Source of the DNA: an uncultured Paracoccaceae bacterium
GTDB lineage: Bacteria > Pseudomonadota > Alphaproteobacteria > Rhodobacterales > Rhodobacteraceae
DNA length: 64,000 bases
Direction of reading: 5' to 3'
Assembly: GCA_937138255.1 (NCBI GenBank)
Contig: CAKZOU010000034.1
Span: 1 to 64,000, forward strand
Shown here: in pieces, positions 1-64,000 of the stretch
Layout: each line of letters starts with the position of its first letter
Position numbering within the stretch: the stretch's first letter is position 1
Position numbers and translations under genes: made by a program
Notes under the pieces: generated by a model
Databases searched by the model: none
Told to the model about the DNA's origin: nothing
What the model saw: the letters and a program-made list of their open reading frames with translations, nothing else

Positions 1-31
1 GTCGTAGGTTCAAATCCTACTCCCGCAACCA
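1..31 (+). tRNA. 3' end of initiator tRNA-Met (CAU), partial
   Basis: The window opens inside a tRNA: a T-arm with the GGTTCAAATCC core is followed by the acceptor 3' strand TCCCGCA, discriminator A and an encoded CCA at 29-31. The GTCGTAGGTTC...CCCGCAACCA pattern is that of bacterial initiator tRNA-fMet, whose C1xA72 mismatch gives the CGCAACCA end. The anticodon lies outside the window, so the identity is inferred from the acceptor and T-arm only. Confidence 0.7.
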
Positions 32-43
32 AATATACAGAAC

Positions 44-75
44 CGCCCGTAGCATTGCTGCGGGCGTTCGTGTTT
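44..75 (+). terminator. hairpin terminator after the tRNA
   Basis: CGCCCGTAGC (44-53) pairs with GCTGCGGGCG (57-66) across a 3-nt loop; all ten pairs form, one being T-G. A T-rich tail TTCGTGTTT follows. The placement 13 bp after the tRNA CCA end fits intrinsic termination of the tRNA transcript. Confidence 0.6.
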
Positions 76-286
76 GGGGGGTATGCGCAACGGTTGAGTC
101 GCTTGGGCCAAGACGCCGCCTATTGGACATCTGGCCCCGATTTCAGTCGGATCTCCGGCGCAATTTCCAAAATCCGATCCAAATGACCAGACAAACATTG
201 GATACAGCAAATTTAACTCATGATTTGGTGTTATGTAGCAGTATCGGGCAGAATGCCCCCATTCATCACCAAAAGGTTTTCTGAGA

Positions 287-1717
287 ATGCTCAGCCACGC
301 CGAACCCAGTTTCCGCGAATCCGTCGATATCATGTTCAACCGCGCGGTCGCGCTGATGGACCTTAGCCCGGGACTGGAAGAGAAGATCCGCGTTTGTAAC
401 GCGACCTATACCGTCCGCTTCGGGGTCCGCCTGCGCGGGGCGATCCATACGTTTACGGGCTATCGCTCGGTTCACTCCGAACATATGGAGCCCGTGAAGG
501 GCGGCATCCGCTATGCGATGTCGGTCAATCAAGATGAAGTCGAGGCGCTGGCGGCGCTGATGACCTATAAGTGCGCCCTCGTCGAAGCGCCGTTTGGGGG
601 ATCGAAGGGCGGCCTTTGCATCGATCCGCGCGAATGGGACGAACGCGAGCTCGAGCAGATCACCCGCCGCTTTGCCTATGAGCTGATCAAACGCGACCTC
701 ATCAATCCCTCGCAGAACGTCCCGGCGCCCGATATGGGCACTGGCGAGCGCGAGATGGCCTGGATTGCCGATCAGTATGCGCGGATGAACACGACCGATA
801 TCAACGCCAAGGCCTGTGTCACCGGCAAGCCGCTCAATTCCGGCGGCATTCAGGGGCGTGTCGAGGCGACCGGCCGTGGGGTCCAATTTGCGCTGCGGGA
901 ATTTTTCCGCCACCCGGAGGATATTGCCAAGGCGGGCCTGAAGGGCAGCCTCGACGGCAAGCGCGTGATTGTACAGGGCCTGGGCAACGTGGGCTATCAC
1001 GCGGCGAAATTCCTTGCGGAAGAGGATGGCTGCAAGATCATCGGCATCATTGAACGAGATGGCGCGCTTTTCGATGAGGGCGGTCTCAACGTCGAAGGCG
1101 TGCGTCAGTGGATGAACAAGCACGGCGGGCTTGCCGGCTATCCCGATGCGACCCATCAGGCGGATGGGTCGTCGGTTCTTGAGGCCGATTGCGACATTCT
1201 CATTCCGGCGGCGATGGAAGGCGTGATCAATCTCGGCAATGCCGACCGGATCAAAGCCGCTTTGATCATCGAGGCTGCCAACGGTCCTGTCACGGCCGGC
1301 GCCGACGAAATCCTTCAGAAGAAGGGAATCGTGATCATTCCGGATATGTACGCCAACGCCGGTGGTGTGACGGTTTCCTACTTCGAGTGGGTCAAGAACC
1401 TCTCGCACATTCGTTTCGGCCGAATGCAACGCCGCGCCGAAGAGGCGCGGACGTTGATGCTCGTCGAAGAGCTGGAGCGGCTGTCGGCCGATAAAGGCCT
1501 TGGCTGGACGCTCAGCCCTGGCTTCAAGCAGGCCTATCTGCGTGGCGCCGACGAGCTTGAGCTGGTCCGTTCGGGCCTCGATGACACGATGCGCACCGCC
1601 TACCAATCGATGCGCGAGGTCTGGCACGGACGCGATGACGTCAAGGATCTGCGGACAGCGGCCTATATCGTCTCGATCAGCCGGGTGGCTTCGAGCTATC
1701 GGGCCAAGGGTCTTTGA
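287..1717 (+). CDS. gdhA: glutamate dehydrogenase (Glu/Leu/Phe/Val dehydrogenase family)
   Basis: 476-residue cytosolic enzyme that interconverts glutamate with 2-oxoglutarate and ammonia using NAD(P). The N-terminal substrate domain carries KGGIRY (K71), the MTYKCALVEAPFGGSKGG region (97 on; catalytic-type Lys at 95 and 107) and PAPDMGTGE with the catalytic-type Asp149. The C-terminal Rossmann fold shows VQGLGNVG (about 229-236). The ATG at 287 has AAAAGG about 10 bp upstream. It stands alone between two terminators, so it is probably monocistronic. Coenzyme preference cannot be read with confidence; leucine or other branched-chain dehydrogenase activity is less likely given the glutamate-type motifs. 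Confidence 0.9.
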   Translation: MLSHAEPSFRESVDIMFNRAVALMDLSPGLEEKIRVCNATYTVRFGVRLRGAIHTFTGYRSVHSEHMEPVKGGIRYAMSVNQDEVEALAALMTYKCALVEAPFGGSKGGLCIDPREWDERELEQITRRFAYELIKRDLINPSQNVPAPDMGTGEREMAWIADQYARMNTTDINAKACVTGKPLNSGGIQGRVEATGRGVQFALREFFRHPEDIAKAGLKGSLDGKRVIVQGLGNVGYHAAKFLAEEDGCKIIGIIERDGALFDEGGLNVEGVRQWMNKHGGLAGYPDATHQADGSSVLEADCDILIPAAMEGVINLGNADRIKAALIIEAANGPVTAGADEILQKKGIVIIPDMYANAGGVTVSYFEWVKNLSHIRFGRMQRRAEEARTLMLVEELERLSADKGLGWTLSPGFKQAYLRGADELELVRSGLDDTMRTAYQSMREVWHGRDDVKDLRTAAYIVSISRVASSYRAKGL

Positions 1718-1729
1718 TCTGAATCTCGT

Positions 1730-1772
1730 GGAAGGCCCCCTACGAGACCAGCGTTGGGGGCCTTCCTTCTTT
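1730..1772 (+). terminator. strong intrinsic terminator after gdhA
   Basis: GGAAGGCCCCC (1730-1740) and GGGGGCCTTCC (1756-1766) form a perfect 11-bp stem with a 15-nt loop, followed by the T-rich TTCTTT. It lies 13 bp after the gdhA stop, separating it from the downstream peptidase run. Confidence 0.85.
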
Positions 1773-1847
1773 CGAACGGCACTTCTTTGACGAGAGAAGG
1801 AGGTCTGGCCTTGTCCGCTCCTTGTTCCCGACGCCACCTCGGCCTAT

Positions 1848-2651
1848 GTGGAAGGCATGAGACGTTGGATCCCATTTCTGAAAACCACACCTCTTGTGTC
1901 CGTCATCCGGCTTCAGGGGAGTATCAGCAACTCCAGTCGCGGGCTTGATGACATCGGCCTGGGCCCGGTCATTGAAAAGGCTTTCTCGCGCGGCAAACCT
2001 GCCGCCGTTGCACTTGAGATTAATTCGCCCGGCGGCTCGCCGGTGCAATCCTCACTTATCGCAGCGCGAATTCGGCGCCTGGCAGAGGACAAGGGCATCC
2101 CTGTTTATGCCTTTGTCGAGGATGTCGCGGCTTCGGGCGGCTACTGGCTCGCCTGCGCGGGCGACGAGATCTATGTTGATCGCGGCTCGATCATCGGCTC
2201 GATCGGTGTCATTTCCGCGAATTTTGGGGCGCACGAGCTTTTGGGCAAGGTTGGCGTCGAAAGGCGCGTCTATACGGCTGGCAAGTCCAAATCCATGCTC
2301 GATCCGTTCGTGCCCGAGAAGGCCGCGGATGTGAAACGACTCAAGGGCTGGCTTGAGGAGTTGCATGGCTACTTCATTGATTGGGTTAAATCCCGGCGAG
2401 GCATCAAGCTCGCCCAAGAGGCCGATCTGTTCACTGGTGAAGTTTGGGTCGGGCAAAAGGGCGTGGATGTTGGACTGGCCGACGGGATCGGCCACCTTGT
2501 TCCCACGATGAAAAAGAAATTCGGCAAGGAAACCCGTTTCCGCAGATATGGCCAGAAGGTTTCGATCGCTCAACGTCTTGGCGCCCGCATCGCCGGCGAT
2601 GCGCTTGGGGCTGTCGAAGAGCGCGCCAGTTTCGCTCGGTTTGGTCTTTAG
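1848..2651 (+). CDS. S49 family serine peptidase (SppA/SohB-like)
   Basis: Short single-domain member (267 aa) of the ClpP/crotonase-like S49 family, which cleaves signal peptides or membrane-associated substrates. Visible motifs are the oxyanion-type NSPGGSP (59-65), the nucleophile Ser96 in AASGGYW, and the probable general base Lys148 in AGKSKSMLDPF. A GTG at 1848 opens the frame; an ATG at 1857 has GGAAGG directly in front but too close to serve well, and an in-frame stop at 1788 prevents a longer start. There is no clear transmembrane helix, unlike E. coli SppA. It heads a co-directional run with the next gene starting immediately after the stop. Confidence 0.85.
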   Translation: MEGMRRWIPFLKTTPLVSVIRLQGSISNSSRGLDDIGLGPVIEKAFSRGKPAAVALEINSPGGSPVQSSLIAARIRRLAEDKGIPVYAFVEDVAASGGYWLACAGDEIYVDRGSIIGSIGVISANFGAHELLGKVGVERRVYTAGKSKSMLDPFVPEKAADVKRLKGWLEELHGYFIDWVKSRRGIKLAQEADLFTGEVWVGQKGVDVGLADGIGHLVPTMKKKFGKETRFRRYGQKVSIAQRLGARIAGDALGAVEERASFARFGL

Positions 2652-2813
2652 ATGCTGATCAAGGGCATCACCCTTTTCCTGATCGCGATGCTTGTCCTTG
2701 GAATGTTCGGCAAGCTGCGCTTTCCATCGGTTAGCCTGCGCCGCGATAGGAAGTGCCCCAAGTGCGGACGCCACCGCATCGGCAAAGGCCCCTGCGCCTG
2801 CGGCAAGGCATAG
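2652..2813 (+). CDS. 53-aa membrane-anchored zinc-ribbon peptide
   Basis: Small gene whose ATG follows the S49 peptidase stop codon without a gap. The product has one hydrophobic helix (about 5-20: ITLFLIAMLVLGMF), a basic linker, and a C-terminal zinc-ribbon-like CPKCG (35-39) plus CAC (48-50), giving four cysteines. The stop is 6 bp before the next ATG, so it sits snugly in the peptidase-antiporter run. I do not recognise a named family. Zinc binding is inferred from the Cys spacing only; the tight spacing and absence of any stop make it very likely a real gene. Confidence 0.75.
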   Translation: MLIKGITLFLIAMLVLGMFGKLRFPSVSLRRDRKCPKCGRHRIGKGPCACGKA

Positions 2814-2819
2814 ACGATC

Positions 2820-3767
2820 ATGGATTGGGTTGTTGCCTCCGCAAGCCTCGTGCTCCTGCTTCTGGCGGGGGATGCTTTGGTCAAAGGTGCGGTCAACCTC
2901 TCGCTCAGGCTTGGCGTTCCGGCGCTGATCGTGTCGTTGACTATAGTTGCCTTCGGCACCTCGGCACCCGAGCTTCTGATTTCGGTTCAGGCATCGCTTG
3001 AAAATGCTCCGGGTATTGCCCTTGGCAATGTGGTCGGTTCGAACACCGCCAATATTCTGCTGGTTCTGGGCGTTCCTGCGATCCTTTCCACCATGCGGAC
3101 AAGCGATTGCGAGACCCGCAAGAGCTTTGTCCAGATGATCCTCGCAAGCGGCCTTTTTATCGCCTTGTGCCTCGGCGGAGAACTGACAAGGGCTGGCGGA
3201 GCCGTTCTTCTAATCGCGCTGATCGCGATGCTTTCCTATGCCTTCCTCGAGGCGCGCCGACATCGTGCCGCGTGCCAAACTGCAGAAGGAGAGGCGGACG
3301 TCGAGGGTGCGGATCCGGAAATGCCTTGGATCAAGGTTCTTGTCCTTCTGGCGCTTGGGCTTGTCGGTCTGCCCATCGGAGCCAGCCTTCTCGTCGATTC
3401 ATCAGTGGATATTGCGCGGGATTTCGGGATCAGCGAAACCGCGATTGGCCTGACACTTGTTGCCATCGGGACCTCTCTTCCAGAGCTTGCGACCACCGTG
3501 ATGGCTGCCGTCCGGCGGCAGGCCGATGTGGCCCTTGGGAATGTCATTGGCTCGAATATGTTCAACCTTCTGGGGATCATGGGCATCGCCAGCCTCATTC
3601 ACCCGATTCCGGTTGACCACAGTTTTATCGAGTTTGATTTCTGGATCATGCTTGGCGCTTCCCTTCTGCTCGTGCCATTCGTCTTTTTTCGCAAAGACCT
3701 CACGCGTGGTTGGGGCATCGCTCTGACCGCGCTATATATAGCCTATGTAGTTGCAGTTCTGGGGTAG
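2820..3767 (+). CDS. calcium/sodium antiporter (CaCA family, YrbG-like)
   Basis: Inner-membrane exchanger of 315 aa with about ten helices arranged as two homologous halves. Each half carries the CaCA signature: GTSAPELL...GNVVGSN (about residues 48-75) and GTSLPELA...GNVIGSN (about 218-245). The acidic residues in these repeats bind the cations in the family. The central hydrophilic loop (about 145-165) is acidic and charged. It is co-directional with the peptidase and followed 3 bp later by the reductase gene. The direction and ion in vivo cannot be told from sequence. Confidence 0.88.
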   Translation: MDWVVASASLVLLLLAGDALVKGAVNLSLRLGVPALIVSLTIVAFGTSAPELLISVQASLENAPGIALGNVVGSNTANILLVLGVPAILSTMRTSDCETRKSFVQMILASGLFIALCLGGELTRAGGAVLLIALIAMLSYAFLEARRHRAACQTAEGEADVEGADPEMPWIKVLVLLALGLVGLPIGASLLVDSSVDIARDFGISETAIGLTLVAIGTSLPELATTVMAAVRRQADVALGNVIGSNMFNLLGIMGIASLIHPIPVDHSFIEFDFWIMLGASLLLVPFVFFRKDLTRGWGIALTALYIAYVVAVLG

Positions 3768-3770
3768 GCG

Positions 3771-4556
3771 ATGCAGCAAAAGCGGGCACTGGTAACGGGC
3801 GGCGGCGCGCGGCTTGGGCGGGCGATGGCGCTGTATCTGGGTGAGCGTGGCTTTGATGTCGCGGTTCACTATTCAACCTCCCGTGAGGGGGCAGAGGGTG
3901 TCGCCAAGGATATCCGCGCCATGGGCCAGACCGCGGCGGCAATCAGGGCCGATCTCCTGAATGACGACGAAACCGAAGCTCTTTATGAAGCGGCGACAGA
4001 GGCGTTTGGCGGGCCGATCACTTGCCTCGTCAACAGCGCATCGATCTTCGAATACGACACGATCCAGAGCGCCACGCGCGAAAGCTGGGACAGGCACATC
4101 GGGTCCAATCTGCGAGCGCCGTTTGTCCTCACGCAGGCAATGGCACGGACGATCCCCGACCCACTTCGCGACACAAATGACGAACCGGTAGCGCAGGGTC
4201 TGATCGTAAACATGGTCGATCAGCGGGTCCGCAAGCTCACCCCGGATTTCATGACCTATACGATTGCCAAGATGGGGCTTTGGGCGCTGACCCAGACCTC
4301 GGCGCGCGCGCTTGCACCCAAGATAAGGGTCAATGCGATCGGGCCGGGTCCGACGATGATCGGGCACCGGCAAAGCCAGGAACACTTTGACAACCAACGC
4401 AAGGCGACTGTCCTGCAGCGCGGCTCGAGCCCCAAGGAAATCGTTGCGGCGCTTGGGTATTTCCTTGATGCGCCGGGGGTTACGGGGCAGCTGATCTGTG
4501 TCGATGGCGGGCAGCATCTGGGTTGGAAGACCCCTGATATTCAGGGCGTTGAGTGA
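3771..4556 (+). CDS. PTR1/FolM-like short-chain reductase
   Basis: 261-aa short-chain dehydrogenase/reductase. The cofactor motif TGGGARLG (9-16) has the TGX3RXG form typical of pteridine reductases rather than TGXXXGIG. The catalytic set is Asp150 (VNMVDQ), Tyr163 and Lys167 (YTIAK), with the same 13- and 4-residue spacing as the Asp-Tyr-Lys triad of Leishmania PTR1. I infer an NADPH-dependent pteridine (dihydromonapterin or dihydrofolate-type) reductase. The start ATG lies 3 bp after the antiporter stop. A generic SDR function cannot be excluded. Confidence 0.75.
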   Translation: MQQKRALVTGGGARLGRAMALYLGERGFDVAVHYSTSREGAEGVAKDIRAMGQTAAAIRADLLNDDETEALYEAATEAFGGPITCLVNSASIFEYDTIQSATRESWDRHIGSNLRAPFVLTQAMARTIPDPLRDTNDEPVAQGLIVNMVDQRVRKLTPDFMTYTIAKMGLWALTQTSARALAPKIRVNAIGPGPTMIGHRQSQEHFDNQRKATVLQRGSSPKEIVAALGYFLDAPGVTGQLICVDGGQHLGWKTPDIQGVE

Positions 4557-4570
4557 TCTGCCCCTGAAAG

Positions 4571-4579
4571 TTGTGCACC
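4571..4579 (+). promoter_or_regulatory. DnaA-box-like 9-mer (8/9)
   Basis: TTGTGCACC matches TTNTNCACA at eight of nine positions. It lies 180 bp before a perfect DnaA box in the same intergenic region. Alone it would not be notable. Confidence 0.25.
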
Positions 4580-4680
4580 CCCGTTACGCCGTGGTCACAT
4601 TCGGTAATCTTTCGTCAATGATTTCAGTCCCTTGCTAGAGGGAAACTTTTTATTTCAATAATGCCAATGGCTTACCGAAT

Positions 4681-4697
4681 TGCCTAATTTTTAGGCA
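4681..4697. repeat. 17-bp perfect palindrome upstream of uvrC
   Basis: TGCCTAA and TTAGGCA flank a TTT centre, giving a 7-bp perfect inverted repeat in the AT-rich part (about 4640-4720) of the 4557-4844 gap. It could be an operator for a dimeric repressor; it has no T-run after it and so is not a terminator. The uvrC start is about 150 bp downstream. Confidence 0.45.
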
Positions 4698-4758
4698 CAT
4701 TAACGAAGGGGGCGAAAAACAAGGAAAATTTCCGCCTGCCCAGATATTGCCCACGGAG

Positions 4759-4767
4759 TTATCCACA
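4759..4767 (+). promoter_or_regulatory. perfect DnaA box (TTATCCACA)
   Basis: An exact TTATCCACA, the strongest E. coli DnaA box, 77 bp before the preferred uvrC start. One perfect and one weak box beside an AT-rich stretch is too little to call an origin; a DnaA-responsive promoter is the simpler reading. Confidence 0.5.
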
Positions 4768-4844
4768 GAAACAGGGGATGCCTTTCCTCTTGCCCTCCTA
4801 TGGCTAACATGGCAGCGCAGAGCAGAATCACGGAGCTGCTGCGG

Positions 4845-6710
4845 ATGACAGAAAACCCACCCGATCAGCCAACCGGTTTTGCCCGAATTCAGGGGTATTT
4901 GCGGAATCTCGAAAGCGCGCCGGGCGTCTACCGGATGCTCGATGCGGAAAGCCGGGTTCTCTATGTCGGCAAGGCGCGGAACCTGAAGGCGCGGGTGTCG
5001 AACTATGCCCGCCCTGGCAATCATTCTCCGCGCATTGCCCGGATGATTTCCGAGACCGCGTCGATGATGTTCCTGACGACGCGGACGGAAACCGAGGCGC
5101 TTCTCCTCGAGCAGAACCTCATCAAACAGCTCAAGCCGCGCTACAACGTGCTGCTGCGCGACGACAAGTCCTTCCCCAATATCCTCGTCAGCCGCGAGCA
5201 CGCCTTTCCACAGATCAAGAAGCATCGGGGCGCGAAGAAGGAGAAGGGTGATTATTACGGCCCCTTCGCCAGTGCCGGGGCGGTGAACCGGACACTGAAC
5301 CAGTTGCAGAAAGTCTTTCTCCTCCGCAACTGTTCCGACAGCCAATTCGAAAGCCGCACGCGGCCGTGCCTTCTCTATCAGATCAAGCGCTGCTCAGCGC
5401 CCTGCGTGGGCTATATCTCCGAAGTTGATTATGATGCCTCTGTCTCCGATGCCGCTGATTTCCTTGCCGGAAAGACCACCCGCATTCAGGAAGCCCTCGC
5501 TTCTGACATGGCGGAGGCTGCCGAAGCGATGGAATACGAACGTGCCGCGGGCCTGCGCGACAGAATTCGCGCCCTGACGCAGGTGCAAACGGCGCAGGGG
5601 ATCAATCCGCGCGGCGTTGCCGATGCCGACGTGATTGCGCTGCATATCGAGGGCGGGCAGGCCTGTGTGCAGGTCTTCTTCATCCGCGGGCACCAGAATT
5701 GGGGCAACCACGATTTCTATCCGCGCATTTCGGGCGAGGAAGATGCGACCGAGGTGATGGAGGCTTTTGTCGGTCAGTTCTATTCGGACCGCGAACCGCC
5801 AAAGATGCTCCTTCTGTCGCATGGGCTCGAAGATCAGGAGTTGATGGCCGAGGCCTTGGGCGAAAAGGCTGGCCGCAAGGTCGAGATCAACGTGCCACAA
5901 CGGGGCGAGAAGGCGGAGTTGGTGGGCCATGCCCTCCGAAATGCCAAGGAGAGCCTCGCGCGGCGCATGGCTGAGACGGCGACACAGACCAAGCTGATGC
6001 AAGGCATCGCGGAGGCGTTTGATCTCGATGAGCCGCCGACCCGGATCGAAGTCTATGACAACAGCCATATCCAAGGCGAGCACGCGGTCGGCGCGATGAT
6101 CGTGGCGGGGCCCGAAGGTTTCGAGAAGGGCCAGTATCGCAAGTTCAACATCAAGGGCGACAGCCTTACCCCCGGCGACGATTTCGGCATGATGAAAGAG
6201 GTGCTCACCCGCCGGTTCAGCCGCCTCCTCAAGGAGGATCCCGACCGTGCCACCGGCCAGTGGCCCGATCTTCTGCTGATCGACGGCGGCGCGGGGCAGG
6301 TCTCGGCTGTGATGGAAATCCTGCAGGAGCTTGGCGTTGACGATATCCCAACGGTCGGCGTCGCCAAAGGGATCGACCGCGATCAGGGCAAGGAAGAATT
6401 CTATCGTCCCGGCCAAAGCGCCTTTGCCCTGCCGCGCAACGATCCGATTCTCTATTTCATCCAGCGGATGCGCGACGAGGCCCACCGCTTTGTCATTGGT
6501 GCACACCGCGCCAAACGGTCGAAGGCCATCGGCGCGACACCGATCGACGACGTGCCGGGCGTCGGGGCCGCCCGCAAACGCGCCCTTCTGGCCCATTTCG
6601 GCAGCGCCAAGGCCGTGAGCCGCGCCAATCTGGCCGACCTAAAGGCCGTTGAAGGCATCTCGGATGCGATGGCCGAGACGATCTATGGCTTCTTTCACGA
6701 AAGAGGTTAG
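4845..6710 (+). CDS. uvrC: excinuclease ABC subunit C
   Basis: Nucleotide-excision-repair endonuclease that makes both incisions after UvrA-UvrB damage recognition; 621 aa from this start. Domains in order: GIY-YIG nuclease (PGVYRMLD...LYVGKARNLKARVSNY), Cys-rich linker (RPCLLYQIKRCSAPCVGYI), UVR domain binding UvrB (EAAEAMEYERAAGLRDRI), RNase H-like endonuclease (VYDNSHIQG; LLIDGGAGQ), and C-terminal helix-hairpin-helix repeats (DDVPGVGAARKRALL). The ATG at 4845 has GGAG 9 bp upstream; ATG at 4800 opens the same frame but lacks an SD. A DnaA box and a palindrome lie in the leader. Confidence 0.95.
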   Translation: MTENPPDQPTGFARIQGYLRNLESAPGVYRMLDAESRVLYVGKARNLKARVSNYARPGNHSPRIARMISETASMMFLTTRTETEALLLEQNLIKQLKPRYNVLLRDDKSFPNILVSREHAFPQIKKHRGAKKEKGDYYGPFASAGAVNRTLNQLQKVFLLRNCSDSQFESRTRPCLLYQIKRCSAPCVGYISEVDYDASVSDAADFLAGKTTRIQEALASDMAEAAEAMEYERAAGLRDRIRALTQVQTAQGINPRGVADADVIALHIEGGQACVQVFFIRGHQNWGNHDFYPRISGEEDATEVMEAFVGQFYSDREPPKMLLLSHGLEDQELMAEALGEKAGRKVEINVPQRGEKAELVGHALRNAKESLARRMAETATQTKLMQGIAEAFDLDEPPTRIEVYDNSHIQGEHAVGAMIVAGPEGFEKGQYRKFNIKGDSLTPGDDFGMMKEVLTRRFSRLLKEDPDRATGQWPDLLLIDGGAGQVSAVMEILQELGVDDIPTVGVAKGIDRDQGKEEFYRPGQSAFALPRNDPILYFIQRMRDEAHRFVIGAHRAKRSKAIGATPIDDVPGVGAARKRALLAHFGSAKAVSRANLADLKAVEGISDAMAETIYGFFHERG

Positions 6711-6746
6711 GCTGGTCCACATAGGAATGCGGAAAAGGAGGCTGTG

Positions 6747-6929
6747 ATGCCGGAGGGCAAGGACAACGAACGTCAAAGGAAAATGGGTGTCGGGATCGCT
6801 CTTGGCGCTGCTCTGGGTGCTGCGATCGGGACGGCGCTCGACAATCTGGCGCTCGGGATCGGGATCGGAATTGCGATCGGTGCCGCTCTTGGGGCCGCTC
6901 TTGGTGGGCGCAAATCTGATCAGGACTGA
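6747..6929 (+). CDS. 60-aa glycine-zipper small protein
   Basis: Small protein with a hydrophilic N-terminus (MPEGKDNERQRKMG) and then almost unbroken small-residue repeats: GIALGAALGAAIG, then GIGIGIAIGAALGAALGG, separated by TALDNLAL. The (G/A)xxxG spacing is that of glycine-zipper membrane or pore-associated segments. The ATG at 6747 has a strong AAAAGGAGG 5 bp upstream; a GTG at 6744 is too close to it. It sits between uvrC and pgsA in the same direction. I do not know a function; membrane association is inferred. Confidence 0.6.
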   Translation: MPEGKDNERQRKMGVGIALGAALGAAIGTALDNLALGIGIGIAIGAALGAALGGRKSDQD

Positions 6930-6986
6930 TGCAGTTCTGGTTTTGATGCCCTTCCGAATTGGACCGGGAAGAGATAGCAAAGTCTC

Positions 6987-7607
6987 ATGAAACTGACCTT
7001 GCCCAATATTCTCACGATTCTTCGAATGCTGGCTGCGCCCGGCGTTGCGATCATGTTTCTCTATTTCCACCGGCCCTCGGCCGATTGGCTGGCGCTGACG
7101 CTTTTTGTCGGCGCGGCGATCACCGACTATTTCGATGGCTACCTAGCGCGCCTGTGGAAGCAGGAATCCAAATTCGGCGCGATGCTGGATCCGATTGCCG
7201 ACAAGGCGATGGTGGTGATCGCGCTTGTCGTGATCACCGGATTTTCCGGTATGAACCCTTGGATCCTTTTGCCCGCGACACTGATCATCTTCCGCGAAGT
7301 TTTTGTCAGCGGTCTGCGCGAGTTCCTCGGCGCGACCGCCAAACTCCTCGCCGTGACGAAGCTCGCCAAATGGAAGACGACCGCGCAGATGGTTGCCATT
7401 GCCATCCTCTTTTTCGGCACAGGCCTTGATTTCATCGAACGGGGCCGTGGCCCGATGGTGGGTGGCCTTGCGCCTCTCTCTGAAGGGATTGCTGGCTGGG
7501 TCACATGCTTGGGGATCGTTCTCCTTTGGATTGCTGCAATCCTGACGCTCATCACCGGCTGGGACTATTTCTCGAAATCGCTTCCCCACCTGAAGGACGC
7601 CGAATGA
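6987..7607 (+). CDS. pgsA: CDP-diacylglycerol--glycerol-3-phosphate 3-phosphatidyltransferase
   Basis: Integral membrane enzyme (206 aa) that forms phosphatidylglycerol phosphate, the committed step to phosphatidylglycerol and cardiolipin. The CDP-alcohol phosphatidyltransferase signature D(x)2DG(x)2AR...G(x)3D(x)3D is complete: DYFDGYLARLWKQ then FGAMLDPIADK (about 44-74). Several hydrophobic helices follow. Its stop overlaps the moaD start by ATGA, so it is translationally coupled to the molybdopterin synthase genes. Confidence 0.92.
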   Translation: MKLTLPNILTILRMLAAPGVAIMFLYFHRPSADWLALTLFVGAAITDYFDGYLARLWKQESKFGAMLDPIADKAMVVIALVVITGFSGMNPWILLPATLIIFREVFVSGLREFLGATAKLLAVTKLAKWKTTAQMVAIAILFFGTGLDFIERGRGPMVGGLAPLSEGIAGWVTCLGIVLLWIAAILTLITGWDYFSKSLPHLKDAE

Positions 7608-7852
7608 TCGAGGTTCTTTATTTCGCCTGGGTCCGCGAGCGGATCGGCCTTCCCCGGGAAAAGATCGAAACGGGGGCCAAGACGGTCTCCGATCTGGTTG
7701 ACGAGCTGCGGGGCCGTGAAGATCGCTATGCGGCGGCCTTTGAAGACCTGCGCGCCCTGCGCGTGGCGATTGATCAGGAGTTGACCGATTTCAACGCCTC
7801 TCTCGAGGGCGCACGCGAAGTGGCCTTCTTTCCGCCGATGACGGGCGGCTGA
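7604..7852 (+). CDS. moaD: molybdopterin synthase sulfur carrier subunit
   Basis: Ubiquitin-like 82-aa protein ending in Gly-Gly (TGG at the C-terminus), which is adenylated and converted to a thiocarboxylate to donate sulfur for molybdopterin. The frame stays open upstream, but the ATG at 7604 overlaps the pgsA stop by four bases and gives the normal family length beginning MIEVLYFAWVRE. It overlaps moaE by one base (TGATG). Confidence 0.92.
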   Translation: MIEVLYFAWVRERIGLPREKIETGAKTVSDLVDELRGREDRYAAAFEDLRALRVAIDQELTDFNASLEGAREVAFFPPMTGG

Positions 7853-8292
7853 TGGCTGTCCGCGTCGATCCCGCCCGTTTTGATCCCGGTGCCGAGATCA
7901 ACGCCTTTTCCAAGGGGGTCGGCAACGCAGGCGCTGTGGTGAGCTTTACCGGCGTCGTGCGCGATGTTGCCGGCGGGCTCAGCGCCATGGAGATCGAGCA
8001 TTATCCGGGGATGACCGGGAAGGCGATTGCCGCCATCGTTGACGAAGCGAAATCACGCTGGTCGTTGGCCGATGCCCTGGTGATCCACCGCTACGGGCGG
8101 CTTGAGGCGGGCGAGATGATCATGATGGTCGCCACGGCCTCGCGGCATCGGGTTGATGCCTTTCAGGCGGCGGAATATCTGATGGACTATCTCAAGAGCC
8201 GCGCGCCGTTCTGGAAGAAGGAACTGACGCGCGATGGCGCCGAATGGGTCGAGGCCCGCGACGAGGACGAGGCGGCGCTCAACCGCTGGTGA
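7852..8292 (+). CDS. moaE: molybdopterin synthase catalytic subunit
   Basis: 146-aa catalytic partner of MoaD; converts precursor Z (cPMP) to molybdopterin in the cytosol. Recognisable blocks are GAVVSFTGVVRD, EIEHYPGMTGKAI and the C-terminal RAPFWKKELTRDG carrying the catalytic-type lysines. Start overlaps the moaD stop, giving a pgsA-moaD-moaE translational unit. moaB lies separately at 39698. Confidence 0.93.
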   Translation: MAVRVDPARFDPGAEINAFSKGVGNAGAVVSFTGVVRDVAGGLSAMEIEHYPGMTGKAIAAIVDEAKSRWSLADALVIHRYGRLEAGEMIMMVATASRHRVDAFQAAEYLMDYLKSRAPFWKKELTRDGAEWVEARDEDEAALNRW

Positions 8293-8838
8293 TCAGACCT
8301 CGCCGTGGCGCGGGCAGGTGATGATATGGTCGTTGACCATGCCGACCGCCTGCATCCAGGCATAGACGATGGTCGGCCCGCAGAACTTGAAGCCCGCCTT
8401 TTTGAGATCCTTTGAGAACCGTTCCGAAAGCGGCGTGAAGGCGGGCACCTCGGCCAGACTGGCCCAGCGATTGACGATGGGGGCACCGCCCACATAGCCC
8501 CAGCAGAAATCAGAGAAATCGGCGATCGCCAGATAGGCGCGGGCATTGCCGATGGTCGCCTCGATCTTGGCGCGCGAGCGGATGATACCTGCGTCGAGCA
8601 AGAGGCGCTCGATCTCGGCCTCTCCCCATCCGGCAATGACCTGCGGGTCGAAGCCCGCGAAAGCAGCACGAAAATTCTCGCGCTTTTTCAGAATGGTGAT
8701 CCACGAAAGCCCGGCCTGAAATCCATCGAGGATCAGCTTCTCCCAAAGCGCGCGGCTATCGTATTCCGGCACGCCCCATTCGGTATCGTGATAGTCGATG
8801 TAGATCTCTTCGGGCCCCGCCCAGCCGCATCGCGCCAT
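8293..8838 (-). CDS. tag: DNA-3-methyladenine glycosylase I
   Basis: Base-excision glycosylase for 3-methyladenine (181 aa). The zinc snap is visible: Cys4 and His17 (same numbering as E. coli Tag) plus the C-terminal VNDHIITC His/Cys pair. The core GFQAGLSWITILKKRENF is typical, though position 38, Glu in E. coli Tag, is Asp here. The start at 8838 has GGAGG 6 bp upstream and reproduces the Cys4/His17 numbering; an in-frame ATG at 8853 is less suitable. Its stop abuts the convergent moaE stop. Confidence 0.92.
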   Translation of the reverse strand: MARCGWAGPEEIYIDYHDTEWGVPEYDSRALWEKLILDGFQAGLSWITILKKRENFRAAFAGFDPQVIAGWGEAEIERLLLDAGIIRSRAKIEATIGNARAYLAIADFSDFCWGYVGGAPIVNRWASLAEVPAFTPLSERFSKDLKKAGFKFCGPTIVYAWMQAVGMVNDHIITCPRHGEV

Positions 8839-8943
8839 GTTTGCCTCCGTCATACGACCGTAGAGAATTCCAGATGGGAGGCAATTGTTTACCGGCGATT
8901 AGGACGAATTTGAGATGATGCTCCGGCGCAGCGGGGTTTTGCC

Positions 8944-9750
8944 ATGCATCATAACCGACAGGAAATATTGGAACCCGCAGATGGCGGGACAGGGTATCCA
9001 ACCGAAAGCCCGGGCTGGGCTGATTTCAGGGATGGATATTCCGCGGCCGAAGCCGCCTTGTTTGAGCGGCGGGCGGCTCTTGAATATCTTCCGGTCTATG
9101 CCACTGGCGATCAGGTCAGCCTCGCATTCTATGGCGCAAACTTGAGCCTTCGCGACGAATATTCCAAGCCAATCGCGCGGGCGGCCTATGCAGGACGGGC
9201 AGAAAAAGAACTTCTCGGCAGGGATCTGGATACGGTCGCGCTCAAACTTGGCATCGAAACCCTCAGAGATCGGCCGGATATCCGGCTCGCGGTGCCATCG
9301 TCTGCCCGATCCTTGGCCGATACGCGCTGGAGGCAAGAGCTTGAAACTGGTCTGGCCTCCAACCCATATCTCGGCGAACGTCTTATCCTGGAAATGGACG
9401 AACCGTCAGTTATGGACCTTCATGAGGTCGTGGGGCGCTTCATGGCCGAAATGCAGGGGCATGGCGTTGCCTTCGCGCTTGGTCGTTTCGGCGCGGGGGC
9501 CACGAATTTCCAACACCTGCGCCGCTTTCATTTCGATCTGGTGTCGATAGATCGCTCCTTTGTGAAGGGGATCGAGACCGATCCGGATAATCAGGTTGTT
9601 GTTGGTGCGCTTGTTTCCATCGCGCAACAATTCGAGATGTTCACAGTCGCTCCTCAAGTGGAGATCCCGCAAGAAGCTTCGAAATTGCTTGAGCTGGGGG
9701 TCGACTGCATGAGCGGCCAGTTCTTTGGCCCGCCACTCGCCAGACTGTGA
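8944..9750 (+). CDS. degenerate EAL-domain protein
   Basis: 268 aa; residues about 45-265 align by eye with the c-di-GMP phosphodiesterase EAL fold. The catalytic set is largely missing: EALLR reads FYGAN (62-66), the NxS strand reads AVPSSA, DDFG reads LGRFG (179-183), KID reads SID (201-203), and AEGVE reads APQVE. The Glu of the EiTE block survives (LILEMDE). It is therefore predicted to be enzymatically inactive and, if it binds anything, to act as a sensor or protein partner. No membrane segment or GGDEF domain is present. It lies just upstream of phaA, same strand. Confidence 0.75.
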   Translation: MHHNRQEILEPADGGTGYPTESPGWADFRDGYSAAEAALFERRAALEYLPVYATGDQVSLAFYGANLSLRDEYSKPIARAAYAGRAEKELLGRDLDTVALKLGIETLRDRPDIRLAVPSSARSLADTRWRQELETGLASNPYLGERLILEMDEPSVMDLHEVVGRFMAEMQGHGVAFALGRFGAGATNFQHLRRFHFDLVSIDRSFVKGIETDPDNQVVVGALVSIAQQFEMFTVAPQVEIPQEASKLLELGVDCMSGQFFGPPLARL

Positions 9751-9758
9751 CCAAAACG

Positions 9759-9776
9759 CAATGCTGCAGGTGCGAA
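9759..9776 (+). promoter_or_regulatory. 18-bp element upstream of phaA, shared with mcl1 region
   Basis: CAATGCTGCAGGTGCGAA, 130-147 bp before the phaA start, matches 17 of 18 bases of the element at 53106-53123 upstream of mcl1. It contains the TGCTGCA/CTGCAG core expected of TGC-rich PhaR-type operators. A regulator binding site is inferred from the match between two functionally related loci. Confidence 0.5.
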
Positions 9777-9905
9777 GGAGGGCGCAGGCCCATTCAGATT
9801 GCCCCGCAGCATAAGACTCCTTAAACAGGCTTCGATCGCGGGTTGGCCCCGTCTGGCATTTCAAGACGCCCTCCCGCCTTGGCTTGGATAGGAGAGGATT
9901 TCCGC

Positions 9906-11081
9906 ATGACCAACGTCGTTATTGCCTCTGCGGCCCGCACCGCCGTGGGCAGCTTCACCGGCGCTTTTGCCAATACCCCCGCACATGAGCTTGGCGCTGC
10001 CGTGCTCGAGGCCGTGGTTGCCCGTGCCGGCATCGAAAAGGCCGATGTCAGCGAGACGATCCTTGGTCAGGTTCTGACCGCGGGTCAGGGCCAGAACCCG
10101 GCCCGTCAGGCGCATATCCGCGCTGGCCTTCCGATCGAGAGCGCCGCTTGGGGCATCAATCAGGTTTGTGGTTCGGGCCTCCGCGCCGTGGCGCTCGCCG
10201 CCCAGCACATCCAGCTTGGCGATGCCTCGATCGTCGCCGCCGGTGGCCAAGAGAATATGTCGCTGTCGACCCACTGCGCCCACCTGCGCGCGGGTGTGAA
10301 GATGGGCGACGTGAGCTACATCGACACGATGATCCGCGATGGCCTTTGGGATGCCTTCAACGGCTACCACATGGGCCAGACCGCCGAGAACGTTGCCAAC
10401 CAGTGGCAGATCAGCCGCGATATGCAGGATGAATTCGCGGTCGCCAGCCAGAACAAGGCCGAAGCCGCGCAAAAGGCCGGACGCTTTGCCGACGAAATCG
10501 CGGCCTTCACGGTCAAGACCCGCAAGGGCGATATCGTCGTCGACGCCGATGAATACATCCGCCACGGCGCAACCCTTGATGCGATGCAAAAGCTGCGCCC
10601 CGCCTTTGCCAAGGACGGCAGCGTGACCGCCGCCAACGCTTCGGGCCTGAATGATGGCGCCGCCGCCGCGCTGATGATGACCGACAAGGAAGCCGAGCGC
10701 CGCGGCATCGAGCCGCTCGCGCGGATCGTTTCCTACGCCACCGCTGGCCTTGATCCGGCGATCATGGGGGTTGGTCCGGTCATGGCCTCGCGCAAGGCGC
10801 TTGAGAAGGCGGGCTGGAAGGCCAGCGACCTTGACCTCGTCGAGGCCAACGAGGCCTTCGCCGCGCAGGCCTGTGCCGTGAACAAAGACATGGGCTGGGA
10901 TCCGGCCATCGTCAACGTGAACGGCGGCGCCATCGCCATCGGCCACCCGATCGGCGCCTCGGGCGCACGCATCCTCAACACCCTTCTGTTCGAGATGAAG
11001 CGCCGCGGCGCCAAGCGTGGCCTTGCCACCCTGTGCATCGGCGGCGGCATGGGTGTTGCCATGTGCCTCGAGCGCCCGTAA
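9906..11081 (+). CDS. phaA: acetyl-CoA C-acetyltransferase (beta-ketothiolase)
   Basis: 391-aa cytosolic thiolase condensing two acetyl-CoA to acetoacetyl-CoA, the first step of polyhydroxybutyrate synthesis and the feed into the ethylmalonyl-CoA pathway. Catalytic Cys is in [11 protein letters not shown] (about residue 88), His in [15 protein letters not shown] (about 347), and the second Cys in [10 protein letters not shown] (about 377). The ATG at 9906 follows AGGAGAGG; the open frame extends upstream to 9843 without an SD. phaB follows after a 105-bp gap with its own inverted repeat. Confidence 0.94.
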
Positions 11082-11108
11082 GGCGCCACAATCGGCAAAT
11101 TTATGCGG

Positions 11109-11134
11109 CAGCGCAGCGTAATTTTATTGCGCTG
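11109..11134. promoter_or_regulatory. inverted repeat between phaA and phaB
   Basis: CAGCGCA (11109-11115) and TGCGCTG (11128-11134) are perfect inverted repeats around a 12-nt AT-rich centre. It is 52 bp before phaB and could be a GCA/TGC-type operator or an mRNA hairpin that sets the phaA:phaB ratio. There is no T-run directly after the stem. Confidence 0.4.
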
Positions 11135-11186
11135 TGCTGGTTGTCAAGATAATTAGATTACGCAGAGAATTTGAAGGAGAATCGAT

Positions 11187-11912
11187 ATGTCTCGCGTTGC
11201 ATTGGTTACTGGGGGATCGCGGGGCATCGGTGCCGCTATCTCGATCGCTCTCAAGAATGCTGGCTACACCGTCGCCGCCAACTATGCCGGTAATGATGAG
11301 GCCGCCGCCGCCTTCACCGCGGAAACAGGCATCAAAACCTACAAGTGGTCGGTTGCCGATTACGATGCCTGCGCGGCTGGCATCGCCAAGGTCGAGGCCG
11401 ATCTCGGGCCGGTCGAAATCCTCGTGAACAACGCCGGGATCACCCGCGATGCGATGTTTCACAAGATGACCCCGCAACAATGGAAAGAGGTGATCGACAC
11501 CAACCTTTCCGGCGTTTTCAACATGACCCACCCGCTCTGGTCGGGGATGCGCGACCGCAAATTTGGCCGCGTGATCAACATCTCGTCGATCAATGGCCAG
11601 AAGGGGCAGGCCGGGCAGGCCAATTATTCCGCCGCCAAGGCCGGCGATCTGGGCATGACCAAGGCGCTCGCGCAGGAAGGTGCGCGCGCCGGCATCACGG
11701 TCAACGCGATTTGCCCCGGCTATATCGGCACTGAGATGGTCCGCGCCATTGACGAGAAGGTGCTCAACGAGCGCATCATTCCGCAGATCCCGGTGGGTCG
11801 CCTTGGCGAGCCGGAAGAGATCGCGCGGATCGTAGCTTTCCTCGCCTCTGACGATGCGGGCTTTATCACCGGCTCGACGATTTCCGCAAACGGCGGCCAG
11901 TTCTTCGTCTAA
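11187..11912 (+). CDS. phaB: acetoacetyl-CoA reductase
   Basis: 241-aa NADPH-dependent SDR reducing acetoacetyl-CoA to (R)-3-hydroxybutyryl-CoA. The cofactor motif TGGSRGIG is at 8-15, NNAG and the INISSINGQKGQAGQANYSAAK catalytic block (Ser-Tyr-Lys, with the family-typical SINGQKGQ) follow. SD is GAAGGAGA just before the ATG. With phaA it supplies PHB synthase, which is not in this window. A strong terminator follows. Confidence 0.95.
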   Translation: MSRVALVTGGSRGIGAAISIALKNAGYTVAANYAGNDEAAAAFTAETGIKTYKWSVADYDACAAGIAKVEADLGPVEILVNNAGITRDAMFHKMTPQQWKEVIDTNLSGVFNMTHPLWSGMRDRKFGRVINISSINGQKGQAGQANYSAAKAGDLGMTKALAQEGARAGITVNAICPGYIGTEMVRAIDEKVLNERIIPQIPVGRLGEPEEIARIVAFLASDDAGFITGSTISANGGQFFV

Positions 11913-11945
11913 GGGCGATTGCAGGCTTTCAAAACACCGCTAAAA

Positions 11946-11971
11946 GGGTCGGGCTTTCCCGGCCCTTTTTT
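11946..11971 (+). terminator. intrinsic terminator after phaB
   Basis: GGGTCGGG (11946-11953) pairs with CCCGGCCC (11958-11965) with one T-G pair and a CTTT loop, followed by six T. It lies 34 bp after the phaB stop and just 14 bp before the next start codon. Confidence 0.9.
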
Positions 11972-11984
11972 CATTGGAGGCCCA

Positions 11985-12851
11985 ATGCCCCGTTCCCGAG
12001 CGACCCTGATCGGCTTTGCCGCGGTGATCCTGTGGTCGATGTTGGCTGTGCTGACGGTCGGGACGGCGCCGGTTCCGCCGCTTCTGCTCAATGCGATCTG
12101 CTTCGGGATCGGGGGGGGCGTCGGGATCGTGTGGCTCGTGCTGAGCGGCGAGATCGGCTCGCTGCGGCAGGTGCCGTTCAAGGTCTATGCGATCGGAACG
12201 GCGGGCCTCTTTGGCTATCACTTTTTCTATTTTTCGGCCCTGCGCATGGCGCCCGCCGCCGAGGCGGGGCTCATTGCCTATCTCTGGCCGCTTCTGATCG
12301 TGCTCATGTCGGCGCTTTTGCCCGGCGAGAGGCTGAAACGGGGGCATATCCTCGGCGGGGTGCTGGGCTTTGCCGGCGCTGCGACGATCCTTTTGGGCGG
12401 GCGATCCGGGTCGGTCGATGGCGCGATGGCGGGCTATGCGCTCGCGCTCGTCTGCGCCTTTACATGGTCGGGCTATTCGATCATCTCGCGCAGTTTCGGT
12501 GCGGTGCCGACCGGATCAGTCGCGGTCTTCTGCCTCGCCACGGCCGTGCTCTCGGTTGCGGCTCACCTGCGCTTTGAAACCCCGCTCTGGCCGGATACCA
12601 GGCTCGGCTGGCTCTCGGTCATCGGCCTTGGCTTCGGGCCGGTGGGCCTTGCCTTCTATGTCTGGGATATCGGCGTGAAAAAAGGCGACATCCAGCTTCT
12701 GGGCGTCGCCTCCTATGCAGCGCCGGTTCTGTCGACGCTGATTCTGGTTGTGGCCGGGGTCGCCGCCCCAAGCTGGAGCCTCTTGGCCGCGGCCATCCTG
12801 ATAACAGCAGGGGCGTCACTGGCGGCGAGGGCCAGCGGCAAGGCGCAATAA
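11985..12851 (+). CDS. DMT-family (EamA) transporter
   Basis: 288-aa inner-membrane protein with about ten helices in two EamA repeats, of the drug/metabolite transporter superfamily; resembles aromatic amino acid exporters of the YddG type by general pattern. The ATG at 11985 follows GGAGG by 4 bp. The frame is open back to 11919, but that stretch is the phaB terminator. The substrate is unknown. Confidence 0.8.
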   Translation: MPRSRATLIGFAAVILWSMLAVLTVGTAPVPPLLLNAICFGIGGGVGIVWLVLSGEIGSLRQVPFKVYAIGTAGLFGYHFFYFSALRMAPAAEAGLIAYLWPLLIVLMSALLPGERLKRGHILGGVLGFAGAATILLGGRSGSVDGAMAGYALALVCAFTWSGYSIISRSFGAVPTGSVAVFCLATAVLSVAAHLRFETPLWPDTRLGWLSVIGLGFGPVGLAFYVWDIGVKKGDIQLLGVASYAAPVLSTLILVVAGVAAPSWSLLAAAILITAGASLAARASGKAQ

Positions 12852-12862
12852 GGCTGTCGAAC

Positions 12863-13027
12863 TCAGGCCGACAGGCGGGCGATTTCCTCTTTGATCTGAA
12901 GCTTCTGCTTCTTCAGCTTGGCAATCTCAATGTCGTCCGACGAGAGGGTGCGCTGGGCAGCCTCAACCGCATCCGAGAGAGTTTGGTGCTTCTTCTTCAG
13001 CTCATTCAGATGCGAACTCATGGTCAT
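12863..13027 (-). CDS. YdcH family protein (DUF465)
   Basis: 54-aa highly charged helical peptide (HLNELKKKHQTLSDAVE ... EIAKLKKQKLQIKEEIARL) typical of the YdcH/DUF465 family, which forms a short coiled coil of unknown function. The ATG at 13027 has AGGAG 6 bp upstream; a second ATG two codons later is possible. It is convergent with the DMT transporter, 11 bp apart. Confidence 0.85.
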   Translation of the reverse strand: MTMSSHLNELKKKHQTLSDAVEAAQRTLSSDDIEIAKLKKQKLQIKEEIARLSA

Positions 13028-13073
13028 GGAGGTCTCCTCTCTTGGTTGGGTTATCTTCAGTCGAACACAACTT

Positions 13074-13112
13074 TTCCCGTCTGTCACGCAGCGCGTGAGC
13101 GTTCGGCGGGAA
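13074..13112. repeat. stem-loop between TrmN6-like gene and YdcH gene
   Basis: TTCCCG (13074-13079) pairs with CGGGAA (13107-13112), enclosing a second perfect stem TCACGC/GCGTGA (13084-13098). It may stabilise or end the minus-strand transcript arriving from 13146, but no T-run follows in that direction. The rest of this 118-bp gap holds nothing obvious. Confidence 0.35.
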
Positions 13113-13145
13113 GTGGCAGTCTCGGGCCCAATCCTGAACGGCCGA

Positions 13146-13901
13146 TTAAGGCCTGAGGGGCAGAGGCTTGCCATCCCGCAGGATTGCCCGCGCCTCGGCG
13201 GTATAGTCGTCTCTGTCTTCGACATGGGTATGTCCATCGTGGAGCACAAGAGGTGCCAAAAGATGAAAAGCGGCGCGTCCACCTTTGCGCGCCTGCAGGA
13301 GGAATAGCTTTGGCGCACGACCTTCGCGTGGGGCAAGCGGCCGCACGACGATCGACCCGAGCCGTCCTTCGCAGGCGACAAGCACTTCGGGCAAACGCTC
13401 AATTCTTTGCACAAGGGTCAGCGTGCCTTTCGGCCGCAGCCGCCGCGCGGCAACATCAATCCATTGCGCTATCGGGGTGTCGCCGCCGAGAGCCGTGTCC
13501 CGACCAGTATTCGCCGAGGCGGTAGACGCCGAGCGATCAAAATAGGGCGGATTCATCAGAATGTGGTGCCACACACGCTGGCGGAGCTCGGATGGCAGGT
13601 TCCGCAGGTCAGCCTCAACCACTTCCAGAGGAACATCGTTGTCTTTGGAGTTCTGACGGGCCAGCGCGGCATAGTCGCGTTGCAGTTCGATCCCCGTAAG
13701 GGCCAGCCCCTCGACCCGCGCCCCGAGGCAAAGGATCGCGGCGCCGGCCCCGCATCCAAGCTCGAGAACATCCTGCCCGCTTTGTGCCGGAACGGCCGCG
13801 GCCAGAAGCACCGGATCAACACCCGCGCGATAGCCTTCACGCGGCTGCCACAGGCGCAGCCTGCCGCCGAGGAATTCGTCGCAGGTCAGCGCTTCGCTCA
13901 C
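13146..13901 (-). CDS. tRNA1(Val) adenine-N6 methyltransferase-like protein
   Basis: 251-aa class I SAM-dependent methyltransferase. Motif I is DVLELGCGAGAA (44-55) and the N6-adenine catalytic motif is NPPYF (117-121), as in TrmN6/YfiC, which methylates A37 of tRNA-Val. The GTG start at 13901 overlaps the stop of the DUF2007 gene (GTGA) and has AGGGG 6 bp upstream. Function on tRNA is a family inference; RsmC-like and PrmC-like enzymes share the motif. Confidence 0.8.
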   Translation of the reverse strand: MSEALTCDEFLGGRLRLWQPREGYRAGVDPVLLAAAVPAQSGQDVLELGCGAGAAILCLGARVEGLALTGIELQRDYAALARQNSKDNDVPLEVVEADLRNLPSELRQRVWHHILMNPPYFDRSASTASANTGRDTALGGDTPIAQWIDVAARRLRPKGTLTLVQRIERLPEVLVACEGRLGSIVVRPLAPREGRAPKLFLLQARKGGRAAFHLLAPLVLHDGHTHVEDRDDYTAEARAILRDGKPLPLRP

Positions 13902-14113
13902 GAAATCCCCTTGAACCCGTTGTCGGATAGAACGATCCGCGCCTCCTCAAGGTCGGCGTCCAGAACCATCAGCCTCCTTGGAAAGATTCCGATGCTTCCT
14001 TCAAGGACGCTCATGTTTACGTCCATTTCAAAGCAGTCTATATCCTCGCCGTCCAGAAGGGCCTTGGCGAAAGCGATGTCTGTCGGGTTGTTGCTGCGCA
14101 GAAGTTCCTTCAT
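13898..14113 (-). CDS. DUF2007 domain protein
   Basis: 71-aa protein beginning MKELLRSNNPTDIAFAKALLDGEDIDCF, the pattern of the DUF2007 ('putative signal-transducing protein') family, a small ferredoxin-like fold of unknown role. The ATG at 14113 is preferred to an upstream TTG at 14119. It is translationally coupled to the methyltransferase and diverges from the polyprenyl diphosphate synthase 55 bp away. Confidence 0.8.
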   Translation of the reverse strand: MKELLRSNNPTDIAFAKALLDGEDIDCFEMDVNMSVLEGSIGIFPRRLMVLDADLEEARIVLSDNGFKGIS

Positions 14114-14168
14114 GGTCAAAGACCTATGTGGTTGCCCCCCTGTTGTCTATCACGCTGACGGAGAAGTT

Positions 14169-15167
14169 ATGAGCCTGGATATCGCCGCGACCAAACCTCA
14201 TGAGCGCCTGGCCGAGGCGCTGGCCGAGGATTTGGCCCGTGTGAACGCGATGATCCGCGCGCGCATGGCGTCCGAGCACGCGCCGCGCATACCCGAGGTA
14301 ACGGCGCATCTGATCGAGGCCGGCGGCAAGCGCCTGCGCCCGATGCTGACCCTCGCCGCGGCCCGGATGTGTGGCTATGACGGGCCGTTCCATATCCATC
14401 TGGCCGCGACGGTCGAGTTCATCCACACCGCGACGCTTCTGCATGACGACGTGGTGGACGAAAGCACCCAGCGACGGGGCCGCCCGACCGCCAACCTTTT
14501 GTGGGACAACACCTCGAGCGTTCTGGTGGGCGATTACCTTTTCGCCCGTTCGTTCCAGTTGATGGTCGAGACCGGCTCGCTCCGCGTGCTCGACATTCTC
14601 GCCAATGCGGCTGCGACGATTGCCGAGGGCGAGGTTCTTCAGCTGACCGCCGCGCGAAATTTGGCCACCACGGAAGACACATATCTCAAGGTTGTCCGCG
14701 GCAAGACGGCGGCGCTCTTTTCGGCGGCGACCGAGGTGGGCGGCGTAATTGCGGGGATGGGCGAAGACACCATCCGCGCCCTCTATGCCTATGGCGATGC
14801 GCTGGGCGTGGCCTTCCAGATCGTTGACGATGTGCTCGACTATGGCGGCACCTCCGCTATCGGCAAAAACATCGGCGACGATTTCCGCGAGCGGAAGCTC
14901 ACGCTGCCGGTGATCAAGGCGGTTGCCAAGGCCAATGCCGAGGAGCGTGCCTTCTGGGTCAGGACCATCGAGAAGGGCCAGCAGGGCGAGGGCGATCTCG
15001 AAACGGCGCTTGCCGTCCTCGCCCGTCACGGTGCGGTCGAGGCGGCGCGGCAAGAGGCGATTGCATGGGTCGGCAAGGCCAAGGCCGAAATGGCCAAGCT
15101 GCCCGAGCATCCGCTGCGCGATATGTTGGTCGATCTGGCCGGCTATGTGGTTGAACGGATCAACTGA
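14169..15167 (+). CDS. ispB: polyprenyl (probably decaprenyl/octaprenyl) diphosphate synthase
   Basis: 332-aa trans-prenyltransferase elongating farnesyl or geranylgeranyl diphosphate with IPP to make the ubiquinone side chain. Both aspartate-rich motifs are present: LLHDDVVDE (DDVVD at 93-97) and QIVDDVLDY (DDVLD at 220-224), with GGKRLRP near 52-58. Chain length cannot be read directly. The true start is ATG 14169, although the frame is open far upstream. Its 3' end overlaps the convergent ispE by 8 bp; ispE makes the same pathway's precursors and ubiA (32404) uses the product. Confidence 0.9.
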   Translation: MSLDIAATKPHERLAEALAEDLARVNAMIRARMASEHAPRIPEVTAHLIEAGGKRLRPMLTLAAARMCGYDGPFHIHLAATVEFIHTATLLHDDVVDESTQRRGRPTANLLWDNTSSVLVGDYLFARSFQLMVETGSLRVLDILANAAATIAEGEVLQLTAARNLATTEDTYLKVVRGKTAALFSAATEVGGVIAGMGEDTIRALYAYGDALGVAFQIVDDVLDYGGTSAIGKNIGDDFRERKLTLPVIKAVAKANAEERAFWVRTIEKGQQGEGDLETALAVLARHGAVEAARQEAIAWVGKAKAEMAKLPEHPLRDMLVDLAGYVVERIN

Positions 15168-16005
15168 CCTCGCCGACAGCAATCCACCATTCAGGGTGAT
15201 GGCGCCGGATCGCTGCGGCGGCGGCCTCGGCGGGTCCGACGCTTGCGAAAATACCAAAGCAGGTGCTTCCCGAGCCCGACATTCGGGCCAAGGCGCAGCC
15301 GGGCTGCGCTTCGATCGCTGATTTGACCCCGCGGATCGGCGCGAAATCCGAAGCCGCCCCTTCAAGATCGTTACGAGTGAGCCTGAGCCAGGAGGCAAGC
15401 TCGGCCAAATCGGCAAAGCCTGCGGGCATCTTTGGCATCGGCGGGTTTTCGATCCCGCCGCGGGATGCGAGGGCCGAAAAGATCGCGCCGGTTGGGGTTT
15501 CTATCCTGGGATTGACTAGGAGCATGGTGACGGCCGGTAAGGCCGGCGCAGGCCTCAAGACCTCGCCAATCCCGCGCATTAACATCGCCTTGGGCGCGGC
15601 AAGGCAGACCGGAACATCGGCACCCAGAGACGCGGCCTTATCGGCGGTTGGCAGGGGCAGACCCCAAAGCGCGGAAAGGCCGCGAAGCGTTGCCGCGGCA
15701 TCGGCCGAGCCGCCACCGATGCCAGCGCCATGCGGCAGGTGCTTTTCAAGCGTGATACGTGCGCCCTTCGTGGAGCCGAGGAGTTGCGCCGCCCTGATGC
15801 AAAGGTTGCGCCCATCGGTCGGGACGCCCTCGGCCAGAGGGCCGCAAACCTCAAGGCTCAGATCCTCAGAGGGGGCAAAGCTGAGGCGATCCCCCACATC
15901 GGGAAAGACCACGAGGCTATCGAGCAGGTGATACCCGTCCGCACGGCGCCCGGTGACGTGAAGCGTCAGGTTGACCTTGGCCGGGGCAAAGGCCTCAACG
16001 CTCAT
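15160..16005 (-). CDS. ispE: 4-diphosphocytidyl-2-C-methyl-D-erythritol kinase
   Basis: 281-aa GHMP kinase of the MEP isoprenoid pathway, phosphorylating CDP-ME. Substrate motif FAPAKVNLTLHV is at 6-17 and the ATP-binding PHGAGIGGGSADAAA at 91-105; a C-terminal MSGSGSTCFG block completes the signature. The ATG at 16005 overlaps the upstream TPR gene by 11 bp, so the two are co-translated. The stop lies inside the convergent polyprenyl synthase gene. Confidence 0.93.
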   Translation of the reverse strand: MSVEAFAPAKVNLTLHVTGRRADGYHLLDSLVVFPDVGDRLSFAPSEDLSLEVCGPLAEGVPTDGRNLCIRAAQLLGSTKGARITLEKHLPHGAGIGGGSADAAATLRGLSALWGLPLPTADKAASLGADVPVCLAAPKAMLMRGIGEVLRPAPALPAVTMLLVNPRIETPTGAIFSALASRGGIENPPMPKMPAGFADLAELASWLRLTRNDLEGAASDFAPIRGVKSAIEAQPGCALARMSGSGSTCFGIFASVGPAEAAAAAIRRHHPEWWIAVGEVS

Positions 16006-17692
16006 CACGCGGCACCGTGAGGGGTGGCGCCCCTTCGTCCTCGAGAACTTTGTCGAGCCCTTTGGCAAGTTTGGCGCGGATCCGGATTGCGTCTTTCTCT
16101 TCCGGTGCAAATGACAGCGCCCGCTGCCATTGGAACCGCGCCTCGGCTTCGCGCCCTACAGCCCAGAGAACATCACCCAAGTGATCGCTAATGATCGGAT
16201 CCAGCGGCTCAAGTTCGGCCGCGCGAACCATATGAATAATTGCCTCGTCATAGCGGCCAAGCCGGTAAAGCACCCAAGCGAGGCTATCCACGATGGCGCC
16301 ACTGTCGGGCTGAGACTCGACCGCCCGCGCGATCATGTCGAGCGCCTCGTCAAGTTTCTCGCGCCTTTCGACGAGCGAATACCCTAGATAGTTCAGGATC
16401 GAAGGATGCCCCGGCTGAAGCTCGAGAGCGGCGCGGAAATCAGCCTCAGCATCAGCCCAGTTGCCCATCCGCTCGGACGTGATCCCGCGCGTATAGAGGA
16501 CAATCCAACGAGATGGATCACTCGGCCCATAGGTCGCCAGAGCGCGGGTATAGGCAGCGTTGGCAGCCGTCCAGTCGCTGTTCCGTCGCAGCATGTCACC
16601 GAGGGATGCAAGCGCGTCCGGCATTTCACCACTATTGCGGATCAGCGCGCTCAGAACCTCGATTGCCGTGTCGGTCCGGCCCGCGCTATCGAGGGCGGCT
16701 GCACGTCCCAACTCGGCTTTGAAATAGATCGGGTCGCCTCGGGCAATCTTGGTGTAGGTCTCATTCGCCTGATCAAAGCGGCCGAGCGCTTCGAGAAGTC
16801 GGGCCGAAAGGATGATGGCTTCGCTGTGGGTCGGATCAAGGGCCTCGGCTGCACGCGAGTAGAGAAGGGTATAGTCGTCGTCTGCATCCCCTTCGATGGC
16901 CGCAGCCACCGAGAAGAACACTTCCGCCATTCCTTCAACGGGACTCGATACAAATTCGAAACGAAGCACCTCGCCCGATCTCAGCCGGGCAATCTTGTCG
17001 AGAAAGACGGGATCCCCGGCAGAACCGGCAAAATCCTCAAGAAGCGAAATGGCCGCATCATTCTTGTCGAGTTGGCTCAATATCTCGGCCCGCGCGAGCG
17101 CTGCTCTGTGCGTCTTCTGCATTCCCTGTTCGGGCGGGAGTGCGAGGATCGCATCGGCGCCTTCGAAATCTCCTACAGAAGCCAAGGCAAGCGCCTTGTG
17201 ATACAGCCCAAATGCCCGGAGCCCGGAAGAATCGATCACTTCGTCAAAACTTTGTACCGCGCGGGTCATACGTCCGCGCCCGACGAACGACCAGGCCTGT
17301 GCCAGACCATCGACCAGAGGGCCGACGCTTTGGCCCTGCTCAAGCAAAACGAATATCCGCTGCCAGTTTCCGGTATGGGCGGCGTGAACCATTGCGATGA
17401 AATTGGCAGTCTGGCTGGCGATACCGATCGCGACCATCCGGTCGGCCAGGCCGTAGGCCTGATCAAACTCGCCCAAGGCAAAATGGGCGCGGAGCGCTTC
17501 TTCAAGCAGAACGGGATTCTGCGGATCATCTATCAAGGCGCGATCAAGATAGGTTGCCGAGAGGGCGAAATCATAGTCCATGATTGCCATTCGCGCCGCC
17601 AGATAGGCGCCTGCGTCAGGCTCGGCATAGGCCGGGCCCGAGGCCGCTAGGGCCAAGGCCGAGGTGGCGAAAAAACAGCGGATACTCTTCAC
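15995..17692 (-). CDS. exported tetratricopeptide-repeat protein
   Basis: 565 aa with an N-terminal signal peptide (hydrophobic run about 6-20, likely cleavage AYA|EP after residue 23). The remainder is helical with TPR units; the clearest are at the C-terminus (GNWADAEADFRAALELQPGH, and the following LDEALDMIARAVESQPDSG and YDEAIIHMVRAAELEPLDP units). Such proteins are scaffolds, and this may be periplasmic or membrane-attached. It overlaps ispE downstream and lies after a terminator that ends the ETF-QO transcript, so it needs its own promoter in 17693-17785. Confidence 0.8.
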   Translation of the reverse strand: MKSIRCFFATSALALAASGPAYAEPDAGAYLAARMAIMDYDFALSATYLDRALIDDPQNPVLLEEALRAHFALGEFDQAYGLADRMVAIGIASQTANFIAMVHAAHTGNWQRIFVLLEQGQSVGPLVDGLAQAWSFVGRGRMTRAVQSFDEVIDSSGLRAFGLYHKALALASVGDFEGADAILALPPEQGMQKTHRAALARAEILSQLDKNDAAISLLEDFAGSAGDPVFLDKIARLRSGEVLRFEFVSSPVEGMAEVFFSVAAAIEGDADDDYTLLYSRAAEALDPTHSEAIILSARLLEALGRFDQANETYTKIARGDPIYFKAELGRAAALDSAGRTDTAIEVLSALIRNSGEMPDALASLGDMLRRNSDWTAANAAYTRALATYGPSDPSRWIVLYTRGITSERMGNWADAEADFRAALELQPGHPSILNYLGYSLVERREKLDEALDMIARAVESQPDSGAIVDSLAWVLYRLGRYDEAIIHMVRAAELEPLDPIISDHLGDVLWAVGREAEARFQWQRALSFAPEEKDAIRIRAKLAKGLDKVLEDEGAPPLTVPRDER

Positions 17693-17784
17693 GTCAAACC
17701 AGTCTTTCGTTCGCGGGAAATCGCTAGATCACCCTAGAGAACCGCGCCCCCAGCCGCAATCGCAGGCAGGTCACGAGGGCGTGC

Positions 17785-17813
17785 AAAAATGAAAAAGGGG
17801 GCCGCGGCCCCCC
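17785..17813 (-). terminator. intrinsic terminator after ETF-QO gene
   Basis: Read on the minus strand, GGGGGCCGCGGCCCCC (self-complementary) is followed by TTTTTCATTTTT. It lies about 15 bp after the ETF-QO stop at 17828. Confidence 0.85.
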
Positions 17814-17827
17814 TGGTCCGATCCCGA

Positions 17828-19480
17828 TTACATGTTGGGATAGTTGGGCCCGTCGCCGCCTTGCGGGGTCGTCCAGTTGATGTTCTGGCTCGGATCCTTG
17901 ATGTCGCAGGTCTTGCAGTGGACGCAGTTCTGAAAGTTGATGACAAAGCGCGCGTCCTTGCCCTCTTCCTCGATCACCTCATAGACACCGGCCGGGCAAT
18001 AGCGCTGGGCGGGCTCGGCGTATTTCGGCAGGTTGACCGAAATCGGGATCGAGCCATCCTTGAGCCGAAGGTGGCACGGCTGGCTTTCCTCGTGGTTGGT
18101 CATCGAGAAGCTGACGTTGGTCAGCCGGTCGAAGCTCAGCTTGCCGTCGGGCTTGGGATAGTCGATCGGCTTGTGCTTGGATGCCTCTTCGGTCGCGGCG
18201 GCGTCCGATTTGCCGTGGCGCAGCGTGCCGAGGAGCGAGAGGCCGAAGAGGTTGTTGGTCCACATATCGAGGCCGCCAACAGCAAGCGAGGTCAGAAGGC
18301 CATACTTCGACCAGAGCGGTTTGACGTTGCGGACGCGCTTGAGGTCTTTGCCCACGGGGCCAGCCTTGAGCGCAAAATCGTATTCCATCAGCGTATCACC
18401 GCCACGGCCCGCCTTGATCGCGGCGTGGGCGGCTTCGGCCGCCTCGATGCCCGAATGCATGGCGTTGTGGTTGCCCTTGATGCGCGGCACGTTCACGAGG
18501 CCCGCGGAGCAGCCGAGAAGGCATCCGCCCGGAAAGGCCGTTTGCGGGATCGACTGCCAGCCGCCCTCGCTGATCGCACGGGCGCCATAGGCCACGCGCT
18601 TGCCGCCCTTCAGAAGCTCGGCCACCATCGGGTGATGCTTGAACCGCTGAAACTCCATATAGGGGAAGAGATAGGGGTTGGCATAGTTCAGGTGGACGAC
18701 GAAGCCGACGTAAACCTGATTGTTCTCAATGTGATAGATGAACGAACCGCCGCCCGCGTTCGAACCGAGCGGCCAGCCCATCGTATGGGTCACGGTGCCT
18801 TCACGGTGCTTGGCGGGGTCGATCTCCCAGATCTCTTTCATGCCAAGGCCAAACTTCTGCGAGCACTGGCCCTTGGAGAGATTGTATTTCGCCATCACCT
18901 CTTTCGAGAGGCTGCCGCGCACGCCTTCGGAGAGGAAGACATACTTGCCGCGCAGCTCCATGCCCGGCTCGTAATTCGGCCCCATGCTGCCATCGGCTTC
19001 CTTGCCGAACTCGCCCGCGACCACGCCGACGACTTCGCCATTCTCGCCATAGACCAGCTCGGAGCAGGCCATGCCCGGGAAGATCTCGACACCCATCGCC
19101 TCGGCCTGTTCCGCCATCCAACGGGTGACGTTGGCCATCGAGACGATGTATTTGCCGTGATTGTTCATCAGAGGCGGCATCGCGAAATTCGGGATGCGGA
19201 TCGAGCCTTCGGCACCGAGCATGTAGAAATTGTCTTCCTTAACCTCGGTCTTGATCGGCGCGCCCTTGGCCTTCCAGTCGGGCATCAGCCGGTCGAGGCC
19301 CGAGGTATCGAGAACCGCGCCGGAAAGGATATGCGCGCCAACTTCAGAGCCCTTTTCGAGGACCACGACATTCAGATCGGCATCGAGCTGTTTGAGCCGG
19401 ATCGCCGCCGAAAGGCCCGCAGGGCCAGCGCCAACGATGACAACGTCATAGTCCATTGCTTCGCGTTCGATTTCGGCCAT
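17828..19480 (-). CDS. electron transfer flavoprotein-ubiquinone oxidoreductase
   Basis: 550-aa membrane-associated flavoprotein passing electrons from ETF (fed by acyl-CoA and other dehydrogenases) to ubiquinone. An N-terminal FAD motif VVIVGAGPAGLSAA (about 13-26) and a C-terminal 4Fe-4S ferredoxin-like block with NCVHCKTCDI (about 519-528) plus an upstream RYCPAGVYE Cys are present. Length matches mitochondrial and alphaproteobacterial ETF-QO. The ATG at 19480 has GGGAGGGG upstream. The acyl-CoA dehydrogenase at 26382 is a plausible electron source. Confidence 0.95.
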   Translation of the reverse strand: MAEIEREAMDYDVVIVGAGPAGLSAAIRLKQLDADLNVVVLEKGSEVGAHILSGAVLDTSGLDRLMPDWKAKGAPIKTEVKEDNFYMLGAEGSIRIPNFAMPPLMNNHGKYIVSMANVTRWMAEQAEAMGVEIFPGMACSELVYGENGEVVGVVAGEFGKEADGSMGPNYEPGMELRGKYVFLSEGVRGSLSKEVMAKYNLSKGQCSQKFGLGMKEIWEIDPAKHREGTVTHTMGWPLGSNAGGGSFIYHIENNQVYVGFVVHLNYANPYLFPYMEFQRFKHHPMVAELLKGGKRVAYGARAISEGGWQSIPQTAFPGGCLLGCSAGLVNVPRIKGNHNAMHSGIEAAEAAHAAIKAGRGGDTLMEYDFALKAGPVGKDLKRVRNVKPLWSKYGLLTSLAVGGLDMWTNNLFGLSLLGTLRHGKSDAAATEEASKHKPIDYPKPDGKLSFDRLTNVSFSMTNHEESQPCHLRLKDGSIPISVNLPKYAEPAQRYCPAGVYEVIEEEGKDARFVINFQNCVHCKTCDIKDPSQNINWTTPQGGDGPNYPNM

Positions 19481-19591
19481 TTCTTGCAGCCCCTCCCGGT
19501 TCGTTGATTAACGCAATATTCTTGCTCGATAGTCGTTAGCCGAGGGGCTTTGCAGGGTCAATTGCGACGTCCCGGCACAGATTTGCGATTG

Positions 19592-20578
19592 CTACCCGGT
19601 TGCCTGGTGATTGGGCGCTCTGGCACGAAGAAAGGCCCATGCAGGCAGGATCACAAGGATCGAGAAATAGCCATCAATGGCATAGTGCCATGCAAGATAG
19701 ACCGAGAGGAATTGATAAAGCGCGACGAACAATAGGCTGAGGGGCCAGAGCCGACGGTCAAGCTCGAACAGATAGAGCGCCAGAACCGTTGCCATCGCCA
19801 CATGGACACTGGGAAATGCCGATATGCCCGCGCCCGCAACATGGCCCCGCGACTGATAGGCCCGCCAGAGCCAATCCTGAAGTCCGGTTAGATTGGTTCC
19901 CTCAAGGCCAGCCAAACGCAAGAGCTGCGCGATATAGTCAAAGCGCGGGGCGCCCAACACGCGATCATAATAGATCGGGCCTGCAGACATGAATGCCAGG
20001 GCCAGTGCATTCCCCAACACAACCCAAGCCAAAACATAAAGGATGGTGAAACGCCTCCGCCGGGCCGCCGAGCTATCAAACAAGGCCGACAGGGCAGGCA
20101 GATACATCGCCGGGGCCAGCCAAGACGATGAATAGATCGGTTCCAGAAGCCCGGTTGGAACAGGCATCGCGAAGGAATGGGCAAGAATGATCGGATCGGT
20201 GCCGCCATGCAGGCCCTGATCGATCTTGGCCAAGATCGGATCAGCCCAGAAGGGGATCGCAAAGGTCATTGAGTTCTTGATCATCGTGAAGATCAAAAAA
20301 AACGCCGTGCACAGCAGGATCATCACCATGGCGGCCGGGATCCGGTAGAGGATTTTGCGCCATGGGGCCAAAATCATGACAGGCAAAAGGGTCAAAGGAA
20401 CCCACCAGCCGATTTGCATGAACAGCGCGAAAGAATGAGGTAAATCTTGCAGGATCGACCCCAAAAGGGCGGCCGGATTATCCCGAAAAAACCAGACAAA
20501 GACCGAAGCGGCAGCAAAATAGACCACAACTACCAGCAGCATACGCCGAAGATCACCGTTCAGTCCGCGGTCATGCAT
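19592..20578 (-). CDS. PAP2 superfamily membrane phosphatase
   Basis: About 328 aa with six or more hydrophobic helices. Near the C-terminus it carries the acid-phosphatase motifs GISAFPSVHVAMA and YLAWHYAIDG, as in the Aur1/Ipt1-like inositolphosphotransferase branch of PAP2. Likely acts on a lipid phosphate or phospholipid head group. Start is uncertain: ATG 20578 is taken, but an in-frame GTG at 20623 would add 15 residues; neither has a clear SD. It diverges from greA. Confidence 0.75.
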   Translation of the reverse strand: MHDRGLNGDLRRMLLVVVVYFAAASVFVWFFRDNPAALLGSILQDLPHSFALFMQIGWWVPLTLLPVMILAPWRKILYRIPAAMVMILLCTAFFLIFTMIKNSMTFAIPFWADPILAKIDQGLHGGTDPIILAHSFAMPVPTGLLEPIYSSSWLAPAMYLPALSALFDSSAARRRRFTILYVLAWVVLGNALALAFMSAGPIYYDRVLGAPRFDYIAQLLRLAGLEGTNLTGLQDWLWRAYQSRGHVAGAGISAFPSVHVAMATVLALYLFELDRRLWPLSLLFVALYQFLSVYLAWHYAIDGYFSILVILPAWAFLRARAPNHQATG

Positions 20579-20752
20579 ACTTTGCTCATCCGTTATCGCT
20601 TGGCCCCCACTATATTGACGCACCAGCCCCGCACAACATCCGGCATTCGCGCCTCTCCCCTTGCATTCAGACCTCAGTTTGGTTCAGTTGGCAAAACCGG
20701 CCATTTTCGCTTGGCGATCTGGTCGAATGGGTTGTGAGATCGGGAAATACTG

Positions 20753-21223
20753 ATGGAAAAGATCCCCCTGACACGCGCCGGGTTTGAAAAGCTCGAGGCC
20801 GAACTGCGCCATTTTAAGAGCGTCGAGCGCCCCGCGATCATTCAGGCGATTGCCGAGGCGCGCGCGCATGGCGATCTTTCGGAGAATGCCGAATATCATT
20901 CCGCCAAGGAAAAGCAGTCGTTCATCGAGGGCCGGATCAAAGAGCTTGAGGGCGTGATCTCGCTTGCGGATGTGATCGACCCGACCAAGCTGTCGGGTAC
21001 GATCAAGTTCGGCGCCACGGTCGAGATCGTCGACGAGGATACCGACGAGGAAAAGACCTATCAGATCGTCGGCGAATACGAGGCCGATATCGAGAATGGC
21101 CGGCTCAACGTCAAGTCGCCGCTGGCGCGCGCCCTGATCGGCAAGGACGAGGGCGATAGCATCGAAGTTCGCACTCCGGGTGGCGATCGCGGTTACGAAA
21201 TCCTTAAAGTTAGCTATATTTAG
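20753..21223 (+). CDS. greA: transcription elongation factor GreA
   Basis: 156-aa factor that enters the RNA polymerase secondary channel and stimulates cleavage of backtracked transcripts. The N-terminal coiled coil ends in the acidic tip [15 protein letters not shown], and the C-terminal FKBP-like domain contains [20 protein letters not shown] and ends KVSYI. Length and layout are standard. Confidence 0.96.
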
Positions 21224-21252
21224 ACGACCCGAACCAGGGCCAGGGACATTTG

Positions 21253-22254
21253 ATGGCAGAGCGCCAAACCAATTCGGCTTCTCGGCAGTCGGCTCTTGTC
21301 GGCAAGGAAGACCCGCGAATTTCGGGGACAGAGGTTGTCGCCTTGATAGCCAGCCTCGTTTGGTTGGCGGGGATCGGCCTCTTTTTTCTTGTCGCCCCAG
21401 CCGATGAAACGGGTCTGGATTCCCTAAGATTTGTCCTCACGCTGATGGTGGTTTTCCTGCCTGTCGCGATCATCTGGGTGGCGGCGATTTCTGCGCGCTC
21501 GGCTCGAATTGTTCGGGAAGAGTCACAGCGCCTTCAGGTGGCCGTCGAGGCGCTCCGCAAGAGCTACATCGCGGATCAAAAGGGGCGGCCCACCGGCGTG
21601 CTACAGCCCAGCGTCGAGCGGAAGCTTGCCGAGATTGCCCAGACGGCGCGGCAAACCGAAGTCGCGTTGACAACCTTTACCACCCATCGTGAGGGGGGCC
21701 GCAAGCCGGTCGTTCCCGAGCCGGCCCCGGCAGACGATCAGCCGAGCCTCGCTCTGGGAACCTCCGTGGAGGATATCGAGCCACCCCTTGAAACGCCGGA
21801 TCTGATCAGGGCGCTGAACTTCCCCGACACGGAAAGCGACGAGGTCGGCTTTTCGGCGCTTCGGCGCGCGTTGCGTGATCGTCAGGCACGGCAATTGGTT
21901 CAGGCCAGTCAGGATATCCTGACGCTTCTGTCGCAAGACGGGATCTATATGGACGACATGATCCCCGACCGCGCACGCCCCGAAATCTGGCGCCGTTTTG
22001 CCAAGGGCGAACGGGGGCGCGTTATCGCAAGCCTTGGTGGCATTCGTGATCGTTCATGCCTTGCACTGACCGCCGGGCGGATGCGCGAGGACACGATCTT
22101 TCGCGATGCGGCCCACCACTTCCTGAGAAAATTCGACCAGATGCTCGTTGGCCTAGAGCCCGGGGCTTCAGATGCCGAATTGGTCGATCTGGCAGAGACC
22201 CGCACCGCGCGGGCCTTCATGTTGCTTGGGCGCGTGGCAGGAACGTTTGACTGA
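21253..22254 (+). CDS. conserved two-helix membrane protein with charged C-terminal region
   Basis: 333 aa of unknown function. Two transmembrane helices (about 28-48 and 62-82) are followed by a coiled-coil stretch (EESQRLQVAVEALRKSY) and a soluble C-terminal domain from about residue 190 containing ALRDRQARQLVQASQDILTL and a helix-rich end. The ATG at 21253 has AGGG 8 bp upstream. It follows greA by 29 bp on the same strand. I do not recognise a domain; the layout suggests a cytoplasm-facing scaffold or regulator. Confidence 0.7.
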   Translation: MAERQTNSASRQSALVGKEDPRISGTEVVALIASLVWLAGIGLFFLVAPADETGLDSLRFVLTLMVVFLPVAIIWVAAISARSARIVREESQRLQVAVEALRKSYIADQKGRPTGVLQPSVERKLAEIAQTARQTEVALTTFTTHREGGRKPVVPEPAPADDQPSLALGTSVEDIEPPLETPDLIRALNFPDTESDEVGFSALRRALRDRQARQLVQASQDILTLLSQDGIYMDDMIPDRARPEIWRRFAKGERGRVIASLGGIRDRSCLALTAGRMREDTIFRDAAHHFLRKFDQMLVGLEPGASDAELVDLAETRTARAFMLLGRVAGTFD

Positions 22255-22257
22255 GGA

Positions 22258-22839
22258 TCAGGCCACGCGGCAAATCATGGTCGTTGTGGAGGCAAAGCCG
22301 AAGATATGGCGCAAGAGACCCATGTCGACCTGCGTTATTGGAACGAATCCGATGCGCTCATAAAGCGCCCGTGCTCGATGGTTGCTTCCGGCAACTTCGA
22401 GCCTCACTTCGGCATAACCCTGTCTGCGGGCCTCGTCGAAAATCGCATGAAGAAGCGCTGTTCCCACGCCTTGGCCCCGTGCCGAGGGCGCTACGGCAAG
22501 CCCGTCGATCAAGAATCGTTCGTTGTCAGTGTCGTTGATGAGAAGGGTCATGAGGGCCGCCCGCCAAAATGCTCCGATCAAACCATAGATCGCAGCCAGA
22601 TCCCGCAGCCGGCCACCAACCAGCGCGCCCTCGTAGGTCTTGAAGCCGGCGATTCCAATCAGCTTTCCACTTTGATCATGGGCGCAGATGGCGTGGTCAG
22701 CACCTAGCGCGCGCTGGATGTAGGCTGTCGCACGATGTTCGGGGCCCATGACCCGGCCCAGCTTACCACCAAAGGCCAGCCAGTAAAGCTGGGCTGCCTC
22801 CGCGATGTCTTGGCGTTCTACGCCGCGGGTGATTTTCAT
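22258..22839 (-). CDS. GNAT family N-acetyltransferase
   Basis: 193-aa acyltransferase. The acetyl-CoA binding motif A is clear at LAVAPSARGQGVGTALLHAIFDEA, followed by motif B ALYERIGFVP. The substrate is unknown; the VRLEVAGSNHRARALYE pattern is that of RimI-like or small-molecule acetyltransferases. Start ATG 22839 has AGGA upstream; the same frame continues open into the divergent azlC region, which is antisense. It is convergent with the membrane-protein gene, 3 bp away. Confidence 0.85.
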   Translation of the reverse strand: MKITRGVERQDIAEAAQLYWLAFGGKLGRVMGPEHRATAYIQRALGADHAICAHDQSGKLIGIAGFKTYEGALVGGRLRDLAAIYGLIGAFWRAALMTLLINDTDNERFLIDGLAVAPSARGQGVGTALLHAIFDEARRQGYAEVRLEVAGSNHRARALYERIGFVPITQVDMGLLRHIFGFASTTTMICRVA

Positions 22840-22938
22840 GGTGGCTGGTCCTGATCCTGACGGAAGCATGATCGCAAACCGCGCGGATTGCCATTCTTTG
22901 ATGCGAAGCGTATGCGGCGAGGGACCGCAGGACCAAGC

Positions 22939-23649
22939 ATGACCCAAATCACACCGACCAAAGCGTTCCTGCAGGGGCTCCGCCGCAGTTTGCCCTTCAT
23001 TCTGGTCGTTGTGCCATTTGCCACACTTTTCGGCGTTGTCGCCACCGAGGCAGGGTTGGACCTTATTCAGACCATGGGGTTCACCGCGCTGGTCATCGCA
23101 GGTGCCGCGCAATTTGCGTCGCTCCAGATGATGCAGGATCAGGCACCGATCCTCATGGTTCTTTTGGCGGGCCTGGCTGTGAATATGCGGATGGCAATGT
23201 ATTCCGCATCGCTCGTGCCCTATCTGGGGAAGGCGCCGCTTTGGCAGCGTGCGCTCGCCGCCTACATTCTTTTCGACCAAAGCTATGCCGTGAGCCTTGA
23301 TCGTTTCGAGCAAGAACCAGATCTTACGATCCCGGCGCGGATTGCTTTCTTCTTTGGGGTGGCGATCCCGATCTCTATCCTTTGGTGCGGGACGACGGCT
23401 GTCGGAGCGTTGGTCGGATCGGCAATCCCATCGTCGATGGGGCTCGATTTCGCCCTGCCTATCACCTTCATTGCCCTGATTGGCCCCATGCTCAAATCAC
23501 TTCCCCATGTGGCGGCGGCGGTTGTGTCGGTCGTCGGGGCGCTGGCGCTGGGCTGGATGCCAAGCGGGGTTGGTCTGCTTGTTGCCGCGTCTTTGGCGAT
23601 GCTGACAGGTGCACTGGTCGAGGATTGGAGCAGCAGATGGGTGCGCTAG
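22939..23649 (+). CDS. azlC: AzlC family branched-chain amino acid exporter, large subunit
   Basis: 236-aa inner-membrane protein with about seven helices, of the LIV-E/AzlC family; works with the small AzlD protein to export branched-chain amino acids. Typical features are the N-terminal AFLQGLRRSLPFILVVVPFATLFG and FTALVIAGAAQFASL. ATG 22939 has AGGA upstream. azlD begins 13 bp before this stop, so the pair is coupled. Naming follows the family; substrate is inferred. Confidence 0.88.
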   Translation: MTQITPTKAFLQGLRRSLPFILVVVPFATLFGVVATEAGLDLIQTMGFTALVIAGAAQFASLQMMQDQAPILMVLLAGLAVNMRMAMYSASLVPYLGKAPLWQRALAAYILFDQSYAVSLDRFEQEPDLTIPARIAFFFGVAIPISILWCGTTAVGALVGSAIPSSMGLDFALPITFIALIGPMLKSLPHVAAAVVSVVGALALGWMPSGVGLLVAASLAMLTGALVEDWSSRWVR

Positions 23650-23981
23650 GCTATTCCTCCGGCCAAATATGGCTCATCATTGTGCTTCTCGCCTTGGGCA
23701 CCTTTGCGCTGCGCTTTTCGTTTCTCGCCATTCTGGGGGATCGGACGCTGCCGCAGTTCTTGCTGCGCCTTTTGCGTTATACGCCGGTTGCCGTCATTCC
23801 CGGAATGGTCGCGCCGCTCGTATTGTGGCCGGCGGCTACGGGTGGTGAGCCCGATCCGCTGCGCCTTACGGCGGCGGTGGTAACCCTCTTCGTCGGGGTC
23901 GCGACGCGCAACGTAATCTGGGCAATTTTGGCTGGCGCGGTCGTCTTGGTCGGGGGGATCTGGCTTACAGGCCAGCTCTGA
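23637..23981 (+). CDS. azlD: AzlD family exporter small subunit
   Basis: 114-aa membrane protein with about four helices (IWLIIVLLALGTFALRFSFLA; TPVAVIPGMVAPLVL; final WAILAGAVVLVGGIWL). The AALRYTPVAVIPG-like segment is typical of AzlD. ATG 23637 overlaps azlC by 13 bp. Its 3' end overlaps the convergent lipoprotein gene by 17 bp. Confidence 0.87.
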   Translation: MGALGYSSGQIWLIIVLLALGTFALRFSFLAILGDRTLPQFLLRLLRYTPVAVIPGMVAPLVLWPAATGGEPDPLRLTAAVVTLFVGVATRNVIWAILAGAVVLVGGIWLTGQL

Positions 23982-24585
23982 TCAATGCGTCGATCTGAGC
24001 GGCAGCGACCGATTTGTCGTCGGCGTCGTCCTCATGGTATTCGATGCGCGCAATACCCGGAAATTTCGCGAACTGTTTTTCAAGCTCGTTGGGGAAGAAC
24101 GTGACGCCGATGTTTTCAAACCCAGGCAGGCGCTTGAGAATTTCCGAGGTGGAAACTGTGCAACGCGCCTCGCCGACCGCTCCGTAAGCCATCGTTTCGC
24201 GCAGGGCCATTTCGGCCACTTCGGCGGGCACCTGAAGCTCCTGAATGACCGTGTAATAGGTCTCGCGGGAATGGTAGGAGATGTAGTAGTCCAGCACCCT
24301 TGGCGTAATGCCAAAGATCAGGTCGTTTCGTTCCGGGATCGTCGGGTGTTTGAACGAACCGGCCGGATCCCAAAGCACGCGCTGGCTGGCGTTGATTAGG
24401 AGGGCGGTATGCGCCCCGCTGCCCGAGCCAACCGATTTCATCGTGATCAGCGTCAGCGAGGGGGGCGCGTCATGGCGATAGACGCTGGCCTCGACCAGCT
24501 CATCTGGAGCCCAGACCGCTTCGCCGGGAACACAGGCCGCCAGCGCGACTGGCAGGCCGAGAACGACGAAACGACGGTTGACCAT
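23965..24585 (-). CDS. putative lipoprotein with possible papain-like fold
   Basis: 206 aa with a lipoprotein signal (RRFVVLGLPVALAAC, lipobox LAAC, Cys18). The mature part has GSGSGAHTALLIN and VLWDPAGSFKHP, a H...D arrangement reminiscent of permuted NlpC/P60-like (DUF830-type) proteins, and later a conserved-looking GEARCTVSTSEIL with a Cys. The catalytic assignment is tentative. The tail overlaps azlD. Next upstream on this strand is the cytochrome oxidase subunit IV gene, 11 bp away. Confidence 0.65.
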   Translation of the reverse strand: MVNRRFVVLGLPVALAACVPGEAVWAPDELVEASVYRHDAPPSLTLITMKSVGSGSGAHTALLINASQRVLWDPAGSFKHPTIPERNDLIFGITPRVLDYYISYHSRETYYTVIQELQVPAEVAEMALRETMAYGAVGEARCTVSTSEILKRLPGFENIGVTFFPNELEKQFAKFPGIARIEYHEDDADDKSVAAAQIDALIRAGL

Positions 24586-24596
24586 GAGTAGGGGCC

Positions 24597-24731
24597 TTAG
24601 GCGCCGACGAGTGCCAGGAAGACGACCGCGATCAGAATCACGATGACCGACTTGGTCACGAAGCTTACGAAACCGTCAAAGGTCTTTTCCTGGGCGTGGA
24701 TGTTCATTGTGCCTTGCTTGTGTTCGGCCAT
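24597..24731 (-). CDS. aa3-type cytochrome c oxidase subunit IV
   Basis: 44-aa protein: a hydrophilic start (MAEHKQGTMNIHAQEKTFDGF) then one transmembrane helix (SVIVILIAVVFLALVG). This is the bacterial CoxIV family (Pfam 07835), a small subunit peripheral to the aa3 oxidase in Paracoccus and Rhodobacter. AGGAGCC precedes the ATG. The main oxidase subunits are not in this window, as is usual for the family. Confidence 0.88.
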   Translation of the reverse strand: MAEHKQGTMNIHAQEKTFDGFVSFVTKSVIVILIAVVFLALVGA

Positions 24732-24788
24732 TTGAGGCTCCTGTCAGATAGGTGTTTCGGGGCTGAATAGACGATATCCTCGCCCCTG

Positions 24789-25301
24789 TCACGCCTTCGA
24801 AGTGGTGTGTTTTGTCGCGTCAGCCGGCGTTTCGAGATCGCGGGCGAGGCGGAAGCCGATCCGATCCGGCTCTTCGATCTCCTCTTCGGCAGGCAGGGCG
24901 ATGAGCATGACATTCAGCTGGCTGACGTGCTGGACCAGTTGGGTGCGCGCGCCGTCATCGGTGGTGCCGTAGAAGGTCAGGATATCGGGGTCGAAATAGC
25001 CGAGGCCCTCAATCCGAACGACACCCGCCTCTCCGCCGGTAAAGCCTAGGGCGACCTCTTCGTCCTTTTTCAGCTGCTTTTCGAAATTCTGGATGTAGAG
25101 GATCAGGCGCTCATAGGCCCAACGAGCTTCGCTTTTGTCCTCGGAATATTGAAAATTCTCGGGAAGCTCGCTGTCCATCGCGCAGGGTGTGTCCGGGTTC
25201 TTGTGGACCTCGTGCACCATCGGCAGGATCGCGTTTTCAACCGCCTCGGCGGAGGTAGATATCGTGCTTTGCGGGCTGTCTTTGTGGGTGGACTGAGTCA
25301 T
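24789..25301 (-). CDS. DUF6173-like conserved cytosolic protein
   Basis: 170 aa with no membrane helix or signal. The central block (FQYSEDKSEARWAYERL; then VALGFTGGEAGVVRIEGLG and LVQHVSQLNVMLIALP) matches my recollection of DUF6173, a family of unknown function common in Rhodobacteraceae. ATG 25301 has GGGAGC upstream; the frame is open further back without an SD. It is co-directional with the MBL gene upstream (46-bp gap). Confidence 0.72.
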   Translation of the reverse strand: MTQSTHKDSPQSTISTSAEAVENAILPMVHEVHKNPDTPCAMDSELPENFQYSEDKSEARWAYERLILYIQNFEKQLKKDEEVALGFTGGEAGVVRIEGLGYFDPDILTFYGTTDDGARTQLVQHVSQLNVMLIALPAEEEIEEPDRIGFRLARDLETPADATKHTTSKA

Positions 25302-25347
25302 TTTTGCTCCCGGTTGGGCTGTCCCAAGTCTAACAGTTTCCACCGCG

Positions 25348-26385
25348 CTAGATAGCCTGCCAGCGATAGGCTCCATCCTCGCCCAGCCAACGCCGCGCGC
25401 GGCCGGTCTGGTGCAGGTGGTTGAGGTGGGCGACCGTTTCACCAAGAGCCATGCCGTATTCGCCCGCACCGATTTCCCGCTTGAACAGCGGCAGGAAGCA
25501 TTCGCCGCCGCGCTTGGGCTCTTCGAGATGGTTCACCAACCGGCCCAGCGCGCCCACATGATTGTCGATCAGCTGCCGCAGGCGGGTTGGAAGCCCGATG
25601 AAGGGAAGTTTATGGCCGCCGAGGACGAAATGATCCTCATTTGCGAACTCGGTGAAGCGGTGGCAGGAGGCAAGCCATTCGGCCACCGGATCGGCCTCGG
25701 GTTCGTTGGCATAGACGCCGAGGTTGGGGCTGATCGAGGGCAAAAGCTGATCGCCGCCGATCACGAGGTTGTCCTCAAGGCTCCAGAAGGTCGCGTGTTC
25801 GGGGGCGTGGCCGTGGCCGATCCGGGTGATCCAGCGGCGGCCGCCGAGGCCGATCTCCTGCCCTTCGGCGATCCGGTCATAGCCGGCAGGCAGCGGATGG
25901 ACACAATCGGCAAAGTTGAAGGGGCGCTCGGTCTTGCGTTGCTCATAAAGGGCGGGGTCCATGCCCGAGCGGCGATAGAAGGCGAGGGTTTCCTCGGCAG
26001 GGACGGGCTGAACGTCGAGGGTCAGCATCCGGGTGAGGATCCAGCTCGTTCGCGTGGTAGCAAGAGCCGCCCCACGGGCCACGAACCAACCGGCAAGGCC
26101 GATATGGTCGGGGTGGTAGTGGGTAACGATGACCCGCCCGACCGGCTTGCCGCCCAACGGGCCGGAAAGGACCGCCTCCCAGATGGCGCGGGATTTGCGG
26201 GTGTCGAAGCCGGTGTCTAGGATCGTCCAGCTGTCGCCCTCGTCGAAGGCAAAGACGTTGACGTGATCAAGCGCCATGGGCAGCGGCAGGCGCAGCCAAA
26301 GGACGCCTTCGGCCACTTCAAGCGCTTCTCCCGGCGCGGGCGGTTCCTCGAAAGGATAGCGGATAAGGGCCGCCGGGGATGTCAA
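25348..26385 (-). CDS. MBL-fold metallohydrolase
   Basis: 345-aa metallo-beta-lactamase-fold enzyme. Metal ligands are visible in THYHPDHIG (His-x-His-x-Asp-His), in GHGHAPEH, in GGDQLLP, and in a late GGHKLPF. The C-terminal region is helical, as in glyoxalase II or the hydrolase module of beta-lactamase-like proteins acting on thioesters. The start overlaps the acyl-CoA dehydrogenase stop (ATGA), so it is co-translated with it; a thioester or acyl substrate is therefore plausible but unproven. Confidence 0.82.
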   Translation of the reverse strand: MTSPAALIRYPFEEPPAPGEALEVAEGVLWLRLPLPMALDHVNVFAFDEGDSWTILDTGFDTRKSRAIWEAVLSGPLGGKPVGRVIVTHYHPDHIGLAGWFVARGAALATTRTSWILTRMLTLDVQPVPAEETLAFYRRSGMDPALYEQRKTERPFNFADCVHPLPAGYDRIAEGQEIGLGGRRWITRIGHGHAPEHATFWSLEDNLVIGGDQLLPSISPNLGVYANEPEADPVAEWLASCHRFTEFANEDHFVLGGHKLPFIGLPTRLRQLIDNHVGALGRLVNHLEEPKRGGECFLPLFKREIGAGEYGMALGETVAHLNHLHQTGRARRWLGEDGAYRWQAI

Positions 26386-28085
26386 AGCCCAAGCTCCTCC
26401 AAGGGAACGTCAACCAGCCCGGCCGCGCCGGACATGGCATGAGCCAATAGCGCCTGATGCTCGGGAAGGATACGGCGAATGTAGAAGGCGGCCTGAGCCG
26501 ACCGCGCGGCATCGCCGGTTTGTGCTGCCGTCAGGTGATAGTGGCCGCCGAGGACGCGGGCAAAGGCCCGAAGGTAGGGCACGGCACCGGCAAAGCGGTC
26601 GTTCATGTCGGACTGTGCGGCCATCCACTCGGTCGCCTCACGCAGCGATTCGGCGGCGTTCCAGACGGCTTCGGCCAGATCTGGATGGGCGCCTCGGGCG
26701 GCTTCGGCATTGGCCTCGATCTCGTCGAGAAGGCGGAAGGCGGCCTCGCCGCCGTCCATCATCTTGCGGCCCACGAGGTCCATCGCCTGAATGCCGTTGG
26801 TGCCTTCGTAGATCGCGGTCACCCGCACATCGCGCAGGAATTGCGCCGCGCCGGTTTCCTCGATGAAGCCCATGCCGCCATGCACCTGCATTCCCATCTG
26901 GCTCACCTCGATGCCGGTATCGGTGCCAAAGGCCTTGGCGATGGGGGTGAGAAGGGCGGCGCGGGCCGACCAGCGTGCATCGCCGGTGGCATTCGCCAAG
27001 TCGATCGCCACGGCGCAGTCGAGCGCGATGGAGCGGGCGGTGAAAACATCGCCCTTCATCGTCATCAACATCCGCCGCACATCAGGATATTCCGAGATCG
27101 TGCCAGTGCCGCCGACGCGGCCCTGACGCCGATCCTGCGCGTATTCGGCCGCTTTCTGATAGGCAGCCTCGGCAACGCCCAGCCCCTGCACACCCACGCC
27201 AAGACGGGCGTTATTCATCATCGTAAACATCGCTGCCATGCCGCCATGCGGCTTGCCGATCAGCCAGCCCTTGGCCCCTTCAAACGCCATAACGGCGGTA
27301 GGCGAACCATGCAGGCCCATCTTGTGTTCAAGGCTGACCACGCGCAGCGAGTTGCGCTCGCCGGGGTTGCCATCGGCATCGGGGATCAGCTTGGGCACCA
27401 TGAAAAGGCTGATGCCTTTGGTGCCGGCCACGCCATCGGGCAGGCGGGCGAGGACGAGGTGGCAGGTATTTGCAATGAAATCATTGTCGGCCCAGCTGAT
27501 AAAGATCTTTTGACCGGTGATGGCATAGGTGCCATCGTCGAGCGGCTCGGCCTTGGTCCGAAGCGCGCCCACGTCCGAACCGGCCTGCGGCTCGGTCAGG
27601 TTCATCGTGCCGTGCCATTCACCGCTGATCAGTTTGGGCAGATAAAGCGCCTTTATCTCGTCGCTGGCGTGATGCTCCAGCGCCTCGATCTGACCTTGGC
27701 TCATCAGTGGGTTGAGCTGCAGCGCAAGGCAGGCGCCCGACATCATGTCGTTGACTGCGGTGGCGAGTGTATGGGGCAGGCCCATGCCACCATGTTCAGG
27801 ATCGGCGGCCATGCCAATCCAGCCGCCGTCGGCAATGGCGCGATAGCCTTCGGCAAAGCCGGGCGATGTCCGGACAATTCCGTTCTCCAGAACGGCGGGA
27901 TTGAGGTCGCCAGCACGGTTCAGCGGAGCAAGGATGTCATCGCACATCCGACCGGCTTCGGTCAGGATGGCTTCGGTCACGTCTGGCGAGGTTTCGGCAA
28001 AACGGTCGGTGCCAGTGAGGCCTGCGAAATCGACGATCTTGTCGAGAACAAAGGTGATATCGGCTACGGGCGAACGATAGGGCAT
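26382..28085 (-). CDS. acyl-CoA dehydrogenase (long, DmdC-like architecture)
   Basis: 567-aa FAD enzyme oxidising an acyl-CoA to the enoyl-CoA. Signatures are MNLTEPQAGSDVG, KIFISWADND and the YEGTNGIQAMDLVGRK block holding the catalytic-type Glu. The extra N-terminal and C-terminal regions put it in the about 590-aa branch that includes 3-methylmercaptopropionyl-CoA dehydrogenase (DmdC), but substrate cannot be assigned here and no other dmd gene is adjacent. Electrons would pass to ETF and ETF-QO (17828). Confidence 0.88.
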   Translation of the reverse strand: MPYRSPVADITFVLDKIVDFAGLTGTDRFAETSPDVTEAILTEAGRMCDDILAPLNRAGDLNPAVLENGIVRTSPGFAEGYRAIADGGWIGMAADPEHGGMGLPHTLATAVNDMMSGACLALQLNPLMSQGQIEALEHHASDEIKALYLPKLISGEWHGTMNLTEPQAGSDVGALRTKAEPLDDGTYAITGQKIFISWADNDFIANTCHLVLARLPDGVAGTKGISLFMVPKLIPDADGNPGERNSLRVVSLEHKMGLHGSPTAVMAFEGAKGWLIGKPHGGMAAMFTMMNNARLGVGVQGLGVAEAAYQKAAEYAQDRRQGRVGGTGTISEYPDVRRMLMTMKGDVFTARSIALDCAVAIDLANATGDARWSARAALLTPIAKAFGTDTGIEVSQMGMQVHGGMGFIEETGAAQFLRDVRVTAIYEGTNGIQAMDLVGRKMMDGGEAAFRLLDEIEANAEAARGAHPDLAEAVWNAAESLREATEWMAAQSDMNDRFAGAVPYLRAFARVLGGHYHLTAAQTGDAARSAQAAFYIRRILPEHQALLAHAMSGAAGLVDVPLEELGL

Positions 28086-28193
28086 GGCTTACTCTTCCTG
28101 GCGTGGCTTGGAAAAACCTGGCGGCGTCTATATGTCGGCGAATTGACGGCAAGGTAACGTTCTGCCGCCTGCCAGCAACAGGAACGCAGCGTC

Positions 28194-29147
28194 ATGACTT
28201 TGACAGAGACCCAAGTTCTGAAAGCCGATACCGCCGGGCTTGCCCGCGCAGGCGCGTTGCTTGCGGAGGGTCACCTCGTCGCCTTTCCGACCGAAACGGT
28301 CTATGGCCTTGGCGCGGATGCGCGCAACGATTTGGCGGTGGCTAGGATCTATGAGGCCAAGGGCCGGCCCAGTTTCAATCCGCTGATCGTCCACCTTCCC
28401 GACCTCGGCGCCGCCCGCGCGCTTTGTGAATTTACGCCAGAGGCCGAACGCCTTGCGGATGCCTTCTGGCCCGGCGCGCTCACCCTGGTGCTGCCACTGA
28501 AGAAGGGGGCTGGCGTTTCGCGCCTTGTGACTGCCGGGCTCGATACCTTGGCGATCCGCGTGCCGGATCACCCGGTGGCGCAGGGGCTTTTGCGAGCTTT
28601 TGGCGGGCCGGTCGCGGCCCCATCCGCCAACCCGTCTGGCCGGATCAGCCCCACCTTGGCGGCCCACGTCTTGGCGGGCCTTGGAGGCCGGATCGAGGCG
28701 GTGGTCGATGGCGGCGCCTGCGGGGTCGGCCTGGAATCGACGATCATCGGCTGTCTTCCCGAGCCGACGTTGCTTCGGGCTGGTGGCCTGCCAAGCGAAG
28801 TGATCGAGGCCTGCCTAGGCTATCCGCTCCTGCGGTCGGTCGAGGCGACCGACAACCCCGTCGCTCCCGGCCAGCTTGAGTCGCACTACGCCCCGAAGGG
28901 CCGGGTTCGGCTCAATGCCGAGATCGTCGATCCGGGCGAGATGCTATTGGGCTTCGGTCACGTCGATGCGCCGATCAACCTCTCGCCCTCCGGGGATCTG
29001 GTCGAGGCGGCGGCGCGGCTTTTTGGCTGCCTGCACGAACTTGATGCAATGGGGGCCGAACGGATTGCCGTATCCCCAATTCCCGATCACGGCCTCGGTC
29101 GGGCGATCAACGACCGCCTGCGCCGCGCTGCCGCACCGCGGCCCTGA
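28194..29147 (+). CDS. tsaC: threonylcarbamoyl-AMP synthase (Sua5/YrdC)
   Basis: 317-aa enzyme making threonylcarbamoyl-AMP for t6A37 modification of ANN-decoding tRNAs. The YrdC domain spans about 10-195 with FPTETVYGLGADA, KGRPSFNPL and PSANPSGRISPT; a Sua5-type C-terminal domain follows after the linker APGQLESHYAPKG. This is the two-domain (Sua5) form rather than the short TsaC. It diverges from the acyl-CoA dehydrogenase with 108 bp between. Confidence 0.92.
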   Translation: MTLTETQVLKADTAGLARAGALLAEGHLVAFPTETVYGLGADARNDLAVARIYEAKGRPSFNPLIVHLPDLGAARALCEFTPEAERLADAFWPGALTLVLPLKKGAGVSRLVTAGLDTLAIRVPDHPVAQGLLRAFGGPVAAPSANPSGRISPTLAAHVLAGLGGRIEAVVDGGACGVGLESTIIGCLPEPTLLRAGGLPSEVIEACLGYPLLRSVEATDNPVAPGQLESHYAPKGRVRLNAEIVDPGEMLLGFGHVDAPINLSPSGDLVEAAARLFGCLHELDAMGAERIAVSPIPDHGLGRAINDRLRRAAAPRP

Positions 29148-29471
29148 TCAGGAATTCTTGCGCTCGATATAGGTGCGAAGCTCTTCGGCCTCGCGCCGCG
29201 CTTCGCGCAGCCCATCCATTGCCGCCCGAAGCTCGGCTTCGGTTTGGGAAAGCTGGTTGCTCATCTCGGCTTCGCGCTGCTGCAGATAGGTGATCGCTTG
29301 GTCGCGCGTTTCTTCGGCCTCATGCAGAGACTGCGCCATGCGCTCAAGCTCGCCGATGTCGGCCTGAGTTACGCGGGTAAATCGGTTGACAAGCCAGCTG
29401 GCAAACCAACCCAGGCAGAAAGCGACAAACAGGATGACCGCGGTCGCCAGAATAAACTCGGATCTGTTCAT
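29148..29471 (-). CDS. membrane-anchored coiled-coil protein
   Basis: 107 aa: one N-terminal helix (FILATAVILFVAFCLGWFASWL) then a long charged coiled coil to the C-terminus (from about 40 on, ELERMAQSLHEAEETRDQAI ...). No recognised domain. The ATG at 29471 is 13 bp downstream of the OmpA-family stop, so the two are probably co-transcribed, suggesting a cell-envelope or division-related scaffold. The frame is open upstream but inside the OmpA gene. Confidence 0.7.
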   Translation of the reverse strand: MNRSEFILATAVILFVAFCLGWFASWLVNRFTRVTQADIGELERMAQSLHEAEETRDQAITYLQQREAEMSNQLSQTEAELRAAMDGLREARREAEELRTYIERKNS

Positions 29472-29484
29472 GGTGCTGGTGTTC

Positions 29485-31392
29485 CTATCCTTCGGTTCCG
29501 GCTGAGCTAGCGTCGGCCGGCAGCTCCTCTTGGGGTGCTTCCTCGGCCGGCGGTTCGTCGGTCGTAGTGGCGTCTTCTTCGAGCGTATAAACTCTGAATT
29601 CGATCCTGCGATTGGCCTCGCGGCCCTCTTCGGTATCATTGTCGGCAATCGGGTCGGCCTCGCCGTACCCAACGGCGCGGAAGCTGCCGGTAGGCACCCG
29701 GCGAGAGCGAAGCGCGCTCAGGACAGCCTCGGCCCGCGATTGGCTTAGGTTCTTGTTCATTTCCTCGCGGCCCTGGCTGTCGGTATAGCCCGAAACCTCG
29801 ATCGGCGAGTCCATGCAATCGCGCAGGACGACGGAGATATCGTCAAGGATCAGCCGGGATTCGGCGGTCAGGGTTGCAGAGCCGGGATCGAAGATGATCT
29901 TGCGGTCGCCGGTGACTGCAAGGATTTCGGCAACGCAGGCTTCCGGCGTGGGTCCGGTATCGACCTCGACGACCTGCTCGACGACGTTCAGATCCACGGC
30001 AAACTCGGCCGACTGCCCAAGCTTTTCGATAAAGAGGCGCGAGATTTCGGACGTGGTATCGGCACTGGTGGTGTTACCGCGGACCGCCACAAGATCGGGC
30101 TGAACGATGACCGAACCATTCGTCAGCATCGAGAGCGCCTCAAGTCCGGCGAGAACTCTGACCGACCAGCCCCTCGGCAGCCCTTCAACAACCCGCGTTC
30201 CCATTGTCAGGTTGGATTGGCCGAATCGTGCCTTGGCATAGTTCTCGACCATCATGTTGGTCAGATCATCCGGAACCCGCCCGCGCAGCTGCGCGTGGCC
30301 CTCGGGGCTAAGGGTTGCGCTAAACTGCGGCACGCCCTCTGGGGTGGCTTCGGGCGCCACAGGCAGCGATGCGGTCAAAGAGAAGATGTCGGGCAGGGCA
30401 TTTTCAAACTCGCCCACAACTGTATCGAAAAGGTCTTGGGGCGTGCCCTCGAGCGCGACAAGCGAGATATCCGCGTCTGAAAGGGTCACTGTGCCGCCAC
30501 CAAGGCGATAAACCGACTGGATCGACATCTCGACCGCATCCGCCCAGAAACCGGACGGAACACCCAGCGCGATTGTGCAGTCAAGATCATCTTCAAGCCC
30601 CGCCGCGCGGGCGGCGGCCTCGATCTGCGCGGCCGCCTCGATCGTATCGGCGGCGCAAGCGTCGAACCGCGCGCCCTCGGCATCGAGCGAAAAGCGAGCC
30701 GTGAAGGGGGTTATTACAGGGCGTGGCGCACTGATCGACATGGTCAGTTCGACAGCAGCAGGCGCCAAGGCGCGGAGGTTGGTTTCAAGCTCCAGTTTCT
30801 GCTCTGGACTGTCGCTGATTGCCGTGACCTCGACCAGACCCGGCGCGACCGATATTTTGGAACGCGGCAGAATCGCCAGGGCGCGGATGGCAAAGGTCAG
30901 TGCCTGCCTCCAGCCCTCGGGCATCGGAAAATTCGCTGCTTCCAACAGGTCATTGACCGGCTTGCCGTCGGCAATCTCAGCAATCCGTTCCGAGATATCC
31001 GCCCGATCCGAAGCGGCGGGAATAAGCCCGATCAGAGAAACGCCGGAATCATTGCGCAGGATTTCAATGGCAAACTTGGGCGCGGCGATCCCTTCATTAT
31101 CGGCGATCGACATATTGTCTATTACGCGGCTGGCATCGACGATGCTGCCGGCGATCGAGATTGAACGGAAGCGTGCCGCTTCGCTGGGCGCCCGTCCCTC
31201 GATAATGACCTGAAGGCCATCGCCCAGCACTGTCGCCCAGCTTTGATCGTCGTCGATGAGCGCTTCCTGGACCGTAATAACCGAGCGGTTTTCGACGACA
31301 GCCACCACCGCGACAGCGGCAAAATACGACAGAAGCGCCGCGACGACGAAACTGGCAACCCGGATCAGAACGGTAGAGAGGCGAAGCGGCAT
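29485..31392 (-). CDS. OmpA-family protein with N-terminal membrane anchor
   Basis: 635 aa: an N-terminal hydrophobic helix (about 7-32), a long periplasmic region of repeated alpha/beta units that resembles BON-type repeats, and a C-terminal OmpA peptidoglycan-binding domain (about 495-600: IIFDPGSATLTAES; IEVSGYTDSQG; NLSQSRAEAVLSALRSR; ANRRIEFRV). It ends in an acidic, Pro/Ala-rich tail. It likely bridges the inner membrane and peptidoglycan. The start is ATG 31392. BON assignment is tentative. Confidence 0.82.
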   Translation of the reverse strand: MPLRLSTVLIRVASFVVAALLSYFAAVAVVAVVENRSVITVQEALIDDDQSWATVLGDGLQVIIEGRAPSEAARFRSISIAGSIVDASRVIDNMSIADNEGIAAPKFAIEILRNDSGVSLIGLIPAASDRADISERIAEIADGKPVNDLLEAANFPMPEGWRQALTFAIRALAILPRSKISVAPGLVEVTAISDSPEQKLELETNLRALAPAAVELTMSISAPRPVITPFTARFSLDAEGARFDACAADTIEAAAQIEAAARAAGLEDDLDCTIALGVPSGFWADAVEMSIQSVYRLGGGTVTLSDADISLVALEGTPQDLFDTVVGEFENALPDIFSLTASLPVAPEATPEGVPQFSATLSPEGHAQLRGRVPDDLTNMMVENYAKARFGQSNLTMGTRVVEGLPRGWSVRVLAGLEALSMLTNGSVIVQPDLVAVRGNTTSADTTSEISRLFIEKLGQSAEFAVDLNVVEQVVEVDTGPTPEACVAEILAVTGDRKIIFDPGSATLTAESRLILDDISVVLRDCMDSPIEVSGYTDSQGREEMNKNLSQSRAEAVLSALRSRRVPTGSFRAVGYGEADPIADNDTEEGREANRRIEFRVYTLEEDATTTDEPPAEEAPQEELPADASSAGTEG

Positions 31393-31444
31393 CGGTTTTC
31401 CAAGTGGTTGCGGAATGTCTAGGCGCTCATTGGCGCGGGTTCAA

Positions 31445-32404
31445 TCACACGAAAAACGCGACGGCGAAAAACAGCACAGGGATCAGGCCAGCATTACGGT
31501 TGGACCTGAAGAGCATCAAGAGACGTTCGGGCGAGTCGGGATCGAAGCGGCCCAGCTGCCACGCAAGATGCCAGCCAAAGGCCCAGACGCCCCCGAGGGC
31601 AAGCACCAGCGAAAGGACTGAGCGATCAATCACCGCTAGAAGGGCCGCACCGCCCAAGAGGGCCACAGCGACGACGAGAAACCGGCGCAGCCAGCGCGGC
31701 GATGCCTCGCCAAAGAGGCGGGCGGTGGATTTCACGCCGATGAGCGCGTCGTCCTCGGTATCTTGGTGGGCATAGATCGTGTCATAGAACAGCGTCCAGG
31801 CGATGCCGGCGACATAAAGAATGATCGGGGTGAGCGAGAGGCTGCCCGTATGCGCGACCCAAGCCAGAAGCGCGCCCCAGTTGAAGGCGATGCCGAGAAA
31901 GACCTGCGGCCACCAGGTGAACCGTTTGGCGAAGGGATAGACGGCGACAGGCAGGAGCGAGATCACGCCGAGGATGATTGCGTTCGAGTTGAAGGTCAGG
32001 AGAATCGCGAAAGCGATGAGCGCTTGGGCGATCATCCAAGCCGCAGCCCCTCTGGCGCTCACCTGCCCTGAGGGGATTGGGCGCGAGCGCGTGCGGGCAA
32101 CCTGCGCGTCAAACTCGCGGTCGGTGATGTCGTTCCATGTGCAACCCGCGCCGCGCATGAGGAAAGCCCCGGCGGCGCAGCCGAGGCCGATCCAGAGGTC
32201 GGCCAGCCCGAAGCGGCCATCCGACAAGGCGGCAAGGCCAAGGCCCCACCAGCACGGCAGAAGCAAAAGCCACGTTCCGATCGGCCGGTCGGCGCGGCTA
32301 AGGCGTAGATAGGGCCGCGTGGCCCTTGGAGCGATCCGGTCGACCCAATTACCCCTGACGGCGTCAGATACTTGTCCCTCTGGCGCTCCGCTGGTCCCGG
32401 TCAT
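31445..32404 (-). CDS. ubiA: 4-hydroxybenzoate polyprenyltransferase
   Basis: 319-aa integral membrane prenyltransferase joining 4-hydroxybenzoate to the polyprenyl chain in ubiquinone synthesis. Both Asp-rich motifs are present: NDITDREFD (about 94-102) and YDTIYAHQDTEDD (about 214-226). About eight helices. Its start is only 11 bp from the divergent rsmE start. The polyprenyl donor is made by the synthase at 14169. Confidence 0.94.
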   Translation of the reverse strand: MTGTSGAPEGQVSDAVRGNWVDRIAPRATRPYLRLSRADRPIGTWLLLLPCWWGLGLAALSDGRFGLADLWIGLGCAAGAFLMRGAGCTWNDITDREFDAQVARTRSRPIPSGQVSARGAAAWMIAQALIAFAILLTFNSNAIILGVISLLPVAVYPFAKRFTWWPQVFLGIAFNWGALLAWVAHTGSLSLTPIILYVAGIAWTLFYDTIYAHQDTEDDALIGVKSTARLFGEASPRWLRRFLVVAVALLGGAALLAVIDRSVLSLVLALGGVWAFGWHLAWQLGRFDPDSPERLLMLFRSNRNAGLIPVLFFAVAFFV

Positions 32405-32415
32405 AAGTTCGTCCC

Positions 32416-33138
32416 ATGGCTTCGAAAGTTCGGCTCTATGTAGATCAGCCCTTGGGCAAAGGGCAAACCGTCTCTCTCACAAAAGAGCAGGCGCATTATC
32501 TCTTTGGCGTGATGCGGCTCGGGGCGGGAGCCGTATTGTCGCTCTTTGACGGGCAAAATGGCGAATGGGATGCCGAGGTGGCCGAGGCCGGCAAGAAGGG
32601 CGGGAGCCTTCTGTGCACCGAACAAACCCGCCCCTTGCAGATGCCGCCCGACCTTTGGCTCCTCTTCGCCCCCATCAAGAAAGAGCGCACCGATTTCATC
32701 GTTGAAAAGGCGGTTGAGCTCGGCGCCGGGCGGATCGTGCCGGTGCAGACCGAGTTCACCAACTCGGGCCGCGTGAAGCAGGACCGTCTGCAGGCCCACG
32801 CCATTGAGGCCGCCGAGCAATGCGGCGGGACGTTTGTGCCCGAGGTCGCCGAGATGGAGCGGCTTGGGCGGCTTCTCGACACATGGCCCGAGGGGCGGCG
32901 CCTGATGTTCTGCGACGAAACCATGCTCGGCGCGGCGACCGCATTGGCCGGAGAGGCGCGCGGCCCGTGGGCCATTCTGATCGGCCCCGAAGGTGGTTTT
33001 TCCGAGGCCGAACGAGCGCGCCTCAAGGCATTGCCCTATGCCCTCCCCTTCAGCCTCGGCCCCCGCATCCTGCGGGCCGACACGGCGGCGGTTGCGGCCC
33101 TCACCCTCTGGCAGTCGGCGCTGGGCGACTGGGCATGA
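32416..33138 (+). CDS. rsmE: 16S rRNA (uracil(1498)-N3)-methyltransferase
   Basis: 240-aa SPOUT-class methyltransferase. The N-terminal PUA-like RNA-binding part is followed by the C-terminal knot with LIGPEGGFSEAE and LGPRILRADTAAVAAL, both characteristic of RsmE. Start is the ATG at 32416; no SD is visible in the 11-bp gap to divergent ubiA, so the mRNA may be leaderless or the transcript begins within ubiA. Stop overlaps the next gene (ATGA). Confidence 0.92.
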   Translation: MASKVRLYVDQPLGKGQTVSLTKEQAHYLFGVMRLGAGAVLSLFDGQNGEWDAEVAEAGKKGGSLLCTEQTRPLQMPPDLWLLFAPIKKERTDFIVEKAVELGAGRIVPVQTEFTNSGRVKQDRLQAHAIEAAEQCGGTFVPEVAEMERLGRLLDTWPEGRRLMFCDETMLGAATALAGEARGPWAILIGPEGGFSEAERARLKALPYALPFSLGPRILRADTAAVAALTLWQSALGDWA

Positions 33139-33977
33139 TCCGCGCCCGACCCGAAGACTGGCCCGAGATCGAGGCCTTCCTCGCGCCGCGTGCCGAATAC
33201 GCGATGTTTCCGCTCAATAACGAGCGGTTCTATGGCTTCGACGGCAGTGAGCCCCTCTCGCCCCATTTCTGGATCGCGCGAGATGATGCGGGCGCGATCA
33301 CTGACGTCTTGTCGATGACCAAGAAGGGCATGGTCATGCCCTATCTTCCCTCGGGCGACTTTGCTGCCGCGGCCAAGGCACTCTCGGGCCGGATCGCCGA
33401 AGGCATCATCGGCCCGCGCGATCATGCGCGGGGCTTGCAAGCGGCTTTGGCGCTCTGTGATGCGCCTGTCATCCTTGCTGACGATGATCCGCATTTCGTC
33501 CTCGATCTCGACGATCTCGTGATCCCCGATGGGCGGGGAGAGCTTGTTGCCCTTGCCGATGCCGATCCCGAGACGATGATCGGCTGGCGCGTCGCCTATT
33601 CGGTCGAGGCCATCGGAATGCCCGCAGTGCGGGCCGAGGAAGACGGCCGCCGCGCCTATCACAGCTATATCGAGCGCGATTCGCATCGTGTCCTGATGAT
33701 CGACGGCCAGCCCGTGGCCACCACAGGGATCAACGCCCGTCTGCCTCAGATCGTTCAGGTCGGCGGCGTCTATACTCCGCCCCCGCTGCGAGGGTGCGGC
33801 TATGCCCGCCGAGCCGTGGCGCTGCATATGGCCGAGGCGCGGCAGTCGGGCGCGACCCGCGCAACTCTTTTCGCCGGTTCCGACATGGCGGCTCGCGCCT
33901 ACGAGGCAATCGGCTTTCGCCGGATCGGCGACTGGAGCATTATCTTGTTCAAGGAGCCCGTGACGCTGAATGTCTGA
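33135..33977 (+). CDS. GNAT family N-acetyltransferase
   Basis: 280 aa; the C-terminal half (about 170-270) is the GNAT fold with VYTPPPLRGCGYARRAVALHM as acetyl-CoA motif A and AYEAIGFRRIGDWSIILF as motif B. The N-terminal half (MIRARPEDWPEIEAFL...) is a family-specific extension. Substrate unknown. It overlaps rsmE by four bases and the next gene by eight, so these three are one translational unit. The ATG at 33135 is preferred to the longer open frame. Confidence 0.78.
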   Translation: MIRARPEDWPEIEAFLAPRAEYAMFPLNNERFYGFDGSEPLSPHFWIARDDAGAITDVLSMTKKGMVMPYLPSGDFAAAAKALSGRIAEGIIGPRDHARGLQAALALCDAPVILADDDPHFVLDLDDLVIPDGRGELVALADADPETMIGWRVAYSVEAIGMPAVRAEEDGRRAYHSYIERDSHRVLMIDGQPVATTGINARLPQIVQVGGVYTPPPLRGCGYARRAVALHMAEARQSGATRATLFAGSDMAARAYEAIGFRRIGDWSIILFKEPVTLNV

Positions 33978-34470
33978 CTTCCTCCGCCCCGAAGCCCGCG
34001 CCTTTCTCTGGCGTTGGCGTGATGTCTGGATCGCCCTCGGCTTGGGCGCGTTCGGGTTGCGTTGGGGCCTGTGGTCCTTCGGCATCCTGCAGTGGCTCGG
34101 CTGGGCGATGGTCGCGGCAGCGGCGGCTTTCCTCGTGTCTGGAATCCAGCGGGCCCGCTTTCGCAAAGGGGCAGGCGGCGCGGGCGTGGTGCAGCTTGAT
34201 GAACGCCGCCTCTCCTATTTCGGCCCGGTCACCGGCGGCGTCATTTCGGCAGAGGAAATCTCCCGCGTCGCCCTCGGTCCGGCCCCTGAAGGCGGAAATG
34301 AATGGCGTTTCGCAACGCGCGGCGGCGAGCGGCTTCACATTCCGGTGAATGCCGAAGGGTCCGACGCGCTCTTCGATCTTTTCTCGACCCTTCCGGGCCT
34401 TCGCACACAGGCGATGATCGACGCCCTCGACAAGCCGCTCGACGAGGCGGTGGAAATTTGGCGGCGATAG
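33970..34470 (+). CDS. conserved membrane protein upstream of gshA
   Basis: 166 aa with two adjacent hydrophobic helices (about 19-36 and 40-58) and a soluble C-terminal beta-rich region (VVQLDERRLSYFGPVTGGVISAEEISRVAL ...), a layout like a small PH-domain-type membrane protein. Function unknown. The start overlaps the GNAT gene by eight bases. gshA begins 78 bp downstream. Confidence 0.72.
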   Translation: MSDFLRPEARAFLWRWRDVWIALGLGAFGLRWGLWSFGILQWLGWAMVAAAAAFLVSGIQRARFRKGAGGAGVVQLDERRLSYFGPVTGGVISAEEISRVALGPAPEGGNEWRFATRGGERLHIPVNAEGSDALFDLFSTLPGLRTQAMIDALDKPLDEAVEIWRR

Positions 34471-34548
34471 TCGGTTCCGGCGGATTGACTTCGCCCGCCC
34501 AAGCCTACACCTGTGGCATTAGGAAAACGTGATGAAAGAAGCCGACCC

Positions 34549-35919
34549 ATGTCCATCCCCCAGTCCGGCGGCGGCCTGATCGAACGGCACGAACAGCTCG
34601 CGGAATATCTGGCGAGCGGCTGCAAGCCCAAGAGCGATTGGCGGATCGGCACCGAGCACGAAAAGTTCGGCTATCTTCAGGATTCCCTCGGCCCCTTGCC
34701 CTATGACGGACCGCGTTCGATCAAGGCGATGCTGGAAGGGCTGCAAAAGCGGTTCGGCTGGGATCCGGTTCTCGAGGGCGACAATATCATCGGCCTGACC
34801 AAGGGCGGGGCGAATGTCAGCCTCGAGCCGGGCGGGCAGCTCGAGCTTTCCGGTGCGCCTCTGGAGACGATCCACCAGACCTGCGACGAGGTGAACAGCC
34901 ACCTGCGCGAGGTCCACGAGATCGCCGACGAGATCGGCGCGCGGTTCATCGGCCTCGGCGCGGCGCCGATCTGGACGCATGACGATATGCCCCTCATGCC
35001 GAAGGGCCGCTACAAGCTGATGGACAGCTACATGAAAACCGTGGGCACACACGGCACCGAGATGATGCGGCGCACCTGCACCGTGCAGGTCAACCTCGAT
35101 TTCTCGTCCGAAGCCGACATGGTCCAGAAGCTGCGCGTTGCCTTGGCGCTTCAGCCGGTGGCGACCGCCCTTTTCGCCAGCTCGCCCTTCCTCGAAGGCA
35201 AGCTCAACGGCCATAAAAGCTGGCGCAGCCGCATCTGGCGCGGCCTAGATAACTCTCGCACCGGAATGCTCCCTTGGGCTTTCGAAGAGGGCATGGGGTT
35301 TGAGCGCTATGCCGATTGGGTTCTCGATGTGCCGATGTATTTCGTCTACCGCGACGGGAAGTATATCAACGCTCTTGGCCAATCCTTCCGTGATTTCCTC
35401 AAGGGCGAGCTGCCCGCTTTGCCGGGCGAAAGGCCGACCCTGTCGGACTGGGCCGATCACCTGACGACCGTTTTCCCCGAGGCGCGGGTCAAGAAATTCA
35501 TCGAAATGCGCGGCGCCGATGGCGGCCCGTGGCGGCGGCTTTGCGCCCTTCCGGCGTTCTGGGTGGGTCTGACCTACGATCAATCCTCGCTCGATGCGGC
35601 TTGGGACATGGTCAAAGGCTGGGACGCTGAGACCCGCGAGGCGCTGCGCGTGGCGGCCTCGGTCGATGGGCTTCAGGGCAAGGTCGGCAAGATTTCGATG
35701 CACGATCTCGCGCGCGAGGCGGTGGCGATGGCCGATGCCGGCCTAAAGGCCCGCGCGCTGCCCGGTGCGGGCGGCATGGTCCCTGACGAGACGCATTTCC
35801 TCAACGCGCTCAAGGAAAGCGTTGAAACCGGTAAAACGCCCGCCGACGAGATGATCGACCACTACAACGGTGCGTGGAACGGCGATCTGACGCGGATCTA
35901 CGCCGACTATAGCTACTAG
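34549..35919 (+). CDS. gshA: glutamate--cysteine ligase (plant/alphaproteobacterial type)
   Basis: 456-aa ATP-dependent ligase forming gamma-glutamylcysteine, the first step of glutathione synthesis. This is the GCS2-type found in plants and alphaproteobacteria, marked by RIGTEHEKFGY, ANVSLEPGGQLELSGAP, RTCTVQVNLDFSSEADM and NSRTGMLPW (by eye). ATG 34549 is chosen; a GTG at 34513 would add 12 non-typical residues. It is convergent with plsY, 3 bp apart. Confidence 0.93.
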   Translation: MSIPQSGGGLIERHEQLAEYLASGCKPKSDWRIGTEHEKFGYLQDSLGPLPYDGPRSIKAMLEGLQKRFGWDPVLEGDNIIGLTKGGANVSLEPGGQLELSGAPLETIHQTCDEVNSHLREVHEIADEIGARFIGLGAAPIWTHDDMPLMPKGRYKLMDSYMKTVGTHGTEMMRRTCTVQVNLDFSSEADMVQKLRVALALQPVATALFASSPFLEGKLNGHKSWRSRIWRGLDNSRTGMLPWAFEEGMGFERYADWVLDVPMYFVYRDGKYINALGQSFRDFLKGELPALPGERPTLSDWADHLTTVFPEARVKKFIEMRGADGGPWRRLCALPAFWVGLTYDQSSLDAAWDMVKGWDAETREALRVAASVDGLQGKVGKISMHDLAREAVAMADAGLKARALPGAGGMVPDETHFLNALKESVETGKTPADEMIDHYNGAWNGDLTRIYADYSY

Positions 35920-35922
35920 GCG

Positions 35923-36531
35923 CTAGCCCTTTTGGCCGATCTTGGTCTCGGTCCCGTCGCGGAGCCGGGCGATATTGGCGCGGTGGCGCCAGTAGATCAG
36001 CACGGCAAGAACCACCATCAGCCAGACCAACTCGCCGCGCCCGAGAACCGCAGCGGCGACCGGTGACAGGCCTGCAGCAGTGAGCGCCGACAGCGACGAA
36101 TAGCGCATGGTCACGGCGATCAACAGCCAGATGCCACAGGCTGCAAGTCCAAGTGGCCAGTGCAGCGCGAGAAGGAGGCCAAGGAAGGTCGCCACGCCCT
36201 TTCCGCCCTTGAAGCCGAGCCAGACCGGATAGCAATGGCCTAGGAAGGCGGCGAGCGCAGCAATCTGGGCCGCGCTGTCGCCCGAATAGGCATGCGCGAT
36301 CAGGACAGCCACAGCGCCCTTGCCACCATCAAGAAGAAGGGTCAGCACAGCGGCGCGCTTGTTGCCCGTCCGCAAGACGTTGGTCGCGCCGATATTGCCC
36401 GAGCCGATCTTGCGCAGATCGCCGAGGTTCATCGCCTTGGCGAGGATCAGGCCGAAGGGAATCGAGCCAAGGCCATAGCCGATTGCCGCCCAAAGGGCCA
36501 AAACGCCGGCGCTGCCGCTTGAAAAGTCCAT
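35923..36531 (-). CDS. plsY: glycerol-3-phosphate acyltransferase PlsY
   Basis: 202-aa inner-membrane enzyme using acyl-phosphate to make lysophosphatidate. Signature blocks GSGNIGATNVLRTG (about 41-54) and FKGGKGVATFLG (about 104-115) are intact, within about five helices. The start codon overlaps the stop of the dihydroorotase-like gene by one base (TGATG), so it is the last gene of pyrB-pyrC'-plsY. plsC is at 48601. Confidence 0.93.
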   Translation of the reverse strand: MDFSSGSAGVLALWAAIGYGLGSIPFGLILAKAMNLGDLRKIGSGNIGATNVLRTGNKRAAVLTLLLDGGKGAVAVLIAHAYSGDSAAQIAALAAFLGHCYPVWLGFKGGKGVATFLGLLLALHWPLGLAACGIWLLIAVTMRYSSLSALTAAGLSPVAAAVLGRGELVWLMVVLAVLIYWRHRANIARLRDGTETKIGQKG

Positions 36532-37811
36532 CAGGCTCCTCCGAATACCCGTTTGCCACCCACCCAGGTGCCGATGACTTTGCCCTGCATCCGGGCTCCG
36601 TCAAAGGGGGTATTCTTGGATTTCGACAAAAGATCGTCGCGGTTCAGAACGAAAGGCGCATCGGGATCGAAGAGAACAAGGTCGGCTGGGCAATCCGCCA
36701 TGAGGCGGCCCGAGGGAAGGCCGAGCCTGCGGGCGGGGTTGAGCGACATGGCGCGGAAGAGCTTGGGCAGGTCGATCAGCTCGGCGTGATAGAGGCGCAA
36801 GGCTGCGGGAAGGAGCGTCTGGAGGCCAACAGCCCCGCTCGCCGCCTCTTCAAACGGCAGGCGCTTGCTTTCTTCGTCTTGCGGGGTGTGCATCGAGCAG
36901 ATGATGTCGATGAGGCCGCTTTCGACGGCTTGAACCACGGCGATCCGGTCGCTTTCGGCGCGCAGCGGCGGCTTGAGCTTGAAGAAGGTCCGATAGTCGG
37001 CCACGTCAAACTCGTTCAGTGTCAGGTGATGCACGCCGACGCCCGCGGTGATGTCGAGCCCGTTGCGCTTGGCGCGTTCAAGGGCGGGCAGGGCGCGGGC
37101 GGTGGTGATCTGATCGGCGTGATAGCGCGCGCCGGTCATCTCCAGAAGCGAGATATCGCGATCAAGGCCCATGCGCTCGGCCATCGGGCTGACGTCGGGC
37201 AGGCCGCGCAGCGAGGCAAACTTGCCCTTTGTCGCCGCGGCACCTTCCGAAAGGATCGGCTCCTGCACATGGCCGATGACAAGGGCGCCCAAAGAGCGGG
37301 CGTAGGTCAGGGCGCGGGCATAGACCTTGGTATCCGTCACCACGCGGTCGCAATCGGTGAAGGCAACTGCGCCGGCATCCTGCAGGAAACCGATCTCGGT
37401 CATCTCGCGGCCCGCGCGGCCCTTGGTCAGGGCGGCCATCGGCAAGACATTGACGATCGCCTCGGCCGCGGCACGGCGGGCGACGAATTCGAGGATCTCG
37501 GGCGAGTCGATCGCGGGGGTCGTGTCGGGGCGCGTGACGATGGTGGTCACGCCACCTGCCGCCGCCGCTTTGCCTGCTGAGCGGAAGCTTTCCTTGTGCC
37601 GCTCGCCCGGCTCGGAAACCTTCACGCCGATATCAATGATGCCGGGCGCAAGGCAAAGCCCGCCACAATCAACAACCTCGCCCTTGGCCTCGGGCGCCTT
37701 GCCATCGCCGCTCTCGACGATTTTGCCCTTGGCAACGCGCAGCCAGCCGGGCGCATCGGTCAACGTTACCGGGTCGATCAGGCGGGCGTTGGTGAAGAGG
37801 ATCTCGCTCAT
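36531..37811 (-). CDS. dihydroorotase-like protein lacking metal ligands (PyrC'/PyrX type)
   Basis: 426-aa amidohydrolase-fold protein homologous to class I dihydroorotase. The metal site is dismantled: the HxH after the first strand reads DIGVK (D60, G62, K64), the His expected in the HxxHxST-type strand is Gln234 (HADQITTA), and the DHaPh Asp reads CSMHTP (Met307). Asp153 and His181 remain. The scaffold otherwise aligns throughout, so this is not a broken gene. It overlaps pyrB by four bases (ATGA). By analogy with Pseudomonas pyrBC', it likely serves as a structural partner of aspartate carbamoyltransferase, with an active PyrC encoded elsewhere. ATG 37811 has GGGGAG upstream. Confidence 0.85.
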
Positions 37812-38776
37812 GCCCAAGCTCCCCGGTCGTTCTTGGCCGCGGCGCGGTGCGCCTTGAGGTTGCGCGCCAGAAGGTCCATCGCGGCCATGCGGACGGCAAC
37901 GCCCATCTCGACCTGCGTCTGGATCACCGAGCGGTTGATGTCGTCGGCGATGGTGCCGTCGATCTCGACGCCGCGGTTCATTGGTCCGGGGTGCATGACG
38001 ATGGCATCCGGCTTGGCCCGCGAAAGCTTGGCCGCATCAAGGCCGAAGCGGTGATAATATTCCCGCTCGGAGGGGACAAAGCCGCCATCCATCCGCTCTT
38101 TCTGAAGGCGCAGCATCATCACCACGTCAACATCCTTGAGGCCCTTGTCCATGTCCTCATAAACCTCGACGCCCAGCTCGGCAGCGCCAGCAGGCATCAG
38201 CGTTGGCGGGGCGACAAGACGCACCCGGTTTTCCATCTTGCCCAGCAGCAGAATGTTCGACCGCGCCACGCGGCTGTGCAGAACATCGCCGCAAATGGCG
38301 ATTGACAGGCGATGCAGCCGCCCCTTGGCGCGGCGGATCGTCAGCGCATCGAGAAGCGCCTGGGTCGGATGCTCATGCCGCCCGTCGCCCGCGTTCAATA
38401 CGGCACAGTTGACCTTCTGCGCGAGAAGATCGACTGCCCCCGAGGCATTGTGGCGCACGACCAGAAGATCGGGATGCATGGCATTCAGCGTGAGCGCCGT
38501 GTCGATCAGGGTCTCGCCCTTCTTCACGCTCGACTGCGCCATCGCCATGTTCATCACATCCGCACCGAGCCGTTTGCCCGCGATCTCAAAGCTCGCCTGC
38601 GTGCGGGTCGAGTTCTCGAAGAACATATTGATCTGGGTGAGGCCGGCCAAAACATCGCGGTGGGCGATCCCGTCGCGATTCTCGTTCGCGTAGCGGTCAG
38701 CGAGATCAAGAAGCGTCGTGATTTCGTCCGGCGCGAGATGTTCGATGCCGAGGAGATGCTGGGCGCGAAAAGTCAT
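37808..38776 (-). CDS. pyrB: aspartate carbamoyltransferase catalytic subunit
   Basis: 322-aa enzyme joining carbamoyl phosphate and aspartate in pyrimidine synthesis. The carbamoyl-phosphate motif [13 protein letters not shown] (about 51-63), HPTQALLDA and the aspartate-side [10 protein letters not shown] block are intact. It is first in the pyrB-pyrC'-plsY unit and diverges from the UDG-like gene with 117 bp between. No pyrI-type regulatory subunit gene is adjacent, as expected if the partner is the pseudo-dihydroorotase. Confidence 0.95.
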
Positions 38777-38893
38777 ATGACCCTCTGGATCGGATTTTCC
38801 TGCTTATAGAAAGCGCGCCGCGCCGCGGCAAGGCTGGTTTGGGGCGGCCGATTGCCCCTGCACATTGGCGCCGATCCGGCCTATCCTTGGTCT

Positions 38894-39685
38894 ATGGAAT
38901 CTCACGCGGAATATTGGGCCTCGCGGGCCGCGCTTGAATGGCAGGTCGAGATGGGGGCCGACGAGGCCATGCTCGACGCGCCCGCCGACCGCTATGCCGC
39001 CTCCGCCGAGGAAGCCGCGCCGCGTGAGGTGGCCAAACCGGCCCACCCCGTGCGGCCTCCGATTCCCGAGCCTGCGCCAGCCATTGACGCCCCCGCCATG
39101 GCCCGGGCCGCAGCCGCCCGCGCGGCAACGTTGGACGAGTTGCGCGAGGCGATTGCCGGCTTTGATCTGTGCGAATTGAAGCGGGGGGCGAAGAACACCG
39201 TTTTCAGCGATGGCAATGCCGCTGCCCGCGTGATGATCGTTGGTGAGGCGCCGGGGCGTGAAGAGGATATCGAAGGGCGGCCCTTCGTCGGCCGCGCCGG
39301 CCAGCTTCTCGACCGGATGTTTGAGGCCATCGGCCTGAGCCGGACAAGCCCCGATGCCGAGAGTGCGGCTTACATCACCAATGTCTCGCCGTGGCGTCCA
39401 CCCTCGAACCGCACACCGGATGCGGCCGAGATCGGGATGCTCCTGCCCTTCGTGCAGCGGCATATCGAGCTGATTGATCCCGAGGTCGTGGTGATGCTGG
39501 GCAACACGCCCTGTCAGGCGCTGCTTGGCCAGACCGGCATCACCCGTCTTCGGGGTAACTGGACGCAAGTCTTGGGCAAGCCCGCTCTGCCGATGTTCCA
39601 CCCCGCCTATCTTTTGCGTAACCCCGCCGCCAAACGCGAAGCCTGGGCCGATCTTCTGGCCCTCAAGGCGCGCCTCAAGTCCTGA
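38894..39685 (+). CDS. family 4-like uracil-DNA glycosylase lacking Fe-S cysteines
   Basis: 263 aa. Residues about 110-260 form the UDG fold: [20 protein letters not shown] (118-137), [12 protein letters not shown] and HPAYLLRNP (236 on). Family 4 enzymes hold a 4Fe-4S cluster through four Cys. Here only Cys93 fits ([10 protein letters not shown]); the partner at the start of that block is Phe90, the KCRPP Cys is Trp167 ([10 protein letters not shown]), and the last is at or near Phe186. The 80-residue N-terminal part is Ala/Pro-rich. Cluster loss appears real, as the fold is otherwise intact. Start ATG 38894 is preferred to ATG 38852. Confidence 0.8.
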
Positions 39686-39697
39686 AGAAAGCCTCCG

Positions 39698-40240
39698 ATG
39701 AGCCGTATCGACGACAGCAAAGAGTTCCTCCCCGTCCGCATCGCCGTTTTGACGGTGAGCGACACCCGAACGCTGGCCGAAGATCGCTCGGGCGATACGC
39801 TCGTTGGCCGGATTGCCGAGGCGGGGCATATTCTCGCCGATCGCAAGATCATTCAGGACGAACGGGCGCAGATCGCCGATCAGCTTCGCGCGTGGTGCGC
39901 CGATCCCGAAATCGACGTGGTGATCTCGACCGGCGGCACGGGCCTCACGGGGCGCGACGTGACGGTCGAGGCGCACCGCGATGTCTATGAAAAGGAAATC
40001 GAGGCCTTTGCCACCGTCTTCACCATCGTCTCGATGCAGAAGATCGGCACCAGTGCCGTTCAATCCCGCGCGACGGGTGGCGTGGCCAATGGCACCTACC
40101 TTTTTGCCCTTCCTGGCAGCCCCGGCGCCTGCAAGGATGCCTGGGACGAGATCCTCAAGGCCCAGTTCGACTATCGCCACCGGCCCTGCAATTTTGTCGA
40201 GATATTTCCAAGGCTCGACGAGCACCTGCGGAGAAAATGA
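39698..40240 (+). CDS. moaB: molybdenum cofactor biosynthesis protein B
   Basis: 180-aa MogA/MoaB-family protein, which adenylates molybdopterin before molybdate insertion. The core VISTGGTGLTGRDVTVEA and LFALPGSPGACKDAWDEI blocks are present. ATG 39698 lies 12 bp after the UDG-like stop. Stop overlaps the next gene (ATGA). moaD-moaE are at 7604-8292, so molybdopterin genes are in two places. Confidence 0.92.
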   Translation: MSRIDDSKEFLPVRIAVLTVSDTRTLAEDRSGDTLVGRIAEAGHILADRKIIQDERAQIADQLRAWCADPEIDVVISTGGTGLTGRDVTVEAHRDVYEKEIEAFATVFTIVSMQKIGTSAVQSRATGGVANGTYLFALPGSPGACKDAWDEILKAQFDYRHRPCNFVEIFPRLDEHLRRK

Positions 40241-40905
40241 TGCGCAGCTTCGACGAACTCTATGCGATTGCGGTTCAGCGCAAGGGAAGCAAGGAGGCGG
40301 TCGAGGCGCATTTGCCCAAGGCGAAGACCAAGGCCGAGCTGGCGGCGCTCCCCGATAGCCGCTGGCTTGCCGAAATGGCGCGGGCGATCTTTCAGGCGGG
40401 GTTCAGCTGGAAGGTGATCGAGGCCAAATGGCCGGGTTTCGAGGTGGCGTTCGAGGGGTTCGAGCCATCGCGTGTGGCGATGTATGGCGATGACGAGTTG
40501 GCCCGGCTCCTTGCCGACAAGGGGATCGTGCGGAACGGGCCCAAGATCGCGGCGGTGATCGAGAATGCCGTGTTCCTGACCGATCTGGCCCGAGAAAGTG
40601 GCTCGGCGGCCAAGGTTTTCGCCGAGTGGCCCGACGAAGATTACATAGGTTTTCTTGAATTCCTCAGGAAACGCGGCTCGCGGCTCGGCGGAAATACCGG
40701 CCAGAGGGTCTGTCGAGCGGTGGGCAAGCCGAGTTTCATCTTCAGCACCGATGTGGTTGCCCGTCTGATCGCCGAGGGCATCGTCGAGAAAGAGCCGTCA
40801 TCCAAGCGCGAGCTGGCGGCGGTTCAGGCGGCGTTCAACGAGTGGAGCGCCCAATCGGGCCGTTCGCTGAGCGTGGTCAGCCGCCTTCTGGCGTTGACGG
40901 TCTAG
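40237..40905 (+). CDS. Tag-like (3-methyladenine glycosylase I fold) paralogue without zinc ligands
   Basis: 222 aa (221 if the ATG at 40240 is used; GGAG at about 40229 serves either). The helix-hairpin core RAIFQAGFSWKVIEAKWPGF and KGIVRNGPKIAAVIENA align with Tag (FQAGLSW...; AGIIRSRAKIEATIGNA at 8293). The N-terminal Cys4/His17 and the C-terminal His/Cys zinc pair are absent, and the position of the conserved Glu/Asp is Ala. The fold may be kept for DNA binding or another lesion. Co-translated with moaB. Confidence 0.72.
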   Translation: MMRSFDELYAIAVQRKGSKEAVEAHLPKAKTKAELAALPDSRWLAEMARAIFQAGFSWKVIEAKWPGFEVAFEGFEPSRVAMYGDDELARLLADKGIVRNGPKIAAVIENAVFLTDLARESGSAAKVFAEWPDEDYIGFLEFLRKRGSRLGGNTGQRVCRAVGKPSFIFSTDVVARLIAEGIVEKEPSSKRELAAVQAAFNEWSAQSGRSLSVVSRLLALTV

Positions 40906-41705
40906 CCGCCGGGGCAGCCGAGGATATCCACCGCGCGGTCACTGCCCAAAACGGTGATCCGCATGGCCGAACGGTTGAGCGCGATGGAATCGCCATAGAG
41001 GTTCATCATCTCGGCGCTCGCGGTCAGCACATCCCCGACACGGGCGGAGTTCGCCCCCGATACCCAGATGTCGCCGTCGCCCGATTCGATCACTACAACC
41101 TCGGGCGATCCCGCAGAGGGCATCGTCAGCTTGGCGGTGATCTTGAGGCCTTTCGCGGTGGGCTCGGCCTGACAGGTGACTGTCTCTACCTTGGCGGTTT
41201 CGGCCGAGACAGGCTGGTCGATCATAGCGGCAATGATGGCCGGAACCTTGCGGCCCTCCCCTTCAAGATCAAGTGAGAAATCGAAAGAGAAGGGTACGCA
41301 TATCTCGTGACAGACGCCGATCTCGGCGTGGCCGGAAAGACGCGCGGGCGCGCCTGTGTCGGAGGGCCTGATCTCGATCGGAATGACGACCTGATCGTGA
41401 TAGCCGATCACGTCGAGCCCCGCGTATTCGAAGACTTCCGGCACCGGCCAGTGGATCGCGAGATCGGCGACATTCTCGCTCCCGCTCCAGTCCCAATAGG
41501 GGGGGATCCCCGCCTCGCCCGGGGCGCGCCAGTAGGTTTTCCATCCGGGCTCGAGCGAGATTTCGACACCAATGTAATGGTGCCCGTCTGCAGTCTTCCA
41601 GCCCGGAAGGATGCGAACGGAAGCGGGCTCGCCTCCCTCGCTGGCAAGGAGCGGGGCGGGGGCGAGCAGGGCGAGGGCGGCAAGTAGGGTTTGAAACCGT
41701 ATCAT
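40902..41705 (-). CDS. secreted DsbD N-terminal-like protein
   Basis: 267 aa with a signal peptide (MIRFQTLLAALALLAPAPLLAS). The mature protein resembles the periplasmic DsbD-alpha (DsbC-like, Pfam 11412) immunoglobulin-fold region: WKTYWRAPGEAGIPPYWDWSGSEN and GHAEIGVCHEICVPFSF, with a CxxxC pair that is the redox-type pair in the family. No membrane or C-terminal thioredoxin domain follows, so it is a stand-alone module. ATG 41705 is used. Convergent with the Tag-like gene, overlapping by four bases. Confidence 0.75.
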   Translation of the reverse strand: MIRFQTLLAALALLAPAPLLASEGGEPASVRILPGWKTADGHHYIGVEISLEPGWKTYWRAPGEAGIPPYWDWSGSENVADLAIHWPVPEVFEYAGLDVIGYHDQVVIPIEIRPSDTGAPARLSGHAEIGVCHEICVPFSFDFSLDLEGEGRKVPAIIAAMIDQPVSAETAKVETVTCQAEPTAKGLKITAKLTMPSAGSPEVVVIESGDGDIWVSGANSARVGDVLTASAEMMNLYGDSIALNRSAMRITVLGSDRAVDILGCPGG

Positions 41706-41809
41706 CGCGCCGACAATAGGAATTGTTGCGGCCAAGGAAAGTCACGTTGTGGCGAGGATCGCGTGTCCTGCCCCTTGAACGTGGCGGGGGAACACCACAT
41801 CCTAAAGAC

Positions 41810-42379
41810 ATGAAGCAGGTTTCCTTGGATTTCACGGGCAAGATGCTGATCGCCATGCCGGGCATGGGGGATCCCCGGTTCGAGCATAGTGTTGTCTATA
41901 TGTGCGCCCATTCCGACGATGGCGCGATGGGGCTGATCGTCAACAAGCCTGCCACCGACATCGGCTTTGCCGATCTTCTGGAGCAACTGGGTATCCCCGT
42001 CGGCGAAGGCCTGCGCGACATCCGCGTGCATTTCGGCGGGCCGGTCGAGCACGGGCGCGGGTTTGTGCTGCATTCGGCGGATTACGAGGCCGAGACAGGG
42101 ACGATGAAGGTTGACGATCAGGTAGCAATGACCGCGACGATCGAAGTTCTAGAGCAGATCGCCAAGGGCGAGGGGCCTGCGTCGTCGATGTTGGCGCTGG
42201 GCTATGCCGGCTGGGGGCCGGGGCAGCTCGAGGACGAGATCGCCGCGAACGGCTGGCTCACCTGCGATGCAAGGTCCGATATCCTCTTTGGTCGCGCCAA
42301 CGAGTATAAATGGACCGCCGCGCTCAAGACTTTGGGGATTGATCCGCTGATCCTCTCGGCCTCGGCGGGCCGCGCCTAG
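41810..42379 (+). CDS. YqgE/AlgH family protein
   Basis: 189-aa member of the DUF179/AlgH family. Signature blocks are LIAMPGMGDPRFEHSVVYMCAH, GLIVNKP and VHFGGPVEHGRGFVLHS. Function is unresolved (AlgH has been linked to alginate regulation and YqgX-type roles). ATG 41810 gives the normal family start; the frame opens at 41723. The 3' end overlaps the convergent thioredoxin gene by four bases. Confidence 0.9.
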   Translation: MKQVSLDFTGKMLIAMPGMGDPRFEHSVVYMCAHSDDGAMGLIVNKPATDIGFADLLEQLGIPVGEGLRDIRVHFGGPVEHGRGFVLHSADYEAETGTMKVDDQVAMTATIEVLEQIAKGEGPASSMLALGYAGWGPGQLEDEIAANGWLTCDARSDILFGRANEYKWTAALKTLGIDPLILSASAGRA

Positions 42380-42930
42380 CCTTCCTCGCCAATCATTGCC
42401 GCGATGATCGCATGGGCGCTGTCGCTGTTCCAGTCGGCTCCGCCTGTCAGGCGGGCAACCTCACGCCCCTCGCGGTCGATCAGGATCGACACCGGCAGGC
42501 CCATCACGCCCATCTCGCGGGCGAGGCGCTGTTTGAGGTCGGTGTAGACGGGCATATCTTCGAGGCCGATTTCGGAGAGGAATTTCTCGATGGCAGGGGC
42601 GGGATTGCGCCCTGTGGCGATGGTGATCACCGCGAAATCCTCGGCGGGGAAAGCTTCGCTCAAAGCGGCGATCGAGGGCATTTCCTCGCGGCAGGGGGCG
42701 CACCACGTCGCCCAGAAGTTCACCAAAAGCACCTTGCCTTCGAAATCGGCCAAGGTGACGTCGCCCTCGGGGCCGGTAAAGGGCAGGGCGCTGACCGCAG
42801 CAGGTTCCGCGTGAACCGCAAGCTTCATCATGTCGCCTTCGCGCAGTTCCTCAAGCGCCGACCCTGCAATCGCCACGTTTGCAACGAGGGCAAGCGCCGT
42901 ATAAAGAACCGCTGACTTCACTATCCGCAT
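42376..42930 (-). CDS. TlpA-like thioredoxin-family protein
   Basis: 184 aa with a signal or anchor segment ([17 protein letters not shown]). The thioredoxin fold carries the redox centre [14 protein letters not shown] and the cis-Pro segment GLPVSILID. It resembles TlpA/ResA/DsbE periplasmic reductases used in cytochrome maturation. ATG 42930 has GGAGGT 4 bp upstream; the start lies only 12 bp from the divergent argH start. Confidence 0.9.
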
Positions 42931-42942
42931 AGGACCTCCGAC
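42931..42942. promoter_or_regulatory. 12-bp divergent gap holding overlapping ribosome-binding sites
   Basis: The whole space between the thioredoxin gene and argH is AGGACCTCCGAC. Its AGGACCTCC contains AGGA for argH on the plus strand and GGAGG for the thioredoxin on the minus strand, so the two genes share one semi-palindromic Shine-Dalgarno element. Promoters must lie within the opposite gene. Confidence 0.6.
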
Positions 42943-44331
42943 ATGACCAAGACCTCGAACCAGATGTGGGGCGGGCGGTTCGCTTCCGGGCCGGACGCGA
43001 TCATGGAAGCGATCAACGCCTCGATCGGGTTCGACAAGCGACTCGCCGCGCAGGATATCGCCGGCTCGCGGGCCCACGCAGCGATGCTCGCCGCGCAAGG
43101 CATTGTTACGGATAAGGACGCCGAGGCCATTCGGGAAGGGCTCCTCACCATTTTGTCAGAAATCGAGGGCGGAAAGTTCGAGTTTTCGACCGCGCTTGAA
43201 GACATCCACATGAATGTCGAGGCGCGGCTGAAGGATATGATCGGCGCGCCTGCGGGCCGTTTGCACACGGCGCGGAGCCGCAACGATCAGGTGGCCGTCG
43301 ATTTCCGCCTCTGGGTGCGCGATCAATGTGACGCCGCCGATCAGGCGCTTGCGGCCCTGATGCAAGCGCTTCTGGGGCAGGCCGAGGCAGGGGCCGATTG
43401 GGTGATGCCGGGCTTTACCCACCTGCAAACGGCCCAGCCGGTGACCTGGGGCCACCATATGCTCGCCTATGTCGAGATGTTCGCCCGCGACCGGAGCCGA
43501 TTTGCCGATGCCCGCCGCCGGATGAACGAATCCCCGCTTGGCGCGGCTGCCTTGGCCGGCACCTCCTTCCCGATCGACCGCCACGCCACGGCAGAGGCGC
43601 TGGGCTTTGACCGGCCGACCGCGAACAGCCTCGATTCCGTCTCCGACCGCGATTTCGCGCTCGAATTTCTCGCGGCCTCCTCGATCTGCGCCATGCACCT
43701 GTCGCGCTTTGCCGAAGAGTTGGTGATCTGGTCTTCGGCCCAGTTCCGTTTCGTCGCCATGTCGGATCGCTGGTCGACCGGCTCGTCGATCATGCCGCAA
43801 AAGCGCAATCCCGATGCGGCCGAACTGATCCGCGCCAAGATCGGCCGGATTTTCGGGGCCAATGTGGCGCTGATGACGGTGATGAAGGGCCTGCCGCTGA
43901 CCTATTCGAAGGATATGCAGGAAGACAAAGAGCAGGTTTTCGATGCCGCCGACAGCCTGATGCTGGCGCTGGCCGCGATGACCGGCATGGTCAGCGACAT
44001 GACCGCCAACCGCCCCAATCTCAAGGCGGCGGCTTCGTCGGGCTTCTCGACCGCGACCGATTTGGCCGATTGGTTGGTGCGCGAATTGAACCTGCCGTTC
44101 CGCGATGCCCACCATGTGACCGGCTCTCTGGTGGCGGTGGCCGAGGGCAAGGGCTGCGATCTGCAGGACTTGACGCTGGAAGATATGCAGGCTGTTCATG
44201 CAGGCATTCGCGCCGATGTGTTCGACGTTCTGGGCGTGGAAAACTCGGTCGCCTCGCGCATGAGCTATGGCGGCACCGCGCCGGTGCGCGTGCGCGAACA
44301 GATCGCCCGCTGGAAAGAGGCGCTGAAATGA
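42943..44331 (+). CDS. argH: argininosuccinate lyase
   Basis: 462-aa cytosolic enzyme releasing arginine and fumarate. The fumarase/aspartase-superfamily loop [12 protein letters not shown] is intact, as are the early MWGGRF and [10 protein letters not shown]-type ([13 protein letters not shown]) blocks. First gene of an overlapping run argH-lipoprotein-DUF2834-lysA, linking arginine and lysine synthesis. Confidence 0.96.
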
Positions 44332-44429
44332 GAGCGGCTCTCCTGCTCCTCGCCCTTTTGGCGGCCTGTGGCGCCGATGGCCCGCCCTTGAAGCCCACCG
44401 TCAACCTCGCGGCGCAGGAGGCCAACTGA
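44328..44429 (+). CDS. 33-aa lipoprotein, LptM/LppL-like
   Basis: The ATG overlaps the argH stop (ATGA) and the stop overlaps the next start (TGATG). The product begins [18 protein letters not shown]: a signal with lipobox LAAC, lipidated Cys14, and a mature 20-residue peptide beginning [10 protein letters not shown]. The CGxxGP.xxP pattern resembles the small lipoprotein family often encoded beside lysA (YifL/LptM, LppL), which in E. coli supports maturation of the LptDE LPS translocon. That role is inferred from pattern and from the neighbouring lysA. Confidence 0.75.
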
Positions 44430-44746
44430 TGCCGCCCCTGCGCCTCGCCTATCTCGCGCTGGCAATCTGGGGCGCGGTGCATCCGATGATCTATTATTCC
44501 CGCTGGCTCAACGAAAATGGCGGAGGGTTTGGCGGGATGCTCGAGGCGTGGCACGCGAATTACGCCACAGCCGGTCTCGTTCTCGACCTCTTCATCGCGG
44601 CCATAGCCCTGACACTTTGGATCGTCGTCGAGACTTGGGTTCGCAAGAACTGGATCGCGCTTCTCGCCATTCCGGCGACCTTCCTCATTGGCGTCAGTTG
44701 CGGCCTGCCGCTCTTCCTTTTTCTCCGCACCCGCCCGATCACCTGA
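44429..44746 (+). CDS. DUF2834-like small membrane protein
   Basis: 105 aa with three hydrophobic helices (about 4-20, 46-66, 77-98). The pattern of a short N-terminal helix, a loop with NENGGGF and two further helices matches DUF2834. Function unknown. It overlaps the lipoprotein gene by one base, and lysA starts 62 bp downstream. Confidence 0.72.
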   Translation: MPPLRLAYLALAIWGAVHPMIYYSRWLNENGGGFGGMLEAWHANYATAGLVLDLFIAAIALTLWIVVETWVRKNWIALLAIPATFLIGVSCGLPLFLFLRTRPIT

Positions 44747-44808
44747 TCGGCCCTTGGGCTTGGCCCGTAATCTGTTATGACGCTGCGGAAGATTCCTCAG
44801 AGGCGCGC

Positions 44809-46074
44809 ATGGACCACTTTCTCTATCGCAACGGCCAGCTCTTTGCCGAAGATGTGCCGGTGGCCGAGATTGCGGCCTCGGTCGGGACGCCGGTCTATAT
44901 CTATTCGACCGCCACGCTCCTGCGCCATTTCGGCCTCTTCGATCAGGCCCTTGCGGGGATGCCGCATCTTGTCTGCTTTGCGATGAAGTCGCTTTCAAAC
45001 GTCGCCGTGCTGCGCGTTTTGGGGCAAGCGGGGGCGGGGATCGACGTTGTGTCGGTCGGAGAATATCTGCGGGCCAAGGCGGCGGGCGTTCCGGGCGAGC
45101 GGATCGTCTTTTCCGGCGTCGCCAAGACTCGCGAGGAAATGCGGATCGCACTTGAGGGCGGCATCCGCCAGTTCAACGTCGAAAGCGAACCCGAGATGGA
45201 AGCGCTGAGCGAAGTTGCCTCGGCGCTGGGCGTCGTCGCGCCGATTGCGGTGCGGGTGAACCCCGACGTCGACGCCAAAACCCACGCCAAGATCGCCACG
45301 GGCAAATCGGAGAACAAGTTTGGCATCCCGATCGCCAAGGCGCGCGGCGTCTATGCCCGCGCCGCAGCCCTGCCCGGCATCAGGGTCGTCGGGATCGACG
45401 TGCATATCGGCAGCCAACTGACCGACCTTGAGCCCTTCCGCCTTGCCTATCGCAAGGTCGCGGCGCTGACCGAGGCGCTCAGGGCCGATGGCCACCAGAT
45501 CGAGCGGCTCGACCTCGGCGGTGGCCTTGGCATTCCCTATGAGCGCTCCAATGCGGCTCCGCCGCTGCCCGAGGATTATGGCCGGATGATCGCCGAAGAG
45601 GTGGGCCACCTCGGCTGCGAGATCGAGATCGAACCGGGCCGCCTGATCGCCGGCAATGCCGGGCTGATGGTGTCAGAGATCATCTATGTCAAGGAAGGCG
45701 AGGGGCGGGATTTCCTCATCCTCGACTCCGCGATGAACGATCTCGTGCGCCCAGCCATGTATGACGCGCATCACGATATTGTGCCGGTGGTTGAGGCCGC
45801 GCCGGGTGCCGAACAGCGGGCCTATGATGTGGTCGGCGGGATCTGTGAAACTGGCGATACCTTTGCCCGCGGCCGGATGATGCCGCCGGTGAAGGCGGCT
45901 GATCTTGTCGCCTTCCGCTCGGCGGGCGCCTATGGCGCAGTGATGGCGAGCGAGTATAACTCGCGCCCGCTGATCCCCGAGGTCTTGGTCGATGGCGACA
46001 AGTGGGCCGTGATCCGCCGTCGCCCGTCCTACGACGAGATGATCGCTCGGGATATCATCCCCGACTGGCTCTAG
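44809..46074 (+). CDS. lysA: diaminopimelate decarboxylase
   Basis: 421-aa PLP enzyme converting meso-diaminopimelate to lysine. The PLP Lys is in FAMKSLSN (about residue 60), the HIGSQ, LDLGGGLGIPY and EPGRLIAGNAG blocks bind cofactor, and the C-terminal domain includes GGICETGDTFARGR. ATG 44809 is preceded by AGAGGCG. The run ends here, convergent with the zinc-ribbon gene (overlap of 4 bp). Confidence 0.95.
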   Translation: MDHFLYRNGQLFAEDVPVAEIAASVGTPVYIYSTATLLRHFGLFDQALAGMPHLVCFAMKSLSNVAVLRVLGQAGAGIDVVSVGEYLRAKAAGVPGERIVFSGVAKTREEMRIALEGGIRQFNVESEPEMEALSEVASALGVVAPIAVRVNPDVDAKTHAKIATGKSENKFGIPIAKARGVYARAAALPGIRVVGIDVHIGSQLTDLEPFRLAYRKVAALTEALRADGHQIERLDLGGGLGIPYERSNAAPPLPEDYGRMIAEEVGHLGCEIEIEPGRLIAGNAGLMVSEIIYVKEGEGRDFLILDSAMNDLVRPAMYDAHHDIVPVVEAAPGAEQRAYDVVGGICETGDTFARGRMMPPVKAADLVAFRSAGAYGAVMASEYNSRPLIPEVLVDGDKWAVIRRRPSYDEMIARDIIPDWL

Positions 46075-46868
46075 CTGCCGGCCTTGTCTTTCATAAGGGT
46101 TATGAGATCCTGCATCCGCAGATCGACCCATAGCCGCAGATCATTCACCAGATCGACATAGTCTGACAGGATCGGCGCTGCTGATGGCACGGTTTCTGCA
46201 AGCCGCGGCGCTAGGTTGTAGACGATCAGCGCAAGGATCGCGGCGAGTAGCATCAGACTGAAACCGAGACGAAATCCCGAGCGCTGGCCTTTCTCACGCT
46301 TCTCAATCACTTCCGGCTCTTCAGTTCTGCGCTCGTCGGTCGAGCGGAGGCTGGAATTAAAGTCCTCGATGTCTGGCAGAAGATCGCTGCGCGAGCCGGC
46401 TCCGACTTTGGAAGGCAGTGGTGCCATTTCCCCTTTGAGCCGCGCCATGCGGCGGCGGACCTCTTCGACCCTCCGGGATTCCTGATCGGGTTCATCGTCG
46501 ATGCCAAGGTCGGGCTGGCTCTGAAGCCCGGTCGCAGCCTCTTCGCGGCGCTGCGCCTCTTCCCGAGCAGCTTCTTCTTTCAGAATATCAGCGACCGATG
46601 GGGAGAGAGCCTTGCGCTCTCTCGGCGGCGGCGAAACCGAGAGGTCATCTTCATCAAGGTCGTCAAACTCATCGGCTTCTTGTTCCGGCGGAGCTGGGAT
46701 AGCGGTCTGATGCGGAGCCGGGCGGCCTTCCTCTTCGGATGCCGATACGCCGGGGCGTTCAAACCATGTGAAGCCGCAGTTCGAACATTGAACATCCCGC
46801 CCTCCGGAGGGAATGACATCATCCGGGACTTCGTATTGTGCGCCGCAGTTGGGGCAAATCAACCGCAT
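46071..46868 (-). CDS. zinc-ribbon (MJ0042-type) single-pass protein
   Basis: 265 aa. The N-terminus MRLICPNCGAQYEVPDDVIP...CSNCGFTWF is the MJ0042-type zinc finger with CPNC and CSNC pairs. A long acidic, Glu/Arg-rich disordered region (about 45-205) precedes one transmembrane helix (FRLGFSLMLLAAILALIVYNL) and a short C-terminal segment. Proteins of this shape are common in alphaproteobacteria and of unknown function. AAGGA precedes the ATG at 46868. It diverges from ftsE, 144 bp apart. Confidence 0.8.
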   Translation of the reverse strand: MRLICPNCGAQYEVPDDVIPSGGRDVQCSNCGFTWFERPGVSASEEEGRPAPHQTAIPAPPEQEADEFDDLDEDDLSVSPPPRERKALSPSVADILKEEAAREEAQRREEAATGLQSQPDLGIDDEPDQESRRVEEVRRRMARLKGEMAPLPSKVGAGSRSDLLPDIEDFNSSLRSTDERRTEEPEVIEKREKGQRSGFRLGFSLMLLAAILALIVYNLAPRLAETVPSAAPILSDYVDLVNDLRLWVDLRMQDLITLMKDKAGS

Positions 46869-47012
46869 CCGAATTGTCCTTTCCGCTCGATTGGTCTCGG
46901 CAGTTGCCTGCTCCGACAGTTTTTGTCTACCAGTTAGGGTCGGGCACGCCAAGAGTTTGCACGCTCAGACACACGGCACGATTGATGTTGCGGGTCTTTT
47001 TGGGCAGAACCG

Positions 47013-47714
47013 ATGCAATCGACGAAAAAGGGGCCATCTGTGATCGAACTCGAAAGAGTTGCCTATACCTACGGCGGCGCCGAGCTTTTCGCCGACCTCT
47101 CGATGACGCTTGCCCCCGGATCGTTCCATTTTCTCACCGGCCCGTCCGGCGCCGGTAAGACCACCCTGCTCAAACTGTGCTACGGCGAGTTGATCGCAAC
47201 TGCAGGGATGGTGCGGATATTCGGGCAGAACACACGCGAGATGGACCGCGACCAGATCGCTCTGGCACGCCGACGCATCGGGGTCGTGCATCAAGATTGC
47301 CAGTTTCTCGATCATCTGCCGATGGCCGAAAACGTGGCCCTGCCTCTCACTGTGTCCGGCCGGCAAGAGGAGGCCGACGAATACCTCGAGGATTTGTTGG
47401 GATGGGTCGGCCTTTCGGGTCAGGCGAGCCAGCTTCCGCCCCAGCTTTCTGGTGGCGAACGGCAAAGGGCGGCGCTGGCGCGGGCGGTGATCATGTCGCC
47501 CGAGGTTGTCATTGCCGACGAGCCGACGGGCAACATCGATTGGGAGATGTCTCAACGGCTGCTTACGTTGCTGGTAGAGCTCAACAAGATGGGCAAGGCC
47601 GTGTTGGTCGCCACCCATGATCTCAACCTGATCCGCGCTGCAAAAACCCAGGTTTCGGCCCGTGTTTTGCGTTTGCGTGGCGGGCAATTACAGGCGGCGG
47701 GGGCTGAACTGTGA
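47013..47714 (+). CDS. ftsE: cell division ATP-binding protein FtsE
   Basis: 233-aa ABC ATPase. Walker A GPSGAGKTT (about 43-51), Q-loop HQDCQFL, signature LSGGERQRAALARA, Walker B VVIADEPTGNID and H-loop ATHD are intact; the DEPTGNID and loop forms are typical of FtsE. It works with FtsX at the divisome, controlling peptidoglycan hydrolases. ATG 47013 is taken, but a GTG at 47040 with AAAAAGGGG in front is an alternative start. Overlaps ftsX by four bases. Confidence 0.92.
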   Translation: MQSTKKGPSVIELERVAYTYGGAELFADLSMTLAPGSFHFLTGPSGAGKTTLLKLCYGELIATAGMVRIFGQNTREMDRDQIALARRRIGVVHQDCQFLDHLPMAENVALPLTVSGRQEEADEYLEDLLGWVGLSGQASQLPPQLSGGERQRAALARAVIMSPEVVIADEPTGNIDWEMSQRLLTLLVELNKMGKAVLVATHDLNLIRAAKTQVSARVLRLRGGQLQAAGAEL

Positions 47715-48604
47715 GCGATTGGACCTCCGTCCTTGTAGGTGATCCCCGCGCCGACCGCATGGTTCCGAAAACGGGGTTTACGGTTCAGCTGACGGTTTTC
47801 AGCGCTGCCGCGATGGCCTTTTTGGCTGTTTTTGCGCTGGCGCTGTCGCTTGCGACCGAACGATTGGCTGATCGCTGGTCGGCCGAGCTGGCCCGCACAT
47901 CGACCCTTCGGATCTCGGCGCCACAGGATCAGATTACCGCCCAAACCGAGGCCGCCTTGCGGGTCTTGCAGACAACGCCCGGCGTCGGCTCGGCGCGAGC
48001 GCTGAGTGACGAGGAACAGATTGCCCTTCTCGAGCCGTGGTTCGGGCCCGATCTGCCCGTGGCCTCGCTGCCGATCCCACGTTTGATCGAGATTGTCGAA
48101 GTTGGCGACGGCTTTGACGCGACCGGCCTTCGGGCCCGCCTTCAGGCTGAGGTGCCGGGCGCTGTTCTTGACGATCACACGCGCTGGCGGGCGCCACTCG
48201 TGGCTGCGGCCGACAGGCTTCGAGCGCTTGGCTTTCTCTCGCTGGCGCTGATCGGCGGTGCGACAGGGGCGATGATCACGCTGGCCGCCCAAGCCGCCCT
48301 TTCGGCCAATGCCCAAGTCATCCGCGTGATGCGGCTTGTCGGGGCGACCGATGCCTTCATCGCCGGCGCCTTCGTGCGGCGCTTTACACTACGGGCCTTT
48401 ACCGGCTCTGCATTCGGGGCCCTCGCCGGCGCTGCAGGGATCTTCTTTCTTCCCGAAGCCGACGTGGCGGGCGGCTTTCTGACCGGGCTTGGGTTTGAGG
48501 GTTTGCACTGGCTTTGGCCCCTCGCAATTCCTCCGCTGGCGGGCGCCGTGGCCTACGTCGCAACCCGTGCCGCCGCATTCCGCCGTTTGAAGGAGCAATC
48601 ATGA
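47711..48604 (+). CDS. ftsX: cell division protein FtsX
   Basis: 297-aa membrane partner of FtsE: an N-terminal helix (about 25-48), a periplasmic domain (to about 165), and three further helices. GTG start overlaps the ftsE stop. The cytoplasmic-loop region before helix 3 (ANAQVIRVMRLVGATDAFIAGAFV) is typical for FtsX. The 3' end overlaps the plsC ATG. Confidence 0.88.
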   Translation: MSDWTSVLVGDPRADRMVPKTGFTVQLTVFSAAAMAFLAVFALALSLATERLADRWSAELARTSTLRISAPQDQITAQTEAALRVLQTTPGVGSARALSDEEQIALLEPWFGPDLPVASLPIPRLIEIVEVGDGFDATGLRARLQAEVPGAVLDDHTRWRAPLVAAADRLRALGFLSLALIGGATGAMITLAAQAALSANAQVIRVMRLVGATDAFIAGAFVRRFTLRAFTGSAFGALAGAAGIFFLPEADVAGGFLTGLGFEGLHWLWPLAIPPLAGAVAYVATRAAAFRRLKEQS

Positions 48605-49347
48605 GATACGCCATCCAGTGGGTTCGCTCACTTGTGTTCAATATCCTGATGTATGTGGCGATGGTGCCCTACGCGATCTTGTATCTTCCCTGGGCCGTTT
48701 TTGATCGGCGTGGCGCGGTTGCTGCGGCGCATGGCTGGACCGGATTTGTGCTTTGGACGGCGCGCTGGCTCATCGGGCTGAAGGTGGAATACCGGGGCAC
48801 CCCACCAACGGACGCGGTCATGGTGGCGCCCAAGCATCAATCGTTTTTCGATATCATCGCGATCTACAACGCCATCCCGCGCGGCAAATTCATCATGAAG
48901 CGCGAGCTGCTCTGGACGCCTATCGTTGGGCAATATGCCCTCATGGTGGGCTGTATTCCCGTCAATCGTGGCAAGCGGGCGCAGGCGATCAAGAAGATGC
49001 TTGCCGACGTCAAGGCTGGCCGTGCCGATCCCGGTCAACTGGTGATCTACCCGCAAGGCACGCGCGTTCTCCCCGGCGTCAAGAAACCCTACAAGACTGG
49101 TGCCGGGGTTCTTTATCAAGAGCTTGGTCAGGATTGTGTTCCGGTTGCCTGCAGTGTCGGCGTGTTTTGGCCCAAGCGTGGCGTCTATCGCAAGCCGGGA
49201 ACCGCGGTGGTCGAGTTCCTTCCCAGAATTCCCGCCGGCAAGCCGATCCCGGAATTCATGCAAGAGCTTGAAGAGGTTGTCGAAACGCGATCGGACGAGC
49301 TGATGAGAGAGGCAGGCTGGAGGCCGGAGGCGGAGGCGCAGGCGTGA
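48601..49347 (+). CDS. plsC: 1-acyl-sn-glycerol-3-phosphate acyltransferase
   Basis: 248-aa membrane-bound acyltransferase making phosphatidate. The HX4D motif is KHQSFFD, and block III is YPQGTRV; an N-terminal hydrophobic stretch (about 8-32) anchors it. ATG 48601 overlaps the ftsX stop (ATGA), and its own stop overlaps the next gene, giving ftsE-ftsX-plsC-PPOX as one translational run that ties division to membrane synthesis. Confidence 0.9.
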   Translation: MRYAIQWVRSLVFNILMYVAMVPYAILYLPWAVFDRRGAVAAAHGWTGFVLWTARWLIGLKVEYRGTPPTDAVMVAPKHQSFFDIIAIYNAIPRGKFIMKRELLWTPIVGQYALMVGCIPVNRGKRAQAIKKMLADVKAGRADPGQLVIYPQGTRVLPGVKKPYKTGAGVLYQELGQDCVPVACSVGVFWPKRGVYRKPGTAVVEFLPRIPAGKPIPEFMQELEEVVETRSDELMREAGWRPEAEAQA

Positions 49348-49946
49348 AGAGCGTGAGCGATATTGCCGAACTGGAGGCCTTCTATGGCCTGCCGGTCCCG
49401 GCCTCGCTTGACAAAGTCCGCACCACGTTGACTGCCGCCTATCGCAAATGGATCGAAGCCAGCCGTTTTATGGTCATCTCGACAGTGGGGCCAGAAGGCA
49501 CCGATGCGAGCCCGCGCGGCGATGGTGGGCCGGTGGCCCGGATCGTGGACGACAAGACCATCTGGATCCCCGACTGGCTAGGCAACAACCGCATAGACAC
49601 CCTGCGCAACATCGTCCGCGATGGTCGGGTAAGCCTGATGTTTCTGGTGCGCGGGTCGGGCAATGTTGTGCGGGTGAACGGCCGCGCGCGCGTGACTGTC
49701 GAACCGGGCGCGACAGGCCAGTTTGTCCAAAAAGGCAGGCATCCCCGCTCTGTTGTCATTGTCGAGGTAGAGGAGGCCTACTTCCAATGCGCCAAGGCGA
49801 TCCTGCGATCCGGCCTTTGGACAGGCAACGACGATAGCCCGCTTGTCCCGACAGCGGGCGAGTTCCTGCGCGAGGTTCGGTCGGACTTTGACGCCGAGAC
49901 CTATGACGCCAGCTATGCCGAGCGCGCAAAAGACAAGTTCTGGTAG
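49344..49946 (+). CDS. pyridoxamine 5'-phosphate oxidase-family flavoprotein
   Basis: 200 aa with the split-barrel FMN-binding fold: FMVISTVGPEGTDASPRGDGG, WIPDWLGNNRIDTLRNIV and a C-terminal ECAK-like segment (YFQCAKAILRSGLW). This matches the MSMEG_1061 type of PPOX protein rather than PdxH; its substrate is unknown. GTG start overlaps plsC by four bases. It is convergent with accA. Confidence 0.85.
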   Translation: MKSVSDIAELEAFYGLPVPASLDKVRTTLTAAYRKWIEASRFMVISTVGPEGTDASPRGDGGPVARIVDDKTIWIPDWLGNNRIDTLRNIVRDGRVSLMFLVRGSGNVVRVNGRARVTVEPGATGQFVQKGRHPRSVVIVEVEEAYFQCAKAILRSGLWTGNDDSPLVPTAGEFLREVRSDFDAETYDASYAERAKDKFW

Positions 49947-49961
49947 GGTAGGGCGCCCGAT

Positions 49962-50924
49962 CTAGGCGGCAAGACCCTTGGAGCCAAGCGCGAGATACTT
50001 CTTGCGCCGCCCGTCGCGGATTTCCTTGCCTTTGCGGCCCTTGAATTCGGCCAGCATCGCGCGGATCGCGTCGCCCACGGCGGCGATGGTGGCCTCCTTG
50101 TTGCGGTGCGCTCCGCCCACGGGCTCGGGGATGATCCGGTCGCAGACGCCCAGTTCGGCAAGGTTCTGGGCGGTCAGGCGCAGCGCTTCGGCGGCTTCGC
50201 GCATCTTGTCGGCGTCTTTCCATAGGATCGAGGCGCAGCCCTCGGGCGAGATCACCGAATAGATCGAATGTTCAAGCATCGCCACGCGGTTGGCGGTGGC
50301 AAAGGCCACGGCGCCGCCCGAGCCGCCCTCGCCGATGATGACGCTGATCAGCGGCACCTTCACCTGAAGGCATTTCTCGGTCGAACGGGCGATGGCTTCG
50401 GACTGGCCGCGCTCTTCGGCGCCCTTGCCGGGATAGGCGCCGGGCGTATCGACAAGGGTAACGATCGGGATGCCGAACTTGTCGGCCAATTCCATCAGGC
50501 GGATCGCCTTGCGATAGCCCTCGGGGCGGGCCATGCCGAAATTGTGCTCGATCCGGGTTTTCGTATCGAAACCCTTCTCGTGGCCGATCACCATGACAGG
50601 CGTGCCGTCAAGCCGCGCGAGGCCGCCCATCACGGCATGATCGTCGGCGAAATTGCGGTCGCCGGCGAGCGGCGTGTATTCGGTAAAGAGCGTGTCGATA
50701 TAGTCACGGCAATGCGGCCGGTCGGGGTGGCGGGCCACCTGACATTTCCGCCAGGCCGAAAGATCGGCATAAAGGCTCTTGAGCAGATCGGCTGCCTTCT
50801 TGTCGAGCGCCGCCGCCTCTTTCTCGATATCCATCTCCTCGTTGGCCCGCGCCATGGCGCGCAGCTCTTCGGCCTTGCCTTCGATTTCCGCGAGAGGCTT
50901 TTCGAATTCGAGGTAGTTGGTCAT
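49962..50924 (-). CDS. accA: acetyl-CoA carboxylase carboxyltransferase subunit alpha
   Basis: 320-aa subunit of the heterotetrameric carboxyltransferase that forms malonyl-CoA from carboxybiotin. Recognisable blocks are the N-terminal [35 protein letters not shown] and [20 protein letters not shown]. Length is normal. accD is not adjacent. ATG 50924 is supported by a strong family N-terminus. Confidence 0.95.
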
Positions 50925-50993
50925 CCGCTCACTCCACTGGGATCATGCCGATATAAGGGGTGGGAGCCGGCGAATGCAACTCGCGATCCGCCC

Positions 50994-52022
50994 CTAGCGC
51001 GCGCCCCATGTGTCGCTGAGCCTGTAGCCTTCCGGCCAGGGGTCGGACGGATCGAGCATGTGTTGATGCGTTCCTGTGATCCACGCCCGCCCCGAGATTT
51101 CGGGCCGGATCGCGGGGCGGTCGCCCACTTGGGCAGTGCCGAGGATCCTTCCTTTGAATTGGGAGTTGATCAGCGACGTCGCCGTTAGCGTGTCGCCAAC
51201 GCCCATAAGGCCGCGTGCAGCCAGCACAGCCATGCGTGCCGAAAGCGCTGTGCCGGTGGGCGAGCGGTCAACCTTGCCGGGCCGGATCGCCACGGCGGAA
51301 CGGGCCTCAAAGGCGCCATTCCCGCCTGACAGAGGGCCGGCGAAGAGACAGAAGGAAAAATGCCGCCAGTCCGGGTTTTCGGGGTGATCAAAGCCCAGCG
51401 CTTCGTTTGCCGCGGCGGTGATCCGCACGCCAAGGCGGGCGATATCATGCGCTTCGTCCGGCACGAGCGACAGGCCGAGAGCCTCTGCATCGACGATCAC
51501 GAAACTGTCGCCGCCATAGGCGGTATCGACGGTCAGGGTTCCAAGCCCGTCAACCTCGAGCGGGGCATCGAGGCGGGCGGCAAAGCTTGGCAGGTTCTCG
51601 ACATAGATGCGCTCGGCCTTGCCGTTGCGGCAGTCGGCACGGACCTGCACAAGCCCGCCGGGCGCTTCGAGGATCATCCGTGTCTCGGGCTCGGTCATCT
51701 TGATGATGCCCGAGTCGAGCAGAACCGTCGCCACGCAGATCGAGTTGGATCCCGACATCGGCGGCGTATCTTCGGGCTCCATGATGATGAAGGCGGCGTC
51801 GGCACGCGGATCTTTTGGCGGGACGAGAAGGTTGACGTGCCGGAACACGCCGCCCCGAGGTTCGTTCAGAACGAAATTTCGCAAAGTTCCGTCGCGGGCG
51901 ATCCAGCGGCTTTGTTCCCAGAGGGTCTCGCCCGGCGGCGGCGCGACACCGCCGACGATCACGTCGCCCACCTCGCCTTCGGCATGTGCGGAAATCACAT
52001 GGATTGTCTTTGTCGTGCGCAT
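50994..52022 (-). CDS. proline-racemase-family protein with Ser/Thr at the catalytic positions
   Basis: 342 aa, the fold of proline racemase, 4-hydroxyproline epimerase and trans-3-hydroxy-L-proline dehydratase. The first catalytic block, MCGHxS in racemases, reads MSGSNSI (Ser90), and the second, DRSPCGTG, reads DRSPTGTA (Thr256). Racemases/epimerases use Cys/Cys (or Ser/Cys) and t3Hyp dehydratase uses Cys/Thr; a Ser/Thr pair is unusual and rules out simple racemase chemistry. No hydroxyproline transport or catabolic genes are adjacent. It lies downstream of mcl1 on the same strand (65-bp gap). Confidence 0.8.
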
Positions 52023-52087
52023 GGCGGCCTCAGGGGTTGGGGCATTCGCCTTTGCCTAGCATGGGGACGCGCGGCAAAGCTATCGCG

Positions 52088-53047
52088 CTATTGGCCCGCG
52101 ATCAGCTCGGCTTGGCGCACGATCACCTCGGCCTGCCGCATCGAGGCGATGTCGATCAGCTTGCCCTTGTAGGTCGTCGCACCTGCGCCGGCCTTCTTCG
52201 CCTCTTCCATCGCCGCAAGGATCGCGCGGGCGTCGGCCACGGCCTCGTCCGACGGGGTAAAGACCTCGTTGGCAAGCGCCACCTGCTTGGGGTGGATCGC
52301 CCATTTGCCAACCATGCCGAGCGTGGCCGAGCGCAGCGCTTGGGCGCGGAAGCCTTCGTCATCCGAGAAATCGCCGAACGGGCCATCGACCGGCAAAATG
52401 CCGTGGGTCCGGCAGGCGGCGACGATGGCGGTCTGGGCCCAGTGCCAGGGGTCGGACCAGTATTTCTGCCCCTCGCGGAGCATATAGTAGTTCTCTTGCG
52501 TTCCGCCGATGCCGGTTGTCGCCATGCCCATGGAGGCCGCGAAATCGGCCGCACCCAGGCTCATCGCCTGAAGGCGGGGCGAGGCGGCGGCGATTTCCTC
52601 GACATGGGCGATGCCGGCGGCGCTTTCGATGATGACCTCGAAACTGATCGGCTTGGTGCGGCCCTTGGCGCGTTCGACTGCCGTCACCAGCGCATCGACG
52701 GCATAGAGATCGGCGGCGCAGCCGACCTTGGGGATCATGATCTGATCGAGCCGATCCGAGGCGTTTTCCAGAAGATCGACGACATCGCGATACCAATAGG
52801 GCGTATCAAGGCCGTTGATCCGCACCGAGAGCGTCTTGCGGCCCCAGTCGATATCGCCGATCGCCTCGATGATGTTCTTGCGGGCCTGCGCCTTGTCGTC
52901 GGGGGCGACCGAATCCTCGAGATCGAGGTTGATCACATCCGCCGCACTCGCCGCCATCTTCTCGAAAATCGCCGGGCGCGAGCCGGGGCCGAACAGCTGG
53001 CAGCGGTTGGGGCGGGCGACGGGGGCGGGCTGGATGCGGAAGGACAT
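52088..53047 (-). CDS. mcl1: L-malyl-CoA/beta-methylmalyl-CoA lyase
   Basis: 319-aa HpcH/HpaI-type lyase cleaving malyl-CoA to glyoxylate plus acetyl-CoA and beta-methylmalyl-CoA to glyoxylate plus propionyl-CoA, in the ethylmalonyl-CoA and related C2 pathways. The sequence (MSFRIQPAPVARPNRCQLFG, INLDLEDSVAPDDKAQAR, ESAAGIAHVEEIA, GKWAIHPKQVALANE) is close to my memory of Rhodobacter sphaeroides Mcl1. Metal-binding Glu/Asp of these motifs are present. A TGC-rich inverted-repeat region lies upstream. Confidence 0.93.
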   Translation of the reverse strand: MSFRIQPAPVARPNRCQLFGPGSRPAIFEKMAASAADVINLDLEDSVAPDDKAQARKNIIEAIGDIDWGRKTLSVRINGLDTPYWYRDVVDLLENASDRLDQIMIPKVGCAADLYAVDALVTAVERAKGRTKPISFEVIIESAAGIAHVEEIAAASPRLQAMSLGAADFAASMGMATTGIGGTQENYYMLREGQKYWSDPWHWAQTAIVAACRTHGILPVDGPFGDFSDDEGFRAQALRSATLGMVGKWAIHPKQVALANEVFTPSDEAVADARAILAAMEEAKKAGAGATTYKGKLIDIASMRQAEVIVRQAELIAGQ

Positions 53048-53105
53048 GGTTCGCCTTGTAATCTTGTTGCGCGGATGGGTCGGGGTTTTGGTAGATTATT
53101 GCGTC

Positions 53106-53138
53106 CAATGCTGCAAGTGCGAATTTGCAGATGCAGCA
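53106..53138. promoter_or_regulatory. TGC-rich operator-like element upstream of mcl1
   Basis: CAATGCTGCAAGTGCGAA (53106-53123) matches the element at 9759-9776 upstream of phaA in 17 of 18 bases. It is embedded in nested inverted repeats: TGCTGCA (53109-53115) with TGCAGCA (53132-53138), and CTGCAA (53111-53116) with TTGCAG (53125-53130). It lies 59-91 bp before the mcl1 start and about 84-116 bp before the divergent transaminase gene. A TGC-motif regulator such as PhaR, or a RamB-like regulator, is inferred. Confidence 0.55.
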
Positions 53139-53221
53139 AAGCGCAAAGAGTCGCGTCTCAGACTTCTTGACGCCCACTGACACACAGGTCAGAGCTTTGG
53201 CAACTCTTGGAGGACCTCAAA

Positions 53222-54085
53222 ATGACCCGCACCGTCTATGTCAACGGAAGCTATCTGCCGGAAGCCGAAGCCACCGTTTCGATCTTTGATCGCGGGTTCC
53301 TGATGGCGGACGGGGTTTATGAGGTGACGTCGGTTCTGGGCGGCAAGCTGATTGATTTCGGCGGCCACGCCGCGCGGCTCGAGCGCTCGCTTTCCGAACT
53401 CGACATGGCCTGCCCCGTGACGATGGAGGCTCTTCTCGAGATCCACCGCGAGCTCGTGCGCCTCAACAACATCGACGAGGGCCTGATCTATCTCCAGATC
53501 ACCCGCGGCAATCCCGGGGACCGTGATTTCGCCTTCCCCGATCCGGACCAAACGCCCTCTACCATCGTTCTCTTCACCCAAGCCAAGCCCGGCCTTGCCG
53601 ACAACCCGACCGCGAAAAAGGGCCTCAAGGTCATCAGCATCGACGATATCCGCTGGGGTCGCCGCGATATCAAAACCGTTCAGCTTCTCTACCCTTCCAT
53701 GGGCAAGATGATGGCCAAGAAGGCGGGCGTGGATGACGCCTGGTTTGTCGAGGATGGCAAGGTCACCGAGGGCACCTCGAACAACGCCTATATCGTCAAG
53801 GGCGGCAAGATCATCACCCGCGATCTTTCTAGCGATATCCTGCATGGCATTACCCGCGCCGCCGTTCTCCGTTTCGCCCGCGAGGCGCAGATGGAGATTG
53901 AGGAGCGGGCCTTCACCGTGGCCGAGGCGCAGGGCGCGGACGAGGCCTTCATCACCTCGGCCAGCGCCTTTGTCTTGCCGGTGGTCGAGATCGACGGCGT
54001 GGCATTGGGCGGTGGAGCCCCCGGCCCTGTCGCCACCCGCCTGCGCGAGATCTATCTCGACGAAAGCCGCAAAGCGGCGGTCTAG
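53222..54085 (+). CDS. class IV aminotransferase, D-amino-acid transaminase-like
   Basis: 287-aa PLP enzyme of fold type IV. It has IFDRGFLMADGVYEVTSV at the N-terminus and the PLP-Lys in IKTVQLLYPS (position of DAAT Lys145), plus TEGTSNNAYIV and HGITRAAVL. The NVL part of the DAAT motif reads YPSM. D-alanine transaminase is the likeliest role; branched-chain or lyase (PabC) activities share the fold. ATG 53222 has GGAGG 9 bp upstream; a TTG at 53207 is less likely. Confidence 0.83.
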   Translation: MTRTVYVNGSYLPEAEATVSIFDRGFLMADGVYEVTSVLGGKLIDFGGHAARLERSLSELDMACPVTMEALLEIHRELVRLNNIDEGLIYLQITRGNPGDRDFAFPDPDQTPSTIVLFTQAKPGLADNPTAKKGLKVISIDDIRWGRRDIKTVQLLYPSMGKMMAKKAGVDDAWFVEDGKVTEGTSNNAYIVKGGKIITRDLSSDILHGITRAAVLRFAREAQMEIEERAFTVAEAQGADEAFITSASAFVLPVVEIDGVALGGGAPGPVATRLREIYLDESRKAAV

Positions 54086-54879
54086 CCGATCCGGTAGCTC
54101 GAGGCGGTGACCCCGCCGAAAAGATCGGTGTCGTGATAAACCCGCGTCGCCTTTTCCCCTTCGGCCGCGCCGAGGGCGGCAAAGAGCGGCACGAAATGAT
54201 CCTCGCGCGCGTGGCAGACGCGGGCATAGGGCGCGCTTTCCCAGTCGATCAGCGCGGCTGTGCGCTGATCCGGCGCCATCGCCATCACATCGCCAAGCCA
54301 CGCGTCAAAACCCGCCGAGGGCTCTTTCGCGCCCGGCCCGAAGAGGCGCAGGTTGTGATAGCTGAGGCCCGAGCCGACGATCAGCACGCCTTCATCGCGC
54401 AGGGGCGCGAGGGCGCGGCCTAGGGCGAAATGCAGCGCCGGATCATAGCCGCGCTTCATCGAGACCTGAAAGACCGGCACATCCGCCTCAGGATACATCA
54501 CATAGAGCGGCGCGAAGGTGCCGTGGTCAAAGCCTTGGGCATCGTCGAGATGGGTCGGAAGGCCAGCCGCTGAAATCAGCTCTGCCGTCCGTTCGGCAAG
54601 CGTGGGTGCGCCGGGGGCGGGATAGACGATCTTATAGGTCTCGTCGGGGAAGCCGGAATAGTCATAGATCATCGGCGGGTTGGCGGAATGCATCACCGCG
54701 AAATCCGCGCCTTCCCAATGGCCCGAGATGACGAGCACGGCTTTTGGCTTGACGCCAATCTCTTCCGGCATCCGCTTGAGCGAAACCTCGAGGTTGGCAA
54801 GCTGCCGCCGCATCCCCTCGAGCCAGGGCCAGGGGCCGCCGCCGTGGGAAATGAAATAGGTGGGTAATCTGCCCGACAT
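54082..54879 (-). CDS. DODA-type extradiol ring-cleavage dioxygenase
   Basis: 265-aa class III extradiol (LigB/DODA, YgiD-like) dioxygenase. Metal and catalytic His are visible in SHGGGP, SGHWEG, GFDHGTFAPL and HAREDHFVPLF. Likely cytosolic with Zn or Fe; the physiological substrate is uncertain (YgiD converts DOPA in vitro). Convergent with the transaminase, overlapping by four bases. Confidence 0.88.
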   Translation of the reverse strand: MSGRLPTYFISHGGGPWPWLEGMRRQLANLEVSLKRMPEEIGVKPKAVLVISGHWEGADFAVMHSANPPMIYDYSGFPDETYKIVYPAPGAPTLAERTAELISAAGLPTHLDDAQGFDHGTFAPLYVMYPEADVPVFQVSMKRGYDPALHFALGRALAPLRDEGVLIVGSGLSYHNLRLFGPGAKEPSAGFDAWLGDVMAMAPDQRTAALIDWESAPYARVCHAREDHFVPLFAALGAAEGEKATRVYHDTDLFGGVTASSYRIG

Positions 54880-54937
54880 CTGGGGTCTCCATCCGTTCTG
54901 AAATCGGATTGAAGATAGACCTGCAGACGTGTCACGA

Positions 54938-54965
54938 ACAGGCGCTGTTGCTGCACAGGCGCTGT
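54938..54965. repeat. 11-bp perfect direct repeat
   Basis: ACAGGCGCTGT occurs at 54938-54948 and 54955-54965, separated by TGCTGC, in the gap between the DUF1244 stop and the dioxygenase start. Spacing of 17 bp suggests a tandem regulator site, but no protein can be named. Confidence 0.35.
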
Positions 54966-54980
54966 GCGGCGGCGCGGAGC

Positions 54981-55295
54981 CTAGTCTTTCTTGCCCACGT
55001 TTTCGGCGAAAGCCTTCTTAAACGCCTTCTGCTTGTCGGGACCGGCCTCTGTCTGGTTCTGCGCGCGCCACGCGTCGTAGGGCATCCCGTAATAGATATC
55101 TCGCGCCTCATCCTTGGTCATCTCGATGCCGCGCTCATTGGCGGCCTCCTGATACCAGCGCGACAGGCAGTTGCGGCAGAAACCGGCGAGGTTCATCATG
55201 TCGATGTTCTGCACATCGGGCCGCTTTTCCATCAGGTGATGGCGCAGGGCGCGAAAGGCGGCGGCTTCGATCTCGGTCCGGGTCTGGTCGTCCAT
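54981..55295 (-). CDS. DUF1244 family protein
   Basis: 104-aa soluble helical protein with the family pattern FRALRHHLMEKRPDVQNIDMMNLAGFCRNCLSRWY, including the FCRNC Cys pair, and GIEMTKDEARDIYYGMPYDAW. Function unknown in the family. Co-directional with the dioxygenase 101 bp downstream. Confidence 0.88.
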   Translation of the reverse strand: MDDQTRTEIEAAAFRALRHHLMEKRPDVQNIDMMNLAGFCRNCLSRWYQEAANERGIEMTKDEARDIYYGMPYDAWRAQNQTEAGPDKQKAFKKAFAENVGKKD

Positions 55296-55361
55296 TGGGG
55301 GCTCCGATCACTCTTCTCTCTGATTTTAGGGTCTTGCCTCAGTTATTGCCAGAGCGGCCGA

Positions 55362-56258
55362 CTAGCGCAGGCGCTCGGCGAGAAAGTCGAAGACAAAGCG
55401 CAGGCGGCGGCTGTGGTGGATCTCGCGGTGTGCCACCAGCCAGACAGGAAAGGCGAAAGCCGCGTGATCCTTGAGCGCACGCGCCATCGCCGGATCGGCG
55501 TCGCCTACCCGCTCGTCGATCATGGCGAGGCCCAGGCCGAGCTTGGCCATGGCCCACATCGCCATATAGCTCGAGCAGCTGAGCCGGATATTGGCTTTGC
55601 TGACAGGGATACCCAGCTGGTTCAGCGCGCCGAGGAAGGTCTCGAACTCCTGCGGTCCGACGATATCAGCCTTGGCAAGGTCGGCCGGGCCACGCAGGGG
55701 CGCGAGCGAGGCGATGTAGTCGGGCGTGCCATAAAACCGCGCCGCGGCCTCGCGCAGGCGGCGGGCGACGAGATCGGGCTCGGTGGGGCGGAAATTGCGG
55801 ATGGCGATATCGGCCTCGCGGCGCATCAGGTCGGCGGTGGAATTGTCGGAGATGATCTCGACCGTGATGCGAGGCTCGGCCTGCCGAAGCTCTTGCAGGA
55901 TGGGTGGCAAGAGGGTGCCGGCATAGAGGTCGGACGCCGAAATCGTTACGTTTCCGGCCATGGCTTCGTTCTGAGCATAGGCCGACATGGAAAACCGGCT
56001 CGCGGCATCGGCCATTTCGCGCACATGGGCGACCAGGTCGTGGCCCGCGGGGGTCAGCTGAAGGCCGCGCCCGAAGCGTTCGAAGAGAACAACGCCAAGC
56101 TCTTGCTCGAGCGCGTCTACCTGCCGCCCGAGCGTCGGTTGCGCCATTCCAAGCGCGCGGGCGGCCGCGGATAGCGAGCCTTCCTCGGCGGTGATGAGAA
56201 ACGCCCTCGCCCGGTTCCAATCGAATTTTACTGATCGCCAATCCATGCGTTTGTGCAT
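55362..56258 (-). CDS. LysR-family transcriptional regulator
   Basis: 298 aa: an N-terminal winged helix (FDWNRARAFLITAEEGSLSAAARALGMAQPTLGRQVDALEQELGVVLF) and a C-terminal LysR substrate-binding domain. An ATG at 56246 is an alternative start. It diverges from the DUF4386/NmrA pair across 164 bp, suggesting it regulates them and itself; the inverted repeat at 56273 may be its site. The effector is unknown. Confidence 0.9.
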   Translation of the reverse strand: MHKRMDWRSVKFDWNRARAFLITAEEGSLSAAARALGMAQPTLGRQVDALEQELGVVLFERFGRGLQLTPAGHDLVAHVREMADAASRFSMSAYAQNEAMAGNVTISASDLYAGTLLPPILQELRQAEPRITVEIISDNSTADLMRREADIAIRNFRPTEPDLVARRLREAAARFYGTPDYIASLAPLRGPADLAKADIVGPQEFETFLGALNQLGIPVSKANIRLSCSSYMAMWAMAKLGLGLAMIDERVGDADPAMARALKDHAAFAFPVWLVAHREIHHSRRLRFVFDFLAERLR

Positions 56259-56272
56259 AGCAGATCGGCAAC

Positions 56273-56289
56273 ATAGGTCAATTTCCTAT
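56273..56289. promoter_or_regulatory. inverted repeat in the LysR/DUF4386 divergent region
   Basis: ATAGG (56273-56277) and CCTAT (56285-56289) flank TCAATTT, 15 bp from the LysR start. LysR boxes are usually hyphenated inverted repeats such as this. The TATAAG at 56287-56292 could be a -10 for the plus-strand genes, without an obvious -35. Confidence 0.4.
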
Positions 56290-56422
56290 AAGTGTCGCTC
56301 GGCCTATGAAGGCCCCACCGCGCCAAAGTCGGGGGCGGACATCGACTTCACAGCTTGAACCAACCGGCGGGCAAAGCGCCCCGGCGGACCGGTGAAGGCT
56401 TGCCTGAACAAGGAGAATTGAA

Positions 56423-57118
56423 ATGAACTTCCTCACCGACCCGCTGTCGCGGGGCTATGCCCGAGTGACCGGGCTTTTCTATGCAATCATCGCCGTGGCG
56501 GGTTTCTTTGCCATCCTCTATGTCCCGAACCAGCTTTTCACCCCCGGTGATGGCGCGGACTCCCTTGCCGCGATTGCCCGCGAATGGTGCCTGTTCCGGG
56601 CCGGGGTTGCCGGCGATGTGGCGGTCATGCTGGCCGAGCTTGGGGCAACGACCATGCTCTATTTCATGTTCCGCCATGTGAACCATACTCTCAGCGTCGC
56701 CGCCGCCTTGGCGCGGCTTCTGATGGTCGCGGTCATGGCGACGATGCTGTTCTTCTATGCCGGTGCTCAGGCGCTTGCTGACGGCGTTATCACAGGTCTG
56801 GCCGAGGAAACCCGCGCCGCCCTTGGCCTCTTGCTTCTCACGATGCACGACACCGGCATCATGATCTGGCAGCTGTTCTTCTGGGTTCACCTGCTGATCC
56901 TCGGACAGCTCGTGGCGCGCTCGGGCCTATATCCGCGCCTTCTTGGTCACGCGATGAGCCTTGGATCCTTCGGTTATCTCTTCGACAGCATCAACAAGTT
57001 CATCAGGCCTGACGGCTCGATGCTGGGGGATCTCACCGGCCTTCTGCTCATCGTCGTCTCGATCGCCGAGATCGGCTTTGCCCTCTGGCTCATCATCCGC
57101 GGTCCGCGCCGCGCCTGA
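56423..57118 (+). CDS. DUF4386 family membrane protein
   Basis: 231-aa integral membrane protein with about six helices; the N-terminal YARVTGLFYAIIAVAGFFA, the interior LFRAGVAGDVAVMLAELGATTMLYFMF and the GSFGYLFDSI block match DUF4386. Function unknown. AAGGAG precedes the ATG by 5 bp. Followed by a hairpin and the NmrA-like gene, opposite the LysR regulator. Confidence 0.82.
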   Translation: MNFLTDPLSRGYARVTGLFYAIIAVAGFFAILYVPNQLFTPGDGADSLAAIAREWCLFRAGVAGDVAVMLAELGATTMLYFMFRHVNHTLSVAAALARLLMVAVMATMLFFYAGAQALADGVITGLAEETRAALGLLLLTMHDTGIMIWQLFFWVHLLILGQLVARSGLYPRLLGHAMSLGSFGYLFDSINKFIRPDGSMLGDLTGLLLIVVSIAEIGFALWLIIRGPRRA

Positions 57119-57124
57119 GCCAAA

Positions 57125-57146
57125 GCGCGGGCAGAAATGCCCGCGC
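57125..57146 (+). repeat. intercistronic hairpin between DUF4386 and NmrA-like genes
   Basis: GCGCGGGC (57125-57132) and GCCCGCGC (57139-57146) form a perfect 8-bp stem around AGAAAT. There is no T-run (CTCTCTCC follows), so it more likely modulates mRNA stability or relative expression than ends transcription. Confidence 0.45.
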
Positions 57147-57174
57147 CTCTCTCCCCAATCCAAGGAACCCTTCC

Positions 57175-57879
57175 ATGAAACGTATTTGCATCATCGGCAT
57201 TTCCGGCAAGCTCGGGCAGTATATGGCCGAACACGCCCTGTCCCTCGGCTATGAGGTCAACGGGGTCTGCCGCCCGGAAAGCGCCCACAAGCTGGCTCGG
57301 TTCGGCGACCGGATCAAACTGTTCCCCGGCAGCACCGACAGCCGCCCCACCATCGCCCGCGCGGTGCAGGGTTGCGATGGGGTTTTGACTGTCCTCGCGC
57401 CGTGGGGCATCAACAATTACGCCAGCGGAACCGCATGCGCCGTTCTTGACAGCGCAGAGCCCGACGCGCGGCTCGTCTTTTCATGCGGCTGGCACATCAC
57501 CCGCGACGGGAAGGATAGATACTCTCTTAAACTGAAAGCTATCGTTGCGATTTTCGGGGGATTGGCCCGACTTGTTCGTGCAGTGGATGTCAAAGACCAG
57601 ATCCGCGCGACCAACATGATCTTTGCCTCTGATCGGCTATGGACAGTCGTGCGCGGATCGGACCTTGAAGAAGGTGAGAGCCAAGGTCTGCCGGTCTGGT
57701 CGCGCCATGTTGGTGATCCGGTTCTGGCATCAAACCTCACCCGCAGGACCGACTTCGCCCTTTTCATGGTCCATGCCCTCACCGATGACCGGCTGATCCA
57801 TGAAGCACCTGCGATCGTTGGCCGTGCCTCGGCGTCTGCGCGCAATCACGCGGATCGGGCCGCTTCCGTTCCGGCCTAG
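57175..57879 (+). CDS. NmrA-like/atypical SDR NAD(P)-binding protein
   Basis: 234 aa with an N-terminal Rossmann motif MKRICIIGISGKLGQYMAEHAL, an NADP-type loop VCRPES and SLKLK, as in atypical SDRs of the NmrA/NAD(P)H-binding group. The GxSGKLG pattern replaces the usual GATGxxG. Catalytic YxxxK is not obvious (DRYSLKLK is the nearest). A redox sensor or reductase role is possible. Follows DUF4386 by 56 bp. Confidence 0.72.
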   Translation: MKRICIIGISGKLGQYMAEHALSLGYEVNGVCRPESAHKLARFGDRIKLFPGSTDSRPTIARAVQGCDGVLTVLAPWGINNYASGTACAVLDSAEPDARLVFSCGWHITRDGKDRYSLKLKAIVAIFGGLARLVRAVDVKDQIRATNMIFASDRLWTVVRGSDLEEGESQGLPVWSRHVGDPVLASNLTRRTDFALFMVHALTDDRLIHEAPAIVGRASASARNHADRAASVPA

Positions 57880-57880
57880 G

Positions 57881-58645
57881 TTAGAGGCCGCTCGCCGCAA
57901 GCACTTCGTTCAGGATCGGGGCGAGCCGCTGGGCCCAAGCCTGTTGCGCTTCTGGCGTCTTGATCAGGTCGTTGCGGATCTCGATGAGCACATTCGGCCG
58001 GCCCGCCTGAAGCGCGTGCCGGTCGATCGCGTCTCCGGGCAGGTGGCCATTGTAGGGTTCGTTGTCGCCCACACAGAGATCGGACTCCTTCTGAAGGCGA
58101 CTGATCAGCATATCTGCGAGCCGCGTGTCGAGATGGGAATGCAAGATACCGATTTGCCAGGGCCGAGGCGGGCGCCCCCGCAGCTGGGGTGTAAAGCTGT
58201 GAACGGCACAGATCACCCGATCGTCGCGCGCGGCGGCCAACATGGAATAAGTGGCATGATAGGGCCGGTAGAGCCGGTTGAGGCGGAGCTCGAGGTCTTC
58301 GTGGTTGGCATTTCGGTTGGCGGGAATGATCGTCCCGTCATAGAGCCGCATCAGAAGGGTCGGATCGTCTTCGCCGCGGTTAGGATCAATCACGAGCCTT
58401 GAGAAGCGCGACAAGACAGCCGGGGCATCCAGAAGATCAGCCAGAGCTCGCGTGACACCGGCTGCACCGACATCGAAAGCAATGTGCCGCGCCATATCGT
58501 CAGCACAGATCCCCAGATCGCCGCCGTTGATCCAGTCGGGCACGCGATTGCAGGCGTGATCGCAGGTCAAGAGCCAACGCGAGGGGCGATCCTCTCCGAT
58601 GATTTCAAAGGATTCGTTCTGCATGTGGCGGTTTGGCCCTGTCAT
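57881..58645 (-). CDS. N-formylglutamate amidohydrolase family protein
   Basis: 254 aa with the family pattern LLTCDHACNRVPDW, FDVGAAGVTRALADLLDAPAVLSRFSRLVIDPNR, and IEIRNDLI. Hydrolyses N-formyl-glutamate or related N-acyl amino acids (HutG-like or peptidoglycan-related). No hut genes are nearby, so the pathway is open. Start ATG 58645 is used; ATG 58624 is an alternative. Ends 1 bp from the convergent NmrA-like stop. Confidence 0.85.
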   Translation of the reverse strand: MTGPNRHMQNESFEIIGEDRPSRWLLTCDHACNRVPDWINGGDLGICADDMARHIAFDVGAAGVTRALADLLDAPAVLSRFSRLVIDPNRGEDDPTLLMRLYDGTIIPANRNANHEDLELRLNRLYRPYHATYSMLAAARDDRVICAVHSFTPQLRGRPPRPWQIGILHSHLDTRLADMLISRLQKESDLCVGDNEPYNGHLPGDAIDRHALQAGRPNVLIEIRNDLIKTPEAQQAWAQRLAPILNEVLAASGL

Positions 58646-58759
58646 CCAAGTTGCGCTGCAAATAGGCTAGTTGCCGAAAGAAGTGAATTGCGCAATAAGG
58701 GCGCCAAAGGCGATGTTAGCGATAACAACGTCAGCCAGCATAGAACGAGGACCCGTCCG

Positions 58760-60205
58760 ATGAGACGTCACCGCAAAGTCAAGATTGTCGCCACACTCGG
58801 CCCGGCGTCCAACGATTACGAAATGATCCGCGCGCTTTTTGAGGCTGGTGCCGATGTCTTCCGGCTCAATATGAGCCACGGGGATCATTCCGAAATTGCC
58901 GCCCGTCACGCGATCATCCGCAAGGTCGAGCAAGATCTTGGCTCGCCGATTGCCATTCTGGCCGATCTTCAGGGTCCGAAGCTTCGCGTTGGCACTTTTG
59001 CGAATGGCGAGGAAGAGTTGGTTATCGGCCAGGCCTTCCGTCTCGACCTCAAGGACGAACCCGGCAGCAACAAGCGCGTTCTTCTTCCGCACAAGGAAAT
59101 CTTTGATGCGCTCGAGCCGGGCGCGACGCTTCTCGTCAACGACGGCAAGATTCGCCTCCGCGTGAAGGATTGCGGCCGCGATTTCGCCGATTGCGTTGTC
59201 GAGGTCGGTGGAACGATTTCCAACCGCAAGGGTGTCAACGTTCCTGACGTGGTTCTGCCGCTGGCCGCTCTGTCCGCCAAGGACCGCAAAGACCTTGAGT
59301 TTGTCTGCGAGCTTGGTGTCGATTGGCTGGCGCTCTCATTCGTGCAGCGCCCGGCCGATGTTGAAGAGGCCCGCAACCTCGCCAAAGGGCGTGCTGCGAT
59401 CCTGTCGAAGATTGAAAAGCCGGCGGCCGTGAGGGCCTTTGACGAAATTCTCGCGGCTTCGGATGGGATCATGGTCGCGCGGGGTGATCTTGGGGTCGAG
59501 CTGCCAGTGCAAAACGTGCCGCCGATCCAGAAGCAGCTGGTCCGCAAATGCCGCGAAGCCGCCAAGCCGGTGATCGTGGCGACGCAGATGCTCGAGTCGA
59601 TGATCGAAAGCCCGATGCCGACCCGCGCCGAGGTTTCGGACGTGGCGACGGCGATCTATGAGGGCGCCGATGCGATCATGCTCTCGGCCGAAAGCGCGGC
59701 GGGCGATTATCCGGTCGAAGCGGTGACGACGATGGCGAACGTGGCCAAAGAGGTCGAAAGTGATCCAACCTATACCGAGATCATCGAAGCCAGCCGCAAG
59801 GCCAAGCGCAAGAGCGTGGCCGATGGCATCGTGGCCGCCGCCCGCGAAATTGCCGAGACGACCAATATCAAGGCCATCGCCTGCTTTACCCAATCGGGCA
59901 CGACGGCGCTTCTTGTTGCCCGCGAACGGCCGCGCGTGCCGATCATTGCCCTGACCTCGATCGAAAAAACAGCACGCCGTCTTTGCCTGAGTTGGGGAAC
60001 GAGCTGTGTAATCACCGAGAATGTCGATCGCTTCAAATCGGCCGTGGTCAACGCGGTCCGCGCCGCCAAAGCCGAAGGGCTTGCCACCGACACCGACATG
60101 ATCGTTGTGACCGCAGGCGTGCCCTTCAATACGCCCGGTTCGACCAACATCCTGCGGGTTGCACCTTGTGATGAACGTTTGATCTACAGCTCCCATCACG
60201 ACTAG
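58760..60205 (+). CDS. pyk: pyruvate kinase
   Basis: 481-aa glycolytic enzyme converting phosphoenolpyruvate and ADP to pyruvate and ATP. The N-terminal KIVATLGPASN, RLNMSHG, ADLQGPKLRVG, SKIEKPAAV, GIMVARGDLGVELP and KPVIVATQMLESMI blocks are intact. The frame is open from 58484 but the normal length begins at ATG 58760. A small co-directional gene follows 32 bp later. Confidence 0.96.
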   Translation: MRRHRKVKIVATLGPASNDYEMIRALFEAGADVFRLNMSHGDHSEIAARHAIIRKVEQDLGSPIAILADLQGPKLRVGTFANGEEELVIGQAFRLDLKDEPGSNKRVLLPHKEIFDALEPGATLLVNDGKIRLRVKDCGRDFADCVVEVGGTISNRKGVNVPDVVLPLAALSAKDRKDLEFVCELGVDWLALSFVQRPADVEEARNLAKGRAAILSKIEKPAAVRAFDEILAASDGIMVARGDLGVELPVQNVPPIQKQLVRKCREAAKPVIVATQMLESMIESPMPTRAEVSDVATAIYEGADAIMLSAESAAGDYPVEAVTTMANVAKEVESDPTYTEIIEASRKAKRKSVADGIVAAAREIAETTNIKAIACFTQSGTTALLVARERPRVPIIALTSIEKTARRLCLSWGTSCVITENVDRFKSAVVNAVRAAKAEGLATDTDMIVVTAGVPFNTPGSTNILRVAPCDERLIYSSHHD

Positions 60206-60237
60206 GATTGCCCCACCTGAAAAGGGAGGGTGATCTT

Positions 60238-60462
60238 TTGGATCCGGACCTGTTTTTCGTAATCGGGCTAGTTGTCACCGGTTTGGCCGCGCCTTCCATC
60301 ATCAGCGCCTTTACCGAAGGTCGGGGGCCGCGCATGGCTGTGGCCCTGTTGGTGATCGGCGGCGGGATGGTGGCCTATGCCATGAACGCGCGACCCAATG
60401 CCTATGGTTTCGATACGATTCCCGATGCTTTCGTCCGCGTGATCGGGCAGTACATCAACTAA
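60238..60462 (+). CDS. 74-aa small membrane protein, TTG start
   Basis: Two hydrophobic stretches (about 4-22, [19 protein letters not shown]; and about 31-48, [19 protein letters not shown]) with a GRGPR loop. A TTG at 60238 has AGGGAGG 8 bp upstream; another in-frame TTG at 60208 lacks one. Function unknown; such a gene after pyk or before rpmI appears in related genomes by my recollection. Confidence 0.6.
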
Positions 60463-60467
60463 AGCCC

Positions 60468-60496
60468 TTGCCAATGCCGCCGCGCCCTCATATACG
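60468..60496 (+). promoter_or_regulatory. putative sigma-70 promoter of rpmI-rplT
   Basis: TTGCCA (60468-60473) and TATACG (60491-60496) are separated by 17 bp, with 77 bp from -10 to the rpmI start. The -10 lies in the loop region of an inverted repeat CGCGCC/GGCGCG (60481-60501). Base-pairing of this repeat could also form in the leader. Confidence 0.5.
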
Positions 60497-60572
60497 GCGC
60501 GCTCAACCCGCGGGACCGGCCAAAGTGGCATGCCGAGTCGCGCGTACGACCAACTCGAAAGAGGAGATGGAA

Positions 60573-60773
60573 ATGCCCAAGATGAAGACCAAGTCGAGCG
60601 CCAAAAAGCGCTTCAAGATGACGGCCACCGGCAAGGTGAAGACCGCTCAGGCCGGCAAGCGCCACGGCATGATCAAGCGCACCACAAAGTTCATCCGTGA
60701 TGCTCGTGGGACCACGACCCTCTCCGCGCCCGACGCGAAGATCGTCAAGTCCTACATGCCCTACGACCGCTAA
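60573..60773 (+). CDS. rpmI: 50S ribosomal protein L35
   Basis: 66-aa basic ribosomal protein starting [23 protein letters not shown] and ending KSYMPYDR, typical of L35. AGAGGAGATG precedes the ATG. rplT follows after 12 bp. infC is not upstream here, unlike in gamma-proteobacteria. Confidence 0.95.
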
Positions 60774-60785
60774 GGAGGCCAGACG

Positions 60786-61148
60786 ATGTCCCGTACCAAA
60801 GGTGGAACCGTCACCCATCGCCGTCACAAGAAGATTCTTGACGCGGCCAAAGGTTATTACGATCGCCGTTCGCGCACCTTCAAGGTTGCCAAGCAGGCCG
60901 TCGACAAAGCCAACCAGTATGCGACCCGCGACCGCAAGGTCCGCAAGCGGAACTTCCGCGCCCTGTGGATCCAGCGCATCAACGCCGGTGTTCGCTCGGT
61001 CGATGAAACCATGACCTATTCGCGTTTCATCAACGGCCTCTCGCTGGCTGGCATCGAGGTGGACCGCAAGGTTCTCGCCGATCTCGCCGTGCACGAGCCC
61101 GAAGCGTTTAGCGCCATCGTCGCCAAGGCGAAGGCCGCGCTCGCGTAA
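60786..61148 (+). CDS. rplT: 50S ribosomal protein L20
   Basis: 120-aa ribosomal protein needed for 50S assembly; in enteric bacteria it represses its own operon by binding its m[49 protein letters not shown] are diagnostic. A terminator follows. Confidence 0.96.
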
Positions 61149-61172
61149 CTCCGGACCGGAGTGAAACAATCG

Positions 61173-61207
61173 AAGCCGCGGACCCTCGCAGGGGTTCGCG
61201 GCTTTTT
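61173..61207 (+). terminator. terminator after rplT
   Basis: AAGCCGCG (61173-61180) pairs with CGCGGCTT (61197-61204); inside it ACCC pairs with GGGT, giving a long GC-rich stem ending in TTTTT. It separates rpmI-rplT from pheS. Confidence 0.85.
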
Positions 61208-61289
61208 GCATGACAGGGGCCCCGGATCGCTTGCGGGGCAGGGCGCGGTTGGATAGCACCGCATCAAGATAAACAAGGACGCCCGAGAC

Positions 61290-62363
61290 ATGGACGATCT
61301 GAAAAGCAAATACCTCGGCCTGATTGCCGCCGCCGCCGACGAAGCCGCCATCGAGGATGTGCGCGTGGGGGCGCTGGGCAAGAAGGGCGAGATCAGCCTC
61401 AAGATGCGCGAACTGGGCGGCATGAGCCCAGAAGAGCGTCAGGCCGCTGGCCCCGCGCTCAATGCGCTCAAGGACGAGATCAACAGCGCGCTGGCCGCCA
61501 AGAAGGCCGCGCTGGCCGATGCAGCGCTCGACGAGAGGCTGCGCGGTGAATGGCTCGATGTGACCCTGCCGGCCCGCAATCGGCGCGTGGGCACCATCCA
61601 TCCGATCAGCCAAGTGACCGAAGAGGTCACCGCGATCTTTGCCGATATGGGCTTTGCCGTGGCCGAAGGCCCGCAGATCGACAGCGACTGGTACAACTTT
61701 GACGCGCTCAACATCCCCGGCCACCATCCGGCACGCGCCGAGATGGACACCTTCTATATGCACCGCGCCGAGGGCGATAACCGCCCGCCGCACGTTTTGC
61801 GCACCCATACCTCGCCGGTGCAGATCCGCACCATGGAAAAGCACGGCGCGCCCATTCGCATCATCGCGCCCGGCCGCGTCTATCGCGCCGATTACGACCA
61901 GACGCACACGCCGATGTTCCATCAGGTCGAGGGCCTTGCCATCGACAAGGATATCTCGATGGCCAACCTCAAATGGTGCCTCGAGGAGTTCGTGAAGGCC
62001 TATTTCGAGGTCGATCACGTCGATCTGCGCTTCCGCGCCTCGCACTTCCCCTTTACCGAGCCGTCGGCCGAGGTCGATATCCGCTGCTCGTGGGAGGGCG
62101 GCACGCTCAAGGTGGGCGAGGGCGACGACTGGCTCGAAATCCTCGGCTCGGGGATGGTGCACCCCAAGGTTCTGCAGAATGCGGGCGTTGACCCGAATGA
62201 ATGGCAGGGCTTTGCCTTCGGCATGGGCATCGACCGGATCGCCATGCTGAAATACGGCATCCCCGACCTGCGCGCCTTCTTCGACAGCGACCTGCGCTGG
62301 CTGCGCCACTACGGCTTTGCCGCGCTCGATGTTCCGACGCTTCATGGCGGGCTGAGCCGTTGA
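61290..62363 (+). CDS. pheS: phenylalanine--tRNA ligase alpha subunit
   Basis: 357-aa catalytic subunit of the (alpha-beta)2 synthetase. N-terminal coiled coil; class II motif 2 and 3 features at [15 protein letters not shown] and [21 protein letters not shown]; motif 1 near [14 protein letters not shown]. 126 bp separates it from pheT, an unusually long and structured gap. Confidence 0.95.
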
Positions 62364-62381
62364 CTCTAAATCTGACACTTC

Positions 62382-62399
62382 GCGGGGCGGCAGCCCCGC
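62382..62399 (+). repeat. GC-rich hairpin 1 in the pheS-pheT gap
   Basis: GCGGGGC (62382-62388) pairs perfectly with GCCCCGC (62393-62399) around GGCA. There is no T-run, so it is not a normal terminator; it could slow polymerase or block nuclease. Confidence 0.5.
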
Positions 62400-62434
62400 A
62401 TCGCGCCCGACCCGCCCCCCTGGGTGGGCGCGAT
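62400..62434 (+). repeat. GC-rich hairpin 2 in the pheS-pheT gap
   Basis: ATCGCGCCC (62400-62408) pairs perfectly with GGGCGCGAT (62426-62434); inside, ACCC (62410-62413) pairs with GGGT (62422-62425), so 13 pairs form with one bulged G. It directly abuts hairpin 1. Confidence 0.55.
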
Positions 62435-62489
62435 TCCGCACCCGCCCTCGGGCCGGTCGCGATGCTCGGGAAAGAATGAGGACGAAACC

Positions 62490-64000
62490 ATGAAATTCAC
62501 CCTCTCCTGGCTGAAGAAGCACCTCGAGACCTCTGCCACGGTCGATGAGATCGCCGAGGCGCTGACCGATCTCGGGCTCGAGGTCGAAGGCATCGAAAAC
62601 CCGGCAGAAAAGCTGCGGCCTTTTACCATCGCCAAGGTCAAATCCGCTGTGCAGCATCCCGATGCGGATCGCCTGCGCGTCTGCGTGGTCGAGACCGACG
62701 AGGGCGAGAAACAGATTGTCTGCGGCGCACCCAATGCGCGGGCGGGGATCACCGTGGTTCTCGCCAAGCCCGGCGATTATGTGCCGGGGATCGACGTGAC
62801 CCTTTCCGTGGGCAAGATCCGCGGCGTGGAAAGCCACGGCATGATGGCCTCCGAGCGCGAGCTCGAGCTGTCCGACGAGCATGACGGCATTATCGAGCTC
62901 CCTTCGGGTGAGGTCGGCCAGAGCTTTGCCGATTGGCTTGGCCAGAACGATCCGGCCCGTGTCGATCCGGTGATCGAGATCGCCATCACCCCCAACCGTG
63001 GCGACGCCCTCGGCGTGCGCGGCATTGCCCGCGACCTCGCGGCGCGGGGGCTGGGCAAGCTCAAGCCCTGCAACGTGACGCCGGTCGAGGCCCGCTTTGC
63101 CTCGCCGCTGAATGTGTCAATTGATGACGATACCGCAGATGGATGCCGGGTTTTCTATGGCCGTTTGATCCGCGGCGTGAAAAACGGCCCCTCGCCCGAC
63201 TGGCTTCAGGCTCAGCTTCGGGCCATTGGCCTGCGCCCGATTTCCTTCCTCGTCGATGTGACCAACTATTTCACTTACGACCAGAACCGCCCGCTGCACG
63301 TTTTTGATGCCGACAAGGTCAAGGGCGACCTCAGGGTGCACCGCGCCACGGGCGGGGAAAAGATCGTGGCCCTCGACGACAAGGAATATACCCTTGAAGC
63401 GGGCATGATCGCCATTTCCGACGAGACCGGCGTCGAAAGCATCGCCGGGATCATGGGTGGTGAGGTGACGGGCTGCACCGAAGAAACGGTCAACGTCTTT
63501 GTCGAAAGCGCCTATTGGGATCCGGTCCAGATCGCGACCACGGGGCGCAAGCTCAAGATCCATTCCGATGCGCGTTATCGCTTTGAACGCGGCGTCGATC
63601 CGGCCTTCACGCCCGAGGGGCTTGAACACGCCGTGCGGATGATCGTCGATCACGCGGGCGGCGAGGCGTCCGGGGTTGTCGTCGCGGGTGCTGTGCCTGA
63701 TGTGTCGCGCGCCTATCGGCTCGAACCGGCCCGTGTGCAATCGCTCGTCGGCATGGAAATCCCCGAGGCCGAGCAGCGCCAGACGCTGACGGCGCTGGGC
63801 TTCCGACTAGAGGGCAACATGGCCCATGTGCCAAGCTGGCGGTCGGACGTTCAGGGCGAGGCGGATCTTGTCGAAGAGGTCGCCCGCATCGCTTCACTGA
63901 CCAAGCTTGTCGGCCGTCCGATGGCGCGGGCTCTGCCCGGCGTGCCTAAGCCGATCCTGACCGCAGGCCAAGTCCGCGCCACCGCGGCGCGGCGCACGGC
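62490..64000 (+). CDS. pheT: phenylalanine--tRNA ligase beta subunit, 5' part
   Basis: About 503 codons of a normally about 795-aa protein; the frame runs off the window. The N-terminal MKFTLSWLKKHLE and a tRNA-binding OB fold (LRVCVVETDEGEKQIVCGAPNARAG) are followed by the B3/B4 editing-region motifs (AITPNRGDALGVRGIARDLAA; NPRG-like) and the B5 domain from about residue 405 (ARVQSLVGMEI). Start is ATG 62490. Beta helps recognise tRNA-Phe and edits Tyr-tRNA. Confidence 0.95.
   Translation, partial: MKFTLSWLKKHLETSATVDEIAEALTDLGLEVEGIENPAEKLRPFTIAKVKSAVQHPDADRLRVCVVETDEGEKQIVCGAPNARAGITVVLAKPGDYVPGIDVTLSVGKIRGVESHGMMASERELELSDEHDGIIELPSGEVGQSFADWLGQNDPARVDPVIEIAITPNRGDALGVRGIARDLAARGLGKLKPCNVTPVEARFASPLNVSIDDDTADGCRVFYGRLIRGVKNGPSPDWLQAQLRAIGLRPISFLVDVTNYFTYDQNRPLHVFDADKVKGDLRVHRATGGEKIVALDDKEYTLEAGMIAISDETGVESIAGIMGGEVTGCTEETVNVFVESAYWDPVQIATTGRKLKIHSDARYRFERGVDPAFTPEGLEHAVRMIVDHAGGEASGVVVAGAVPDVSRAYRLEPARVQSLVGMEIPEAEQRQTLTALGFRLEGNMAHVPSWRSDVQGEADLVEEVARIASLTKLVGRPMARALPGVPKPILTAGQVRATAARRT

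Follow-up and report, generated by a model that had tools for sequence, protein, structure and literature searches.

Enzymes of the proline racemase family with serine at the first and threonine at the second catalytic position have been described in two studies (PMC4113996; PMC4364671), excerpts of which were available to us. According to the excerpted text of the first (eLife 2014; PMC4113996), the cluster-3 trans-3-hydroxyproline dehydratase (t3HypD) B9K4G4 has a catalytic Ser90 that is positioned by Asn93, with Thr256 in a non-catalytic orientation, and its dehydration of trans-3-hydroxyproline (t3Hyp) was seen by NMR. The same excerpts describe cluster 3 as mixed in function and, in part, promiscuous between 4-hydroxyproline epimerase (4HypE) and t3HypD activities. 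They label B9K4G4 inconsistently: it is an orange-cluster 4HypE in one sentence, and a cluster-3 t3HypD in the section on t3HypD and in two legends, that of the figure and that of the NMR data. We take it to be a cluster-3 t3HypD, and we tie it to the crystal structure 4K7G on the basis of matching organism, ligand and residue numbering. In the available part of the second study (2015; PMC4364671), Ser-Thr proteins are called T3LHypD type II. The type I enzymes (human 7qpo; Thermococcus 6r76) are named for the same reaction and have the same fold, but they carry a Cys-Thr pair and, in that part of the text, other ligand-binding sites; they are 25–31% identical to the protein described here.

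That protein is encoded in a 64,000-nucleotide stretch of DNA (the window) from contig CAKZOU010000034.1 of an uncultured Paracoccaceae bacterium. A preliminary description of the window listed Cys/Cys, Ser/Cys and Cys/Thr as the known subgroups of the family, a list that is out of date because the Ser/Thr group is described in the excerpts of both papers. On the sequence comparisons presented below, the window gene very probably encodes an ordinary Ser/Thr-type (type II) 3-hydroxyproline dehydratase that acts by single-serine dehydration.

A Ser/Thr-type member of the proline racemase family

The gene lies on the minus strand at positions 50994–52022 (ATG at 52022, stop codon ending at 50994) and encodes a 342-aa Pro_racemase-family protein that matches PF05544 along the full profile (1–325 of 325; 440 bits, cut-off 27). 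Read on the plus strand, the same interval contains two stops. The replacement of both catalytic cysteines by Ser and Thr, and of the motif His by Ser, was described correctly at the outset: the first motif, MSGSNSIC, has Ser90, with Ser92 where the His is expected, and the second motif carries Thr256, all checked at the codon level. Cysteine at both catalytic positions, as in a Cys/Cys racemase or 4HypE, is absent, and the protein has instead the three features of a type II enzyme, namely Ser first (Ser90), Thr second (Thr256) and a Ser-positioning Asn (Asn93). By alignment with 4K7G, Ser90 (codon at 51753–51755, minus strand) is the proposed single catalytic base/acid; Asn93 (51744–51746, minus strand) is the counterpart of the residue that positions the catalytic Ser in that structure; Asp252 (51267–51269, minus strand) is the counterpart of the prolyl-nitrogen ligand Asp232 of Q4KGU2; and Thr256 (51255–51257, minus strand) matches a residue described as non-catalytic in 4K7G.

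A scan of genome contigs found at least 548 relatives, of which the best 80 loci, 77–95% identical to the window protein, were used. Ser90 and Thr256 are present in all 80 of these best matches, and dN/dS (Nei-Gojobori) of the window gene against its counterparts in L002, L003 and L004 is 0.06, 0.07 and 0.05, respectively. Because all 80 have the pair and dN/dS is this low, we rule out a sequencing or frame error as the source of the Ser/Thr pair; the gene is under purifying selection. One of the 80, L049, has an internal stop within the first motif. The loss of both cysteines would point to a catalytically dead homologue or a regulator if racemases alone were the yardstick, and the preliminary description had named a regulator as one possibility. 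We reject this reading as extremely unlikely, since the same pair occurs in an assayed, ligand-bound enzyme (PMC4113996, available text), selection on the gene is purifying, and 91 positions are invariant over 113 Ser/Thr alignment rows (near-copies counted), the motif residues Ser90, Asn93, Asp252 and Thr256 among them.

Relationship to characterised enzymes

The window protein scores 639.2 bits against the NCBIfam t3HypD equivalog NF047722 (cut-off 550), and falls below the cut-offs of the five other NCBIfam models listed for it; it scores 229 bits against the proline racemase model (cut-off 556) and 204 bits against the 4-hydroxyproline epimerase model (cut-off 376). NF047722 is also passed by 4K8L (635 bits), which PMC4113996 places with 4HypE structures, and by a Ser/Cys relative (562 bits). 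The model therefore does not separate dehydratase from epimerase, and we dropped it as proof, by itself, of dehydratase specificity.

The best solved sequence match is 4K7G (E 3.5e-160; 70.4% identity), a cluster-3 protein of the eLife 2014 study that has the same fold and shares Ser90, Ser92, Asn93, Asp252 and Thr256 in identical numbering. A close homologue with the same residue pair, 4K7G/B9K4G4, has thus already been characterised, as the accessible part of PMC4113996 reports. The two proteins differ in the second motif, which has Gly259-Cys260 in 4K7G and Ala259-Leu260 in the window protein. Ala occupies position 259 in 107 of the 113 Ser/Thr rows, so in this motif the subgroup of the window protein is unlike that of the crystal structure. 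Cys at the second catalytic position goes with Gly at 259 in 22 of 23 Ser/Cys rows. Despite these strong-looking counts we make no claim of coupling between Thr256 and Ala259, as the tree gives three to four independent pairs (sign-test p = 1). An annotated relative, 83% identical to the window protein, has the same second motif; its function name is an annotation.

The alignment was assembled from 186 places found, leaving out six that were flagged for internal stops, as well as the copy of the window gene in L001; of 72 matches in one of the searches for relatives, 30 were at loci already collected, 40 were added, and two were set aside as short or partial. Its 183 rows include the window protein and a duplicate of it in L093, three PDB sequences, near-copies and loci fetched twice, and counts taken from it are therefore of rows rather than species. 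Rows of fewer than 280 residues, and rows that matched one already kept at 84% identity or more, were then removed, and from the 81 left a quick maximum-likelihood tree was made with three trait columns removed (SH-aLRT support, no bootstrap). With the residues marked at both positions, the window protein groups with the characterised 4K7G: it falls within a 27-row clade that is entirely Ser/Thr (SH-aLRT 95), nested in a 43-row set (SH-aLRT 95) that holds 4K7G and 4K8L and comprises 40 Ser/Thr and three Ser/Cys rows. Cys/Cys rows and the remaining Ser/Cys groups lie outside this set. The Ser/Thr label is not a clean clade; it needs four changes on the tree, three of them forced by starred branches, which indicates that the second position has switched between Thr and Cys. 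Two Cys/Cys rows, a Cys/Gly row and the Ser/Cys row L172 have long end branches, and three deep joins are possibly false, so the deep branching is untrustworthy; the placement of the window protein is independent of it.

Two further observations concern other members of the family. Ser/Cys proteins in or beside the Ser/Thr clade (L140, L144 and L150, and also L163 and L172, all placed in the tree except L144) have GTG, not GTA, after the second position. A Pro_racemase-family protein in L186 has a Cys/Gly pair (MCGHGTIA, DRSPGGTG) and a long branch.

An AlphaFold2 model of the window protein, made with 22 sequences, has a mean pLDDT of 88.7 and a pTM of 0.89. In a Foldseek search with this model 4k7g came first (E 2.1e-57; TM 0.95), and the top matches were structures of the family. 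AlphaFold2 was trained on PDB entries and 4K7G was released in 2013, so this agreement is not independent evidence.

The main doubt concerns specificity. The window protein might act chiefly, or additionally, as a 4-hydroxyproline (or 3-hydroxyproline) 2-epimerase, in which Thr256, a water or another group would serve as the second acid. The Ochrobactrum anthropi protein 4K8L has the same residue pair and is 68.6% identical to the window protein, but it is placed with 4HypE structures in the available part of PMC4113996, so its specificity may differ, and its PDB title (putative 4-hydroxyproline epimerase/3-hydroxyproline dehydratase) gives both activities. The heterogeneity of cluster 3 points the same way, as does the epimerisation of 3Hyp by D0B556, which counts here as a member of cluster 3 irrespective of its residue pair (PMC4113996, as excerpted). 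For these reasons the predicted substrate specificity is less certain than the family membership. On the other side, 4K7G, which falls in the same tree set as the window protein, dehydrates t3Hyp (PMC4113996, same excerpts). Moreover, a separate Cys/Cys 4HypE is encoded nearby at 28 of the best 80 of at least 548 loci, a minority; there, the Ser/Thr copy could serve another reaction. The window gene is the sole Pro_racemase member in its own genome, and the lack of a second one does not, taken alone, speak against an epimerase. We regard an epimerase as unlikely, and a dehydratase as the much better reading. The earlier proposal that a Ser/Thr pair may mark a different reaction holds for the best-studied homologue, and we found no evidence for its regulator part. 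Its companion, that such a pair cannot support two-base racemisation, accords with that homologue doing another reaction, but may be too strong given the promiscuity for 4HypE reported for the cluster (PMC4113996, as far as available).

The gene lies between mcl1 and accA

Unlike the gene for 4K7G, the window gene sits between mcl1 and accA. An mcl1-like malyl-CoA lyase gene (52088–53047, minus strand) lies 65 bp upstream and accA (49962–50924, minus strand) 69 bp downstream; we treat both as context, with mcl1 outside the proposed pathway. The preliminary description had placed the gene next to mcl1 and away from hydroxyproline-catabolic genes. The first point is borne out by the best solved match of the adjoining gene product, malyl-CoA lyase 4l9y (E 3.1e-188), and the second is true of those genes around it that we tested (mcl1, accA, a PPOX-type flavoprotein and a D-amino-acid transaminase), among which we found no pyrroline-2-carboxylate reductase, transporter or hydroxyproline gene; such genes are the usual but not a strictly defining context. 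The annotated 83%-identical relative differs in this respect, being clustered with an amino-acid ABC transporter, an aldehyde dehydrogenase, a 4-hydroxyproline epimerase and an Ldh-family gene.

The order mcl1 – gene – accA, on a single strand with gaps of about 70 bp, is found in the window and in L002 (Marivivens), L003 (Rhodobacteraceae) and L004 (Marivivens). The gene is present in four of the five genomes of its genus, its own included, and absent from G003 (93% complete); three of these genomes are possibly identical with the records of L002–L004. A survey of accA in the family gave 60 matches, of which 30 loci were examined. Mcl was found within the 1.5-kb flank of accA in 14 of the 30 (own locus included), with the two matches 83–254 bp apart in six of the 14, and was not seen in the other 16, of which two are truncated. 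In seven other genomes of the family (L096, L104, L105, L106, L110, L112 and L118) the mcl1–accA interval holds mutually different ORFs (longest ORF per interval), so the site seems prone to insertions. On the simplest view, the window gene entered the space between mcl1 and accA within its lineage, which looks like a relocation. A scan of 49900–53300 gave one promoter-like site (0.6 expected) and five terminator-like sites (3.0 expected).

The conserved order, single strand and short gaps in these four loci could instead reflect recruitment of the enzyme, in this lineage, to another reaction tied to mcl1 and accA in acyl-CoA or hydroxy-acid metabolism. The motif residues of the window protein are, however, those of its clade, and the same interval takes up different ORFs in other genomes of the family; we judge recruitment very unlikely. 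Equally improbable, in our view, is that the relocated dehydratase does not use free trans-3-hydroxy-L-proline but another compound, such as a 3-hydroxy imino acid bearing a methyl or other substituent, that it is co-expressed with mcl1 and accA for this reason, and that Ala259 reshapes the conserved second-motif loop.

Hydroxyproline genes around relatives and in the genome

We searched the best 80 of the at least 548 loci for hydroxyproline-cluster markers taken from L193, L194 and L006 (E up to 1e-20 over at least 40% of the query; at least 50% identity for 4HypE). At least one marker is present at 55 of the 80 and at least three at 44; among the 57 of these loci with full flanks, 43 have at least one. 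AcnX occurs at 50 of the 80 best loci, a DAAO-like oxidase at 44, an ABC substrate-binding protein and an ABC permease at 40 each, Ldh2 at 21 (its source, L006, included), aldehyde dehydrogenase at 20 and OCD at one, alongside the Cys/Cys 4HypE counted above. The remaining 25 of the 80 best loci have none of the markers, and the three closest relatives of the window gene are among them. Annotated examples with a hydroxyproline context come from S. meliloti, Loktanella and Sulfitobacter; Pseudosulfitobacter and Phaeobacter homologues have other surroundings.

Separately, six of 20 neighbour ORFs searched, at loci picked by eye among 22 listed marker-free ones, encode an Oxidored_FMN protein whose end lies upstream of the Ser/Thr gene by no more than 50 bp. 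The protein is 684–766 aa in five of these loci (L043, L049, L058, L076 and L079) and 403 aa in L066, and an annotated case occurs in L194. Oxidored_FMN and the Ser/Thr gene possibly form a second operon type. Oxidored_FMN-type flavoproteins include N-methylproline demethylases, and a methylated source of 3-hydroxyproline would therefore be suggested.

The genome that carries the window is 95.7% complete and encodes three OCD-family proteins. One is an ornithine cyclodeaminase over its cut-off, and the second is BhcD, over its cut-off beside BhcC. The third, L084, has pyrroline/piperideine-2-carboxylate reductase as its best NCBIfam match, below cut-off (248 bits; cut-off 322), and is 50–51% identical to the OCD genes near the orthologues in L071 and L194. 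The sole Ldh_2 protein, L085, is below every listed NCBIfam cut-off, with L-sulfolactate dehydrogenase as its best name (148.5 vs 500 bits), and is 36–42% identical to Ldh2 genes near orthologues. A Pro_dh match (L197) lies in a 1170-aa frame, and AcnX gave a sub-threshold match only. With candidate reductases and Pro_dh in the genome, a minimal route that would convert trans-3-hydroxyproline to proline by way of pyrroline-2-carboxylate is plausible, with its genes unlinked. As a separate observation, bhcC and bhcD are adjacent (L083), both above their NCBIfam cut-offs; they belong to the beta-hydroxyaspartate cycle, by which glyoxylate is assimilated.

Discussion

If the mechanism carries over from 4K7G, Ser90, held by Asn93, would take the alpha proton and then, as the conjugate acid, help the 3-hydroxyl to leave from the same face in a syn elimination. 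Asp252 and Ser92 would be located at the position that binds the prolyl nitrogen, and Thr256, opposite Ser90, would be a spectator and not act as a base. The product, delta-2-pyrroline-2-carboxylate, would tautomerise to delta-1-pyrroline-2-carboxylate, which an unlinked candidate reductase of the OCD or Ldh2 family may convert to L-proline, the substrate for proline dehydrogenase.

We conclude that the Ser/Thr pair is already characterised and that the window protein is an ordinary orthologue at an unusual address. The Ser/Cys proteins of L140, L144 and L150 offer a natural series for studying a switch between dehydratase and epimerase. Ser/Thr homologues of proline racemase are a partly characterised dehydratase group and not orphans, which corrects a plausible but outdated reading; the local detail that this locus adds is the solitary position of the gene between mcl1 and accA in close relatives.
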